From contig NZ_CP104011.1 of assembly GCF_025133575.1 (NCBI RefSeq), positions 2,728,001 through 2,792,000 of the forward strand: a DNA stretch of 64,000 nt, in the 5' to 3' direction. The notes beneath the pieces were generated by a model. It was not told where the DNA came from and made no database searches. It worked only from the letters and a program-made list of their open reading frames with translations. The translations under genes were made by a program, and so were the position numbers. The DNA is from Pseudomonas sp. GCEP-101 (lineage in GTDB: Bacteria > Pseudomonadota > Gammaproteobacteria > Pseudomonadales > Pseudomonadaceae). Positions 1 to 64,000 of this stretch are shown here, in pieces. How positions within the stretch are numbered: the stretch's first letter is position 1; each line of letters begins with the position of its first letter.

Positions 1-408
1 GTTGCCGGTATAGCGGTTCAGGTCGACGGTGCCGGTCTGGTTGGTGAGGAAGCCGTCGTAGTAGGCCTTGTCGAACGAGGTGGCGTAACGCTCGCTGACG
101 ATCCGGCCGCCGCTCAAGCCGACCTTCCACGGCGCCTCGTAGGTGATGTCGGGGTTGTAGTACATCGGGTTGTAGGCGGTGGAACGGTTGGCGATGGTGT
201 AGGAGCTCATGCCATCCGGGGTGTAGGCGCTGGTCATGCTGCCGGAGTCGTCGAGGGTGACGATCAGGTTGGGCGAGACGCCTTCCACCAGGAACAGCGG
301 CGCCTGGCTGGGGACGGCGCCGTGCACTTCCGTGCCGGTGAGCAGAATCGCCAGGCCGGCCAGCGCGGCGAGACGGAGCGGCGGGCGGAACGGGTCAGCG
401 CTGGACAC
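1..408 (-). CDS. pilY1: PilY1, type IV pilus tip/biogenesis protein (N-terminal part; gene continues past base 1)
   Basis: The last gene of a minor-pilin operon; only the first 136 codons lie in the window. A GTG at 406-408 opens a frame that begins inside the end of pilX (13-base overlap). The first ~35 residues form a signal peptide (hydrophobic LAALAGLAILL stretch). It is followed by NLIVTLDDSGSM, a MIDAS-like DxSxS motif as in the VWA-type N-terminus of PilY1. PilY1 is known as a large secreted, pilus-tip-associated adhesin and mechanosensor that caps the minor-pilin complex. No ATG is available nearby, so the GTG start is inferred. Gene order fimU-V-W-X-Y1 supports the call. Confidence 0.88.
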   Translation of the reverse strand, partial: MSSADPFRPPLRLAALAGLAILLTGTEVHGAVPSQAPLFLVEGVSPNLIVTLDDSGSMTSAYTPDGMSSYTIANRSTAYNPMYYNPDITYEAPWKVGLSGGRIVSERYATSFDKAYYDGFLTNQTGTVDLNRYTGN

Positions 409-940
409 GGGCGTACTCCTGTAGTCGGACCAGGGCCTGGTCGGTGATGCCGGTGGACAGGGCGTTCATCTGCAGCAGCAAGGTGCCGTTGCCCGCCAGG
501 CAGTCGGCCATGGCGCTGGAGGATCGGCTCTCGCATTGCGCGGCGACGTACCAGCGCGGCGCGCTGCTCAGTTCCGCCAATTGGTCGGGGTTGGCCAGGT
601 CGTTGCCTTTGTAGGTGCGCGCCCGTGTCAGCAGTGCGCTGCTGGCGGCATTGTCGGGTTCGAGCCAGAGTCGGTCGCACAGCAGTATCTGTTGCTGGTC
701 CTGCGCGGTGCTGATGCAGGTGGCGGCCTCGCCCACGGCCATCGTCGGGCTGTAGCGGGTCCGGTCGAGTGCTTCGCTGATCGCCGAGTCGGCGCCGCCC
801 AGCGCCGCCTGGTAGTCCCTCGACTCGGCCAGGCTGTTGTCCAGCAGCAAGCCGCTGCGCAGGTTGCCCAGGGTCAGGATGCTCAGCGCCAGCAGCATGA
901 GCAGGGCGATCAGCAGGGTCTGGCCACGTTGCCGGTTCAT
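395..940 (-). CDS. pilX: Minor pilin PilX
   Basis: 181 residues beginning MNRQRGQTLLIALLMLLALS: a short basic leader followed at once by a hydrophobic helix, the PilX pattern in which the class III cleavage region is degenerate (GQTLL instead of GFTLIE). The rest is a soluble domain with scattered cysteines. PilX is a minor pilin that primes type IVa pilus assembly and helps present PilY1. The ATG at 938-940 overlaps the pilW stop by four bases (ATGA), so translation is probably coupled. The frame stays open upstream inside pilW, but only this start places the leader next to the membrane helix. Confidence 0.88.
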   Translation of the reverse strand: MNRQRGQTLLIALLMLLALSILTLGNLRSGLLLDNSLAESRDYQAALGGADSAISEALDRTRYSPTMAVGEAATCISTAQDQQQILLCDRLWLEPDNAASSALLTRARTYKGNDLANPDQLAELSSAPRWYVAAQCESRSSSAMADCLAGNGTLLLQMNALSTGITDQALVRLQEYARVQR

Positions 941-1683
941 GGCTGGTTCCTCAGGTAGAGCGTCTGCGCAAAGGCACTGCACAGGCCTCGTGCGCCGGTG
1001 CTCCTGGTGGTCGCGGGGTTCAGCGGGTCCTGATAGGCGCAGTTTTCGGGCAGCAGCGCGCGGCTGGAGCCGAGCACCAGGCCGACGCGGATCTGGTTGG
1101 TCGAACCGACCGCGAACATCAGGTCGTGGATACCGTCGGCAAGGGCGACTTCGCCGGCGGACAAGGCGTTGTTGGTCTTGCACCGCAGCTCGCCGTCGAC
1201 CAGGCGCAGGTGGCTGACCAATACCGCTGGATTGCCCGCATCGTCATCGCTGTAGAGCGAGGCGCCGGTGCAATCCTGGTGTACCTGCGCATCGCTGCGC
1301 TGGGGGCGCTGGTGGCGCAGGCACAGGCCGCGGCCACCGGCATCCAGGCTGGCCACCTTGCCGGCACCGAAGGTGCAGCCGGTGGCGGTGTCGGTCAGGG
1401 CCGGGAAGGGGCCCTCGCGGTCGATGACGAAGTCGTACTGCTGCTCATCGGCATCGCTGGCGTGGCGCACCCAGGCGCTGTAGCCGGCCTGTCCGCTCTC
1501 GCGCTGCAGCAGGTCGAGGATGAAGCGTGCGTTGGCCTGGTTCTGCTGCTGGGCGTGGTTGAAGGCGGCGTGATCGCTGCCCGACAGGTAGATCTGCAGC
1601 ACGCCCAGCAGCACCATCACGCCCAGCGCGATGGCGACCATCAGCTCGATCAGGGAGAGGCCGGTCTGACGATGCGCAGTCAT
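937..1683 (-). CDS. pilW: Minor pilin PilW
   Basis: 248 residues starting MTAHRQTGLSLIELMVAI. The sequence G-LSLIELMV is a clean type IV prepilin peptidase site with Glu at +5, followed by a hydrophobic N-terminal helix. A large C-terminal domain contains several cysteines. It belongs with the PilW minor pilins that, with FimU, PilV, PilX and PilE, form the priming complex of the pilus tip. It overlaps pilV upstream and pilX downstream by four bases each, typical of a tightly coupled operon. Confidence 0.9.
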   Translation of the reverse strand: MTAHRQTGLSLIELMVAIALGVMVLLGVLQIYLSGSDHAAFNHAQQQNQANARFILDLLQRESGQAGYSAWVRHASDADEQQYDFVIDREGPFPALTDTATGCTFGAGKVASLDAGGRGLCLRHQRPQRSDAQVHQDCTGASLYSDDDAGNPAVLVSHLRLVDGELRCKTNNALSAGEVALADGIHDLMFAVGSTNQIRVGLVLGSSRALLPENCAYQDPLNPATTRSTGARGLCSAFAQTLYLRNQP

Positions 1684-2285
1684 GGCTGGAAGCTCAGTCG
1701 GTAGCGTTCGACGCCGCCGGCATCGCTGCCGGAAAGGCAGGCTGCGTCGTCATCGTCCGCGGTGGTCGGGCTGCCGGCCTGGCAATTGCGGCTGTGCCAG
1801 GCCAGCTGAATCAGCAGCAGCGGCTGGCGCGAGGCACCGTCGCAGGTCTTGCCGTCGCGGCTGGGGCAGATGAAGGTGTTTTCGCTCAACAGCGCGTCGT
1901 CGGTGTTGAGCTTCAGACGCACCTGTTCGACCCAGCAGGCCAGTTCGCGCCGGGCCCGGTCGGCCTTGCCCAGGCCGCTGGTGGCGCAGCTCTGGCCGCT
2001 GCCGAGGCTGGGAAAACTGCTGCCGGCCGGGACCAGGTAGGCCGCGTCGGCACTGAGCTTGCCCTTGCTGACCAGCGCTGTGCGATTGGCCTGGATGCTG
2101 CGGGCGAGGTCGGCGGCGAGCAGGAGGGCATTCTGCCGCTGCTGACTGTCGTGGCTGTAGGCGATGCTGCGGCTCTGCAGGGCCAGCAGGCCGAGCAGGG
2201 CGACGCTGGTGAGCATCACCGCCACCATGACCTCGATCAGGTAGAAGCCCCGCTGGGCAGCCTGGGGTCGGCGGGTCAGTCGCAT
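1680..2285 (-). CDS. pilV: Minor pilin PilV
   Basis: 201 residues from the ATG at 2283-2285. The leader MRLTRRPQAAQRG is followed by FYLIEVMVAVMLTSVALLG, a prepilin peptidase site (G/FYLIEV) and pilin helix. The C-terminal domain has paired cysteines and an acidic TTADDDD patch. It overlaps fimU by ten bases and pilW by four. PilV is a minor pilin of type IVa pili. The same frame remains open upstream through fimU, but that stretch is not pilin-like and overlaps fimU completely. Confidence 0.9.
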   Translation of the reverse strand: MRLTRRPQAAQRGFYLIEVMVAVMLTSVALLGLLALQSRSIAYSHDSQQRQNALLLAADLARSIQANRTALVSKGKLSADAAYLVPAGSSFPSLGSGQSCATSGLGKADRARRELACWVEQVRLKLNTDDALLSENTFICPSRDGKTCDGASRQPLLLIQLAWHSRNCQAGSPTTADDDDAACLSGSDAGGVERYRLSFQP

Positions 2286-2794
2286 GGCAGCGCCGCTCCG
2301 CCGCGCTGCAGGCAGATCTTGCTCGAGTAGCGGCCGGCAGTGAGGGTGAACACCCGCGGGAAGTTGCCGCTGCCGGTGGCGATGCCGTTGCCGTCGAACT
2401 CCAGCGCAGCGGCCGGCTCCTGGGTGATGAGCACCTGGCCGGACTCGTCGAGCCGGGTCCTGCGCAACTCGATCTCCCGGTGGCCCTGCAGGTCGCCGCC
2501 GCGCAGCCGACCGACGCTCAGCTCCGAGGTCCAGTCGCCGCTGCGCTGCGGCGTCACCCGTACCGGCTGGTGCCCGATCTGCGCCTGGGCGCGGGCGTAC
2601 TGCAGCACCGCAATCAATTGCTTGCCGGTGCTCTGCGCGCGGTTGCGATTGATCAGCAGGTCGAAGGAGGGCACCGCGATGCCCAGCAGGATCGCCAGGA
2701 TCGCGATGGTCACCATCGCCTCGATCAGGGTGAAACCTTGCTGAATGTGCCGGAGGAGGTCCGGAGCCTGCCATTGAGTCCTGGATGAATCCAT
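2276..2794 (-). CDS. fimU: Minor pilin FimU/FimT (GspH-like)
   Basis: 172 residues. After the leader MDSSRTQWQAPDLLRHIQQG comes FTLIEAMVTIAILAILLGIA, a textbook prepilin cleavage site with Glu5. The C-terminal region has a GspH/FimT-like beta-rich domain ending in a Cys pair (KICLQRGGAALPCD). As first gene of the pil operon it is most likely FimU, the minor pilin linking the tip complex to the major pilin shaft; FimT is the close alternative. No promoter could be assigned with confidence in the short upstream gap. Confidence 0.85.
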   Translation of the reverse strand: MDSSRTQWQAPDLLRHIQQGFTLIEAMVTIAILAILLGIAVPSFDLLINRNRAQSTGKQLIAVLQYARAQAQIGHQPVRVTPQRSGDWTSELSVGRLRGGDLQGHREIELRRTRLDESGQVLITQEPAAALEFDGNGIATGSGNFPRVFTLTAGRYSSKICLQRGGAALPCD

Positions 2795-2897
2795 CGTCTC
2801 GCCATCGTCATGAAGCGCCGGGCGCTGGCGCTTGCTTTCGTGCGCCGGGCACGGTCCTTGATGGCGTGGTTTTTATCGCGATGAATGGCGAGGGCGA

Positions 2898-2915
2898 TTT
2901 AAGACGATTCTTAAA
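2898..2915. promoter_or_regulatory. Palindrome TTTAAG-N6-CTTAAA upstream of fimU
   Basis: A perfect 6-bp inverted repeat with a 6-base spacer in an AT-rich pocket of the fimU-eutC gap. It could be an operator or a weak hairpin downstream of eutC. A GC-rich inverted pair (CCGCCCGC at ~2920 and GCGGGCGG at ~2955) between it and the eutC stop could serve as a terminator stem, although no T-run follows directly. Function not established. Confidence 0.35.
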
Positions 2916-2977
2916 GACGGCCGCCCGCTGCGCGGCATGTGGTCGCGTTCACGCGGCGGGCGGTGCGGCGGCCGGGC

Positions 2978-3784
2978 TCAGCCGCTGATGAGGAAGTTGC
3001 CATGCACACCTGCGCGCTCGCCCTCCAGGGTCGGCAATTCTGCTTCGTCCTTCAGGTTTACCCCCGACAGCTGCCGGCGGCACGCTTCGCGCATCAGGTA
3101 CAGCAGCCGGTGCGTGGCGAGGCCATAGCTCAGGCCTTCCAGGCGTACGTTGGAGATGCAGTTGCGGTAGGCATCGTTCAGGCCGACCTTCGGCGCCCAG
3201 GTGAAGTACAGGCCCAGGCTGTCCGGCGAGGACAGGCCAGGGCGTTCGCCGATCAGGATCACCACCATCTTCGCCCGCAGCAACTCGGCCACCTCGTCGG
3301 CCACCGCGACCCGGCCCTGTTGCACCAGCGCCACCGGCGACAGGCTCCAGCCTTCGTTGCGCGCCTGCTCCTCCATGCGTTCGAGGAAGGGCAGGCTGTG
3401 GCGCTGCACGGCCAGCGAGGAGAGCCCGTCGGCAATCACCACGGCCAGGTCGTAGCCCTGCGGATGACGGTCGGCGTGGCGGCGCAGGAGGTCTGCCGAC
3501 GCCTCGTCCAGCCGGCGGCCCAGGTCCGGGCGTTGCAGGTAGGTGTCGCGGTCCGCGGCGGCGCTGTGCAGCAGCAGGGTTTCGCGGCCGCGTTCCGCCA
3601 ATTGCGCGGCGAGCCCGTCGCGGTCGAAGGGCAGGTGCACGGCGTCGCGCGCCTGGGCGTGGGCGAACTGGAAGTCCAACTGGGCGTGGGTCGGCAGGCT
3701 GGTGCCGGCGCGGCCCAGGGCGATGCGCGCCGCGGTGAGGCGGCGCAGTTCCTGCCAGGGGTTGGGGGTGAAGCTGTCGCTCAT
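2978..3784 (-). CDS. eutC: Ethanolamine ammonia-lyase small (beta) subunit EutC
   Basis: 268 residues. EutC and EutB form the adenosylcobalamin-dependent lyase that converts ethanolamine to acetaldehyde and ammonia. Family hallmarks are visible along the whole length: [12 protein letters not shown] near the N-terminus, [17 protein letters not shown] in the middle, and [19 protein letters not shown] near the end. The start MSDSFTPNP at 3784 is preferred because GGAGGAG lies seven bases upstream; a GTG five codons earlier lacks one. It sits 15 bp behind eutB. No carboxysome-like shell genes and no eutA reactivase are seen, as in other Pseudomonas eut clusters. Confidence 0.96.
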
Positions 3785-3799
3785 CGAAGACTCCTCCAC

Positions 3800-5194
3800 T
3801 CAGGACAGTTGCGCGAGCGCATGACGGAAGGCGCCGGGCAGTTGGCTGGCCATCTGCACCCGGCCGTCCTGCTGGCGGAGGATTTCCATGCGCGCCAGCC
3901 ACGCCTCGAACTCCGGCGCCGGCCGCAGGCCCAGCGTCTGCCGCGCGTAGAGCGCATCGTGGAAGGAGGTGGTCTGGTAGTTGAGCATCACGTCGTCGGA
4001 GCCGGGGATGCCCATGATGAAGTTGATGCCGGCCACGCCCAGCAAGGTCAGGAGCATGTCCATGTCGTCCTGGTCTGCCTCGGCGTGGTTGGTGTAGCAG
4101 ATGTCGCAGCCCATGGGCACACCGAGCAGCTTGGCGCAGAAGTGGTCTTCGAGGCCCGCGCGGATGATCTGCTTGCCGTTGTACAGGTACTCGGGGCCGA
4201 TGAAGCCGACCACGGTGTTCACCAGGAACGGTTTGAAGTGCCGTGCCACCGCATACGCGCGGGTCTCGCAGGTCTGCTGGTCGACGCCGTGGTGGGCATT
4301 GGCCGACAGCGCGCTGCCCTGGCCGGTCTCGAAGTACATGAGGTTGTCGCCCAGCGTGCCGCGCTTTTGCGACAGGCCGGCCTCGTAGCCTTCCTGGAGG
4401 ATCGACAAACTCACGCCGAAGCTGGCGTTGGCCGCTTCGGTGCCGGCGATGGACTGGAACACCAGGTCCAGCGGCGCGCCACGGTTGATCGCCTCGATGG
4501 AGCTGGTGACGTGGGTGAGCACGCAGGACTGGGTGGGGATCTCGTAGCGCTGGATGATCGCGTCGAGCATTTCCAGCAGGGTACAGATCGATTGCAGGCT
4601 GTCGGTCGCCGGGTTGATGCCGAGCATGGCGTCGCCGTTGCCGTAGAGCAGGCCGTCGAGCACGCTGGCGGCGATGCCGGCCGGGTCGTCCGTGGGGTGG
4701 TTGGGTTGCAGCCGCGTGGACATGCGCCCGCGCAGGCCCATGGTGTTGCGAAAGCGCGTGACCACGCGGATCTTCTGCGCGACCAGCACCAGGTCCTGCA
4801 CGCGCATGATCTTCGACACCGCCGCTGCCATTTCCGGCGTCAGCCCGGGCGCCAGGGCGCGCAGGCTGGTTTCGTCCGCGGCCTCGCCGAGCAGCCAGTC
4901 GCGCAGGCCGCCCACCGTGAGGTGGCTGACCGGTGCGAAGGCCTGGCGGTCGTGGGTGTCGATGATCAGGCGGGTGACCTCGTCGCTTTCGTAGGGGATC
5001 AGCGCCTCGTCGAGGAAGCGCTTGAGCGGAATGTCGGCCAGCGCCATCTGCGCGGCGACGCGCTCGGCATCGCTGCCGGCGGCGACCCCGGCAAGGCGGT
5101 CGCCGGAGCGCGCCGGGCTGGCCTTGGCCATCACCTCGCGCAGGCTGTCGAAGCGCCAGGTCTGGCCACCGACGCTGTGGACGAATCCGGACAT
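3800..5194 (-). CDS. eutB: Ethanolamine ammonia-lyase large (alpha) subunit EutB
   Basis: 464 residues, the usual EutB length. The TIM-barrel catalytic subunit binds ethanolamine and cobalamin. Strong family segments include LQPNHPTDDPAGIAAS, YGNGDAMLGINPATDS, VTSSIEAINRGAPLDLVFQS and GCDICYTNHAEADQDDMD. The ATG at 5192-5194 follows GAGGAG at good spacing. An open frame continues upstream antiparallel to the permease but is not EutB-like. It lies between the permease gene (11 bp away) and eutC (15 bp away), so the three genes form one transcription unit. Confidence 0.97.
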   Translation of the reverse strand: MSGFVHSVGGQTWRFDSLREVMAKASPARSGDRLAGVAAGSDAERVAAQMALADIPLKRFLDEALIPYESDEVTRLIIDTHDRQAFAPVSHLTVGGLRDWLLGEAADETSLRALAPGLTPEMAAAVSKIMRVQDLVLVAQKIRVVTRFRNTMGLRGRMSTRLQPNHPTDDPAGIAASVLDGLLYGNGDAMLGINPATDSLQSICTLLEMLDAIIQRYEIPTQSCVLTHVTSSIEAINRGAPLDLVFQSIAGTEAANASFGVSLSILQEGYEAGLSQKRGTLGDNLMYFETGQGSALSANAHHGVDQQTCETRAYAVARHFKPFLVNTVVGFIGPEYLYNGKQIIRAGLEDHFCAKLLGVPMGCDICYTNHAEADQDDMDMLLTLLGVAGINFIMGIPGSDDVMLNYQTTSFHDALYARQTLGLRPAPEFEAWLARMEILRQQDGRVQMASQLPGAFRHALAQLS

Positions 5195-5205
5195 GGCGCT
5201 ACTCC

Positions 5206-6570
5206 TCAACCTTGGCTGGCGAACGAGGCATCGGTGCCGCGATTGAGGCTGATGACGATGCTGCAGATGGAGCAGCCGCCGATCATCAGCACCAGGAACA
5301 CCGAGGCGATCACGCTGTTGAACCAGAGCATCGCGGCCAGGCAGACCAGCGCCAGGGCCAGCGCGATGCCCGGCACCACCGGGTAGCCCGGCGCGCGGAA
5401 GCTGCGCTCGAGTTGAGGTTCGCTGCGGCGCAGCTTGAACAGGCTGAACATGCTCATGATGTACATGACGATGGCGCCGAACACGCTCATGGTGATCATT
5501 GCCGCGGTCAGGGTCATGCCCTGCAGGCTGATCAGGCTGTCGCTGAAGATCGCCGCGATGCCTACGGCGCCGCCGGCGAGGATGGCGCGGTGCGGGGTCT
5601 GGAAGCGCGACAGCTTGGCCAGGCTGCGCGGCAGGAAGCCGGCGCGCGCCAGGGCGAAGAACTGCCGCGAGTAACCCAGGATGATGCCGTGGAAGCTGGC
5701 CACCAGGCCGAACAGGCCGATCCACACCAGCATGTGCATCCAGGTGGAGTTGTTGCCCACCACGGCCTTCATCGCCTGCGGCAGCGGGTCGTTGATGTTC
5801 GACAGGGCGCGCCAGTCGCCCACGCCGCCGGCGAAGATCATCACGCCGATGGCCAGGGTGACCAGGGTCAGGATGCCGGCGATGTAGGCGCGCGGGATGG
5901 TGCGTTTCGGGTCTTTCGCTTCTTCCGCCGCCATGGCCGCGCCCTCGATGGCGAGGAAGAACCAGATGGCGAACGGGATGGCGGCGAAGATGCCGGCCAT
6001 CGCGGTGGAGCCGAAGACATCCGAGCCGGCCCAGCCGTTGAGCACGAAGTTGCTGAAGCTGAAGCCCGGCGCCACCACGCCCATGAACACCAGCAGTTCG
6101 GCGACCGCCAGCACGGTCACCACCAGCTCGAAGGTGGCGGCGATGCTCACGCCCAGGATGTTCAGCGTCATGAAGATCACGTAGGCGCCCGTGGCCGCCC
6201 AGCGCGGGTCGAGGCCGGGGAACTGCACGTTGAGGTAGGCGCCGATGGCCATGGCGATGGCCGGCGGGGCGAAGACGAATTCGATCAGCGTGGCGATGCC
6301 GGCGATCATCCCGCCGGTCTTGCCGAAGGCCCGCAAGCTATAGGCGAAGGGCCCGCCGGCGTGGGGAATGGCGGTGGTCAGCTCGGTGTAGCTGAAGATG
6401 AAGCAGGTATACATCACCGCGACGATCAACGTGGTGACGAGAAAGCCCAGGGTGCCGGCGGCGGCCCAGCCATAGCTCCAGCCGAAGTACTCGCCGGAGA
6501 TCACCAGGCCCACGGCGAGGCCCCAGAGGTGAAGCGTGCCAAGCGTGGGTTTGAGTTGTGATGCGCTCAT
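5206..6570 (-). CDS. eat: Ethanolamine permease (APC superfamily)
   Basis: 454 residues with about twelve hydrophobic segments. The start MSASQLKPTLGTLHLWGLAVGLVISGEYFGWSYGW (quoted from 6570) is typical of Eat-type ethanolamine/H+ symporters in the amino acid-polyamine-organocation superfamily. Further family features are the PHAGGPFAYSLRAFG and AIEGAAMAAEEAKDPKRTIP segments. The ATG at 6568-6570 has AAGAGGAA upstream. As first gene of the eut operon it supplies substrate to EutBC. The PAO1 counterpart is, from memory, PA4023. Confidence 0.95.
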   Translation of the reverse strand: MSASQLKPTLGTLHLWGLAVGLVISGEYFGWSYGWAAAGTLGFLVTTLIVAVMYTCFIFSYTELTTAIPHAGGPFAYSLRAFGKTGGMIAGIATLIEFVFAPPAIAMAIGAYLNVQFPGLDPRWAATGAYVIFMTLNILGVSIAATFELVVTVLAVAELLVFMGVVAPGFSFSNFVLNGWAGSDVFGSTAMAGIFAAIPFAIWFFLAIEGAAMAAEEAKDPKRTIPRAYIAGILTLVTLAIGVMIFAGGVGDWRALSNINDPLPQAMKAVVGNNSTWMHMLVWIGLFGLVASFHGIILGYSRQFFALARAGFLPRSLAKLSRFQTPHRAILAGGAVGIAAIFSDSLISLQGMTLTAAMITMSVFGAIVMYIMSMFSLFKLRRSEPQLERSFRAPGYPVVPGIALALALVCLAAMLWFNSVIASVFLVLMIGGCSICSIVISLNRGTDASFASQG

Positions 6571-6675
6571 TGTTGTTATTCCTCTTCTCTCAAGGAGTGA
6601 GCCGCAGGGTGCGGGCCGCACGGGCGTGGACGGATACCTGAGCCTCGATGGTAGTGGCGCACTGCCGCGCAAGAC

Positions 6676-6712
6676 TTGACCGCTGGAACCGGCTTTCGCC
6701 GCCCGCGGTCAA
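6676..6712. promoter_or_regulatory. Inverted repeat TTGACCGC-N21-GCGGTCAA
   Basis: A perfect 8-bp inverted repeat with a 21-bp spacer between the divergent eat and araC-type genes. Its location and symmetry fit a regulator binding site, possibly for the AraC-type protein encoded next door or for EatR. This is inference from position only. Confidence 0.4.
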
Positions 6713-6846
6713 CTGGTTGTTACCCATTGCCCCACCGTGAGCGCGATGCTCGCTTGTGGTGCCCAAAATCGCCTGCCTGCCCTCTGCTGTGGCAGCTGCA
6801 CGCCAGGCGCGACGCGGGGTGGGCGATTTTCGGAAAGGGCGCGGCG

Positions 6847-6862
6847 AGGCACGGGATTTGCT
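6847..6862 (+). promoter_or_regulatory. Candidate sigma54 (-24/-12) promoter for the AraC-type regulator
   Basis: AGGCACGGGATTTGCT matches the RpoN consensus (GG and GC separated by exactly ten bases, CACG after GG, TTGCT at -12). It lies ~70 bp upstream of the ATG at 6932 in the right orientation. A sigma54 activator, EatR, is encoded 3.4 kb away in the same pathway cluster, which makes control of this gene by EatR plausible. Confidence 0.55.
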
Positions 6863-6931
6863 TTGTTTATTCCCTCCCCCGAGCGGGGAACGACGTGCCT
6901 TGTGTGCCTGATAACAAGATCGGTAACCGAC

Positions 6932-7984
6932 ATGAGCCAGCCTCTGTTTTCTCCCTCCGGCCTGAGCCTGCCCCTGGCCAGCAACATCGGCGTACTGTCC
7001 GCCGCCGCCAGCGGCCTGGGCCGCTTCATCGGCGACCAGGGCGGCGACATCGACCGCGTGTTCGGCCGCGCCGGCATCGACCCGGAGCGCCTGCTGCATC
7101 CGACCCTGAGCCTGGCGCTGACCAACTACTGCCAGGTACTGGAGGAGGCCGCGCGGCAATCGGGCTGCGACAACTTCGGGCTGCGCTACGGCGAGCAGTT
7201 CCGCCCGCGCGAGCTTGGCCTGCTGGGGTATGTCGGGCTGTGTTCGGAGACGTTGGAGGAGGCGCTGAAGAACTTCGCCGCCGCCTTCCCCTATCACCAG
7301 CACGACACCCTGATCCGCCTGGTGGATTGCGGCGAGTGCTACCGCTTCGACTACCAGGTGCGCCACGGCGCGATCCTCGACCGCCGCCAGGACGCCGAAC
7401 TGACCCTGGGCATGGCGCTGAACCTGATGCGCCACGTGCTCGGCCCGCAATGGGCGCCGCGCGCGGTGAGCTTCGAACACGCGCGGCCGGAAGGCTGGCA
7501 GGAGCATGGTCGGGTGTTCGACGCGCCGGTGCTGTTCCAGCGCGGCTGCAATTCGATGCTGATTCCCAAGCACGACCTGTATGGCCGGCAGATGCCCGAG
7601 CGCGACGCCAATTTGCTGTTCCTGGTGCAGGACGTGATTCGCCGCCTGGGCGAGCAGGGCGGCGCGCCGAACCTGGTGGAGGATGCCGGCACCCAGATCC
7701 GCCTCGCGCTGGCGGACGGCGAGCCGTCGCTGGAGGTCATCGCCGAGCAGCTGGAACTCACCACCGCCGGCCTGCAACGCCGCCTGCGCGAGGCGGGGCT
7801 GAGCTTCAGCCAACTGGTGGAAAACACCCGTCGCGAGCTGGCGCTGCACTACCTGCGCCAGCCGCAGCGACCGATCTCCGAACTGGCGCCTCTGCTGGGC
7901 TATTCCGAGACCAGCGCCTTCTCCCGCGCGTTCCGCCGCTGGTTCGGCGTGAGCCCGCGGCAGTGGCGCAGCGACGCCGGCTGA
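6932..7984 (+). CDS. AraC/XylS-family regulator (Arabinose_bd-type N-domain), probably of ethanolamine genes
   Basis: 350 residues. The N-terminal ~240 residues resemble the Arabinose_bd/OruR-type sensor domain (RELGLLGYVGLCSETLEEAL; LGPQWAPRAVSFEH). The C-terminus is a two-helix-turn-helix AraC domain (LEVIAEQLELTTAGLQRRL and LGYSETSAFSRAFRRWFG). The start MSQPLFSPSG at 6932 is chosen because upstream residues are not protein-like. It is divergent to the permease-eutBC operon and next to exaC, so it probably responds to ethanolamine or an intermediate. It is not close enough to enteric EutR to use that symbol. Confidence 0.85.
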   Translation: MSQPLFSPSGLSLPLASNIGVLSAAASGLGRFIGDQGGDIDRVFGRAGIDPERLLHPTLSLALTNYCQVLEEAARQSGCDNFGLRYGEQFRPRELGLLGYVGLCSETLEEALKNFAAAFPYHQHDTLIRLVDCGECYRFDYQVRHGAILDRRQDAELTLGMALNLMRHVLGPQWAPRAVSFEHARPEGWQEHGRVFDAPVLFQRGCNSMLIPKHDLYGRQMPERDANLLFLVQDVIRRLGEQGGAPNLVEDAGTQIRLALADGEPSLEVIAEQLELTTAGLQRRLREAGLSFSQLVENTRRELALHYLRQPQRPISELAPLLGYSETSAFSRAFRRWFGVSPRQWRSDAG

Positions 7985-7995
7985 GGTTTCCCACT

Positions 7996-8159
7996 GTAGT
8001 AGCGGGCCATGCCCGCGATCGCCGGCCATGCCGGCGGCCTGCATACGGATCGCGGGCATGGCCCGCTCCTACAGAGTCCCTGCGACACGTAGGAGCGGAC
8101 TCCGTCCGCGATGACATCCGGCGCGTCGCGAATCTATCGCGGACGAAGTCCGCTCCTAC
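7996..8159. repeat. Two REP pairs (GTAGGAGCG family) with different inner stems
   Basis: Pair one (7996-8072) uses the stem GCGGGC-CAT-GCCCGC; its first arm reads GTAGTAGCGGG. Pair two (8089-8159) uses GCGGAC-TCC-GTCCGC in the forward arm and GCGGAC-GAA-GTCCGC in the reverse arm. Each pair runs from GTAGGAGCG to its reverse complement CGCTCCTAC, the head-to-tail REP (BIME-like) arrangement of Pseudomonas. Confidence 0.85.
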
Positions 8160-8181
8160 CTGATCACGTGCACAAAGGCTG

Positions 8182-8310
8182 CCCTCTCCCTAACCCTCTC
8201 CCTGAAGGGAGAGGGGACTGTTCGGTGCAGGGTGAAACCACGCCGTCAGCCGGCACGATCTGCTCCCTCTCCCTTCGGAGCGGGGCGCGCAGCCAGGGCG
8301 GGGGTGAGGG
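8182..8310 (+). repeat. CT-hairpin element, copy 1
   Basis: A ~129-bp interspersed repeat. It has a left hairpin CCCTCTCCCTGAAGGGAGAG, a core containing GGTGCAGGGTGAAACC and CAGCCGGCACG, then a right block CTCCCTCTCCCTTCGGAG ending GGGGGTGAGGG. The same order recurs at 12.3-13.0, 15.7, 22.6 and 46.5 kb. It starts 23 bp after a REP pair. Open frames crossing it are not genes. Confidence 0.8.
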
Positions 8311-8357
8311 GAGGCCCTGGCGCGGGCTTTCATGAGAAGGCAGTTTCCCACAGGCAT

Positions 8358-8384
8358 AAAAAAAGCGCGGCCCGCAGGCCGCGC
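8358..8384 (-). terminator. Rho-independent terminator of exaC
   Basis: Read on the minus strand, the stem GCGCGGCC/GGCCGCGC with a 4-base loop is followed by TTTTTTT, 55 bp downstream of the exaC stop. Confidence 0.85.
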
Positions 8385-8438
8385 AAAGATCGATTGGAGA
8401 GAATGCCCGGCTCGCGCCGGGCGGTGGAGCAGCGGAAC

Positions 8439-9959
<1,521 letters not shown>

Positions 9960-10012
9960 GGTCGGATCTCCTGGGTCTTGTGCTTGTTGGGGAGGACGTT
10001 GATTCAGCGTAG

Positions 10013-10028
10013 AGCAAGGGCTGGGCCA
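10013..10028 (-). promoter_or_regulatory. Sigma54 promoter of exaC
   Basis: On the minus strand the sequence reads TGGCCCAGCCCTTGCT: GG and GC are separated by ten bases and the -12 box is TTGCT, a near-consensus RpoN site. Transcription would start near 10002, leaving a ~43-base leader before the exaC ATG. The adjacent gene encodes a sigma54 activator, and PAO1 eatR/exaC control is known to be of this type. Confidence 0.75.
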
Positions 10029-10089
10029 TGCCAGTGAAAGGCGCGCCGCCCGTGGCCTGGACGGGTACGCGGCGATGGGGCGGAAGGCC

Positions 10090-10144
10090 CGCTGTGACGC
10101 CCCTGGCACAGCGCCGGGTGACACTTTGTCCCGTATCCGTGACA
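10090..10144. promoter_or_regulatory. Candidate EatR enhancer sites upstream of exaC
   Basis: Two dyads lie 60-130 bp upstream of the exaC -24 box: a perfect CGCTGTG-N10-CACAGCG (10090-10113) and TGTC-N10-GACA (10127-10144). Position and symmetry fit an upstream activating sequence for the Fis-type HTH of EatR. The assignment to EatR is inference. Confidence 0.5.
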
Positions 10145-10283
10145 GTCGTGACCTGACGGTCGGCCAGACGTTGCATTGGCCCGGCGCGTGGGGGATGCTG
10201 TCTCGTGTTCCGACGAATTGTCCGACAGGACTGCGACGGAATCCGGGGCTGCCTCCCCGTCCCCCATGCGGAGAACAACAAGA

Positions 10284-12196
<1,913 letters not shown>

Positions 12197-12200
<4 letters not shown>

Positions 12201-13003
12201 GAGCGCACTCCGTCCGCCATTGGCCCGGTGCCATGCGGTTCGCGAGCAAGCTCGCTCCTACGAAGAGCGCGTTCGCCGAGCCTGTAGGAGCGAGCTTGCT
12301 CGCGAACGGTGCTTGGGTCTTGAGCGGGCGCTTCGATTGACTCCTCCCCCTCTCCCTAACCCTCCCCCTGAAGGGGGAGGGGACAGCATGGTGCAGGATG
12401 AGGCCTCGGCATCAGCCGGCACAGATAGCCCCCTCTCCCTTCAGGGAGAGGGCGAAATATGCGCAGGGCTATCCGGGGCCGCGCTCGGCCCGGTGCTATG
12501 CGGTTTGCGAGCAAGCTCGCTCCTACGAAGAGCGCGTTCGCCGGGCCTGTAGGAGCGAGCTTGCTCGCGAACGGTGCTTGGGCGTTGGGCAGGCGCTTCG
12601 ATTGACTCCGCTCCCTCTCCCTAACCCTCCCCCTGAAGGGGGAGGGGACCGCATGGTGCAGGATGAGACCTCGGCATCAGCCGGCGCAGACGGCCCCCTC
12701 TCCCTTCAGGGAGAGGGGGAGAGGGCGAAACATGCGCAGGGCTATCCGGGGCCGCGCTCGGCCCGGTGCCGTGCGGTTCGCGAGCAAGCTCGCTCCTACG
12801 AAGAGCGCGTTCGCCGAGCCTGTAGGAGCGAGCTTGCTCGCGAATGGTGCTTGGGCGTGGGGCAGGCGCTTCGATTGACTCCGCTCCCTCTCCGTAACCC
12901 TCCCCCTGAAGGGGGAGGGGGCCGTATGGTGCAGGATGAAGCCTCGGCATCAGCCGGCACGATCTGCCCCCTCTCCCTGAGGGAGAGGGCTGGGGTGAGG
13001 GGG
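12197..13003. repeat. Tandem triplication of a REP pair plus CT-hairpin element (units of 265 and 273 bp)
   Basis: Unit boundaries can be set at GGCCCGGTGC: 12222, 12487 and 12760. Each unit holds a reverse REP arm (GCGAGCAAGCTCGCTCCTAC), the spacer GAAGAGCGCGTTCGCCG, a forward REP arm (GTAGGAGCGAGCTTGCTCGC), GCGCTTCGATTGACTC, and one CT-hairpin element (about 12345-12453, 12610-12728, 12884-13002). Copies differ by few substitutions and small indels. The third unit diverges after its CT element. No gene lies between eatR and mpl. Confidence 0.9.
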
Positions 13004-13206
13004 ACGCGCAAGCACGGATATCCCCGTCGACCACCGCCGACTTGAAACGCACGGCGATGATGGAAAAGTGAACGCCTTCCCCCTCCACCGGGAACCGCCT
13101 CCCCACCTCGTCGTCTGATGCCCCGGCGGCGGGCCGCGCGGGGGCGCGCTGTGCTACTCTGCCGCCCATTCGAAGCGCCTTCACAGGCTTGATTGCAGGA
13201 GTCTGC

Positions 13207-14559
13207 ATGCATATCCACATCCTCGGCATCTGCGGCACCTTCATGGGGTCGCTGGCCGTCCTGGCGAAGGAACTGGGCCACCGCGTGACCGGCTCCGACG
13301 CCAACGTCTACCCGCCCATGAGCACCCAGCTGCAGGCCCAGGGCATCGAGCTGATGCAGGGCTACGACCCCGCCCACCTGGAGCCGGCTCCGGACCTGGT
13401 GGTGGTGGGCAACGCGCTGTCGCGCGGCAACCCGGCGGTGGAATACGTGCTGAACAAGGGGCTGCCCTACGTCTCCGGCCCGCAGTGGCTGGCCGACCAC
13501 GTACTGCAGGGCCGCTGGGTGCTGGCTGCCGCCGGCACCCACGGCAAGACCACCACCAGCAGCATGCTGGCCTGGGTACTGGAACACGCCGGCATGAGCC
13601 CAGGCTTCCTGATCGGCGGCGTACCGCAGAACTTCGGCGTCTCCGCGCGCCTGGGCGGCACGCCGTTCTTCGTGGTCGAGGCCGACGAGTACGACAGCGC
13701 CTTCTTCGACAAGCGCTCCAAGTTCGTCCATTACCACCCGCGCACGGCGATCCTGAACAACCTGGAGTTCGACCACGCGGACATCTTCCCCGACCTCGCC
13801 GCCATCGAACGGCAGTTCCACCACCTGGTGCGGACCATCCCCGGCGAAGGCCTGGTCATCCACCCCACCGCCGAGACCGCGCTCAAGCGCGTGATCGACA
13901 TGGGCTGCTGGACCCCGGTGCAGACCACCGGCGAAGGCGGCCAGTGGCAGGCGCGCCTGCTCAGTGAAGACGGCTCGCACTTCGAGGTGCTGTTCGACGG
14001 CAAGCCGCAGGGCACCGTGGACTGGGAGCTGACCGGCCAGCACAACGTCGCCAACGCCCTGGCCTGCCTCGCGGCGGCCCGGCATGTCGGCGTGGTGCCG
14101 GAGCTGGGTTGCGCCGCGCTGTCGGCCTTCAAGAGCGTCAAGCGGCGCATGGAGAAGGTCGCCGAGGTCAACGGCGTGACCATCTACGACGATTTCGCCC
14201 ATCACCCGACCGCCATCGCCACCACGCTGGACGGCCTGCGCAAGCGCGTTGGCGATGCGCCGGTGATCGCCGTGGTCGAGCCGCGCTCCAACTCCATGAA
14301 GCTCGGCGCCCACCGCGACGGCCTGCCGGAGTCCGTGGTGCAGGCCGACAACGTGTTCTGGTACGCGCCGCCGAACCTGGGCTGGGACCTGGCCGCCACC
14401 GTGGCCAGCTCCACCGTGCCCACGCAGGTCTGCGATTCGCTGGATGCCATTATCGAGGGCGTGAAGGCGATCGCCACGCCGGGCACCCAGGTGGTGATCA
14501 TGAGCAACGGCGGGTTCGGCGGCCTGCACGGCAAGCTGGCCCAGGCGCTGGAGGGCTGA
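13207..14559 (+). CDS. mpl: UDP-N-acetylmuramate:L-alanyl-gamma-D-glutamyl-meso-diaminopimelate ligase Mpl
   Basis: 450 residues. Mpl re-attaches recycled murein tripeptide to UDP-MurNAc. The N-terminus [20 protein letters not shown] is diagnostic. The ATP loop [12 protein letters not shown] lies at residues 108-119, [16 protein letters not shown] in the central Mur-ligase domain, and [11 protein letters not shown] with the NSMKLG segment in the C-terminal domain. The ATG at 13207 follows CAGGAG; two upstream in-frame starts add unconserved residues. It is followed two bases later by ubiX, as in PAO1 (PA4020-PA4019). Confidence 0.97.
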
Positions 14560-14561
14560 GC

Positions 14562-15191
14562 ATGGCCGGAGCCGAACGCGTCACCCTCGCCATGACCGGC
14601 GCCTCCGGCGCGCAGTATGGCCTGCGCCTGCTCGACTGCCTGGTGCAGGAAGACCGCGAGGTGCACTTCCTGATCTCCAAGGCCGCGCAACTGGTGGTGG
14701 CCACCGAGACCGACGTGACCCTGCCGAGCAAGCCGCAGGCGATGCAGGCTTTCTTGAGCGAATACACCGGCGCCGCGCCGGGGCAGATCCGCGTGTACGG
14801 CAAGGAAGACTGGATGGCCCCGGTGGCCTCCGGTTCCGGCGCGCCGAGCGCGATGGTGGTGGTGCCCTGTTCGACCGGGACGCTCTCGGCCATCGCCACC
14901 GGCGCCTGCAACAACCTGATCGAACGCGCCGCCGACGTGGCCCTGAAGGAGCGCCGGCAGTTGATCCTGGTGCCGCGCGAGGCGCCGTTCTCCAGCATCC
15001 ACCTGGAGAACATGCTCAAGCTGTCCAACATGGGCGCGGTGATCCTCCCGGCCGCTCCGGGCTTCTATCACCAGCCGCAGACGGTGGACGACCTGATCGA
15101 CTTCGTCGTCGCGCGGATTCTCAATCAGCTGGGCATCCCCCAGGACATGCTGCCGCGCTGGGGCGAACACCATCTTGTCAGTGACGAATAA
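14562..15191 (+). CDS. ubiX: Flavin prenyltransferase UbiX
   Basis: 209 residues. UbiX makes the prenylated FMN cofactor used by UbiD decarboxylases in ubiquinone synthesis. Visible signatures are the FMN-binding [13 protein letters not shown]-type start (here [13 protein letters not shown]), [27 protein letters not shown], and [19 protein letters not shown]. The ATG begins two bases after the mpl stop. The 3' end overlaps the next gene by 17 bases. Confidence 0.97.
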
Positions 15192-15468
15192 GCTCCTTGC
15201 CGCCCTGTTGCTGCTGCAACTGGGCGGCTGCGCCACCGTGAAGACCCTCAACGACAGCCGGCCGGGTGATCCGCTGATCTACGCCGGCACGCGGCTGGAC
15301 TGGTATTCGCTCAATGGCGGCTGCTGCCCGAAAGACCACTTCGGCACCGACGCACCGGCCTACCCGGCCCTCGACCTGCCCGGCAGCGCGCTGCTGGATA
15401 CCTTGCTGCTGCCGCTGTCCATCGCCGCGGAACTGGGCGTCGGCCTGCAGGTGTGGGGCGGCAACTAG
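15175..15468 (+). CDS. YceK/YidQ-type small lipoprotein
   Basis: 97 residues from TTG at 15175, or 95 from GTG at 15181; both starts lie inside ubiX. The signal peptide ends in LQLGGC, a lipobox, so the protein should be lipidated. The body ([35 protein letters not shown]) matches the DUF1375/YceK family of small envelope lipoproteins with unknown function. The gene is translationally coupled to ubiX, and the same order occurs in PAO1 (PA4018, from memory). Confidence 0.82.
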
Positions 15469-15566
15469 CCCAGCCTCCCTCTCGGTACTAGTGTTTCCTG
15501 CCTGTTCGGCTGGCCCGCTCCGGCACTGGGGCGGCGCTCCCTGTTCGGATGGTCGTAGACTTCCCT

Positions 15567-15685
15567 GTAGGAGCGGGCACGCCCGCGAACGCGGACAAGG
15601 TCCGCGCTCATCGATACACGCGTTGCCTAACGGATGCTGGGACGTTCCCAGGCAGGGGCGCCCTTCAGGCGCATGGCCCGCTTGT
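15567..15685 (+). repeat. Compound REP element, copy A
   Basis: Starts GTAGGAGCGGGCACGCCCGC, then GCGGACAAGGTCCGCGCTCA, TCGATACACGCGTTGCC, and ends GCATGGCCCGCTTGT (decayed right arm). A second, more complete copy lies 380 bp downstream in the same orientation, and an inverted one at 21.1 kb. Confidence 0.8.
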
Positions 15686-15730
15686 GTCAGTCGGTCTCGC
15701 CAGGATCAGAGGTGAGAGCGGCTGGGGCTG

Positions 15731-15860
15731 CCCTCTCCCCCGCCCTCTCCCTCAAGGGAGAGGGAGCTGTCCGTGCCGGCTGGCGATCTGGATTCCTCCT
15801 GCACCGACCGGTCCTCTCTCCCTTCGGAGCGGGGCGCGCAGCCAGGGTTAGGGAGAGGGA
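15731..15860 (+). repeat. CT-hairpin element, diverged copy between two compound REPs
   Basis: CCCTCTCCCCCGCCCTCTCC starts the left hairpin and CTCTCCCTTCGGAG the right one. The core carries GTGCCGGCTG and TCCTCCTGCACC, which are the usual core words reverse-complemented, so the core is inverted relative to the other copies. Confidence 0.75.
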
Positions 15861-15946
15861 AGTTCTCGGCACGGACTGTCAGAGAAAGACACTTCTACAA
15901 AGGCGCGGCGGTTCCCGCATGTCCGGATGGCCGGAGGACTCATCCT

Positions 15947-16196
15947 GTAGGAGCGGGCCACGCCCGCGACCGCGGACAAGGTCCGCGCTCATCGATACAC
16001 GCGTTGCCTACCGGATGCCTGGGCGCTCCCGGGCAGGGCGCCTTGCAGGCGCCCTTCGCGGGCATGGCCCGCTCCTACACTGGGCGTCGGTGAGTGGAGG
16101 GGCCATTGTAGGAGCGAGCTTGCTCGCGAACCTCCCAAACTCCCGGCGGCACCGGCATTCGCCGTTGCGCTGATTCGCGAGCAAGCCCGCTCCTAC
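15947..16196. repeat. Compound REP copy B plus a further REP pair
   Basis: 15947-16078 runs from GTAGGAGCGGGCCACGCCCG to GGCATGGCCCGCTCCTAC, with the internal GCGGAC-AAG-GTCCGC stem. A separate pair follows: GTAGGAGCGAGCTTGCTCGC (16108-16130) facing GCGAGCAAGCCCGCTCCTAC (to 16196). Together with 15469-15946 this accounts for the 786-bp gap between the lipoprotein and the NAD(P)-binding gene; no gene is seen there. Confidence 0.8.
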
Positions 16197-16254
16197 GAAG
16201 AGCAACATCGGCGTGCAGCCGCGAACGGTTGTACGCCTTCGGTGTGTGGTGGGG

Positions 16255-16896
16255 TTATTTGCCCAGCTTGCGCAGTTCGTCCGACTCGACGATGCGGGTG
16301 CCCTTGCCGGTTTCCAGCGCCAGGCGCCAGAGCGCACGGGCCAGGGCGATGGCTTCGATGCCGTGCAGCTTGCCCGGCAGGATGCGGGCGAAGGGCGCGG
16401 CGAGCAGTTCGGCCAGGCGGACCTCCTCGCGCTGGCCCAGCAGCAGCGACGGCCGCGCGATGGTCAGTTGCTGCCAGCCCTGCTGGCGCAGGGCGTCTTC
16501 CAGTTCGCCCTTGACCCGGCTGTAGAAGATCGACGATTTGCTGTCCGCGCCCAGCGCGCTGACCACGATGTAGTGCCGCGCACCGAGGGCCAGGCCGCGC
16601 TCACCCAGGGCCAGCGGCAGGTCGAAGTCGACGCTGCGGAACGCCTCCTCCGAGCCGGCTTCCTTGAGGGTGGTGCCCAGGCAGCAGAACACCGTGTCCA
16701 CCGGCTGGAGCAGGTGCGGGATGAGTTCGGCCAGCGGGCCGACCGGGTTTTCCAGGCGTGGGTGCTCGGCCAGCTTCCGCCGGGCCGGAGCGATGACGCG
16801 CTGGACGGTGGGCTCGTTGAGCATGCGATCGAGCAGATGCTCACCGGTCAGGCCGGTGGCGCCAGCTAGCAGGATGTTCGTCGGTTTCGAGTACAT
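16255..16896 (-). CDS. NAD(P)-binding oxidoreductase (atypical SDR, HTATIP2-like)
   Basis: 213 residues. The N-terminal [20 protein letters not shown] is a dinucleotide-binding GxTGxxG fold; [28 protein letters not shown] and [14 protein letters not shown] match the small atypical short-chain dehydrogenase family with NAD(P)H-binding domains. The usual SDR YxxxK is represented by YSRVK. Substrate unknown. It lies 30 bp downstream of the MORN-C13 lipoprotein gene on the same strand, so the two are probably co-transcribed. PAO1 has the same pair (PA4017-PA4016, from memory). Confidence 0.82.
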
Positions 16897-16926
16897 CTGT
16901 GTTTCCCCTCTGACACATGTTCCAGC

Positions 16927-18657
16927 TTAGTTGTCGCCCTGTCGTTTTGCCTGCGCATCGCTGTCGCGCTGCGCCAATGTGCTGTGCGTCTGCTGCGCGC
17001 GCAGGGCCTGCCAGCGAGTAATGACCCCTGGCGGCGCCCAGAGTTGCGGCTCCGAGGGCTCGAATTCCTCCTCCTTCTCGCGCGCCGCCACGGTGGCGCT
17101 GGCCAGGGCGAACGCCTGCCGGAGGTCGTCGGTCTGCCGGAAGGCCTTGGCGAACAGCGCGTCGCCGAAGTAGGTGAAGTCGGCCTCCTCGGAACAGCCG
17201 AAGGACAGCCGGTCGCTGCGCGCGGCGGTCATGATCAGGGTCTTGTCATCCTTGAGCGCGGGGATGAAACCGCCGCTGTAGCAGGCGGAAATCACCAGCA
17301 CCTTGGTGCGGTCCTTGAGCGGGGCGAGCAGGTCGGCCAGTTCGCTGGCCGGCAGGTCGTCGAGCTTCAGGCCCGGCATGTCCAGCACCAGTTGGTGGTC
17401 GTGGGAGCCGTGGCTGGTGAGGTAGATGAACACCAGGTCTTCCGGGCCGCTGCGCTGCGCGATGGTGCGCAGGGTGCGGGCGAGGGTTTCGCGGGTGGCC
17501 ATGGGGCGGTCGGCGAGGTGGTCGCGGTGGTTCACCAGGCGCACCACGCTGCGCGCGCCGAAGCGTTCGCCGAGCAGGTTGGCGACATAGTCGGCCTCGC
17601 GCAGGAACACGCTCTGCTTGCCGTCGCCACCCAGGCTGACACCGTACAGCTCGATGGCCGGGGTGGACGGCGGGATGGCGGCGAGCGCCTGATCGAGCAG
17701 CGCGCCCTGTTCCAGCAGGCCCACTTCCAGCGGATCGGGCAGACGCTTGCCGGCGGCGTCCTGGCGCAACTGGCCGGCGCGCCAGATGCCTTTCTGCACG
17801 CTGCCATCGCGGCGGGTGAGGGTGCCTTCGCCGGCGTATTCGCCGCGGGCGAAACCGCCGGTGTAGGTCTGGCCGTCGGGTTTGCTCAGGGTGCCCTGGC
17901 CGTCGAAGCGCCAGAAGCGGAAGTCGCCCTTGTAGTGGCTGCCATCGCTGCCGATGAACTCGCCCGGCCCGCTCAGCGCGCCGGCCTTGAAGCGGCCCGA
18001 CCAGACATCGCCATCGGCATTCTGGAAGCGTCCGTTGCCGTCGAACTGGTCGTTGCGGAACTCGCCGCTGTACTGATCGCCAGCGTCGTCGCGGAAAATG
18101 CCCTTGCCTTCGAGCACGCCGTTCTTGAACGAGCCGCTGTACTGGTTGCCCAGGCTGTCGCGGCGGGCGCCTTCGCCGTTGGCCTCGCCCTTGGCGAAAT
18201 AGCCCTGGTGACGAGTGCCGTCGGCCTGTTCGAGGCTGCCTATGCCCTCGTAGCGGCCCTTGCGGAAGCCGCCGCTGTAGGTGCTGCCGCCCTGGGAGAG
18301 CCTGCCTTCGCCGTCGAATTCGCCGCGCTTGAATTGACCCTCGTAGACACTGCCGTCGGCATACTGCAGGCGGCCGCGGCCTTCGAACAGGCCGTCGTGG
18401 AACTCCCCGTCATAGCGCGTGCCGTTGCCGTCGCTCCAGGTGCCCTGGCCGCTCTGCAGGCCCTTGTCGAAGGCGCCCTCGTACCAGGCACCGTTGCTGT
18501 AATCCAGCCGCCCCGGTCCCTGCAACTGGCCGTTCACCACCTCGCCGCGGTAGCGGGCGCCGTCAGGCAGGCGGGCGTCCGGGGGCGACAGCGGTTCGCC
18601 TTCGCCGCAGGCGGCAAGGAGCAGGGCGAGGCTCAAGGGCAGGAGGTGGCGTGGCAT
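16927..18657 (-). CDS. Lipoprotein with ~11 MORN repeats and a C-terminal C13 (legumain/caspase-like) peptidase domain
   Basis: 576 residues. Signal peptide with lipobox LLLAAC. Residues ~36-290 are about eleven near-perfect 23-residue MORN units of the form YxGxFxxGxxxGxGxxxxxDGxx. Residues ~330-540 form a caspase-hemoglobinase fold: ELYGVSLGGDGKQSVFLREA, then the catalytic-type His416 in YLTSHGSHDH and Cys459 in VISACYSGGF, 43 residues apart as expected for clan CD peptidases. It should be tethered to the envelope, with MORN repeats binding lipid or partners and the protease acting on unknown substrates. The start at 18657 places the signal peptide exactly. Function of the family is not established. 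Confidence 0.85.
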   Translation of the reverse strand: MPRHLLPLSLALLLAACGEGEPLSPPDARLPDGARYRGEVVNGQLQGPGRLDYSNGAWYEGAFDKGLQSGQGTWSDGNGTRYDGEFHDGLFEGRGRLQYADGSVYEGQFKRGEFDGEGRLSQGGSTYSGGFRKGRYEGIGSLEQADGTRHQGYFAKGEANGEGARRDSLGNQYSGSFKNGVLEGKGIFRDDAGDQYSGEFRNDQFDGNGRFQNADGDVWSGRFKAGALSGPGEFIGSDGSHYKGDFRFWRFDGQGTLSKPDGQTYTGGFARGEYAGEGTLTRRDGSVQKGIWRAGQLRQDAAGKRLPDPLEVGLLEQGALLDQALAAIPPSTPAIELYGVSLGGDGKQSVFLREADYVANLLGERFGARSVVRLVNHRDHLADRPMATRETLARTLRTIAQRSGPEDLVFIYLTSHGSHDHQLVLDMPGLKLDDLPASELADLLAPLKDRTKVLVISACYSGGFIPALKDDKTLIMTAARSDRLSFGCSEEADFTYFGDALFAKAFRQTDDLRQAFALASATVAAREKEEEFEPSEPQLWAPPGVITRWQALRAQQTHSTLAQRDSDAQAKRQGDN

Positions 18658-18698
18658 CGGGACTCTCGAATCAGCGGGACGCCGTTTGAGTGTGACGC

Positions 18699-18726
18699 AA
18701 AAAAGCCCGCGGACGCGGGCTTTTTT
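18699..18726 (-). terminator. Bidirectional-looking Rho-independent terminator
   Basis: AAAAAAGCCCGCGGACGCGGGCTTTTTT (first and last six bases are A- and T-runs): a perfect GCCCGCG stem. It lies 22 bp past the MaoC gene on the minus strand and just upstream of the MORN-C13 gene, separating the two. Confidence 0.9.
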
Positions 18727-18747
18727 CTCAGCGCTGAGCAGGCGCGG

Positions 18748-19203
18748 TCAGACGAAGCACAGGCTCAGGGATTCGGCGATGTAGGCGGGCTTGGGCAGGC
18801 CTTCGATCTCCAGCGTGCAGCGGGCCTTGATCAGCCACTGGCCGGGGTTCTTCTCGGTGATGTCGGTGATGGTCACCTGCAGGCGCACGCGCGAGTCCAC
18901 CGGCACCGGCTGGATGAAGCGCACGCTGTCCAGGCCGTAGTTGACCACCATCTTGGGGTTCTCCGGCAGGACCAGCAGGCCCTCGCAGAGCTTGGGGATC
19001 AGCGACAGCGAGAGGAAGCCGTGGGCGATGGTACCGCCGAAGGGCGTCTTCTTCGCCTTCTCCGGGTCGACGTGGATGAACTGGTGGTCCTCGGTGCACT
19101 CGGCGAACTGGTTGATGCGCTGTTGATCGACGGTGATCCACTGCGAATGCCCCAGGTCCTTGCCGATGTAGTCCTTCAGTGCGCTTACGGGTACGAATGC
19201 CAT
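18748..19203 (-). CDS. MaoC-like hot-dog dehydratase ((R)-specific enoyl-CoA hydratase type)
   Basis: 151 residues. The hydratase-2 motif is clear: HQFIHVDPEKAKKTPFGGTIAHGFLSLSLIP, given here by position ~40-70, with the conserved Asp, His and the FGGTIAHGFL segment. These enzymes hydrate trans-2-enoyl-CoA to (R)-3-hydroxyacyl-CoA, linking beta-oxidation to polyester or lipid metabolism; the actual substrate is unknown. A GAGGAAAC-like ribosome site precedes the ATG at 19203. It is a single-gene unit ended by the terminator at 18.7 kb. Confidence 0.9.
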   Translation of the reverse strand: MAFVPVSALKDYIGKDLGHSQWITVDQQRINQFAECTEDHQFIHVDPEKAKKTPFGGTIAHGFLSLSLIPKLCEGLLVLPENPKMVVNYGLDSVRFIQPVPVDSRVRLQVTITDITEKNPGQWLIKARCTLEIEGLPKPAYIAESLSLCFV

Positions 19204-19382
19204 GTTTCCTCCGGGGATATCGTTGTTCTTCTAGTGCGGCCTGCGTAACGGTCCGTCAACAGATCAGCATGGGGGCCGCGGCCGGTCAAGCCGCAGCGGC
19301 ATTCATGCTTTGGGCGAATGCCGAGCCATAGCGGGCGCCGGGCGGGCATAATGGCGGCTCCTTGCGCTGGAGATGTTCCCTG

Positions 19383-19745
19383 ATGCTGTTACGCGGACTG
19401 ACCTGGCTGGTGCTGTTCCAACTGCTCGGCACGGGCCTGAATGCTCTCATCCTGCACATGATTCCCGGCCCCATCATTGGGCTGGTGCTGCTGTTCGCCT
19501 TCCTGGTGTGGAACGGCGAGGTGAGCAAACCGGTGAACGAGGCGGCCGCCTCGCTGTTGCGCTACCTGCCCTTGCTGCTGGTGCCGGCGGCGGTGGGCGT
19601 GATGGCCTACGCGAAGCAGATCGCCGCGGACTTCTGGGCCATTGCCGGCGCCCTGGCGCTGTCGCTGCTGGTGTCCTTCGTGTTCGCCGGCTGGCTGATG
19701 CAGAAGCTCATCGACCGCCAGCGCAAGCAGAAGGAGGGCGCGTGA
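19383..19745 (+). CDS. CidA/LrgA-family holin-like membrane protein
   Basis: 120 residues with four hydrophobic segments. IPGPIIGLVLLFAFLVWNGEV and LPLLLVPAAVGVMAY are characteristic of CidA/LrgA. These proteins are thought to act with CidB/LrgB in murein hydrolase export control, or in pyruvate and by-product uptake. The ATG at 19383 follows GGAG at proper distance; an upstream alternative adds seven residues. It overlaps the next gene by one base (TGATG). Confidence 0.9.
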   Translation: MLLRGLTWLVLFQLLGTGLNALILHMIPGPIIGLVLLFAFLVWNGEVSKPVNEAAASLLRYLPLLLVPAAVGVMAYAKQIAADFWAIAGALALSLLVSFVFAGWLMQKLIDRQRKQKEGA

Positions 19746-20458
19746 TGTTCGACTGGCAAGGCGCGTTGAACGCCGTCATCCACCATCCGCTGTTCTGCGT
19801 CGGCGTCACCCTGGGCGCCTACCAGCTGGCCCTGGCCGCCTACGAGCGCACGCGCTGGGTGTTCCTGCAGCCGGTACTGGTGTCAATGCTGATCGTCATC
19901 GCGGTGCTGCTGGCCTGCGGCATCGATTACGCCGAATACAGCAACAGCGCCAAGGTGCTGACCATCCTCCTCGGCCCCGCCACCGTGGCGCTGGCGGTGC
20001 CGCTGTTCCTCAACCTCAAGCGCATCCGCCAGCTGTTCTGGCCGACGCTGATCACCCTGCTGCTCGGCGGGCTGTTCGCCACCGGGCTGGGCATCGGCCT
20101 GGGCTGGCTGTTCGGCGTCGACCACGAACTGCTGATGAGCCTGGCGCCCAAGTCGGTGACCTCGCCGATTGCCATGCTGGTGGCCAGCCAGATCGGCGGC
20201 GTGGCGGCGCTGGCGGCGGTGTTCGTGCTGATCACCGGCGTGCTCGGCGCCATCCTCGGGCCGGAACTGCTGCGCCGCTTCGGCGTGCATCACCCGGCAG
20301 CCCAAGGCATGGCGTTGGGCATGACCGCCCACGCCGTGGGCACCTCCCGCGCCCTGCAGGAGGGCGAGGAGTGCGGCGCCTTCGCCGCCCTGGCCATGAG
20401 CCTGATGGGCGTGGCCACCGCTGTGCTGCTACCGTTGGCGGTAGCATTGCTCTCCTAA
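19745..20458 (+). CDS. CidB/LrgB-family membrane protein
   Basis: 237 residues with multiple membrane segments. The LrgB signature is LAPKSVTSPIAMLVASQIGG with HAVGTSRALQEGEECGAFA-like ending at ~200-220. It is partner of the preceding CidA/LrgA-like gene, translationally coupled through TGATG. PAO1 has this pair as PA4014-PA4013 (memory). Which of the Cid or Lrg functions it serves cannot be read from sequence. Confidence 0.92.
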   Translation: MFDWQGALNAVIHHPLFCVGVTLGAYQLALAAYERTRWVFLQPVLVSMLIVIAVLLACGIDYAEYSNSAKVLTILLGPATVALAVPLFLNLKRIRQLFWPTLITLLLGGLFATGLGIGLGWLFGVDHELLMSLAPKSVTSPIAMLVASQIGGVAALAAVFVLITGVLGAILGPELLRRFGVHHPAAQGMALGMTAHAVGTSRALQEGEECGAFAALAMSLMGVATAVLLPLAVALLS

Positions 20459-20476
20459 CGAGATGACGGAGTGTCC

Positions 20477-21067
20477 ATGAGTTTTCCGCTGTTCCCCCTC
20501 AACACCGTGTTGTTTCCGGGCTGCCGCCTCGACCTGCAGATCTTCGAGGCGCGCTACCTGGACATGATCGGCCGCTGCATGAAGCAGAACGGCGGGTTCG
20601 GCGTGGTGGCCATCGTCGAGGGCGAGGAATTCGGCGATGCGCCGGAGCGCTACAGCCTGGTCGGCTGCGAGGCGCACATCCGCGACTGGCAGCAGCGGCC
20701 CAACGGCTTGCTGGGCATCCGTGTGGAGGGCGGGCGGCGCTTCCGCGTGCTCTCGGCCAACGTGCAGCCGGACCAGTTGACCGTGGCCGAGGTGCAATGG
20801 CTGGACGAGCAGCCCGACCAGCCGCTGACCAAGGAGCACGACGACCTCGCCGCGCTGCTGGAGGCGCTGTCGATGCACCCGATGGTGTCTGCGCTGGAGA
20901 TGGGCGGGGAGGTCAACGGCCAGCAGGCACTGGCCTGCCAGCTTGCCTACCTGCTGCCCTTCGAGCGCGACCAGAAACAGGTGCTGCTGGAGATGGACGA
21001 CCCCACCGTGCGCCTGGCGCGCATCCAGGTGCTGCTGGAGCAGTTGCAGGGGGATTTCGTCGCCTGA
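20477..21067 (+). CDS. LON N-terminal (substrate-binding) domain protein
   Basis: 196 residues, all of it one LON substrate-binding domain: FPLFPLNTVLFPGCRLDLQIFEARYLDMI is the classic start, followed by the GVEGGRRFRVL-type strand (here IRVEGGRRFRVLS). No ATPase or protease domain follows, so it is a stand-alone PUA-like LON-N protein of unknown role. The ATG at 20477 is preferred over a GTG two codons earlier because of GACGGAG. It sits 18 bp behind the CidB/LrgB gene, suggesting co-transcription. Confidence 0.9.
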   Translation: MSFPLFPLNTVLFPGCRLDLQIFEARYLDMIGRCMKQNGGFGVVAIVEGEEFGDAPERYSLVGCEAHIRDWQQRPNGLLGIRVEGGRRFRVLSANVQPDQLTVAEVQWLDEQPDQPLTKEHDDLAALLEALSMHPMVSALEMGGEVNGQQALACQLAYLLPFERDQKQVLLEMDDPTVRLARIQVLLEQLQGDFVA

Positions 21068-21100
21068 CGCGCCAGCTCACCCTGCACACCGGCTCTCCCT

Positions 21101-21220
21101 GTAGGAGCGGGCCATGCCCGCGAAGGCGCCGACAGGCGCCGTTGCCGGGGAATGCCCAGGCGCGGTGTGTTCATGAAAACGCGGACCTTGTCCGCGGTCG
21201 CGGGCATGGCCCGCTCCTAC
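21101..21220 (-). repeat. Compound REP element, inverted copy
   Basis: Reading on the minus strand it gives GTAGGAGCGGGCCATGCCCG, GCGGACAAGGTCCGCG, then TCATGAACACACCGCGCC and a closing GGGCATGGCCCGCTCCTAC: the same layout as the 15.6 and 15.9 kb copies. Confidence 0.8.
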
Positions 21221-21311
21221 AGGGATACATCGTGGCCCTGCCCTCCGGCCCCTTCGCGCCTGCTGTATCGAGTCTCCAGGCTGCGTCGTGTTCTTTGCCT
21301 GCTCCGAACAG

Positions 21312-21346
21312 CCCCCTCTCCCTCCGGGAGAGGACTGGGGTGAGGG
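21312..21346 (+). repeat. CT-hairpin element, right half only
   Basis: CCCCCTCTCCCTCCGGGAGA continues into GGACTGGGGTGAGGG; the left hairpin and core are missing. It lies ~90 bp from the compound REP. Together they fill the 358-bp gap between the LON-N gene and prpF, apart from the terminator that follows. Confidence 0.7.
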
Positions 21347-21377
21347 AAACCCAGGCACGATCCCTCCACGAAAAACG

Positions 21378-21403
21378 ACAAGGCCCGCGCATGCGGGCCT
21401 TGT
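21378..21403 (-). terminator. Terminator of the prp operon
   Basis: ACAAGGCCCGC / GCGGGCCTTGT stem with a GCAT loop, 23 bp beyond the prpF stop. On the minus strand it is followed by CGTTTTTCGTGG, a T-rich tail. Confidence 0.8.
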
Positions 21404-21425
21404 TGCACACAGGGAGACGTGGCGA

Positions 21426-22613
21426 TCAGAACGAATCGCCCGGCACCCGTACCCAGCCTTCCATGAGGATGCGCGAGCTGCGGCTCATGATGGCCTTGGT
21501 CACGGTCCACTCGCCGTTCACCTGCTTCGCCTCGGCGCCTACGCGCAGGGTGCCGGAGGGGTGGCCGAAGCGCACGGCGCTGCGTTCGCCACCGCCGGCG
21601 GCGAGGTTCACCAGGGTGCCGGGGATGGCGGCCGCGGTGCCGATGGCCACGGCGGCGGTGCCCATCATGGCGTGGTGCAACTTGCCCATGGACAGCGCGC
21701 GCACCAGCAGGTCGACGTCGCCGGCTTTCACCTGCTTGCCACTGGAGGTGACGTAGTCCTTGGCCGGCGCGACGAAGGCGATCTTCGGCGTGTGCTGGCG
21801 GGTCGCGGCTTCTTCCGGGGTCTTGATCAGGCCCATGCGCAGGGCGCCGGCGATGCGGAATTTCTCGAAGCGCGCCAGTTGCTCGGGGTCGCCATTGATC
21901 GCTTCGCGCAGCTCGGCGCCGGTGTAGCCGATGTCCTGGGCGTTGACGAAGATGGTGGGGATGCCGGCGGTGATCATGGTCGCCTTGAAGGTGCCGATGC
22001 CGGGGACTTCCAGGTCGTCCACCAGGTTGCCGGTGGGGAACATGGCGCCGCCGTCCTCGCCGTCGTCGGACGGGTCGAGGAACTCCAGCACGATCTCGGC
22101 GGCGGGGAAGGTCACGCCGTCCAGCTCGAAGTCGCCGGTCTCCTGCACCTGGCCGTTGGTGATCGGCACGTGGGCGATGATGGTCTTCTGGATGTTGGCC
22201 TGCCAGATGCGCACCACGCAGGTGCCGTTGTCGGGGATGCGCGACGGATCGACGAGACCTGCGTGGATGGCGAAGGAGCCGGCGGCGGTGGAGAGGTTGC
22301 CGCAGTTGCCGCTCCAGTCGACGAAGGCCTTGTCGATGGAGATCTGCCCGTAGAGGTAGTCGACATCGTGGTCCGGCTGGGTGCTCTTCGACAGGATCAC
22401 GCACTTGCTGGTGCTGGAGGTGGCGCCGCCCATGCCGTCGATGTGCGCGCCGTACGGGTCGGGGCTGCCGATCACGCGCATGAACAGCTGGTCGCGGGCT
22501 TCGCCCGGCACCTGGCAGCGCTCGGGCAGGTCCTGCAGGCGGAAGAACACGCCCTTGCTGGTGCCGCCGCGGATGTAGGTGGCGGGGATCTTCACTTGGG
22601 GTACGTGGGGCAT
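21426..22613 (-). CDS. prpF: 2-methylaconitate cis-trans isomerase PrpF
   Basis: 395 residues, typical PrpF length. IPATYIRGGTSKGVFFRLQD, SPDPYGAHIDGMGGATSSTSK and SGNCGNLSTAAGSFAI are diagnostic. PrpF isomerises the trans-2-methylaconitate made by AcnD to the cis form used by aconitase, replacing PrpD. The start MPHVPQVKIP at 22613 matches the family. It is the last gene of the prp operon, separated from acnD by a CT-hairpin repeat. Confidence 0.97.
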   Translation of the reverse strand: MPHVPQVKIPATYIRGGTSKGVFFRLQDLPERCQVPGEARDQLFMRVIGSPDPYGAHIDGMGGATSSTSKCVILSKSTQPDHDVDYLYGQISIDKAFVDWSGNCGNLSTAAGSFAIHAGLVDPSRIPDNGTCVVRIWQANIQKTIIAHVPITNGQVQETGDFELDGVTFPAAEIVLEFLDPSDDGEDGGAMFPTGNLVDDLEVPGIGTFKATMITAGIPTIFVNAQDIGYTGAELREAINGDPEQLARFEKFRIAGALRMGLIKTPEEAATRQHTPKIAFVAPAKDYVTSSGKQVKAGDVDLLVRALSMGKLHHAMMGTAAVAIGTAAAIPGTLVNLAAGGGERSAVRFGHPSGTLRVGAEAKQVNGEWTVTKAIMSRSSRILMEGWVRVPGDSF

Positions 22614-22646
22614 GGGTCGGGTCCCTGGGAATTCGGTGGTGGGCTG

Positions 22647-22764
22647 CCCTCTCCCTAACCCTCTCCCTGAAGGGAGAGGGGACCGTTGGGTGCAGGTTGA
22701 AACCATGGCATCAGCCGGCACGGACAGCTCCCTCTCCCTTCAGGGAGAGGGCGGGGGAGAGGGG
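22647..22764 (+). repeat. CT-hairpin element inside the prp operon
   Basis: A complete copy: CCCTCTCCCTAACCCTCTCC, the core with GGTGCAGGTTGAAACC and CATCAGCCGGCACGGACAGC, then CTCCCTCTCCCTTCAGGGAG. It fills most of the 192-bp acnD-prpF gap and is the only copy here with no REP nearby. In the transcript it would form two hairpins between the cistrons. Confidence 0.85.
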
Positions 22765-22805
22765 CTTTCAACCCGGCCCGCACTCGGCAGGCCGGAGCCG
22801 TTACA

Positions 22806-25414
<2,609 letters not shown>

Positions 25415-25415
<1 letters not shown>

Positions 25416-26575
25416 CATTTGCGGTCCTTGAGCGGCACGAACTTGAGGTCTTCGGGACCTGTGTAGTTGGCGCTCGGGCGGATGATCTTGCCGTCGATGC
25501 GCTGCTCGATGACGTGGGCGGACCAGCCGGCGGTGCGGGCGATGACGAACAGCGGGGTGAACATCGCGGTGGGCACGCCCATCATGTGGTAGCTGACGGC
25601 GCTGAACCAGTCGAGGTTGGGGAACATCTTCTTGATTTCCCACATCACGCTTTCCAGGCGCTCGGCGATGTCATACATCTTGGTGTTGGACTGCTCGTTC
25701 GACAGCTGCTGGGCGACTTCCTTGATCACCTTGTTGCGCGGGTCGGACACGGTGTAGACCGGGTGGCCGAAGCCGATCACGACTTCCTTCTTCTCGACGC
25801 GGGCACGGATGTCGGCCTCGGCTTCGTCCGGGTTGTCGTAGCGCTTCTGGATCTCGAAGGCCACCTCGTTGGCGCCGCCGTGTTTCGGGCCGCGCAGCGC
25901 GCCGATAGCGCCGGCGATGCAGGAGTACATGTCCGAGCCGGTGCCGGCGATCACGCGGGAGGTGAAGGTGGAGGCGTTGAATTCGTGCTCGGCGTACAGG
26001 TTGAGCGAGGTGTGCATGGCGCGCACCCAGGACTCGCGAGGCTTCTCGCCGTGCAGCAGGTGCAGGAAGTGGCCGCCGATGGAGTCGTCGCCGGTCTCGA
26101 CGTCGATGCGCTTGCCGTTGTGGCTGAAGTGGTACCAGTAGAGCAGCGCCGAACCCAGCGAAGCCATCAGCTTGTCGGCGATGTCGCGGGCGCCCGGATG
26201 GTTGTGGTCGTCCTTCTCCGGCGACAGGCAGCCGAGCACGGACACGGCGGTGCGCATCACGTCCATCGGGTGGGCCGAGGGCGGCAGGGTTTCCAAGGCG
26301 GCTTTCACGCCGGCCGGCAGGCCGCGCAGGGCTTTGAGCTTGGCCTTGTAGCCGGCCAGTTCGGCGACGTTGGGCAGCTTGCCGTGGACCAGCAGGTGGG
26401 CGATTTCCTCGAATTCGCAGCGGTTGGCGAAGTCCAGGACGTCATAGCCACGGTAGTGCAGGTCGTTGCCGGTGCGGCCGACAGTGCACAGGGCGGTGTT
26501 GCCAGCGGCGGTGCCACTCAGGGCCACGGATTTCTTCGGCTTGAAGCCGGTGGTGGTTTCTGCGGTAGCGCTCAT
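25415..26575 (-). CDS. prpC: 2-methylcitrate synthase PrpC
   Basis: 386 residues of the citrate-synthase fold, condensing propionyl-CoA with oxaloacetate. Catalytic landmarks are the [13 protein letters not shown] histidine loop, [15 protein letters not shown] with the second active-site His, and the Asp in [13 protein letters not shown] context. The short N-terminus without the extension of housekeeping GltA supports Prp[11 protein letters not shown] at 26575 is preceded by GAGGAG. Downstream, acnD overlaps its stop. Confidence 0.97.
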
Positions 26576-26682
26576 CGCGTGTCTCCTCATCAAATCCGGT
26601 TGCTTGTTCTTGTCCCCCGGCAGGGCCGAGGTTTCGGTTCGAATCTGGTTGGCCGGCTCCAGCGCGGGTAGCCGGCCCTGGC

Positions 26683-26758
26683 GTAGGGCGAATAACGCGA
26701 AGCGTTATCCGCCGTCACAGCCGATGGTGGATAACGCTTGGGGCGTTATGCACCCTAC
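26683..26758. repeat. Inverted-repeat element GTAGGGCGAATAACGC...GCGTTATGCACCCTAC
   Basis: A 76-bp element with imperfectly matching ends (GTAGGG/CCCTAC) and internal ATAACGC/GCGTTAT pairs, located between prpC and prpB. It is unlike the two repeat families elsewhere in the window and occurs once here. Its base composition is lower in GC than the surroundings. Confidence 0.65.
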
Positions 26759-26771
26759 ATAAGGTTCAGGC

Positions 26772-27659
26772 TCACTTCTTGCCGGCGGCGAACAGCGCGT
26801 CGAGCTTCTGCTCGAAGGCGTGGTAGCCGATGCGGTCGTACAGCTCGGCACGGGTCTGCATCAGGTCGATCACGTTCTGCTGGTGACCTTCCTGGCGGAT
26901 CGCGGTGTACACGGCTTCGGCGGCCTTGTTGGCGGCGCGGAAGGCGGACAGCGGATACAGCTGGATGGCCACGCCGACCGAGGCCAGCTCGTCGCGGGTG
27001 AACAGCGGGGTGGCGCCGAACTCGGTGATGTTGGCCAGGATCGGCACGTTCAGCGCCTCGACGAAGCGCTTGTAGGTCGGCAGGTCGTAGGCGGCTTCGG
27101 CGAAGATCGCATCGGCGCCGGCCTCGACGTAGCGCAGGCAGCGCTCGATGGCGGCGTCCACGCCCTCGGCCTGGATGGCGTCGGTGCGGGCGATGAGGAA
27201 GAAGTTCGGGTCGGTCTTGGCGTCGGCGGCGGCTTTCACGCGGTCAGCCATTTCGTCCACGGAGACGATTTCCTTGCCCGGACGGTGGCCGCAGCGCTTG
27301 GCGCCCACCTGGTCCTCGATGTGGGCGGCGGCGGCGCCGGCCTTGATCAGGCTCTTCACGGTGCGCTCGATGTTGAAGGCGCTGGGGCCGAAGCCGGTGT
27401 CGATGTCCACCAGCAGCGGCAGGTCGCAGACGTCGGTGATGCGGCGCACGTCGGTGAGCACGTCATCCAGGGTGTTGATGCCCAAGTCCGGCAGGCCGAG
27501 GGAACCTGCCGCCACGCCGCCACCGGACAGGTAGATGGCCTTGAAGCCGGCGCGCTTGGCCAGCAGGGCGTGGTTGGCGTTGATCGCGCCGATCACCTGC
27601 AGCGGCTTTTCTTCGGCAAGGGCGTCGCGGAAACGTTGGCCGGCGGTCTTGTAGCTCAT
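26772..27659 (-). CDS. prpB: 2-methylisocitrate lyase PrpB
   Basis: 295 residues of the isocitrate lyase/PEP mutase family; cleaves 2-methylisocitrate to pyruvate and succinate. The active-site loop [13 protein letters not shown] (KKCGHR type) lies near residue 120, and [18 protein letters not shown] near residue 44 is the PrpB signature. The ATG overlaps the prpR stop by ATGA, indicating coupling of regulator and enzyme. Confidence 0.97.
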
Positions 27660-28378
27660 TGTTCACCTCGTTCGTTGGCTGTCTTGGCTTGGGCGTCCAG
27701 GTAGTGGCGCTCCATATTGCGTTTCGAGGCGCCGATGTGACGGCGCATCAGCAACTCGGCCAGTTCGCCGTCACGATCGGCGATGGCATCGAGAATCCGG
27801 TGGTGCTCGGAGAAAGCCTGGCGCGGACGGTTGGGCGTCGCCGAGAACTGCAGGCGGTACATGCGCACGAGCTGGTACAGCTCGCCGCAGAGCATGCGGG
27901 TGAGGGTGCGGTTGCCGCTGCCCTGGATGATCCGGTAGTGGAAGTCGTAGTCGCCTTCCTGCTGGTAGTAGCCACGCCCGGCCTGGAACGCCTCGTCGCG
28001 CTCGTGGGTGTCGAGCACCCGGCGCAGCTCGTCGATTTCCGCCGGGCTCATGCGTTCGGCGGCCAGGCGGCAGGCCATGCCCTCGAGGGATTCGCGGATT
28101 TCGTAAAGCTCCAGCAGCTCCTCGTGGCTCAGCGAAACCACCCGCGCGCCGACGTGCGGCACGCGCACCAGCAGCTTCTGGCCTTCCAGGCGGTGGATCG
28201 CCTCGCGCAGCGGGCCGCGGCTGATGCCGTAGGTACGCGCCAGTTCCGGCTCGGAAATCTTGCTGCCGGGGGCGATTTCGCCCTTGACGATGGCCGACTG
28301 GATCTTGCGGAACACGTGTTCCGACAGGGTCTCGCCGTCGTCGCTGACAGGGGTGGGCAGAATCAGGCTATCGCTCAT
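27656..28378 (-). CDS. prpR: GntR/FadR-family regulator of the methylcitrate operon
   Basis: 240 residues. The N-terminal winged HTH ([43 protein letters not shown], residues ~18-62) is followed by an FCD ligand-binding helical bundle ([19 protein letters not shown] onward) with the usual Asp/His metal or ligand residues. It is first gene of the prp operon, with two copies of the ATTGTCGACAAT-type palindrome flanking its promoter, so autoregulation is likely. The name follows Pseudomonas usage and is unrelated to the sigma54-type PrpR of enterobacteria. Confidence 0.88.
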
Positions 28379-28390
28379 GGTGTCGACAAT
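28379..28390. promoter_or_regulatory. GntR-type operator next to the prpR start
   Basis: GGTGTCGACAAT, an imperfect copy of the palindrome ATTGTCGACAAT, immediately upstream of the prpR ATG on the minus strand; binding here would block early elongation or translation start. Confidence 0.65.
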
Positions 28391-28408
28391 CTTCTTGGTG
28401 TGCGGCGA

Positions 28409-28437
28409 AAGCTACCCCTGGAAAAGCCTTCGGTCAA
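28409..28437 (-). promoter_or_regulatory. Sigma70 promoter of the prp operon
   Basis: On the minus strand TTGACC (28432-28437) and TAGCTT (28409-28414) are separated by exactly 17 bp, about 31 bp upstream of the prpR ATG. The two operator palindromes bracket it. Confidence 0.65.
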
Positions 28438-28451
28438 TCAAGATCTGATGA

Positions 28452-28463
28452 ATTGTCGACAAT
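28452..28463. promoter_or_regulatory. Perfect GntR-type palindrome ATTGTCGACAAT
   Basis: A perfect 12-bp palindrome 14 bp upstream of the prp -35 box. Palindromes of this shape are usual for FadR-subfamily GntR repressors; the cognate regulator is most likely the adjacent PrpR. Confidence 0.75.
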
Positions 28464-28607
28464 CGTCTAATGGGGGAGGGTGATTATGCCCAGGTGGTCG
28501 GTTGGCCCGGCGTCGATGTGCGCGAGAATGGCGGGTATCCCCTCGTCGGCCGCCGTGCCCAAGCTGCGCCGGCCCGCTAGGATCGGCTGAATCGAGGGAG
28601 AACGCCC

Positions 28608-29219
28608 ATGCAACTCTATGACCGTTATGTGCTGCCCCACCTGATCGACTTCGCCTGCGGCATGGGCGACGTCATGAAGCAGCGCTCGCTGCTGGTGCCC
28701 CGCGCGCGCGGGCGGGTGCTGGAGATCGGCATGGGCACCGGGCTGAACCTGTCGTTCTACGATCCGGCGAAAGTGTCGACAATCGTTGGCGTCGACCCGG
28801 CGGCGCAGATGCAGACGCTCGCCCGCAAGCGCGCCGCGGCCATCGGTATTCCGGTGGACATGGTGGCGCTGGAGCTGGGGCAGATCCGCGCCGAGGCCGG
28901 CAGCTTCGACAGCATCGTCTGCACCTTCACCCTGTGCAGCATCCCCGATGCCGTGGCGGCGCTGAAGGAGATGCGCCGGGTGCTCAAGCCCGGCGGCGAA
29001 CTGCTGTTCTGCGAACACGGCCTGGCGCCGGATGCCGGCGTGCGCGCGTGGCAGCAGCGGCTCACGCCGGTATGGAAGCCGCTGGCGGGCGGCTGCCACC
29101 TGGACCGCGACATGCCGGCGTTGATCGAATCCGGCGGCTTCCACCTGCGCGAACTGATCCAGGACTACCTGCCGGGGCCGCGGCCGATGACCTACGTCTA
29201 CCGCGGCATGGCCGACTGA
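28608..29219 (+). CDS. Class I SAM-dependent methyltransferase (possibly phospholipid N-methyltransferase)
   Basis: 203 residues. GRVLEIGMGTGLNLSFYD is SAM motif I (~residues 35-52), followed by VGVDPAAQM (motif II) and FDSIVCTFTLCSIPD (motif IV). EMRRVLKPGGELLFCEHG is typical of UbiE/COQ5-like methyltransferases. Next to the GntR gene of the prp operon, PAO1 has PA0798, annotated from memory as phospholipid methyltransferase PmtA. The substrate cannot be read from the sequence. A prpR-type operator half lies inside the coding region at 28774-28786. Confidence 0.8.
   Translation: MQLYDRYVLPHLIDFACGMGDVMKQRSLLVPRARGRVLEIGMGTGLNLSFYDPAKVSTIVGVDPAAQMQTLARKRAAAIGIPVDMVALELGQIRAEAGSFDSIVCTFTLCSIPDAVAALKEMRRVLKPGGELLFCEHGLAPDAGVRAWQQRLTPVWKPLAGGCHLDRDMPALIESGGFHLRELIQDYLPGPRPMTYVYRGMAD
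28774..28786. promoter_or_regulatory. Third prpR-like site inside the methyltransferase gene
   Basis: TGTCGACAATCGT is identical over 13 bases to the right part of the upstream operator region (28454-28466). It sits ~320 bp from the prp promoter, inside codons for VSTIV. It may be a remote operator for looping or chance. Confidence 0.3.
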
Positions 29220-29455
29220 CGGGCGGCGGGGCGCTCGAGCACCTCGATACTGAGGATGTAGGCGCTGCGCACGTACAGGTCTTCGGGGGTGTCGAGCAGC
29301 CCCATGTCGGATTGGCAGTCGTTGATGCGGACCACGAAAGGTGCCGCGCCGGCACAGAGCGCGCGGTAGTCCCCCTGGCTGATCGAGCCATGGAGTACGG
29401 AGGATTCGCGATCATGGGCGCGAACCACCACTTCGACCTTCAGTTGTTCGTTCAT
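29198..29455 (-). CDS. Small conserved-type protein, paralogue 1
   Basis: 85 residues, MNEQLKVEVVVRAHDRESSV... It aligns across most of its length with the neighbouring gene at 29562-29804: LHGSISQGDYRALCAGAAPF versus LHGRISRADYLALRDGHAPF, then VVRINDCQSD versus EVRLGDCQSR and a shared IL-containing C-terminal strand. No signal peptide or membrane segment. Function unknown. Its 3' end overlaps the methyltransferase gene tail to tail by 22 bases. A GGAGACG ribosome site precedes the ATG. Confidence 0.65.
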   Translation of the reverse strand: MNEQLKVEVVVRAHDRESSVLHGSISQGDYRALCAGAAPFVVRINDCQSDMGLLDTPEDLYVRSAYILSIEVLERPAARQSAMPR

Positions 29456-29561
29456 TGCCACGTCTCCCGACGGAGGATATTGGGGGGGCGAACCATAGCG
29501 TCTACCCCGCGCGGTCTCTGTCAGGTTCTTCTGATTAGCCCGTGGGACTCTGCCACGTGCG

Positions 29562-29804
29562 TCAGGCCACCCGCTCGGCCGGCGTGACGTTGAGGATGTG
29601 CGAGCCGCTGAGGAACAGGTCCTGCACCGGACCGGTGGGGCAATGGCGGCTCTGGCAATCGCCGAGTCGCACCTCGAAGGGTGCATGGCCGTCGCGCAGG
29701 GCAAGGTAGTCCGCGCGGCTGATGCGCCCGTGGAGAATGCGTTGCGGGCGATAGGGAGACCAGGTCTCCACATCGACCCAGAGCGTGTCGGGAGTGTGGT
29801 TCAT
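29562..29804 (-). CDS. Small conserved-type protein, paralogue 2
   Basis: 80 residues, MNHTPDTLWVDVETWSPYRPQ... Paralogous to the gene at 29198-29455 (shared LHGxIS-xDYxAL-xxxAPFxVR-xDCQS framework). The N-terminus differs, beginning with a tryptophan-rich strand. The pair lies 106 bp apart on the same strand and probably arose by tandem duplication. No recognised domain. It is likely cytoplasmic and beta-rich by sequence pattern only. Confidence 0.65.
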   Translation of the reverse strand: MNHTPDTLWVDVETWSPYRPQRILHGRISRADYLALRDGHAPFEVRLGDCQSRHCPTGPVQDLFLSGSHILNVTPAERVA

Positions 29805-30011
29805 GGCGGCGGTCCGGCCGTTTGAAAAGGGGCGAGTACTCTAGACAGCGGAACCGCGGCGAATTCATCGGAGCCTTCCCACATATTTGTAGGAATTTAT
29901 GTGGTGCTGACCGGCGGTAGCGGTGGGGCGAGGGGGCGAAACGGTTGGGCGGCGCAGTACGCGCGGTCGCGGGCATGGCCCGCTCCTGCAGGGGCGGGCG
30001 CTATCGCGGGC

Positions 30012-30461
30012 TCAGAGCTGGATGTCGTCGCGGATCAGCACGCAGGTGCAGCCGTCTTCGTCTTCGCGCCAGTCGTGGAGAAAGTACATCTGGATCTTGC
30101 CGCCATCCATCACCGCCAGGTAGTCGCCCACTTCCGGAACGAAGAACCCGGCGCTGCCCGGCTCGGCTTCGCATTCGATACGTGCGCTGAAGAACAGCGC
30201 CGGGTCGGCGTCGTCGAAGAAGTCCTCGCGCTCGGCGGCGTCCCATTCGACGGGGGCTTCGAAAGGCCCGAGGAAGAGCACCCTGGCGTCGCCCATATCC
30301 AGTTCTTCGGCGTCCGGGTCGTTGTCGTCCGGACGGTAGACGGTGGCGTCCAGCGCACTGCTGTCGGCGAGAATGGCCTGGCGCGCGGCCATGCGCTGTT
30401 GCGGGTCGACGCCGGCGTCGGCGCAGAGCTGGTTCCAGAGGGTTTCGGCTTGGGTGGACAT
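30012..30461 (-). CDS. Acidic hypothetical protein
   Basis: 149 residues, MSTQAETLWNQLCADAGVDP..., rich in Asp and Glu (PDDNDPDAEELDMGD; AAEREDFFDDADPA). No signal peptide, membrane segment or recognised domain. The conserved-looking FFVPEVGDYLAVMDGGKIQMYFLHDW segment suggests a compact beta fold. The start at 30461 is supported by GGGAGC upstream; an earlier in-frame ATG falls in repeat sequence. It stands alone between REP-containing gaps. Confidence 0.7.
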   Translation of the reverse strand: MSTQAETLWNQLCADAGVDPQQRMAARQAILADSSALDATVYRPDDNDPDAEELDMGDARVLFLGPFEAPVEWDAAEREDFFDDADPALFFSARIECEAEPGSAGFFVPEVGDYLAVMDGGKIQMYFLHDWREDEDGCTCVLIRDDIQL

Positions 30462-30547
30462 GTTGGCTCCCGCTCGTGCGGCCGGTTCAAAGGTCGATAG
30501 TGTCCGGGACACTTCGTGCCAGATCAATGGGCGGGTGGCGTTGCCTT

Positions 30548-30628
30548 GTAGGAGCGAGCTTGCTCGCGAACCCGCCTGACGCCATGTATCTCCGGTCAAA
30601 AAGCGTTCGCGAGCAAGCTCGCTCCTAC
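30548..30628. repeat. REP pair
   Basis: GTAGGAGCGAGCTTGCTCGC facing GCGAGCAAGCTCGCTCCTAC with ~35 bp between, directly downstream of aauR on the minus strand. Confidence 0.85.
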
Positions 30629-30636
30629 AGATGGAA

Positions 30637-31967
<1,331 letters not shown>

Positions 31968-31971
<4 letters not shown>

Positions 31972-33932
31972 GCGGGTGTCTCCATGGCGGGCAGCAGCGG
32001 CAGGTGCAGCTCGAAGGCGGTACCGCCGGCTTCCGGGTAGGCCACGCCGAGGCTGCCGCCGGCGGCGGTGGCAAGGCTGGCCGACAGGGTCAGGCCCAGG
32101 CCAAGGCCGAGTTCGCCGGGCTTGGTGGTGAAGAAGGGTTCGAACAGGTGCGCCCGCGCGTCCTGCGGGATGCCGGGGCCATTGTCGCGGACCACCAGGC
32201 GGTAGTGGCCGTCGTTCTCGACGCGGCCCTCCAGCCAGAGCTGGCGGTCGTCCTGCGGGCCCATGGCGTCGAGGGCGTTGGCGATCAGGTTGACCAGGAT
32301 CTGCTCCAGGCGCGTCTGGTCGATGGCCAGCTGGGCGTCGGCAAAGTCGCGGTGCAGGGTCACCGGCACGGCGGCCAGGCGCACTTGCAGTACCATCACC
32401 GCGGCGTCCACCGCCTTGCTCAGGGTCGCCTGGCCATGGTCGTCGGCGCGCCGGGCGAAGGCGCGCAGGCTGGCGGTGATGCGGCCCATGCGGTCGACCA
32501 TTTCGGCGATGGCGTCGAGGTTGCTGCTGGCGACGTCCAGCTTGCCGCGTTCGAGGAAGCGCACGCTGTTGCTCGACAGGGTGCGCAGCGCCGCCAGCGG
32601 CTGGTTGAGTTCGTGGGCGATGCTGGTGGACATCTGCCCGATCACCGCCAGCTTGCCGGCCTGCACCAGGCGGTCCTGGGCCTTGCGCAGGGTGTCCTCG
32701 GCCTGGCGGCGCTCGCGGATCTGCTCGCGCAGGTGCTGGTTGCTGGCGCGCAGGTCGGCGGTGCGCTCGGCGATGCGCCGCTCCAGGGCATTGTTGGCCT
32801 GCTCCAGCGCCTCGCGCGCGGCGAGGCGGGTGGCGATGACCTTGCGCCGTTCGTTCCAGGCGATCAGCAGGAAGGCGAACAGGGCGAAGCCGACGGCGGC
32901 GAGAACGCCGTGCATCAGCGCTTCGCGGCGCAGGTCGGCCAGCGGCGTGAGCAGGGTGAAGTTCCACGGCGTGTCGCTCAGGCGGCGCGTCTGCATCAGG
33001 TAGCTGAGCGGCTTGTGGCTGTCGCCGTGTCCTTCGCCGGCGGGCGGCGGGAAGCTGATTTCCTCGACGTCGTCGCCCAGTGGCTGGCGCGCCAGCGGCT
33101 GCCATTCGTTGAGCGCCCACCAGTAGTACTGCAGGCTGCGGGCGAGGCGTTCCTTGTCCTGGTCGCTGAGCGGGCGCACGGCCTTCAGGCGCAGGGTCGG
33201 GTCGCTGGAGAGGATGATGATGCCGTTCTCGTCGCTGACGAAGGCTTGCAGGCGCGCCTTCTCCCAGCGTTCCTCGAGGGATTCCATGCGCACCTTCACC
33301 ACCGCCACGCCGACGATCTTGCCGCCGTGCACGAGCCCGTGGGCGAGGTAGTAGCCGGGCTCGCCGGTGGTGCTGCCGATGCCGTAGAAGCGGCCGGGGC
33401 GGCCGTTCACCGCTTCCTGGAAATAGGCACGGAAGGACAGGTCCTCGCCCAGGTAGCTGTCGGCGTCCTGCCAGTTGCTGGTGGCCTGTACCCGCCCGGA
33501 GGTGTCCAGCAGGTACACGGCGCGGCTGCCGGCGCGGCGGTTGAGGCCTTCCAGGTAATGGTTGACGCGGTCGCGGTGCAGCGGCGTCGGGTCCACCAGC
33601 AGGCGGCTGACGCTGCCTTCGAGCTCCAGCAGGCTGGGCAGGTAGGTGTAGCGGCTGATCTCGCTTTCCACGCCGCGGGCGTGCAGTTCGAGCTGGCGCT
33701 CGCCGCTCTCGATCAGGCTGCGGGTGCCGGCGCCTTCGCTGATCAGGTAGCCGCCGTAGCCGAAGCCCAGGGTGAGCAGGAGCAGCAGGAAGGGCAACAG
33801 GTAGTTGCGCACGAGGCGTGGCTTCACGTTGAGCGGCGGCGGCAATGGGCTGGAAGCGCATTGCAGCACAGTCGCCGGGGCCGAGCCAGCCCAGCGCCGG
33901 GGGGCGGCGATGGACTGGCTCGGGTACCACAC
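31968..33932 (-). CDS. aauS: Sensor histidine kinase AauS (DctB-like)
   Basis: Up to 654 residues from GTG at 33932 (weak GAGGA upstream); a GTG at 33827 would give 619 residues and fits family length better. Two membrane segments (LLPFLLLLLTLGFGYGGYLI and GVLAAVGFALFAFLLIAW) enclose a periplasmic dCache-type sensor with FRAYFQEAVNGRPGRFYGIG. After a coiled coil comes the dimerisation region with His in SIAHELNQPLAALRT, then the ATPase domain (NLIANALDAM; DNGPGI; LGLGLTLS). It should sense glutamate or aspartate and phosphorylate AauR. It lies 17 bp after ggt. Confidence 0.9.
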
Positions 33933-33949
33933 GGTGCGCGTCCTCGGGC

Positions 33950-35623
<1,674 letters not shown>

Positions 35624-35716
35624 GGGACTTCCTTATTTGTTCTTGTAGTTACGGTGAGGTCGAAGTCCCCGGCGGGCCGGGGACTTCAGGTGGAACGCTG
35701 GAGCGGAGCGGTCGGA

Positions 35717-36451
35717 TCAGTGCGGCAGGATCTTGGCGAGGAACTGCTGGGTGCGTTCGGCGCGGTTCTGCAGGTCGCCGAAGAATTCCTCCTTCGGGCA
35801 GTCCTCGACGATCTGGCCGCGGTCCATGAAGATCACCCGGTCGGCAACCTTGCGCGCAAAGCCCATCTCGTGGGTCACGCACATCATGGTCATGCCTTCC
35901 TGGGCGAGCTGGACCATCACGTCGAGCACCTCGTTGACCATCTCAGGGTCGAGCGCCGAGGTCGGCTCGTCGAACAGCATGACGATCGGGTCCATGGCCA
36001 GCGCGCGGGCAATGGCGACGCGCTGCTGCTGGCCGCCGGAGAGCTGGCCGGGGTGCTTGTGCGCATGGGCCTTGAGGCCGACGCGGTCGAGCAGCTTCAT
36101 GCCCTTGTCCATCGCCTCTTCCTTGCTGCGCCCCAGCACCTTGCGCTGGGCGATGGTGAGGTTCTCGGTGATAGTCAGGTGCGGGAACAGCTCGAAGTGC
36201 TGGAACACCATGCCGACGCGCGAGCGCAGTTTCGGCAGGTCGGTCTTGGGGTTGGCGATGGAGGTGCCGTCGACGGTGATGTCGCCCTTCTGGAAGGGCT
36301 CCAGCGCGTTGACGCACTTGATCAGGGTCGATTTGCCTGAACCGGACGGCCCGCAGACCACCACCACTTCACCCTTGGCGACCCGGGTGTTGCAGTCGGT
36401 GAGAACCTGGAAGTCGCCGTACCACTTGCTGACGTTGTCGATGGAGATCAT
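35717..36451 (-). CDS. aatP: Glutamate/aspartate ABC transporter ATPase AatP
   Basis: 244 residues. Walker [11 protein letters not shown]-loop [10 protein letters not shown], signature [15 protein letters not shown], Walker [15 protein letters not shown] and the switch His in [10 protein letters not shown] are all intact. It is the polar amino-acid subfamily ATPase that powers AatJQM. It overlaps aatM by ATGA. A 93-bp gap separates it from ggt, so ggt may be read from the same transcript. Confidence 0.96.
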
Positions 36452-37113
36452 ACGGTTAACCTTTTCTGCAGGCGCTTCACGCCGAGGGAGGCGGCGAAGC
36501 TGATGACGAAGTAGACGAGACCGGCGAAGATCAGGAACTCATGGGGCTGGCCGATGATGTCGCCGCGGGAGCGGGCGGCGTTGAGGAAGTCCATCAGGCC
36601 CACCGAGTACACCAGCGAGGTGTCCTGGAACAGGATGATGCTCTGCTGCAGCAGCAGCGGGGTCATCTTGCGGAACGCCTGGGGCAGGATGATCAGTCGC
36701 ATGGACTGGCCGTAGGTCATGCCCAGGGCGTAGGACGCGCCGATCTGCCCCTTGGGGATGGCCTGGATGCCGGCGCGGACGATCTCGCAGTAGTACGCCG
36801 CCTCGAACATCATGAAGGCCACCAGGCACGAGGTGAACGCGCCCACGGGGGTGTCCTGGCCGGTGATCCAGCGCAGGATGAACGGCACCGCGAAGTAGAA
36901 CCAGGTGATCACCAGCAGCAGCGGGATCGAACGGAAGTAGTTCACGTAGAAGCCGGCGATGTTCGACAGCAGCTTGCTGTTGGACAGCCGCATCAGCGCC
37001 AGGATGGTGCCCAGCACCACGCCGCCCAGCACGCCGAGGATCATCAGCTGCAGGGTGGTGAACATGCCTTCCCAGAGGCCGGGGAGGGCGGGGACGATCT
37101 GACTGAAGTCCAT
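36448..37113 (-). CDS. aatM: Glutamate/aspartate ABC transporter permease AatM
   Basis: 221 residues (222 if the preceding ATG is used). His/Glu/Gln/Arg/opine-type permease with about five membrane segments and the EAA loop [40 protein letters not shown] is the typical second-helix region. The start [12 protein letters not shown] has GGAGG six bases upstream of the second ATG. It overlaps the aatQ stop and the aatP start. Confidence 0.95.
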
Positions 37114-37859
37114 CATTTACCTCCCACGGAGATCAGGCCCGGCACGGCGACTTTCTTCTCGACCATGCGCATGATCAGCATCAGGCTCATGTTCAGGGTG
37201 AAGTAGATCGCGGTGGCCAGGGTGAAGGCCTCGAACAGGTTGGCGCTGAATTCGGCGGTCTGCTTGGTCTGCGCCAGCAGCTCCATCAGGCCGATCAGCG
37301 AGGCCACCGAGGAGTTCTTGAAGACGTTGAGGAATTCCGAGGTCAGCGGCGGAATGATGATGCGGAACGCCTGCGGTAGCAGCACGTGGCGGTAGATCGC
37401 CGGCAGGCGGAAGCCCACGGCGCTGGCGGCGGCGAGCTGGCCCTTGGGCAGCGCCTGGATGCCGGTGCGCACCTGTTCGCAGACCCGCGCGGCGGTGAAC
37501 AGGCCCAGGCACACGACCACACTGAGGAAGGCGGAGGTTTCCGGGGCGATGCCCAGCTTGAACCAGTCCTGGAGCGGCTGCGGCAGGTAGTCCGGCACCA
37601 GGAAGTACCAGATGAACAGCTGCACCAGCAGCGGCACGTTGCGGAACAGCTCCACATACGCGGTGGCGATGCCCGACAACCAGCGGTTGGGCAGCGTGCG
37701 CATCACGCCCAGCAGCGAGCCGAGCGCCAGGGCGATGACCCAGGCCGCCAGCGACACGGCGATGGTCCAGCCCAGGCCGGTGATGTACCAGTCCAGGTAG
37801 CGTTCGTCGCCGATCCCGGTGGACTTGAAGAACACGCCCCAGTCCCAGTTGTAATCCAT
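37113..37859 (-). CDS. aatQ: Glutamate/aspartate ABC transporter permease AatQ
   Basis: 248 residues. N-terminal MDYNWDWGVFFKSTGIGDERYLDWYI is typical of GltJ/AatQ. The EAA loop reads EQVRTGIQALPKGQLAAASAVG, and ELFRNVPLLVQLFIWYFLVPD matches the family. Forms the membrane channel with AatM. The 329-bp gap up to aatJ contains hairpins that probably tune its expression relative to the binding protein. Confidence 0.95.
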   Translation of the reverse strand: MDYNWDWGVFFKSTGIGDERYLDWYITGLGWTIAVSLAAWVIALALGSLLGVMRTLPNRWLSGIATAYVELFRNVPLLVQLFIWYFLVPDYLPQPLQDWFKLGIAPETSAFLSVVVCLGLFTAARVCEQVRTGIQALPKGQLAAASAVGFRLPAIYRHVLLPQAFRIIIPPLTSEFLNVFKNSSVASLIGLMELLAQTKQTAEFSANLFEAFTLATAIYFTLNMSLMLIMRMVEKKVAVPGLISVGGK

Positions 37860-37976
37860 GACGGGTTTCCCCTCGGGTATGACATTTCACGGTGTTCGAG
37901 GCCGGACGCGGGCGTGAAGCGCCCCGCCACCCGCGGGTAGCGGGTGTTCCGGCATCGTCAGATTAGGAGTGTGGGT

Positions 37977-38136
37977 CGGGAGCGCGTGGCTGGCGCTCCC
38001 GATCCCCCGCGTGGCTGTGCCTTGTGAGCGCAGCCGCACGCGACCTGCGGAGCTGGCCAGGATCTTCTGCGCATCGGCAGAGCGGCGTTGAAGACAGGTT
38101 TGGGGGTGCGCATTAACAGCTGTTAACTCCGCACCC
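37977..38136 (-). promoter_or_regulatory. Two hairpins between aatJ and aatQ
   Basis: Hairpin 1: GGGTGCG at 38104-38110 and CGCACCC at 38130-38136 enclose the perfect palindrome TTAACAGCTGTTAA. Hairpin 2: CGGGAGCG (37977) with CGCTCCCG (to 38001). Neither has a T-run. In binding-protein operons such structures typically protect the first cistron from decay, raising aatJ over aatQMP. The 329-bp gap holds no gene. Confidence 0.6.
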
Positions 38137-38188
38137 TTACTTGTTTTCGCCTTGCTCTGCTCTAGCTCGCGAGACCCTGGACAGGCTC

Positions 38189-39097
38189 CTACATCTGCTC
38201 GGCAGACTTGTCGGTCGGATTGGCGATCAGCTTCTTGAGCTCATCACTCATCGGGAAGTTGAGGTTCAGGTTCTTCGGCGGGATGGGCTGCATGAACCAC
38301 TTGTCGTAGATCTTGTTCACTTCACCCGAGGCGAAGGTGTCGGTGATGGCCTTGTCGACCACCTGCTTGAACGGTGCATCGCCCTTGCGCACCATGCACG
38401 CGTAGATCTCGTAGGACTGCGGCTTGCCGACCACATGCCAGTCGTCGGGCTTCTTGGCCTTGGCCATTTCGCCGTAGAGCAGCGCGTCGTCCATCATGAA
38501 GGCCACGGCGCGGCCGGATTCGAGCATCAGGAAGGACTCGCCGTGGTCCTTGGCCGAGATGATGTTCATGCCCATCTTCTGGTCGGCGTTCATCTGCTTG
38601 AGCAGGCGCTCGGAGGTGGTGCCGGCGGTGGTCACCACGTTCTTGCCCTTGAGATCCGGGAAGTCGTTGATGCCCGAGCTGGTCTTGGTCAGCAGGCGGG
38701 TGCCGACCTCGAAGATGCCGACGGAGAAGTCGACCTGCTTCTGGCGCTCGAGGTTGTTGGTGGTGGAGCCGCACTCGATGTCCACGGTGCCGTTCTGCAC
38801 CAGCGGGATACGGGTCTGGGAGGTCACCAGGTTGTAGCGAACCTTCAGGTCGGGGAGGTTCAGCTCTTTCTTCAGCGCTTCCACGACCTTGATCTGCAGG
38901 TCATGGGAGTAGCCTTCGGGCTGGCGCGGATCGCTGCCGAGGTAGGAGAAGGGGATGGAGGCGTCACGGTGGCCGAGGACGATGGTGCCCGATTCCTTGA
39001 TCTTCTTCAGGGTACCGGTCAGTTCTTCGGCGACGACGGGAGTAGCGAGCAGAGCGGCAACGATGGCGACGCCCAGCGCACGGGGTGCGAAACGCAT
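38189..39097 (-). CDS. aatJ: Periplasmic glutamate/aspartate-binding protein AatJ
   Basis: 302 residues; signal peptide MRFAPRALGVAIVAALLATP with cleavage after VVA. Solute-binding family 3: GTIVLGHRDASIPFSYLGSD, VDIECGSTTNN with conserved ligand contacts, and the C-terminal DEVNKIYDKWF-type motif (here GEVNKIYDKWFMQPIPP). It is first gene of the transporter operon, directly behind a sigma54 promoter. Confidence 0.96.
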   Translation of the reverse strand: MRFAPRALGVAIVAALLATPVVAEELTGTLKKIKESGTIVLGHRDASIPFSYLGSDPRQPEGYSHDLQIKVVEALKKELNLPDLKVRYNLVTSQTRIPLVQNGTVDIECGSTTNNLERQKQVDFSVGIFEVGTRLLTKTSSGINDFPDLKGKNVVTTAGTTSERLLKQMNADQKMGMNIISAKDHGESFLMLESGRAVAFMMDDALLYGEMAKAKKPDDWHVVGKPQSYEIYACMVRKGDAPFKQVVDKAITDTFASGEVNKIYDKWFMQPIPPKNLNLNFPMSDELKKLIANPTDKSAEQM

Positions 39098-39185
39098 GGA
39101 AACTACCTCGACTGGTTGTGTTTGTTATTCAGTCCAGCGCCGGCGAGGCTCACTCCAGGCCGGTCGCCTGTTCGAGGTGGAGCAG

Positions 39186-39201
39186 AGCAGGCTCCGTGCC
39201 A
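39186..39201 (-). promoter_or_regulatory. Sigma54 promoter of aatJ
   Basis: Minus strand TGGCACGGAGCCTGCT: perfect -24 (TGGCACG), ten bases between GG and GC, -12 CTGCT. About 89 bp upstream of the aatJ ATG. An A+T-rich stretch (39211-39252) between promoter and AauR boxes is where an IHF bend would be expected. Confidence 0.88.
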
Positions 39202-39279
39202 AGGCCTGCCTGTTTTTGTAACTTACTGAATATAAAAGATTAATTATTCTTGATCGGCGAGGCGCGAGAGTGCCCGTCG

Positions 39280-39324
39280 TTCGGTTGTCCGGATTTTCAG
39301 GGGATCATCGTTCGGAAAACCGAA
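39280..39324. promoter_or_regulatory. Two AauR boxes
   Basis: 39311-39324 reads TTCGGAAAACCGAA and 39280-39293 TTCGGTTGTCCGGA. The first is a perfect, the second a one-mismatch copy of TTCGG-N4-CCGAA, the inverted repeat reported for AauR in P. putida. They lie 31 bp apart, three helical turns, and 80-140 bp upstream of the -24 promoter, the usual enhancer position. Confidence 0.88.
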
Positions 39325-39336
39325 CGAAATATCGGC

Positions 39337-39951
39337 TCAGACGTCCGGTTGGCCAGCCCACTGGCCGCGCTGGAAGGGGCGATCCCGATCAGCCAGGTGG
39401 GCGGCGATGCGCTCCAGCATCTGGTGCGTCGGGGCGCGCACGCCGGTGGCCGTCTGCCCCACGCCCAGGGCGATCACCAGCAGCAGGAGGGCGGGCTGGA
39501 AGGCCGGCAGGCTGGCGCGGGTGGCGCCCAGGAACAGTGCGCTGGTGCCCAGGCCCAGGGCCAGGCCGGCATAGACTTCGGCCGGCGAATGCACGTTGAT
39601 CGCCAACCGCGACACGCCCACCAGCACGGCCATGCCCGCCGCCAGCGCGGCAGCGGCGAGGCTGGCGCGCCGCGAGGCGAACAACTGCGCCGCCAGGGTC
39701 GGCAGCACCGCCCCGGCCATCATGCTGTGGCCGGAAATGCCGGTGAAGTTCAGCTCCGCAATGCCGATGCCCCAGCCCATGAAGGCCAGTTTCGATGCCA
39801 CCACCAGCGCGGTCGAGAATCCGAACAGCGTCGCCCAGAGCCCGGCCTTGGCGGTTTCGCCGCGGTACAGCAGCCAGCAGAAGACGAACGCGGCGGCCGG
39901 CGCCAACAGGGAGCTGTCGCCGAGGCGGGTGATCAGGGGCCAGAAATCCAT
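39337..39951 (-). CDS. PAP2-superfamily phosphatase, membrane-bound
   Basis: 204 residues with several hydrophobic helices. The PAP2 motifs are visible as TGISGHSMMAGAVLP (SGH) and SRLAINVHSPAEVYAGLALG (SR...H with the final acidic residue as Glu). The first motif (KxxxxxxRP) is not obvious, so the assignment is to the superfamily only. Likely dephosphorylates lipid phosphates or carrier lipids. The start MDFWPLITRLGD at 39951 is chosen over a longer frame that has no membrane character. Its stop is 12 bp from an AauR box that serves the opposite (downstream) operon. Confidence 0.75.
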   Translation of the reverse strand: MDFWPLITRLGDSSLLAPAAAFVFCWLLYRGETAKAGLWATLFGFSTALVVASKLAFMGWGIGIAELNFTGISGHSMMAGAVLPTLAAQLFASRRASLAAAALAAGMAVLVGVSRLAINVHSPAEVYAGLALGLGTSALFLGATRASLPAFQPALLLLVIALGVGQTATGVRAPTHQMLERIAAHLADRDRPFQRGQWAGQPDV

Positions 39952-40021
39952 GGTGTTCCGGGGGAGCGGGGCGAGGCCGAAACCATAGCACGGCGCCCCC
40001 GCGCGCCGTGCGTGACCGAGG

Positions 40022-41083
40022 TCAATCTGCCTCGGCGCCCTGACCGGCGGCGTGCTCTTCACACCGCAGCAGTTCGCGCTTGCGTGGCAAACCCCAGCGA
40101 TAGCCGCCTTCGCCGGTGCCGCCGACCACGCGGTGGCAGGGCACCAGCAGGCCGACGCTGTTGCTGGCGCAGGCGCGGGCGATGGCCCGCGGGTGGGTGC
40201 CCAGTTGTTCGGCCAGCTCGCCGTAGCGCCGCGTCTCGCCGCTGGGAATGCGCGTCAGCGCTCGCCAGACGCGCAGCTGGAAGGCGCTGCCGTGCAGGTC
40301 CAGCGGCAGGTGCGCGGCCTGTTCGGGTTGTTCCAGCTGGGTGATCACCTCGCGCAGCCAGTCGCCCAGGCCGGCGTCGTCGCGCTCGCGCTCGGCGGCG
40401 GCGAAGCGCTCGGCCAGTTGCTGCTCCAGTTCACTGGCGTCATCGGCGAAGAGCAGCGCGCACACGCCCTTGTCGGTGGCTGCCAGCAGCACCTGGCCGA
40501 GCGGGCAGGGCGCGATGGCATAGCGCAGGCGTTCGCCGGCGCCTTTCAGCCGGCGTTGCGCGGGGCTCAGCGGTGCGGCGCTCTCATACAGGGCGCGGGT
40601 ACCGGAGTAGCCTGCCTCCAGCGCGGCATCGAGTACCGAGCGTGACTGCGGCAGGGCGGCGGCCAGGCGCTGCTCGCGGCGGGATTCCGCCCAGGCCCGC
40701 GGGGTGAGACCGGTGCGGGCCTTGAAGGCGCGAGCCAGGTGCGAGGCGGAAAGGCCGATGCGCCCGGCCAGTTCGTCCAGGGTCAGTGGCTTGTCGGCCT
40801 GGTCGAGCAGCTCGCAGGCCGCGGCCACCAGCGCGTCCATCTGCTCGCGCGGGCTCGGGCCGCGCGGCGAGCAGCGTTTGCAGGGGCGAAAACCGGCGGC
40901 CTCGGCGGCCTCGGGGGCGACGTGGAAGGCCACGTTGTCCCGCGAGGGGCGGCGCGCCGGGCAGTTCGGCCGGCAGTAGACGCCGGTGGAGCGCACGCTG
41001 AAGACGAAACGCCCCTCGTAGCGCGCATCGCGCTCGCAGACCGCCTGCCAGCAGCGCTCGGGGTCAAGGTGGGTGGTCGTCAT
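40022..41083 (-). CDS. ada: Ada: bifunctional methylphosphotriester/O6-methylguanine-DNA methyltransferase and activator
   Basis: 353 residues. N-terminal zinc domain with four cysteines in STGVYCRPNCPARRP and GFRPCKRCSP (acceptor is the first), AraC-type HTH (LAGRIGLSASHLARAFKARTG, ~100-180), and C-terminal alkyltransferase with acceptor Cys in SVGLLVPCHRVVGG. All domains of E. coli Ada are present at normal length (354 there). MTTTHLDPERCW at 41083 matches family starts. It repairs alkylated DNA and activates the adaptive response. Confidence 0.96.
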   Translation of the reverse strand: MTTTHLDPERCWQAVCERDARYEGRFVFSVRSTGVYCRPNCPARRPSRDNVAFHVAPEAAEAAGFRPCKRCSPRGPSPREQMDALVAAACELLDQADKPLTLDELAGRIGLSASHLARAFKARTGLTPRAWAESRREQRLAAALPQSRSVLDAALEAGYSGTRALYESAAPLSPAQRRLKGAGERLRYAIAPCPLGQVLLAATDKGVCALLFADDASELEQQLAERFAAAERERDDAGLGDWLREVITQLEQPEQAAHLPLDLHGSAFQLRVWRALTRIPSGETRRYGELAEQLGTHPRAIARACASNSVGLLVPCHRVVGGTGEGGYRWGLPRKRELLRCEEHAAGQGAEAD

Positions 41084-41218
41084 GGCAGCTCTCCGGGGCA
41101 ATGGCTGTTGGGGCGATTGTCCGTCCCGGCTGGATGCGCAGCAATCCGCATCGCGTTTTCAAACTCGAAGCGCGGCGGCAGGGGCTACGCTTGCTGGGTA
41201 ATCCCAGAAGAAGATCCC

Positions 41219-43570
41219 ATGCCCTTGCGCCGATTCTGCCTGTGCTGCCTGCTGCTGCTCCTCGCGCTGAGCGCCCAGACCCGGGCTGCGAGCCTGGCCC
41301 TGAGCGAGCCGGAGCGCGCCTTCATCGCGGCCCACGAGCCGATCCGAGTCGGCCTGTTCCGTGCCGGCTGGCCGCCGTTCGAGGTGATCGACGAGTTCGA
41401 CCAGTTCCACGGCATCAGCGCGGACTACCTGCAACTGCTGTCCGAGCGCCTGGGCATGAAGGTCCAGCCGGTGCTCTACAACACCTGGGAAGAGGTGCTG
41501 GCGGCGGTGAAGGCCGGCGAAGTGGACCTGTTGCCGTCCATGGCGGCCACCGAGGATCGCCAGCGCTTCCTGAGCTTCACCGAGCCCTATGTCACCACCA
41601 GCAGCCTGATCTTCGCCCGCCGCGACAGCACCATCCGTTCGCTGGACGATCTCTCCGGCCGGCGGGTGGCGGTGGAGCATGACTACGCCGTCCACGAGCT
41701 GCTGACCAAGGCCGTGCCGGGCATCGACTTCGTCCTGGTGGAGGATTCCCCCAGCGCGCTCAAGGCGGTGTCCACCGGGCGCGCCGACGCCTATGTGGGC
41801 AACCTCATCAGCACCACGTTCCTGATCGAGCAGCTTGGCCTGTCCAACATGGAAGTGCGTGGCGAGAGCGGGCTGGGCAACAGCCAGGTGCGCTTCGCCA
41901 CACGCAAGGAACTGGAGCCGCTGATCCCGCTGCTGGACCGCGCGCTGGGCGATATCACCCGCGACGAGCAGGAGGCGATCCAGGCGCGCTGGCTGCCTTC
42001 GCTGGATGTCTTCGACTGGATGCACCTGCTGCAGATCGCCTGGCCCTGGGCGGTTGGCGTCCTGGCGTTGCTGACCTTCGTCCTGGTCTGGAACCGCCGG
42101 CTGTCGATCCAGGTGGCCGAGCGCGCCCGCGCCGAAGCCGAGGAACGGCGCCAGCGCAGCACCCTGCTGGCGCTGATCAACTCGATCCCCGATCCGATCT
42201 GGTTCAAGGACACCCACGGCCGCTACCTGGGGGTCAACCAGGCCTTCGCCGATTGCCTGGGGCGCGCCCCGCAGGACATCGTCGGCCGCAGCGATGCACA
42301 ACTGTTCAGCCGCGCCGCCAGCGCCGGCCGCCAGGAGCGCGACCGCCAGGCGCTGACCGCGAGCGAGCCCTACGCCAGCGAAGGCTGGGTGGTGTACCCG
42401 GATGGCCGGCGGGTGCTGTTCGACACCCTGCGCAGCGCCTTCCATGACGACCACGGCCGGCTGCTGGGGCTGGTGGGCGTCAGCCGCGACGTCACCGCGC
42501 GCAAGTCCACCGAGCTGGCGCTGGCCCAGGCGCGGGACCTGGCCGAAGAGGCGGCGCAGCTCAAGAGCGACTTCCTCGCCAACATGAGCCACGAAATCCG
42601 CACGCCGCTGAACATCATCATCGGCCTGGCGCACCTGCTCCAGGAAACCACCCTCGACCCGCAGCAGGTGGATTACCTGGGCAAGATCCAGGGGTCGGGC
42701 CAGTACCTGCTGGAACTGATCAGCGACATCCTCGACCTGTCCCGCGTGGAGGCCGGCAAGCTGGAGTTCGAGCACATCGCCTTCGACCTCGAGCGCCTGC
42801 TCGGCGAACTGTTCGACCTGTTCAACATCCGCGCGGCCAGCAAGGGCCTGGCAGTGCGCTGCGAAATCGATTCGCGGGTGCCGGCCCAGGTGGTGGGCGA
42901 CTCCCTGCGCCTGCGGCAGATCCTGATGAACTACGGCAACAACGCGCTGAAGTTCACCGAACAGGGCGAGGTGGTGCTGATCGTCCGCCTGGAGGACGAG
43001 GACGAAGACAGCCTGCAGCTGTACTTCGCCTTCCGCGACACCGGCATCGGCATCTCCGAGGCGCAGCAGGAGCGTCTGTTCGAGTCCTTCCAGCAGGCTG
43101 ACAGCTCCATCACCCGCCGCTACGGTGGCTCGGGCCTGGGCCTGGCGATCTGCCGCAAGCTGGCCGAGGCCATGGGCGGCAGTGTCGGCGTGGACAGCGA
43201 GCCGAACCGCGGCAGCCTGTTCTGGTGCCGGCTGCCCATGGGGCGGGTCGACGATGCGGCCAGCCTGAGCCTGCAGAACATCAGCCACGAACCGCTGCCG
43301 GTGCCGATGCTGACCGCGGCGGCGGCCGCACCGGCCTTGCTGGAGAGCGGCAACGTCGCCGAGATCGAGCAGGTCTGCCGGCGCCTGGCGCACCTGCTGG
43401 CGGCGGACGATCCGCGCGCCGGGCGGTTGCTCGGCGAGCGTGCAAGCCTGCTGCGCAGCGTCTTCAATGAGGGCTACGAGGGCATCGCGACCGCGGTGCG
43501 GCGGTTCGAGTTCGAACGGGCCCTGGAAAGTCTGGTGAATCTCGCGAGGGAGCGCGATATCCGCATATAG
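41219..43570 (+). CDS. BvgS-like sensor histidine kinase with periplasmic SBP3 domain, lacking a receiver domain
   Basis: 783 residues. Signal peptide/first helix ([17 protein letters not shown]), a periplasmic family-3 solute-binding domain (~30-260), a membrane helix (~275-295; [17 protein letters not shown]), PAS domain (~320-440; [18 protein letters not shown]), HisKA with His458 in [14 protein letters not shown], and HATPase ([15 protein letters not shown]) to ~690. A final ~100 residues ([18 protein letters not shown] region) look helical and match no domain I recognise. Relatives usually carry a receiver here; the next gene supplies one instead. The ligand is probably an amino acid or related small molecule. 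Confidence 0.88.
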
Positions 43571-43656
43571 AGAAGGCGGGCGTAGGAACACGCGGACAGG
43601 GGCGTGGTCCGATTCCCCATGGCATGTCACGAATCTGACCGATGCGAGGAGTTGCG

Positions 43657-44838
43657 ATGGATAGCATGCTGGACCGGCCGGAGCAGGAAATGATCCTGGT
43701 GGTGGACGATCAGCCCGACAACCTGATGCTCATGAGCGAGCTGCTGATGGACCGCTACCAGGTGCGCGTGGCCGCCAGCGGCGAGAAGGCGCTGCGCCTG
43801 ATGCAGAACGAACCGCGCCCGGATCTGGTGCTGCTCGACATCATGATGCCGGAGATGGACGGCTACGAAGTCTGCCGCCAGCTCAAGGCCGACCCGCTGA
43901 CCCGCGACATCCCGGTGATCTTCCTCACCGGCATGGTCAGCGCTGCCGATGAGCAGAAGGGCCTGGACCTGGGCGCGGTGGACTACCTGACCAAGCCGAT
44001 CAGCCCGCCGGTGACGCTGGCGCGCATCCGCGCCCACCTGAACCTCAAGGCCAACGCCGACTTCCTGCGCGACAAGAGCGAATACCTGGAGCTGGAGGTG
44101 CGCCGCCGCGCCCGCGAATTGCAGGCCATCCAGGATGCCACCCTGGAAGCCATGGCGACCCTCTGCGACCTGCGCGACAACCCCCACAGCAACCACCTGG
44201 TGCGCATCGAGCACTACATGCGCCTGCTGGGCAGCGCGCTGTCGCTGCACCCGGAATTCGCCGCCGAGCTGTCGGTGGAGAACATCGAGCTGCTGGTGCG
44301 CTCGGCGCAGCTGCACGACATCGGCAAGGTCGCCGTTCCCGACCGTATCCTGCACAGCCCCGGCCAGTTGGACGAGGCCGACCAGCGGGTGCTGGAGAGC
44401 CATACCACCGTGGGCCGCGATGCGCTCGCGGCGGCCGAACGCAAGCTGGGTTCCCCGGCGGAATTTCTGCGCTACGCCAAGGAAATCGCCTACAGCCACC
44501 ATGAGCACTGGGACGGCAGCGGCTTCCCCGAGGGGCTCTGCGGCGAGCAGATTCCCCTCGGCGCGCGGATGCTCTCGCTGATCGACTGCTACGACGAGTT
44601 CACCTGCCGCCACGCCTACCGCTCCTCGCTGACCCCGGAGGACGCCGCCGTGCGCATCAAGGCGGGCGCCGGCAGCCAGTTCGACCCGCGCGTGGTGGAG
44701 GCCTTCAGCGAAGTCGCCGAAGGGTTCGCCAACATCGCCCAGCGCTACGCCGACAGCGACGAGGCGCTGGGGCTGGAACTGCAGCGCCTGGAAGACGCGG
44801 TGACCGAAAGTATCGAGTTGACGCCGCCCGAACCCTGA
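43657..44838 (+). CDS. Response regulator with HD-GYP-type output domain
   Basis: 393 residues. Receiver 1-125 (VVDDQPDNL, phospho-acceptor Asp61 in [13 protein letters not shown], Lys in LTKPISP). After a coiled-coil linker ([21 protein letters not shown]) comes an HD-GYP domain: [34 protein letters not shown] and [17 protein letters not shown]. The HD pair and second His motif are intact; GYP is GFP and the usual VFDALT is CYDEFT. Likely hydrolyses cyclic-di-GMP, controlled by the kinase encoded 86 bp upstream. [10 protein letters not shown] at 43657 is preceded by GAGGAG. Confidence 0.9.
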
Positions 44839-44910
44839 TCGTGCTGGGCGGTTGTCGAGGATTGCCGTATAAGGAGCGCAGCGCCCCAGAGAGGTACGCC
44901 AGGAAGCCTG

Positions 44911-45807
44911 ATGAAAACCCCGAAACGCCTGGAGCCGTTGATCGAAGACGGCCTGATCGATGAAGTATTGCGGCCGCTGATGAGCGGCAAGGAAGCAGCG
45001 GTCTACGTGGTGCGCTGCGGCACCGAACTGCGCTGCGCCAAGGTCTACAAGGAAGCCAACAAACGCAGCTTCCGCCAGGCCGCCGAGTACCAGGAAGGCC
45101 GCAAGGTGCGCAACAGCCGCCAGGCCCGCGCCATGGCCAAGGGCACCAAGTACGGCCGCAAGGAGCAGGAGGATGCCTGGCAGAATGCCGAGGTGGCCGC
45201 GCTGTTCCGCCTGGCCAACGCCGGTGTGCGGGTGCCCAAGCCCTACGATTTCCTCGACGGCGTGCTGCTGATGGAGATGGTCGCCGACGAGGAGGGCGAT
45301 GCCGCGCCGCGCCTGAACGACGTGGTGATGGAGCCCGAGCTGGCCCGTGAATTCCACGAATTCCTCATCCGCCAGATCGTCATGATGCTCTGCGCCGGCC
45401 TCGTGCACGGCGACCTGTCGGAGTTCAACGTGCTGGTCGGCCCGGACGGCCCGGTGATCATCGACCTGCCGCAGGCGGTGGACGCTGCCGGCAACAACCA
45501 CGCCTTCCGCATGCTCGAGCGCGACGTGGGCAACATGGCCGCCTATTTCGGCCGCTTCGCCCCGGAGCTCAAGTACACCCACTACGCCAAGGAAATGTGG
45601 GCCCTCTACGAGGACGGCAAGCTGCAACCGGACACCGTGCTCACCGGGCATTTCGACGACCCGGAAGACGAGGCCGACGTGGACTCGGTGCTGCGTGAAA
45701 TCGCCGACGCCCTGCGCGAGCAGGAGCGCCGCGAAGCTGGCCGCGCCGCCCAGGACGCCCCGCAGCAGCGCGACGAGCCGCCGCCCCCGCCGTGGGAACA
45801 GGCCTGA
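44911..45807 (+). CDS. RIO1-like serine protein kinase
   Basis: 298 residues. SGKEAAVYVVRCGTELRCAKVYKE carries the nucleotide loop and Lys, LVHGDLSEFNVLV the catalytic loop (HGDLSxxN), and VIIDLPQAVD the metal-binding IDxPQ segment characteristic of RIO kinases. MKTPKRLEPLIEDGLIDEVL is the usual proteobacterial start. The proline-rich, acidic C-terminus (RDEPPPPPWEQA) is outside the fold. Role in bacteria unclear; possibly translation- or ribosome-related as in archaea and eukaryotes. Confidence 0.92.
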   Translation: MKTPKRLEPLIEDGLIDEVLRPLMSGKEAAVYVVRCGTELRCAKVYKEANKRSFRQAAEYQEGRKVRNSRQARAMAKGTKYGRKEQEDAWQNAEVAALFRLANAGVRVPKPYDFLDGVLLMEMVADEEGDAAPRLNDVVMEPELAREFHEFLIRQIVMMLCAGLVHGDLSEFNVLVGPDGPVIIDLPQAVDAAGNNHAFRMLERDVGNMAAYFGRFAPELKYTHYAKEMWALYEDGKLQPDTVLTGHFDDPEDEADVDSVLREIADALREQERREAGRAAQDAPQQRDEPPPPPWEQA

Positions 45808-46364
45808 GCCAGGCGCGCGGCGAGCCGGCGCTTATCGCGCTGATCGCCGCGCAACCCGAACGTATGCGGTTGCTTCGCGTGGTGCGCGATCACGGCCCGG
45901 ACGGCGCCTGGATCGCCGCCGGCTTCGTGCGCAACGCGGTGTGGGATGCCTTGCATGGCTACCGCGAACCCACGCCGCTCAGCGATATCGACGTGCTGTA
46001 TTTCGATGCCGGTTGCCTGCAGCCCGAGGCGGATTTCGCCTGGGAGCGTCGGCTGGCCGAGGTTTGCCCGGAAGCGCCCTGGTCCGTGCGCAACCAGGCG
46101 CGGATGCATTTTCGCAACGCTGATCGAGCCTACCGGGATTGCGCCGATGCAATGTTCCATTGGCCGGAAGTCTGCACGGCGGTGGCGCTGCGGTTGCGCG
46201 CGGAATCGCTGGAACTGCTGGCACCGCTGGGCATCGACGACCTCTGGGCGCTGCGCGTCCGGCCCACCGAGCATTTCCGCAGCAAGCCGCACCTCTACCG
46301 CGAGCGTATCGCCGCCAAGAACTGGCCGGCGCGCTGGCCGAAGCTGAGCATCGAGACCTTGTAG
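45792..46364 (+). CDS. Nucleotidyltransferase-family protein (COG3575-like)
   Basis: 190 residues from GTG at 45792, which overlaps the RIO-kinase gene by 16 bases. AAGFVRNAVWDALHGYREPTPLSDIDVLYFD contains the GG-like/DxD nucleotidyltransferase core (SDIDV). NQARMHFRN and WPEVCTAVALRL are common in this small family of unknown substrate. Coupled to the kinase gene. The TAG stop is the TAG of a GTAGGAGCG repeat arm that begins at 46361. Confidence 0.82.
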   Translation: MGTGLSQARGEPALIALIAAQPERMRLLRVVRDHGPDGAWIAAGFVRNAVWDALHGYREPTPLSDIDVLYFDAGCLQPEADFAWERRLAEVCPEAPWSVRNQARMHFRNADRAYRDCADAMFHWPEVCTAVALRLRAESLELLAPLGIDDLWALRVRPTEHFRSKPHLYRERIAAKNWPARWPKLSIETL

Positions 46365-46438
46365 GAGCGAGCTTGCTCGCGAACCTGCCTCGCACCGTGC
46401 TTGCCGGCGTGCGCGTTCGCGAGCGAGCTCGCTCCTAC
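46361..46438. repeat. REP pair supplying the stop codon of the nucleotidyltransferase gene
   Basis: GTAGGAGCGAGCTTGCTCGC (46361 on) faces GCGAGCGAGCTCGCTCCTAC (to 46438). The TAG at 46362-46364 ends the upstream reading frame. Confidence 0.85.
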
Positions 46439-46505
46439 AGGTCGGCCCAAGTGCTTTGCCTCCTGGGGGCTGCCGTTTTTCTTTGAAAGTCCGTGCCGCG
46501 AGCTT

Positions 46506-46823
46506 CCCTCTCCCTAACCCTCTCCCTGAAGGGAGAGGGGACCGTACGGTGCAGGATGAAACCTCAGCATCAGCCGGCACGGAGAGCTCCCTCTCCCTTC
46601 AGGGAGAGGGCGGGGGGAGAGGGCCGGTATCCGTGCAAGACTTTCCAGTTCAAGCGGACCTTGTCCGCAAAATCCTTCGCGGCGGGCACGGCTGTCGCAG
46701 GCGCAATCCGAAGCCCTCCGCTCACGGTAGGCGCCCATGGGCGCGCTCGCGGGCATGACCGGCTTGTACATGATGGCCTGCGCAAAGACTGCCTCTCCCT
46801 CTGGGAGAGGGCTGGGGTGAGGG
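46506..46823 (+). repeat. CT-hairpin element, decayed compound REP and CT half-element
   Basis: 46506-46623 is a full CT element (CCCTCTCCCTAACCCTCTCC; core GGTGCAGGATGAAACC and CATCAGCCGGCACGG; right CTCCCTCTCCCTTCAGGGAG). 46654-46769 resembles a compound REP by GCGGACCTTGTCCGC and CTCGCGGGCATGACC. 46792-46823 is a right half (CTCTGGGAGAGGGCTGGGGT). Together with the REP pair these account for the 603-bp gap before the EamA gene; no gene is seen. Confidence 0.75.
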
Positions 46824-46967
46824 AACACCCGGGCACGATTTATCCCGGGATAGACAGTTGCTCCTCCTACCATCAGGTTCCTTTCAAACTGTACTCACCC
46901 AACTGTATCCATACATTTCAGACGCGGGCTGTTAGTTTTCCTGACATCCCACTCCGAGCGCTCTGCC

Positions 46968-47858
46968 ATGCCCCTTCGCCACGTACTCCTTGCCCTGCTG
47001 GTCACCCTGATCTGGGGCGTCAACTTTGTCGTGATCAAGGTCGGCCTGCACGATTTCCCGCCGCTGCTGTTCTGCGCCCTGCGCTTCGCCCTGGCGGCGC
47101 TGCCGCTGATCTTCCTGCGCGGCCCGCTGCCGGCGCCGTTCTGGCGCATCGTGCAGATCGGCGTGCTGCTGGGCGTGGTCAAGTTCGGCCTGCTGTTCGT
47201 CGGCATGCACATCGGCATGCCCGCCGGCCTGTCCTCGCTGGTGCTGCAGAGCCAGGTGTTCTTCACCGTGCTGGTCGCCGCCGCCTTCCTCGGCGAGCGC
47301 CCCAGCCCGCGCGCACTGCTCGGCCTGGCGCTGGCTGCCGGCGGCTTGCTGCTGATCGGCCTGGAACGGCCAATGGGTGACAGCCTGCTGGCCTTCCTGC
47401 TGGTGATCGCCGCCGCGCTGGCCTGGGCTTTCTCCAACATCGCCACCAAGCGCTCCGGCGCCAGCGACATGCTGCGCCTGATCAGCTGGGTCAGCCTGAT
47501 TCCGCCGCTGCCGCTGCTGGTGCTGTCGTGGATCTTCGAAGGCCAGGAGGCCATCGAACACGCCGTGCTGAACATCAATTGGGGCGGTGCGGGCGCGCTG
47601 CTGTACATCGCCTTCCTCGCCACCACCGTCGGCTTCGGCCTGTGGAGCTTCCTGCTGCGCCGCTACCCGGCCAGCCAGGTCACGCCTTTCGCCCTCGCCG
47701 TGCCGGTGTCCGGGTTGCTGTCGGGCTGGCTGTTCCTCGGCGAAGACCTCACCACCCAGGACTGGATGGCCTGCGTGCTGGTCTTCATTGGCCTGGCCGT
47801 GACGGTGCTCCCGGCCTCAATCTGGCGCCGCCGCGCGACGGCCAGCGCACAAGGCTGA
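46968..47858 (+). CDS. EamA/DMT-family exporter
   Basis: 296 residues with ten hydrophobic helices in two EamA halves. LVTLIWGVNFVVIKVGLHDFPPLLFCALRF is the first-half signature, and LATTVGFGLWSFLLRRYPASQVTPFALAVPV that of the second half. The sequence is close to the RhaT/EamA branch that includes exporters of O-acetylserine, cysteine or other amino-acid metabolites. Actual substrate not readable. It stands alone, flanked by repeat-rich gaps. Confidence 0.9.
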   Translation: MPLRHVLLALLVTLIWGVNFVVIKVGLHDFPPLLFCALRFALAALPLIFLRGPLPAPFWRIVQIGVLLGVVKFGLLFVGMHIGMPAGLSSLVLQSQVFFTVLVAAAFLGERPSPRALLGLALAAGGLLLIGLERPMGDSLLAFLLVIAAALAWAFSNIATKRSGASDMLRLISWVSLIPPLPLLVLSWIFEGQEAIEHAVLNINWGGAGALLYIAFLATTVGFGLWSFLLRRYPASQVTPFALAVPVSGLLSGWLFLGEDLTTQDWMACVLVFIGLAVTVLPASIWRRRATASAQG

Positions 47859-47868
47859 AGCGATATCT

Positions 47869-47941
47869 GTAGGAGCGAGCTCGCTCGCGAACATCGGCTG
47901 GCTCAGTGGGCAAGGCTGTTCGCGAGCAAGCTCGCTCCTAC
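47869..47941. repeat. REP pair
   Basis: GTAGGAGCGAGCTCGCTCGC facing GCGAGCAAGCTCGCTCCTAC, between the convergent EamA and HicB genes. Confidence 0.85.
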
Positions 47942-47955
47942 GAAGAGCTAGCGAA

Positions 47956-48273
47956 TCAGACCGCCTCGCCGAGGCGATCCACGACCGACTGGTTGATGCT
48001 CTGGTTGCTCAGCTCGGCCTTGATCGCCACCTGCGCATGCAGTTGCGGGTCGAGGCGCAGGCTGAGCTTGCCGGAGAACGGCCGCTGCGGCTCGCGACCC
48101 AGCTTCTCGCAAGTCGCCAGGTAGTCGTCCACCGCCTCTTCGAACGCCTCGCGCAGTTCGCTGACCGACTCGCCGTGGAATCCGACCACGTCGCGGATGC
48201 CGGCGATATGGCCGATGAACAGTCCGTCATCGTCGCTGTATTCGATGCGGGCGGCGTAGCCTCGGTATTTCAT
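47956..48273 (-). CDS. HicB-family protein without an adjacent HicA
   Basis: 105 residues. The HicB partial RNase-H-like fold is visible (YSDDDGLFIGHIAGIRDVVGFHGESVSELREAFEEAVDDYL), followed by a ribbon-helix-helix DNA-binding end (KLSLRLDPQLHAQVAIKAELSNQSINQSVVDRL). HicB normally neutralises the RNase HicA, whose ~60-residue gene should be adjacent. Here one side is cueR (28 bp) and the other a REP pair. It is either an orphan antitoxin-derived regulator or a remnant. Confidence 0.85.
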   Translation of the reverse strand: MKYRGYAARIEYSDDDGLFIGHIAGIRDVVGFHGESVSELREAFEEAVDDYLATCEKLGREPQRPFSGKLSLRLDPQLHAQVAIKAELSNQSINQSVVDRLGEAV

Positions 48274-48301
48274 GGGGGGCCAAACGCCGTGTGAACAGTC
48301 C

Positions 48302-48703
48302 TCAGTGGCAACACGCCCCCGACTCCAGGTCCTTCAGGATCGGGCAGTCCGGCCGGTGGTCGCCCTGGCAGTGGTCGCTCAGCTCCTGCAGGGTGTCGCG
48401 CAGGCTGCTGAGTTCGGCGATCTTGCGGTTGAGTTCGTCGATGTGCCGGGCGGCCAGGGCCTTCACGTCGGCGCTGGCGCGCTGGCGGTCCTGCCAGAGG
48501 GCGAGCAGTTGGCCGACTTCCTCCAGCGAGAAGCCGAAGTCCCGCGAGCGGCGGATGAAGGCCAGGGTGTGCAGGTCCTGCTCGCTGTAGTGGCGGTAGC
48601 CGCTGGCGCTGCGGCCGGCGGGGGCGAGCAGGCCGGTGGATTCGTAGTAGCGGATCATCTTCGCGGTCAGGCCGCTCTTTTTCGCCGCTTCGCCGATGTT
48701 CAT
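48302..48703 (-). CDS. cueR: Copper-responsive MerR-family activator CueR
   Basis: 133 residues. MerR HTH at the N-terminus (MNIGEAAKKSGLTAKMIRYYESTGLL), long dimerisation helix, and the metal loop HCQGDHRPDCPIL with Cys112 and Cys120, the same positions and spacing as E. coli CueR; this pattern is specific for Cu+/Ag+. A C-terminal CCH follows. It is 45 bp downstream of copA on the same strand, so copper induction of copA may also raise CueR. Confidence 0.95.
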   Translation of the reverse strand: MNIGEAAKKSGLTAKMIRYYESTGLLAPAGRSASGYRHYSEQDLHTLAFIRRSRDFGFSLEEVGQLLALWQDRQRASADVKALAARHIDELNRKIAELSSLRDTLQELSDHCQGDHRPDCPILKDLESGACCH

Positions 48704-48748
48704 GCCGATGACTCCTGAATGAACGCCCGCCTGGGCGGGGCGTGATGC

Positions 48749-51151
48749 TTACTGGTCCCGAGGCTTCCAGCGCTTGAGCAGCAGGGCGTTGCTCACCACG
48801 CTGACGCTGGAGGCGGCCATCGCCGCGCCGGCCACCATGGGGTTGAGCAGGCCGAAGGCGGCCAGCGGGATGCCCACCAGGTTGTAGATGAAGGCCCAGA
48901 ACAGGTTCTGGCGGATCTTCGCGTAGGTGCGCCGGGAGATGTCCAGCGCCGCCGGAACCAGGCGCGGGTCGCCGCGCATCAGGGTGATGCCGGCGGCGTG
49001 CATGGCCACGTCGGTACCGCCGCCCATGGCAATGCCGACATCCGCGGCAGCCAGGGCCGGGGCGTCGTTGATGCCGTCGCCGACCATGGCCACGACCTTG
49101 CCTTGCTGGCGCAACGCGCCGACGACGGCGGCCTTGTCGCCGGGCAGCACTTCGGCGTGTACGTCGTCCAGGCCCAGGGCGGCGGCCACGACCTGGGCGC
49201 TGCCGCGGTTGTCGCCGGTGATCAGGTGGCTGGCGATGCCGCGCTCGCGCAGGCCGTCGATGGCGGTTTTCGCGCCGTCCTTGAGGCTGTCGCCGAAGGC
49301 GAACAGGGCGATCACGCGGGCTTGCGGTTCGCGCTCGATGAGCCAGGACAGGGTGCGGCCTTCGGCTTCCCATTGTTGAGCGGAGCCGGCCAGCGCGCCG
49401 GGTTGCAGCTGGGCTTCGTCGAGCATGCGGCGGTTGCCCAGGGCCAGCAGACGGCCATCGATGCGGCCCTGGATGCCCCGGCCGGTCAGGGCCTGGGTGG
49501 CCTCGGCGGCGGCCGGGTCCAGGTTGCGCTCGGCGCAGGCGTCGAGCACGGCGCGGGCCAGCGGGTGTTCGCTGCCGCGCTGCAGGGCGCCGGCCAGGGC
49601 GAGGGCGTCGGCCTCGTCGCCGTCCGTCGCGAGGTTGGTGATGCGCGGCTGGCCCGAGGTGAGGGTGCCGGTCTTGTCGAAGGCCACGGCGGTCACCCCG
49701 TGGGCGACTTCCAGGGCTTCGGCGTCCTTGATCAGGATGCCGTGCTTGGCCGCCACACCGGTGCCGGCCATGATCGCGGTCGGCGTGGCGAGGCCGAGGG
49801 CGCAGGGGCAGGCGATCACCAGCACCGCCACGGCGTTGATCAGCGCCTGTTCCCAGCCGGCACCGGCGAGCAGCCAGCCCACCAGCGTGACCAGGGCGAT
49901 GCCGATCACCACCGGGACGAACACGTTGCTGACCTTGTCCACCAGCTTCTGGATCGGCGCCTTGGCGGCCTGGGCGTCCTCCACCAGGCGGATGATGCGC
50001 GCCAGCACGGTCTCGCTGCCCAACGCGGTGGTCTTCACGCGCAGCACGCCTTCGCCGTTGATGGCGCCGCCGGTGACCGGGTCGCCGACATCCTTGGGAA
50101 CCGGCAGGCTTTCACCGGTGATCAGCGCTTCGTCGGCGTGGCTCTGCCCGGCGAGCACTTCGCCATCCACCGGGAAGCGTTCGCCGGGGCGCACCAGTAC
50201 TTCGTCGCCCAGGCGCAGGGCGGCGATGGCGACGTCTTCCTCGACACCGTCGCGCACGCGGGTGGCCCGCTCGGGGCGCAGGGCTTCGAGGGCGCGGATG
50301 GCGGCGGCGGTCTGGCGCTTGGCGCGGCTTTCCAGGTATTTGCCGAGCAGGATCAGGGTGATCACCACGGCGCTGGCTTCGAAATACAGGTGTGGCATCT
50401 GCCCAGGCGCTGCGGCGTACCAGAGGTACAGGCTCAGGCCGTAACCGGCGCTGGTGCCCAGGGCGACCAGCAGGTCCATGTTGCCGCTGCGCGCGCGCAC
50501 GGCCTTGTAGGCGGACACGTAGAAGCGTGCGCCAATGAGGAACTGCACGGGCGTGGCCAGGAGGAATTGCACCCAGGCCGGCAGCATCCAGTGCTGGCCG
50601 AACCAGTCGCCGACCATCGGCAGCACCAGCGGCAGCGATAGCAGGATGGCGGCGGCCAGCCACCAGCGCTCGCGCGCCAGGCGGGCCACGGCCGGGTCCA
50701 CGGCGGGTTGGTCGGGTTCGATAGGGCGGGCCTGGTAGCCGGCCTTGTCGACGGCGGCGATCAGCGCGGCGGTCTCCACCGCGCCGAGCAGTTCGACGTG
50801 GGCGCGTTCGCTGGCCAGGTTGACGCTGGCCGAGCGCACCCCGGGGACCTTGCTCAAGGCGCGTTCGACGCGGCCGACGCAGCTGGCGCAGGTCATGCCT
50901 TCGATGGCCAGCTCCAGGCTGTGGGCCGGCACCTGGTAGCCGGCCTGCTCGACGGCGGCGACCAGCGCCGGCAGGGTGGCCGCGCTGGAGGGCGCGGCGA
51001 GCTGCACGCGGGCCTGTTCGCTGGCGAGGTTGACGCTGGCGTCCTGTACGCCGGGGACTTTGCGCAGGGCGCGTTCGACCCGGCCGGCGCAGCTGGCGCA
51101 GGTCATCCCGGAAACGGGCAGGTCGAGTTCGATGGGGTTGGCGCTGCTCAT
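48749..51151 (-). CDS. copA: Cu+-exporting P-type ATPase CopA
   Basis: 800 residues. Two N-terminal heavy-metal domains with GMTCASC (near residues 15 and 84), eight membrane helices, GESLPV actuator (TGES), the transport motif CPCAL in [13 protein letters not shown], phosphorylation motif DKTGTLT, the SEHPLA ATP site and [10 protein letters not shown]. Tandem metal domains and CPC identify a PIB-1 type Cu+ pump. It is driven by a CueR-type promoter at 51.2 kb. Confidence 0.97.
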
Positions 51152-51178
51152 GGGGCGTTCTCCCTGAAGTTCCCCGCT

Positions 51179-51209
51179 AGCATCAACCTTGACACGAGGG
51201 TAAGGTCAA
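51179..51209 (-). promoter_or_regulatory. CueR-type promoter of copA
   Basis: Minus strand TTGACC (51204-51209) and GATGCT (51179-51184) with a 19-bp spacer, the stretched spacing of MerR-controlled promoters. The dyad ACCTT-N11-AAGGT fills the spacer. The same layout occurs at copZ. Confidence 0.85.
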
Positions 51210-51218
51210 CCCTCGTGT
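51192..51218. promoter_or_regulatory. Perfect 9-bp inverted repeat overlapping the copA -35 box
   Basis: ACACGAGGG - TAAGGTCAA - CCCTCGTGT. It is centred on the -35 box and different from the CueR dyad. A second regulator may bind here. Confidence 0.5.
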
Positions 51219-51254
51219 GCTGCCATCGTGTCGCAGGTCAGGCAGGCCGCGAAA

Positions 51255-51737
51255 TCAGCTGCCGCTGGCGACCGGCATCAGGTATAGCCCGCTCTCGCTG
51301 TTGGCGATGCGGAACTTGCGCACCTCGCCGGCGTGCAACTGCACCGATTGCGCGCGCAGGGGCTGGATGCCGCTGCGGCAGAGGCCCGAGTTGGCGATCT
51401 GCAGGCGCAAAGAGACTTCGCCCGGCGGCAGGTTGAGGGCGACTTCGGCTTCCGGCTGCATCCGCGAGACCTTTTCGTCCTGCACGTACAGGTCGATATC
51501 GCAGGCCGTGCCGGTATCCAGCCGTTCGCGGCTGACGACCAACACCGCGTAGGCCACCGGCTGCGCGTCGGGTACCGGCCAGGAACCGGGCGTGCTCGGT
51601 GGCGCGGCCGGGGAGGCGGGCGAGGGGGAGGGTGGCGCCGAGGGTGCCTCGGGCATGCCGTCGGCCCAGCACGAAGGCAGGCCGGCGAAAGGCAGAAGGG
51701 CGGCGAAACTGGCGGCCAGTAATAGGGAACGGCGCAT
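51255..51737 (-). CDS. Secreted hypothetical protein
   Basis: 160 residues. Signal peptide (LLLAASFAALLPFAGLPSCWA), then a Pro/Ala/Ser-rich linker (APSAPPSPSPASPAAPP) and a ~100-residue beta-rich domain with three cysteines (GTACDIDLYVQDEK; NSGLCRSGIQPL). No recognised family. Its position between copA and copZ suggests a periplasmic role in copper handling, but no metal-binding motif beyond single cysteines is visible. It is transcribed away from copZ. Confidence 0.7.
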   Translation of the reverse strand: MRRSLLLAASFAALLPFAGLPSCWADGMPEAPSAPPSPSPASPAAPPSTPGSWPVPDAQPVAYAVLVVSRERLDTGTACDIDLYVQDEKVSRMQPEAEVALNLPPGEVSLRLQIANSGLCRSGIQPLRAQSVQLHAGEVRKFRIANSESGLYLMPVASGS

Positions 51738-51824
51738 GGGCGTTCTCCGATGAGTCAGCTATTTCCGCAGCTTGGCTGAGAGGCTGACGTAGGACAAGCC
51801 CAGGACGGGTGCAACGCGAGACGC

Positions 51825-51855
51825 TTGACCTTGCCACGGTGTCAAGGTCGAGACT
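51825..51855 (+). promoter_or_regulatory. CueR-type promoter of copZ
   Basis: TTGACC (51825-51830), 19-bp spacer TTGCCACGGTGTCAAGGTC, then GAGACT (51850-51855). The dyad ACCTT-N11-AAGGT is shared with the copA promoter. Confidence 0.88.
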
Positions 51856-51890
51856 GTCGCCAACGCATCCACCACGAGAGGAGAGATCCC

Positions 51891-52088
51891 ATGCACACCT
51901 TCACTGTCAAAGGCATGAGTTGCGGCCACTGCGTGCGGGCCATCACCCAGGCGGTCCAGGCGCTGGACGCCGCAGCGGACGTGCAGGTCGACCTGGGCAG
52001 CGGCGAAGTCCGTGTCGCCAGCCGGCTGGACGATGCCGCGATCCTGGCGGCGATTCGCGAGGAAGGCTACGAGGCCGAGGCGGCCTGA
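51891..52088 (+). CDS. copZ: Copper chaperone CopZ
   Basis: 65 residues, a single heavy-metal-associated domain with the Cu+ site GMSCGHC near the N-terminus. It delivers Cu+ to CopA in the cytoplasm. The ATG at 51891 follows GAGAGGAGAG. A CueR-type promoter lies 36 bp upstream. Its adjacency to nalD recalls PAO1 (PA3574 and the copZ next to it). Confidence 0.95.
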   Translation: MHTFTVKGMSCGHCVRAITQAVQALDAAADVQVDLGSGEVRVASRLDDAAILAAIREEGYEAEAA

Positions 52089-52124
52089 GCCTTCATTCCT
52101 TCCGGGCCGGCGCTCTGCCGGCCC

Positions 52125-52757
52125 TCATGCCTGGGCCGCGTGCCAGTCGCGCACCAGGCCGCGGAACACGGCATCGAACAGCGCGCGGGTTTCCTCCAGC
52201 GGGTCGAACAGGTCGGGGTCGCGCAGCCAGTCGCTGAGCAGGCCGAAGATCATCGCGTGCACCGCGCGCGACGCCACCTTGGGCGTCACGCCCGGCATCA
52301 GGCGCGACTGGCAGTCCTCGCGGCGGAACAGCTGCTCGCTCAGCTCGATGAACTGGCGGACGAACTGGTTGTGGCGTTCCTCGGCGTCGCGCAGTTCATC
52401 GGTGAACTCGCAGCGTTGCAGAAGGATGGTGAGGATGCGCCGGCGCTGTTCGTCGCGGGCGAGGTTCTCGACCACTTCCACGCTGAGCTGGAACAACGAC
52501 TCGATCGGGTCATGCCCGTCGCAACCGGACAGCCGCTGCGCCAGTTGCTCGGGCGGCAGGCGGACCTGGTTGAGCATGTCGTTGAACAGATGCGCCTTGT
52601 TCTGGAAGTGCCAGTACACCGCTCCGCGGGTCACGCCGGCGGCGCGGGCGATCTCTTCCAGGCTGGTATTCGAGACGCCTTTCGCAAAGAAAAGGCCTTC
52701 AGCTGACGTAAGAATTGTCTGGCGAGTTCGTTCCGAATCTTCTTTAGTTCTTCGCAT
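52125..52757 (-). CDS. nalD: TetR-family repressor NalD
   Basis: 210 residues. MRRTKEDSERTRQTILTSAEGLFFAKGVSNTSLEEIARAAGVTRGAVYWHFQNKAHLF (quoted as residues 1-58) is the TetR HTH closest to NalD/TtgR/AcrR repressors of RND pumps. The C-terminal domain has the expected length. In PAO1 NalD represses mexAB-oprM, which lies far away; here it is divergent from an RND pump, 154 bp apart. The start at 52757 aligns with that of relatives; upstream in-frame codons add unconserved residues. Confidence 0.85.
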   Translation of the reverse strand: MRRTKEDSERTRQTILTSAEGLFFAKGVSNTSLEEIARAAGVTRGAVYWHFQNKAHLFNDMLNQVRLPPEQLAQRLSGCDGHDPIESLFQLSVEVVENLARDEQRRRILTILLQRCEFTDELRDAEERHNQFVRQFIELSEQLFRREDCQSRLMPGVTPKVASRAVHAMIFGLLSDWLRDPDLFDPLEETRALFDAVFRGLVRDWHAAQA

Positions 52758-52911
52758 GACGCTTGCTGGTATACAGGCTAGGATCACTGGGGTGACGGGC
52801 AGTTTACTGATTTTACAACGCTAACAGTGCTTTACAGACACTGGCGTAGGTAAATGTCGCACAGTCGTCATCCCCCGCGTACGCAGTCAGTCATTTCCAT
52901 GGAGAGGTTAC
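52758..52911. promoter_or_regulatory. nalD-pump divergent control region
   Basis: 154 bp containing a TTTACA direct repeat (52812-52817 and 52831-52836) and further A/T-rich words, standing out from the GC-rich surroundings. Likely place for NalD binding; the exact operator was not recognised. Confidence 0.4.
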
Positions 52912-54096
52912 ATGCCGTTTGCCCGCCGTTTGCCCGTCGCGCTAGTTGTCGCTGGGTTGCCATTCCTGTTCGCTAGCTGGGCCCAGGCAGAGGACAAACC
53001 CGCCACGGCGGCGCCGCCTCCTCCGGCGGTCACGGTTGAAGTGGCCAAGAGTGCGCCGGTACCGCTGACCTTCGAGTATGCCGCGCGGACCGCCGGTTAC
53101 CGCGAAGTGGAAGTGCGCGCCCAGGTCAGCGGCATCCTGCAGCGCCGGACCTACGAGGAAGGTCGTCCGGTGAAGGAAGGCCAGGTGCTGTTCCGCATCG
53201 ATCCGCGCCCCTACCAGGCGGCGCTGGGGCAGGCCAAGGGCTCGCTGGCGCAGACCCAGGCGCGTTACCGCCAGACCGAACGCGACCTCAAACGGATCCG
53301 TGAACTGCAGGCCAAGGGCTTTGCCAGTGAAAGCGAACTGGACCGCTACACCTCCGATTTCGAGCAGGCCAAGGCGGACGTCGAGGCTGCCCGCGCCAAC
53401 GTCCAGGCCAAGCAGATCGACCTCAACTACACCACCGTGACCGCGCCGATCTCCGGCATGGCGAGCAAGGAAGTGCGCTCCGAGGGCAGCCTGGTGGTGG
53501 CCAGCGACCCGAACTCCAGCCTGCTGACCAAGCTCACCCAGCTCGACCCGGTGTACGTCAACTTCGCCTACCCCGATACCCAGGCCTCGCAAATGAACGA
53601 CGGGGTCAAGAGCGGCCGCTACATCCTGCCCAAGGACGGCAAGCTGACCGCCGAGCTGCGTTTCGGCGACGGCAGCAAATACCCCATCGAGGGTGTCGTC
53701 GACTTCACCGACAGCTTCGTCAACACCGGCACCGGCACCGTGAACGCCCGCGCCGTGGTGCCCAACCCGCACAACCTGCTGATTCCCGGCCAGTTCGTGC
53801 GCATCCTGATCACCGGCATCACCCAGAACAACGCCGTCACCCTGCCCGAGCGCGCCCTGGCCCAGGGGCCGCGTGGCACCTTCGTCTACGTGGTGGACAA
53901 GGACGGCTTCGCGCGCGTGCGCCAGGTGACCACCACCAAGACCGTGAACGGCCGCTGGATCATCGACGCCGGCGTGGATGACGGGGATCGGGTGATCGTC
54001 GATGGCGTGCTCAAGGTGCGCCCCGACCAGCCGGTCAAGGCCGTGGAAGGTGGCGCGCAGGAGTCTGCAGCCGACACCGCCTCTACCCAGTCCTAA
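52912..54096 (+). CDS. RND efflux periplasmic adaptor (membrane fusion protein)
   Basis: 394 residues. Signal peptide ending SWAQA with no lipobox, unlike lipidated MexA. Then lipoyl and barrel-sandwich domain (VEVRAQVSGILQRRTYEEGRPVKEGQVLFRIDPRPY), a coiled-coil hairpin (~100-160), and the TAPISGMASKEVRSEGSLV second lipoyl half, followed by beta-barrel and membrane-proximal domains. Links the RND pump to an outer-membrane channel. Starts 815 bp after copZ and ends 12 bp before the pump gene. Confidence 0.93.
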   Translation: MPFARRLPVALVVAGLPFLFASWAQAEDKPATAAPPPPAVTVEVAKSAPVPLTFEYAARTAGYREVEVRAQVSGILQRRTYEEGRPVKEGQVLFRIDPRPYQAALGQAKGSLAQTQARYRQTERDLKRIRELQAKGFASESELDRYTSDFEQAKADVEAARANVQAKQIDLNYTTVTAPISGMASKEVRSEGSLVVASDPNSSLLTKLTQLDPVYVNFAYPDTQASQMNDGVKSGRYILPKDGKLTAELRFGDGSKYPIEGVVDFTDSFVNTGTGTVNARAVVPNPHNLLIPGQFVRILITGITQNNAVTLPERALAQGPRGTFVYVVDKDGFARVRQVTTTKTVNGRWIIDAGVDDGDRVIVDGVLKVRPDQPVKAVEGGAQESAADTASTQS

Positions 54097-54108
54097 GGAG
54101 CGCCCATC

Positions 54109-57100
54109 GTGATTTCGCGCTTCTTCATCGAACGTCCGGTGTTCGCGATGGTGATTTCCATCGTGATCCTGCTCGCGGGCCTGGTGGCCATGCGCGCGCT
54201 GCCCATTGCCCAGTACCCGGAAATCGTGCCGCCGGAAGTGTCCGTGACGGCCTCCTACCCGGGCGCCAGCTCCCAGGTCATCGCCGAAACCGTGGCCGCT
54301 CCGCTGGAGCAGGAAATCAACGGCGTGGAGGGCATGATCTACCAGCTGTCCAACTCCGACGCCAGCGGCGCCATGAGCCTGACCGTGTACTTCGAGGTCG
54401 GCACCGACCCCGACCAGGCCACCATCGACGTCAACAACAAGGTGCAGGCGGCGCTCGCCAAGCTGCCCGAGGAAGTGCGCCGGCAGGGCGTGAAGGTGGA
54501 GAAGAAATCCTCCGACATCCTCCAGGTGGTGACGCTGTTCTCGCCGGACAACTCCCGCGACCCGATCTTCATCAGCAACTACGCGCTGATCAACGTGATC
54601 GACGACCTCAAGCGGATTCCCGGCGTCGGCGACGTCAGCCAGTTCGGTTCCAAGGACTACTCCATGCGCGTCTGGCTGCGCCCGGACAAGCTGGCGCAGT
54701 ACAACCTGACGCCCACCGACGTGGTCAACGCGATCCGCGAGCAGAACTCGCAGTTCGCCGCCGGCAGCTTCGGCCAGCAGCCGATGAAGGAGCCGCAGGA
54801 CTTCACCTACATGGCCACGGCCCAGGGCCGCTTCACCGATCCCAAGGAGTTCGAGAACGTCATCCTGCGCAGCGATTCCACCGGCGCCAGTTTGCTGCTC
54901 AAGGACGTGGCGCGGGTCGAGCTGGGGGCGCAGGACTACTCCCTGGTGACCTCGCTCAACGGCCAGCAGAACGCCGCCTTCGGTATCTACCTGCAGCCGG
55001 GCGCCAACGCGCTGGACACCGCCCAGGCCGTTCGTGACCACATGGAGGCGCTGGCCAAGCGCTTCCCGCAGGGCATCACCTACAAGATCCCGTACGACAC
55101 CACCACCTTCGTGAAGGTGTCCATCGAGGAGGTGGTGCACACCTTCGTCGAGGCGCTGATCCTGGTGATGGTGGTGGTCTTCATCTTCCTGCAGAACATC
55201 CGCGCCACGCTGATCCCGGTGCTGGCGATCCCGGTGTCGCTGGTGGGCACCTTCGCCGGCATGTACCTGATGGGCTTCTCGATCAACCTGCTGTCGCTGT
55301 TCGGCATGGTGCTGGCCATCGGCATCGTGGTGGACGACGCCATCGTGGTGCTGGAGAACGTCGAGCGGGTGATGCGCACCGAGAAGCTCAGCCCCAAGGA
55401 AGCGGCGATCAAGGCCATGGAGGAGGTGACCGGGCCGATCGTTGCCATCGTGCTGGTGCTCTGCGCCGTGTTCATCCCGGTGGGCTTCCTCGGCGGCCTG
55501 GCGGGCCAGATGTACAAGCAGTTCGCGATCACCATCGCGGTATCCGTGGTGATCTCCGGCATCGTCGCCCTGACCCTGTCGCCGGCGCTCTGCGCGCTGA
55601 TCCTCAAGGCTGAGCACAAGGAGCCGGCCGCGCCATTCCGCTGGTTCAACCGCACCTTCGAACGCATCACCAACGGCTACGGCGCCGGGGTGCAGTTCTT
55701 CCTCAAGCGCGCGGCGCTGGGCCTGCTGCTGTTTGGCGGGATGATCGCGCTGCTGGTCATCCTGTTCGGCCGGGTGCCCGGCTCGCTGGTGCCCGACGAG
55801 GACCAGGGCTACGTGCTCAACGCCTACTTCCTGCCGCCAGCGGCATCGCTCAGCCGCACCGAAAAGCTCACCAGCGACGTCACCCACCAGCTGATGAAGC
55901 ATCCGGCGGTGGCGGACGTTGTGACCTTCGCCGGCTTCGACATCCTCACCTTCGGCACCCGCAGCAACGCCGGGGTGTCCTTCGTCACGCTCAAGGACTG
56001 GAAGGAGCGCAACACGCCCGAGCTGGATGCACGCAACCTGACCCATGAGTTCATGAAAATGGGCGCGGGCCAGGAAGACGGCGTGGTGATGTCCTTCAAC
56101 CCGCCGCCGATCACCGGCATGAGTACCACCGGCGGCTTCGAGGCCTACATCCAGGACCGCAGCGGCGGCACCTCCGAGCAACTGGAGGAGGTGACCATGA
56201 AGTTCCTCGCCGCCGCGGCCAAGCGCCCGGAACTGGCGGGGCTGAACACCACCTTCAACGCCAACGTGCCGCAGTACTACGTCGACCTCGACCGCACCAA
56301 GGCGCGCTCGCTGGGCGTGGCGATCAACGACGTGTTCACCGCCATGCAGTCCACCTTCGGCAGCTACTACGTCAACGACTTCACCCTCTATGGGCGGACC
56401 TGGCAGGTGTCCCTGGAGTCGGAGCCGGAGTTCCGCCGCAAGCCGGAAGACCTCAGCCAGGTCTTCGTGCGCTCGTCCACCGGCGACCTGGTGCCGCTGA
56501 CCACCCTGGTGTCCGTCAAGCGCATCCTCGGCCCGGACTCCTACGCGCGCTTCAACGTCTTCCCGGCGGCCAAGCTGCTCGGCGGCCCGGCGCCGGGCTA
56601 CAGCTCCGGCCAGGCGCTGGCGGCCATGCAGGCGGTGGCGGATGAAGTTCTGGGCGAGGAATACTCGCTGGCCTGGATCGGCTCGGCCTACCAGGAGCTG
56701 GCGACCCAGGGTTCGGGCAGCACCGCGTTCATCTTCGGCCTGATCCTGGTGTTCCTTATCCTCGCGGCCCAGTACGAGCGCTGGACCCTGCCGCTGGCGG
56801 TGGTCACCGCGGTGCCGTTTGCGGTATTCGGGGCGATCCTGGCGATCTGGCTACGCGGGCTGGATAACGACGTGTACTTCCAGGTCGGCCTGGTGACCCT
56901 GATCGGCCTGGCGGCGAAGAACGCCATCCTGATCATCGAGTTCGCCGTGCTGTGCCGCGAAGAGCAGGGCATGGGCCCGGTCGAGGCGGCGCTGGAGGCA
57001 GCCAAGCTGCGCTTCCGCCCGATCGTGATGACCTCGCTGGCCTTCATCCTGGGTTGCGTGCCGCTGGCCATCAGCACCGGCGCAGGCTCGGCAAGCCGTC

Positions 57101-57261
57101 ACTCCATCGGCACCGGGGTGATCGGCGGGATGCTCGCTGCGACCTTGCTGGCGACCTTCCTCATCCCGATGTTCTACATGCTGGTGGAATCGGCCGCGGA
57201 CAAGCTCAGCGGCCGCAAGGCCAAGGCCAAGCCCGCCCCAGAGGGCGTGCACGAGGCCTGA
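54109..57261 (+). CDS. RND multidrug efflux transporter (HAE1 family)
   Basis: 1050 residues. [20 protein letters not shown] is the usual start. The proton-relay Asp pair is in [18 protein letters not shown] (helix 4), with [20 protein letters not shown] and the C-terminal [13 protein letters not shown] segment typical of AcrB/MexB-type hydrophobe/amphiphile exporters. It starts with GTG at 54109, 12 bp after the adaptor. No outer-membrane factor gene follows. Which Mex system it equals cannot be decided from sequence inspection. Confidence 0.95.
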
Positions 57262-57270
57262 TGCGACAAC

Positions 57271-57295
57271 GGGCCCGGCCGGCGCGGCCGGGCCC
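57271..57295 (+). terminator. Strong hairpin after the RND pump gene
   Basis: GGGCCCGGCC-GGCGC-GGCCGGGCCC, a perfect 10-bp GC stem, 10 bp past the stop. It is followed by GCTTCTCCC rather than a long T-run; likely the end of the pump operon. Confidence 0.7.
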
Positions 57296-57459
57296 GCTTC
57301 TCCCATTATGTGGGGAGTTGCTTAGGGAGCTTGCTAATTTTCCGGCGCTCGCCACAATGCAAGGCTTCGCGGCGCCTTCCTCGCGCGCCAATCCGTATTC
57401 CACACTGGCCTGCCCGCGGTCTGCACCGCCTGTGGTGGCCGCGTGTGACCAGGTGATCC

Positions 57460-58635
57460 ATGAACTTCCGCATCCTGCTGATCCTCGGCTCGCTGAGCGC
57501 CTTCGGGCCGATGGCCATCGATTTCTACCTGCCCAGCTTCCCGGCGCTGGCGCTGGCCTTCGGCACCGACGTCGAGCACATCCAGCTGAGCCTGTCGGCC
57601 TACTTCGCCGGGCTGGCCATCGGCCAACTGCTCTACGGGCCGCTGGCCGACCGCATCGGCCGGCGCATCCCGCTGCTGGTGGGCGTGGGCATCTTCACCC
57701 TGGCGTCCATCGCCTGCGCCTTTGCGCCGAGCCTGGAATGGCTGATCGCCGCGCGCTTCGTCCAGGCCCTGGGCGGCTGCGCGGGCATGGTGGTCTCGCG
57801 CGCAGTGGTGCGTGACCTGTGCGACCCCATCGCCGCCGCCAAGGCCTTCTCGCAACTGATGCTGGTCATGGGCCTGGCGCCGATCCTGGCGCCGCTGGGC
57901 GGCGGGTTGCTGCTGAGCCTGTCGGGCTGGCAGTCGATCTTCTACACCCTGACGCTGTTCAGTGCGCTGGCCGGCGGCGCCATCGCGCTGTGGTTGCCCG
58001 AGACCATCCCGAGCGGCCCGCGCCCACGGCTGCGCGGCGCGCTGAAGCAGTACCGCGCGCTGTTCCGCGACCGCTCCTTCATCACCTACGCGCTGACCGG
58101 CGGGGTCGCCATCGCCGGGATGTTCTCCTACATCGCCGGCTCGCCGTTCGTCTTCATCGAACTCTATGGCGTGCCGGCGGAGCACTACGGCTGGATCTTC
58201 GGCAGCAACGCGGCGGGCTTCATCCTGATGGCGCAGGTCAACGCGCGGCTGCTGCGCTACCGCGGGCCGGGCTTCTGGCTGCGGCGAGCGGTCTGGGTGT
58301 ACTTCGGTTGCGGGCTGGCGCTGCTGGCGATCACCCTGGCCAAGCCGGCGCACCTGTGGCCGTTGCTGATACCGCTGTTCGGCGCCATCGCCAGCCTGGG
58401 CTTCCTGCTGCCCAACTCCTCGGCCTGCGCCATGGCCAGCCAGGGCCGGCATGCCGGCAGCGCCTCGGCGCTGATGGGCAGCCTGCAGTTCACCGTTGCC
58501 GCCGGTGCGTCCGCGCTGGTCGGTGCCTTGCACGACGGTACGGCGCTGCCCATGGCGCTGGTCATCACTGCCTGCGGCCTGGTGGCCGCGGCGCTCGGTT
58601 GGTCGAGCGGGCAGATCACCGACCGCGCGGCCTGA
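57460..58635 (+). CDS. Bcr/CflA-family MFS drug exporter
   Basis: 391 residues, twelve-helix pattern. MNFRILLILGSLSAFGPMAIDFYLPSFPAL is the Bcr/CflA hallmark (motif D1-like), GPLADRIGRRIPLL is MFS motif A, and QALGGCAGMVVSRAVVRDL motif C-like. Exports drugs or metabolites in exchange for protons. From memory PAO1 PA3573, next to nalD, is the counterpart. Its TGA stop abuts the stop of the convergent small gene; the two form TGATCA. Confidence 0.92.
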   Translation: MNFRILLILGSLSAFGPMAIDFYLPSFPALALAFGTDVEHIQLSLSAYFAGLAIGQLLYGPLADRIGRRIPLLVGVGIFTLASIACAFAPSLEWLIAARFVQALGGCAGMVVSRAVVRDLCDPIAAAKAFSQLMLVMGLAPILAPLGGGLLLSLSGWQSIFYTLTLFSALAGGAIALWLPETIPSGPRPRLRGALKQYRALFRDRSFITYALTGGVAIAGMFSYIAGSPFVFIELYGVPAEHYGWIFGSNAAGFILMAQVNARLLRYRGPGFWLRRAVWVYFGCGLALLAITLAKPAHLWPLLIPLFGAIASLGFLLPNSSACAMASQGRHAGSASALMGSLQFTVAAGASALVGALHDGTALPMALVITACGLVAAALGWSSGQITDRAA

Positions 58636-58815
58636 TCAGCCGGCGGCGCGCTGCGCCTGTTCCGGTAGCCGGTGCGGGGCCTTCAGGCGGGCTTCGAGGG
58701 TGGCGACGAAGCTGCGCGCCTCGGTCTCGCTGCGGAAGCCCACGGCCTGCTGGTCGAGGCAGACTTCCCACGGCTGGTCTTTGCTCAGACGGGACGGACG
58801 GACGAGGATGTTCAT
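58636..58815 (-). CDS. Small hypothetical protein
   Basis: 59 residues, MNILVRPSRLSKDQPWEVCLDQQ... It looks like a compact alpha/beta domain (LVRPS strand, VGFRSETEARSFVATLEARL helix). A GGGGTGAG ribosome site precedes the ATG at 58813-58815; a GTG three codons earlier lies within that site. No recognised function. Convergent with the MFS gene with no space between stop codons. Confidence 0.65.
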   Translation of the reverse strand: MNILVRPSRLSKDQPWEVCLDQQAVGFRSETEARSFVATLEARLKAPHRLPEQAQRAAG

Positions 58816-59119
58816 GGTGCTCACCCCTGCGCGGTCAGGTTAAAAGGGACCTTCAGTGTAGTCCTGTCCCGTGTCGGTAGAAGGTGCGACCCGTGGTCGC
58901 CGACATGCGGTGGCCCGCCCGCCGTTCCTGGACGCCATGCCCGTCCCAGAGGGCTCGCACCGCAACGGCGGCGTCTGCCCGAAAAATCCTGCAAAGCAAT
59001 CGCCCTGTTGGCGCTGGCAACAGCGACGACAGGACTACGACCAAAGGTTGATGGTGGGGTGGCAATCCCCGTCCATACTCGTTGTTCGACCTCGATAACA
59101 ACAATAAGAGGCAGTGACG

Positions 59120-61015
59120 ATGAGTTACCGGCAGTCCCATGACCGCTCCATCGCGGAGCCTTCCGCCTTCTGGGCCGAGCAGGCCGCCCGCGTGGCCTGG
59201 TACCGCGCCCCGCAGGAGATCCTGCAAGCCTTGCCCGATGGCAGCCATCGCTGGTTCGCCGACGGCCGCCTGAACACCTGCTACCTCGCCCTCGACCGGC
59301 AAATCGAGCTGGGCCGCGGCCACCAGACCGCGCTGATCTACGACTCCCCCGTGACCAACACCCAGCAGCGCTTCAGCTACCTGCAGCTGCGCGACGACGT
59401 GGCACGCCTGGCCGGCGCCCTGCGCGCGCTGGGCGTGGAGAAGGGCGACGGGGTGATCATCTACATGCCGATGGTGCCCCAGGCGGCCATGGCCATGCTG
59501 GCCTGCGCGCGGCTCGGCGCCGTCCACTCGGTGGTCTTCGGCGGCTTCGCGCCCCATGAGCTGGCGCTGCGCATCGACGATGCCAGGCCCAAGCTGGTGC
59601 TCACCGCGTCCTGCGGCCTGGAGTTCGAGCGGGTAATCGAATACAAGCCGCTGGTGGACAAGGCCCTGGAACTGGCCACGCACCAGCCGGCCCATGTACT
59701 GGTGCTGCAACGCCCGCAGGCGATGGCGGAGCTTACGGCCGGCCGCGACCTGGACTGGCGCGAGACCCTGGCCCACGCGCAACCGGCCGACCCGGTTGAC
59801 GTCGCCAGCGGCGACCCGCTGTACATCATGTACACCTCCGGCACCACCGGCAAACCCAAGGGCATCGTGCGCGACAACGGCGGCCACGCGGTGGCGCTGA
59901 GCTACGCGCTGCCGACCATCTTCGGCCTGCAGCCGGGGGACGTCTGGTGGGGGGTATCCGACGTCGGCTGGGTGGTCGGTCATTCGCTGATCGTCTACGG
60001 GCCGTTGATGCACGGTTGCACCACGGTGTTCTACGAGGGCAAGCCGGTGCGCACGCCCGATGCCGGCAGCTACTGGCGGGTGATCGAGGAGCACCAGGTC
60101 AACAGCCTGTTCTGCGCGCCCACGGCGATCCGGGCGATCCGCAAGGAGGACCCGCAGGGCGAATTACTCGAACGCTACGACCTGAGCTCGCTGCGCCACC
60201 TGTTCCTGGCCGGCGAGAAGCTCGACAGCAGCACCCAGCACTGGCTGGAGGAGCACACCGGCAAGCCGGTGCACGACCACTGGTGGCAGACCGAGACCGG
60301 CTGGCCGGTGACCGCGCCCTGCACCGGCCTGGGCGACCACGACCTGCGCGCCGGCTCCACCAACCGCGCCGTGCCCGGCTACCACGTGCAGGTGGTGGAC
60401 GACGAAGGGCGGCTGCTGGGGCCCAACGAGCAAGGCTCCATCGTCATCGCCCTGCCGCTGCCGCCGGGCTGTGCGCAGACGCTGTGGAACGATCACCCGC
60501 GCTACCTGCAGGCCTACCTCAAGGCCTTCCCCGGCTACTACCACACCGGCGACGGCGGCTACGTGGACGAGGAGGGTTTCGTCTACATCATGGGCCGCAC
60601 CGACGACGTGATTAACGTCTCCGGCCATCGCCTGTCCACCGGCGAGATGGAGGAACTGCTGGCGCTGCACGAGGCCGTTGCCGAGTGCGCGGTGATTGCC
60701 GTGCAGGACGACCTCAAGGGCCATGTGCCGCTGGGGCTGGTAGTGCTCAAGGACGGCGCGCAGATCAGCGAGGCCAACCTGCAGCGCGACCTGGTCGCCC
60801 TGGTGCGCGAGCGCATCGGCGCGCTGGCCTGTTTCCAGCGCACGGTGGTGGTCAAGCGCCTGCCCAAGACCCGCTCGGGCAAGATCCTGCGTGCCGTGCT
60901 GCGCAAGATCGCCGACGGCGAACCGTACGCGCCGCCGTCCACCATCGACGACCCGGCCATTCTCGGCGAGATCGCCGAGCGCCTTGGCCAGGCCGGCCTG
61001 GCCAAGGCTGGCTGA
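59120..61015 (+). CDS. prpE: Propionyl-CoA synthetase PrpE
   Basis: 631 residues of the acyl-CoA synthetase (AMP-forming) family. YIMYTSGTTGKPKGIVRDNGGHAVAL is the P-loop with the RDNGGH extension typical of PrpE rather than Acs. HWWQTETGWPV and YHTGDGGYVDEEGFVYIMGRTDDVIN follow, and KTRSGKILRAVLRKIADG holds the acetylatable C-terminal Lys. It activates propionate for the methylcitrate pathway encoded 31 kb away. MSYRQSHDRS at 59120 matches family starts; a GTG two codons earlier is possible. Confidence 0.93.
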   Translation: MSYRQSHDRSIAEPSAFWAEQAARVAWYRAPQEILQALPDGSHRWFADGRLNTCYLALDRQIELGRGHQTALIYDSPVTNTQQRFSYLQLRDDVARLAGALRALGVEKGDGVIIYMPMVPQAAMAMLACARLGAVHSVVFGGFAPHELALRIDDARPKLVLTASCGLEFERVIEYKPLVDKALELATHQPAHVLVLQRPQAMAELTAGRDLDWRETLAHAQPADPVDVASGDPLYIMYTSGTTGKPKGIVRDNGGHAVALSYALPTIFGLQPGDVWWGVSDVGWVVGHSLIVYGPLMHGCTTVFYEGKPVRTPDAGSYWRVIEEHQVNSLFCAPTAIRAIRKEDPQGELLERYDLSSLRHLFLAGEKLDSSTQHWLEEHTGKPVHDHWWQTETGWPVTAPCTGLGDHDLRAGSTNRAVPGYHVQVVDDEGRLLGPNEQGSIVIALPLPPGCAQTLWNDHPRYLQAYLKAFPGYYHTGDGGYVDEEGFVYIMGRTDDVINVSGHRLSTGEMEELLALHEAVAECAVIAVQDDLKGHVPLGLVVLKDGAQISEANLQRDLVALVRERIGALACFQRTVVVKRLPKTRSGKILRAVLRKIADGEPYAPPSTIDDPAILGEIAERLGQAGLAKAG

Positions 61016-61050
61016 CATCCCACGACGCCGGCCCCGCCGGCGTATTTCCA

Positions 61051-61078
61051 GGGCCGCACGCGTTGCGGCCCTTTTTTT
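61051..61078 (+). terminator. Terminator of prpE
   Basis: GGGCCGCA/TGCGGCCC stem with a CGCGT loop, followed by TTTTTTT, 35 bp after the stop. Confidence 0.92.
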
Positions 61079-61164
61079 GCGCAGCGCGCGCGGAGGCGGG
61101 GGGACTAAAGGCTCATTGCCATCTAGACTGCTGGCATCGGGCCTCTATCTGCGGTGTGGCATCC

Positions 61165-61599
61165 ATGATCAGTCCTGTCGTCCTCGATGAGGAGGAGCTC
61201 GAAGCGTTGCGCGAAGTCACCGCGCAGGCGCCGCACAAGCCTTTGGTGCTGGTGGTCGACGATGACCGCGACGTGCTGGCCGAGATGCGCGAGCTGATCG
61301 AGGGCGCGAACTTCCGCTGCCTGACTGCCGGCAGCGCCGCCGAAGCGCTGCGGCGCATCCGCCGCGACGAATCCGATATCGACCTGCTGGTGACCGACCT
61401 GCGCATGGAACACGAAGGGGCGGGGTTGGAATTGATCCGCGAGCTGAACGAGGTCGGAACCTTCCTGCCGATCATCGTCCTCTCCGGCCAGGCGAACGCC
61501 CGCGACGTGATCGAGGCGATGCGCCTGAACGTGCTGGATTTCATGGTCAAGCCGCTGGACCCGGGGTATTTCCTCGATCTGCTAAGGCGTCACCTGTAG
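61165..61599 (+). CDS. Single-domain response regulator
   Basis: 144 residues. A short leader (MISPVVLDEEELEALREV) precedes a complete receiver: LVVDDDRDVLAEM acidic pocket, phospho-acceptor Asp78 in LLVTDLRMEHEG, Ser/Thr switch in PIIVLSGQA, and Lys in FMVKPLDP. No output domain follows; the frame ends with the receiver. No kinase gene is adjacent, so it may act as a CheY-like or phosphorelay protein with a distant partner. The start is chosen at the ATG 61165, shortly after the prpE terminator. Confidence 0.85.
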   Translation: MISPVVLDEEELEALREVTAQAPHKPLVLVVDDDRDVLAEMRELIEGANFRCLTAGSAAEALRRIRRDESDIDLLVTDLRMEHEGAGLELIRELNEVGTFLPIIVLSGQANARDVIEAMRLNVLDFMVKPLDPGYFLDLLRRHL

Positions 61600-61617
61600 C
61601 CCTTGCGCCCAGCGCTT

Positions 61618-61689
61618 TGCGAGCAAGCTCGCTCCTACGAAAAGCACTCCAGCGCTGGGTGGGGCTGTAGGAGCGAGCTTGCTCGCGAA
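61618..61689. repeat. REP pair in tail-to-head order
   Basis: GCGAGCAAGCTCGCTCCTAC (to 61638) then GTAGGAGCGAGCTTGCTCGC (from 61667), arms pointing outward, unlike most pairs in the window; the same outward order occurs in the 12.2-13.0 kb array. Confidence 0.85.
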
Positions 61690-61702
61690 CCGGGTCGAAA
61701 CA

Positions 61703-62602
61703 TCAAAGCGTCTGCGCCTTGAAGGTGTCGCACTTGCCCGGCGCGCCGCTCTCGAAGCCGATCTTGAACCAGCGCACGCGCTGTGCGGATGAGCCGTGAG
61801 TGAAGGAATCCGGCATCACCGTGCCGCGCGCCTGGCGCTGCAGGTGGTCATCGCCGATGGCGTTGGCGGCGTTCAGCGCCTCTTCCACATCGCCAGGTTC
61901 CAGCCAGTTCAGGCGCTGCTGGGCGCGGTTGGCCCAGACGCCGGCGAAGCAGTCGGCCTGCAGCTCCTGGCGCACCGACAGGCCGTTGGCGCCTTCCATG
62001 CGCGCGCCGCGCTGGCGGGCGGCGTTGATCTTGGCCGAAATGCCCAGCAGGTTCTGCACGTGGTGGCCGACTTCGTGGGCGATCACGTAGGCCTGGGCGA
62101 AGTCGCCGGCGGCGGAGAACTTCTGCTCCATTTCGCGGAAGAAACCGAGGTCGAGGTACACCCGGTGGTCGCCCGGGCAATAGAACGGCCCGACCGCCGA
62201 CGAGGCGAAGCCGCATGCCGAGTTCACCCCGCCGTTGAACAGGATCAGCTTGGGCTGCTCGTACTGCTGGTTGCTGCGGGCGAAGATCTCGCCCCAGGTG
62301 TCCTCGGTGTCGCCGAGGATCGAGCGGACGAAGTCCACCTGCGGATCGTTGCCGCTGGCCGGCTTGCCCTGGGGCGGGCGGGCCGGCGCCTGCTGCTGGG
62401 AGACGTCCATCTGGCCGAGCAGGGAGCCGAGGATGGTCATCGGGTCCTGCCCGGAGAGCAGGCCGATCACCACCACGATGGCCACGCCGCCCAGGCTGAG
62501 GCCGCGGCCGCCAATGCGCATACCGCCGCCGCCCATGCCGCCGCCGTCGTCATCGCGGGCATCCACTACGTTGTCGCTGCGTCGTCCTTTGCGCCATTGC
62601 AT
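61703..62602 (-). CDS. Neutral zinc metallopeptidase, YpfJ family
   Basis: 299 residues. Starts MQWRKGRRSDNVVDARDDDGGGMGGGGM, a charged then Gly-rich lead, followed by a membrane helix (GGVAIVVVIGLLSG). The zinc site is VIAHEVGHHVQNLLG (HExxH), with RQELQADCFAGVWAN supplying the third ligand region. FYCPGDHRVYLDLGFF is also a family mark. It is anchored in the inner membrane with the catalytic domain outside; the substrate is unknown. Confidence 0.93.
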   Translation of the reverse strand: MQWRKGRRSDNVVDARDDDGGGMGGGGMRIGGRGLSLGGVAIVVVIGLLSGQDPMTILGSLLGQMDVSQQQAPARPPQGKPASGNDPQVDFVRSILGDTEDTWGEIFARSNQQYEQPKLILFNGGVNSACGFASSAVGPFYCPGDHRVYLDLGFFREMEQKFSAAGDFAQAYVIAHEVGHHVQNLLGISAKINAARQRGARMEGANGLSVRQELQADCFAGVWANRAQQRLNWLEPGDVEEALNAANAIGDDHLQRQARGTVMPDSFTHGSSAQRVRWFKIGFESGAPGKCDTFKAQTL

Positions 62603-62669
62603 GGCGGCATCTCCATCGAACAGGTGGGTTCAGTGTCGTCGTGGGCAGGGCTGGCCGCCAGCCCGGTCG

Positions 62670-63530
62670 TCAGGCGAATCGGTGCAGCAGCTCGGCGCGG
62701 GCAAGCAGTTGCACGTCGCCGCCGACGCGGACCTCGTCATCCTGGCCGACCTGCACGTCGAGCCGGCTGGGGCGGCCGACGAAGCGGCCCTGGGCCAGGT
62801 GGAACAGCTCGCCGCGGCGCGCCTTGCCCAGCTCCACCAGGTAGGCGGCGACGGGGCCGGCGGCGCTGCCGGTGGCGACGTCCTCGATGATCCCCGCGGC
62901 GTCCCAGGTACGGCCTTCGCGATTATCCACATCCAGCACGAAAACGAACGCGGCGTTGAGCTTTGCCAGCTCTGCCGTCAGATCCGTGCGCTGGCGCACG
63001 CGCCCCAGGGCCTCGCTGCGCACCGGCAGCAGCAGATAGGGCAGGCCGGTGCTGACGATGGCGGCGGGGTAGTCGGCGAGGTCGGCGGCCGTCAGCGAGA
63101 AGGCCTCGGCGAACCACCGGCGCGTGGCCTCATCGAGCACGCTGCCGAAGTCGGCGCTGCCCTGGTTCATCTCGGCGTGGAAGCCCGCGCCGCGTCGGCG
63201 CGTGATGACCTTCACCGCCTTGGCCGGCAGTTCCAGCGTCCAGAGTTCCTCCTCGCCGCGCTGGTGCAGGTGGTGCAGCAGCGCGGCGGCGCCCAGCACC
63301 GGGTGGCCGGCGAAGGGCAGCTCCTCGTCGAGGGTGAAGATGCGCGCGGAGTAGGTGTCCAGCGACGCGGACGGAAACAGGAAGATCGACTCGAACTGGC
63401 GCAGCTCCTGGGTCAGCGCCTGCAGCGTCTGGGCGGGGATGCCGCGGGCGTCGGGAAACACCGCCAGGCCATTGCCGGTGAGTGGTTGGTCGGCGAAGAC
63501 GTCGACTTGCCAATAGTGTTGCGGGGACAT
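62670..63530 (-). CDS. PhzF-family isomerase/epimerase-like protein
   Basis: 286 residues, two-domain PhzF fold. VDVFADQPLTGNGLAVF is the N-terminal signature; the catalytic-type Glu47 lies in LRQFESIFL; IFTLDEELPFAGHPVLGAAALLH and EDVATGSAAGPVAAYLV are the paired motifs of each half. Family members isomerise diverse small molecules, and PhzF itself is in phenazine synthesis, but no phenazine genes are nearby and the substrate is unknown. Confidence 0.9.
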   Translation of the reverse strand: MSPQHYWQVDVFADQPLTGNGLAVFPDARGIPAQTLQALTQELRQFESIFLFPSASLDTYSARIFTLDEELPFAGHPVLGAAALLHHLHQRGEEELWTLELPAKAVKVITRRRGAGFHAEMNQGSADFGSVLDEATRRWFAEAFSLTAADLADYPAAIVSTGLPYLLLPVRSEALGRVRQRTDLTAELAKLNAAFVFVLDVDNREGRTWDAAGIIEDVATGSAAGPVAAYLVELGKARRGELFHLAQGRFVGRPSRLDVQVGQDDEVRVGGDVQLLARAELLHRFA

Positions 63531-63702
63531 GGGCCTCCAGATGCCGCCCTTGAGCGGTGCAAAGAAAAACTCGACAGCCAGCCTAGCGAGCTATATGTTC
63601 GCCGACAAGAAAGCGCAGGTCACAGCGCCACGCTTTCCAGGCCACCGCAGTGGCCGGCGTCGCTCGGACGGTTCCGGGCGCCTACGTTAACCAGAGGACA
63701 CC

Positions 63703-64000
63703 ATGACTGAACCCCGTTCAGCTCGTCGCTTTGCGCGCATCGATCGCCTACCCCCCTACGTTTTCAACATCACCGCCGACCTGAAGATGGCCGCCCGCCG
63801 CCGTGGCGAGGACATCATCGACCTGTCCATGGGCAACCCGGACGGGGCCACGCCGCCGCACATCGTCGAGAAGCTCTGCCAGGTCGCCCAGCGCGAAGAC
63901 ACCCACGGCTACTCCACGTCCCGTGGTATTCCGCGCCTGCGCCGGGCCATCTCGCACTGGTACCGCGACCGTTATCAGGTGGAGATCGACCCGGAATCCG
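63703..64000 (+). CDS. alaC: Alanine/pyruvate aminotransferase AlaC (N-terminal part; continues past the window)
   Basis: The first 99 codons are present, [21 protein letters not shown]..., followed by [36 protein letters not shown] and [18 protein letters not shown]. This is the N-terminal arm and start of the large domain of class I PLP aminotransferases, closest to AlaC, which makes alanine from pyruvate and glutamate. The PLP lysine lies beyond base 64000. The ATG at 63703 follows CCAGAGGAC. Confidence 0.85.

Follow-up and report, generated by a model that had tools for sequence, protein, structure and literature searches.

The window, a stretch of 64,000 nucleotides from Pseudomonas sp. 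GCEP-101 (NZ_CP104011.1, positions 2,728,001 to 2,792,000), carries on its minus strand at 16927-18657 a gene of 576 codons that the ORF list, Pfam and synteny identify as the orthologue of P. aeruginosa PA4016. The start ATG lies at 18657 and the stop codon at 16927-16929; the first-pass annotation had given the extent of the gene correctly and left its strand unnamed. The product begins with a predicted signal peptide (residues 1-17, 18607-18657) ending in the lipobox LLAAC (residues 13-17, followed by GEGE), whose Cys17 (codon 18607-18609) is the predicted lipidation site, based on the sequence and its conservation in Pseudomonadaceae. It continues with a MORN array (residues 35-300, 17758-18555), detected by Pfam, a family profile, the hairpins of a structural model and Foldseek, and with a legumain-like Peptidase C13 domain of clan CD (residues 320-545, 17023-17700), detected by Pfam, the model and its fold match. 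This domain holds the catalytic pair His416 (TSHG, end of strand beta3, 17410-17412), aligned with the His of legumain NHGS, and Cys459 (SACYSG, end of strand beta4, 17281-17283), aligned with the Cys of legumain EACESG, as well as the invariant Glu354 on helix alpha1 (17596-17598), a candidate S1-pocket residue. All these features are on the minus strand. Sequence, Pfam and model bear out the lipobox, the MORN array and the clan CD C13 fold that had been read from the letters at first pass.

A search of the whole genome (6.23 Mb, a single contig) found this to be its only C13 gene, with no second MORN protein. The genome is that of a Pseudomonas of the P. nitroreducens group, and its closest relatives are strains of this group (about 91% identical). 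A chance array or spurious ORF is ruled out by the Pfam E-values, the orthologues and the confidence of the model. We also detected a plus-strand ORF of 754 aa (16984-19248) antisense to the MORN-C13 and MaoC genes. We read it as a codon-bias (GC) shadow of the reverse strand, since it spans two minus-strand genes and since antisense ORFs of this kind recur over C13 genes elsewhere.

A palindromic intrinsic terminator (18699-18726, minus strand; AAAAAAGCCCGCGTCCGCGGGCTTTTTT) separates the MaoC gene from the MORN-C13 gene. It is a hairpin of the form A6-GCCCGC-GTCC-GCGGGC-T6 (fold -22.7 kcal/mol, z -3.95 for a 46-nt stretch), and a simple scanner overlooked it, probably on account of its T run, which forms part of the stem. 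Given its position, the MORN-C13 gene probably begins its own transcription unit; PA4016 has been called a probable single-gene unit (PMC3406104). On the other side, 30 bp downstream, is a gene for an NAD(P)-binding protein (NAD_binding_10/HIM1-like by Pfam; 16255-16896, minus strand). Nearly every Pseudomonas locus read shows the arrangement mpl-ubiX-YceK-NAD(P)-MORN/C13-MaoC, and an annotated P. aeruginosa record lists LON, LrgB, LrgA, MaoC, "peptidase C13", oxidoreductase, YceK, ubiX, mpl, EatR and aldehyde dehydrogenase. PA4016 is described between PA4015 and PA4017 (PMC3406104), which agrees with the annotated order if the neighbours carry these PAO1 numbers.

The NAD(P)-binding protein had been taken at first pass for a co-transcribed partner. 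Its spacing stands, and the pairing comes down to local synteny, with the gene adjoining the C13 gene in 20/20 Pseudomonas loci and 0/20 loci outside the genus. A phylogenetic profile had been proposed for the C13/SDR-like pair, and the two turned out to be neighbours inside Pseudomonas only. We found no generally conserved neighbour in the 20 non-Pseudomonas loci beyond the C13 gene itself and antisense shadow ORFs. A functional operon with either the NAD(P) or the MaoC gene was rejected, neither having support beyond Pseudomonas and the MaoC gene also being cut off by the terminator.

Two dispersed repeats were seen in the window. Units of about 265 bp, repeated at roughly 91% identity, occupy 12200-13100. 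Parts of the unit are found again, in either orientation, near 8.2, 15.7-16.1, 22.7, 46.4-46.6, 47.9 and 61.6 kb, as a dispersed, palindromic intergenic family (Pseudomonas REP-like). The second repeat (15480-16200 and 20900-21350) consists of pieces of about 130-150 bp, 79-86% identical among 15.5, 15.9 and 21.1 kb.

Pfam PF02493 (MORN), a family of 23-residue repeats with GxG, matches the whole protein with E = 2.3e-31 (106 bits, cut-off 22.5). A locally built family profile counts 11 repeats, as in nearly all Pseudomonas orthologues, and the model shows 12 consecutive beta-hairpins over residues 35-300, which correspond to 11 canonical repeats and a weak final one; the first count of eleven holds, with the model adding this weak twelfth hairpin. 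The 267 residues of the array carry a slight negative net charge (-4). The statement made at first pass that MORN repeats usually bind phospholipids finds no backing in a structural study of MORN1 proteins, which found no membrane-lipid binding, advises against taking the repeats as lipid binders and argues for homotypic interactions and assembly (PMC7725318). Between Pseudomonas groups, the C13 domain is about 70-74% identical and the MORN array 52-58%, and such faster divergence is unlike a ligand site under strict conservation. Read economically, the array would serve as a spacer or for dimerisation or docking.

MORN is a generic module within the phylum: in other Pseudomonadota its arrays are fused to FGE-sulfatase domains or occur on their own. 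Among them were seven loci with a MORN array N-terminal to an FGE-sulfatase (formylglycine-enzyme-like) domain. Three further proteins, each about 500-540 aa long and with 18 MORN motifs, all come from one family (f262) of the phylum; in two of these three, Pfam detected only MORN. Twenty high-scoring MORN proteins of other Pseudomonadota were checked and none has a clan CD domain, which speaks against a general coupling of MORN to clan CD peptidases. A single example of such a coupling is a gene on an Azospirillum plasmid (locus positions 2399-4495) that encodes a caspase (C14) domain, bacterial SH3 domains and a MORN array, adjoined by Ser/Thr kinase and PP2C phosphatase genes.

The C13 domain is matched by Pfam PF01650 (Peptidase_C13) in two stretches with E = 3.7e-37 (128.7 bits, cut-off 22.8). 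An AlphaFold2 model of the full-length protein, built with 55 natural sequences, reached a mean pLDDT of 92.4 and a pTM of 0.55, so that the single domains are confident and the mutual arrangement of MORN and C13 is not fixed; modelled alone, the C13 domain reached a pLDDT of 97.9 and a pTM of 0.94. Foldseek searches with the full-length model returned MORN1 crystal structures first (3e-21) and legumain lower (8e-10). With the C13 domain alone, legumains were best (E 1.4e-11, TMq 0.68-0.70; PDB ligase structures among the hits) and caspases next. In the model, strand 408-414 leads to His416-Gly417 and strand 451-457 to Cys459, and the His/Cys dyad of clan CD sits at the ends of beta3 and beta4 (PMC4357240). 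Both residues align by sequence with the legumain catalytic pair. His416 and Cys459 are placed together as in legumain, on the basis of fold match, strand positions and alignment rather than a measured distance. The family profile touches GPI transamidase weakly (E 0.053), and legumain is much closer in sequence. After the C13 domain, the model has only one C-terminal helix (543-574) and no LSAM prodomain, which sets the window protein outside the animal and plant legumain subgroup; the prodomain, with acid activation, marks that subgroup and not the whole C13 family. A caspase or metacaspase (C14) defence effector was rejected, as there is no C14 Pfam match, the best PADLOC match is weak (3.6e-6) and the neighbours are housekeeping genes; the NCBIfam EACC1 caspase model gave 34 bits against a cut-off of 140.

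Across 102 related C13 domains of Pseudomonadota, His416, Gly417, Cys459, Glu354, Phe351, Asp407 and Gly462 are invariant (102/102), and Ser485, Gly487, Cys488, Glu527, Ser535 and Pro537 are invariant wherever aligned. With His416 and Cys459 placed as in legumain and retained by every relative in this set, the protease role proposed at first pass withstands the refutation that was set for it. Invariance of the His, the Cys, Glu354 and Asp407 across the phylum indicates a catalytic site maintained by selection, and catalysis is very probably maintained in the C13 class, as far as conservation can tell. The specificity is another matter. Arg44, His45, Ser216 and Asp231 are named as residues of the legumain S1 pocket (PMC4357240). 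In the C13 class the Ser is kept (Ser485), members have D, R, E or Q in place of Asp231, and the Arg44/His45 region is not aligned by the profile. Since the Asp231 position is variable and Ser457 stands where legumain has the Glu beside its Cys, specificity for Asn should not be assumed, and the P1 residue cut by the enzyme is probably not Asn. In other clan CD enzymes, P1 charge is determined by the helix alpha1 region (PMC4357240), and Glu354 on this helix is a candidate specificity residue.

C13 domains were detected in 93 of 148 sampled Pseudomonadaceae genomes, in 38 of 245 genomes of the order and, above cut-off, in 32 of 369 genomes of the class, some of the latter being other clan CD proteins. 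The 101 C13 proteins from fetched loci, a sample weighted towards Pseudomonadaceae, comprise 67 with MORN, 23 with several transmembrane helices and 11 with neither. Fusions of MORN and C13 occur in at least 16 gammaproteobacterial families (Pseudomonadaceae and 15 others), with about 4 to 12 repeats. Presence of MORN, mapped onto the C13 tree, takes 4 changes compared with 24.5 for shuffled labels, which indicates that the fusion is old and was rarely gained or lost. A mobile origin was rejected: plasmid records gave a single match of nearly full length, to a P. aeruginosa stretch that resembles chromosome, and a search of phage records found no full-length match to the MORN-C13 protein. Our literature search found no paper describing the fusion. 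The architecture is nevertheless present in databases, annotated as "peptidase C13", and belongs to a widespread, almost unstudied family, so it is not categorically new. The word "undescribed" used at first pass goes too far, given the P. aeruginosa annotation "peptidase C13", the appearance of PA4016 in a published screen and a distant relative with a phenotype.

The lipobox is conserved in Pseudomonadaceae orthologues and, in the MORN-C13 proteins of other families, is often replaced by a signal anchor that looks uncleaved. A third anchor, found in Acinetobacter and many others, consists of five helices with alternating positive flanks (N-in, C13 out), and a further C13 architecture carries DUF4124. 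In all three anchor types, the C13 domain is predicted to lie outside the cytoplasm, in the periplasm. For the window lipoprotein, the Gly at +2 after the lipidated Cys suggests sorting to the outer membrane, and the protein may be surface-exposed. An envelope proteome includes PA4016 among its proteins of altered abundance; the fraction also contains cytosolic enzymes and is therefore weak for location (PMC7835679).

Leads to function come from two relatives. PA14 insertions in PA4016 are viable, and one allele was attenuated in nematodes, in the delta-exoU background only, an attenuation that a second allele did not reproduce (PMC3406104). These insertions indicate that PA4016 is dispensable and its phenotype unconfirmed. 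In Acinetobacter, two reviews describe abrp as a "peptidase C13 family" gene whose deletion (Li et al. 2016) raised membrane permeability, slowed growth and increased susceptibility to several antibiotics (PMC10203620, PMC8003822), and one further review words the direction of the effect inconsistently (PMC5346588). A C13 gene also marked early polymyxin exposure (PMC4872528). We found one C13 gene, of the five-helix type, in chromosome-sized A. baumannii records (CP040048.1 617653-619104), and the C13 domain of its product shares 39% identity with that of the window protein over 190 residues (E 3e-35). As it is the only one, it is probably abrp, and this, though it comes from a different architecture that has no MORN, favours an envelope-maintenance endopeptidase as the reading of the window protein.

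We therefore consider the protein to be probably a periplasmic C13 cysteine endopeptidase that is anchored in the outer membrane and helps to maintain the envelope, its MORN array being a spacer or docking scaffold. It would be exported as a lipoprotein and, if its sorting is as suggested by the residue at +2, would most likely sit on the inner side of the outer membrane. The 12-hairpin solenoid between lipid anchor and catalytic domain would most likely act as a rigid spacer and as a surface for homotypic contacts or the docking of a partner, and would thereby position the protease within the periplasm. The C13 enzyme, presumed active, would have a restricted P1 preference, probably not for Asn, and would cleave proteins or peptides of the envelope in the service of envelope maintenance or stress adaptation.

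The first-pass annotation had instead proposed a sensor-executor whose MORN array would recognise a lipid or partner and then activate the protease, leading to a stress or self-killing programme. A binding-type repeat fused to a protease fits such gating, many clan CD enzymes need activation (PMC4357240), and in Azospirillum MORN is also fused to C14 and SH3 beside a kinase and a PP2C phosphatase. We nevertheless hold it to be unlikely: a re-evaluation gave no support to lipid binding by MORN (PMC7725318), the C13 family includes relatives that do without MORN, which is thus dispensable there and a generic module elsewhere, the rod and protease have no fixed arrangement in the model (pTM 0.55), no partner genes are conserved outside Pseudomonas, and the best local match to caspase-type defence is the weak PADLOC one. 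The invariance of His, Cys and surrounding motif in 102/102 domains, not expected of a pseudo-enzyme, makes it improbable that the protein is an inactive scaffold, a C13-like fold lacking catalysis in which MORN is structural, even though our literature search found no activity assay of a bacterial C13 member and many lineages of the order do without the gene (38 of 245 genomes have it). A transamidase or ligase, in which C13 would cut a sorting sequence and join the product to an envelope acceptor as eukaryotic GPI8 does, would suit the permanent membrane anchoring of most architectures; C13 includes GPI transamidase, which the family profile touches weakly, and legumains can ligate, as the PDB ligase structures among the fold hits illustrate. 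We regard it as very improbable, with legumain much closer by sequence and fold and with no sorting-signal family or acceptor pathway beside the C13 genes of the loci examined. We take PP_0551 and PP_0550 to be the P. putida orthologues of the MORN-C13 and NAD(P)-binding genes. A functional unit of the C13 protein with the downstream SDR-like protein, consistent with the 30 bp spacing on one strand, the adjacency throughout Pseudomonas and the prediction of PP_0551/PP_0550 in one unit (PMC10943186), is hardly credible given its absence from the loci outside the genus, the simple synteny of the whole block mpl-ubiX-YceK-NAD(P)-C13-MaoC-lrgAB, and products of which one is periplasmic and the other presumably cytoplasmic.

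If the reading as an envelope endopeptidase is extended to the family, the gammaproteobacterial C13 proteins that face the periplasm could together make up a single, undescribed class of cysteine proteases that process the envelope, possibly by transamidation. Their anchors (lipoprotein-MORN, five-helix, DUF4124) would be interchangeable, and they would control how permeable the outer membrane is and how far the cell intrinsically tolerates drugs; the MORN rod would set the reach of the protease to an envelope machine or dock on it. We offer this wider proposal tentatively and consider it doubtful. Caspase- and legumain-fold proteases are rarely studied in Gram-negative envelopes, and here is a chromosomal gene, syntenic within Pseudomonas, with a strictly conserved catalytic site. 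Should the class process envelope proteins, it would supply a mechanism for the reports on permeability and susceptibility as well as a druggable active site. The same protease on other anchors in relatives allows a clean natural comparison of what MORN adds to the enzyme.

The nearest known protein is P. aeruginosa PA4016, which is 64% identical over 95% of the query, shares MORN and C13 and the syntenic block mpl-ubiX-YceK-oxidoreductase-C13-MaoC-lrgAB, differs in nothing essential and is likewise uncharacterised. The A. baumannii C13 protein (probably AbrP) has a homologous, membrane-anchored C13 domain predicted to be periplasmic, but its anchor is of five helices and it has neither MORN nor a lipobox. 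The MORN1 proteins of Toxoplasma, Trypanosoma and Plasmodium share the 23-residue beta-hairpin solenoid (25-34% identity, Foldseek 3e-21), whereas they are stand-alone eukaryotic cytoskeletal proteins with no enzyme domain. Azospirillum WP_051658688.1 (caspase family, SH3, MORN) also joins a clan CD peptidase to a MORN array; it differs in having C14 instead of C13, the reverse domain order and kinase and phosphatase neighbours, and is an independent fusion. Human legumain (MEROPS C13) shares the fold, the position and order of His and Cys and the S1-pocket serine (Ser216, here Ser485). It differs in the Glu beside its Cys (EACESG), replaced by Ser457 in the window protein, and in Asp231, a position (499) that varies between D, R, E and Q in the class of the window protein. 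The window protein also lacks the C-terminal LSAM prodomain of legumain, has an N-terminal MORN array and is a bacterial lipoprotein.
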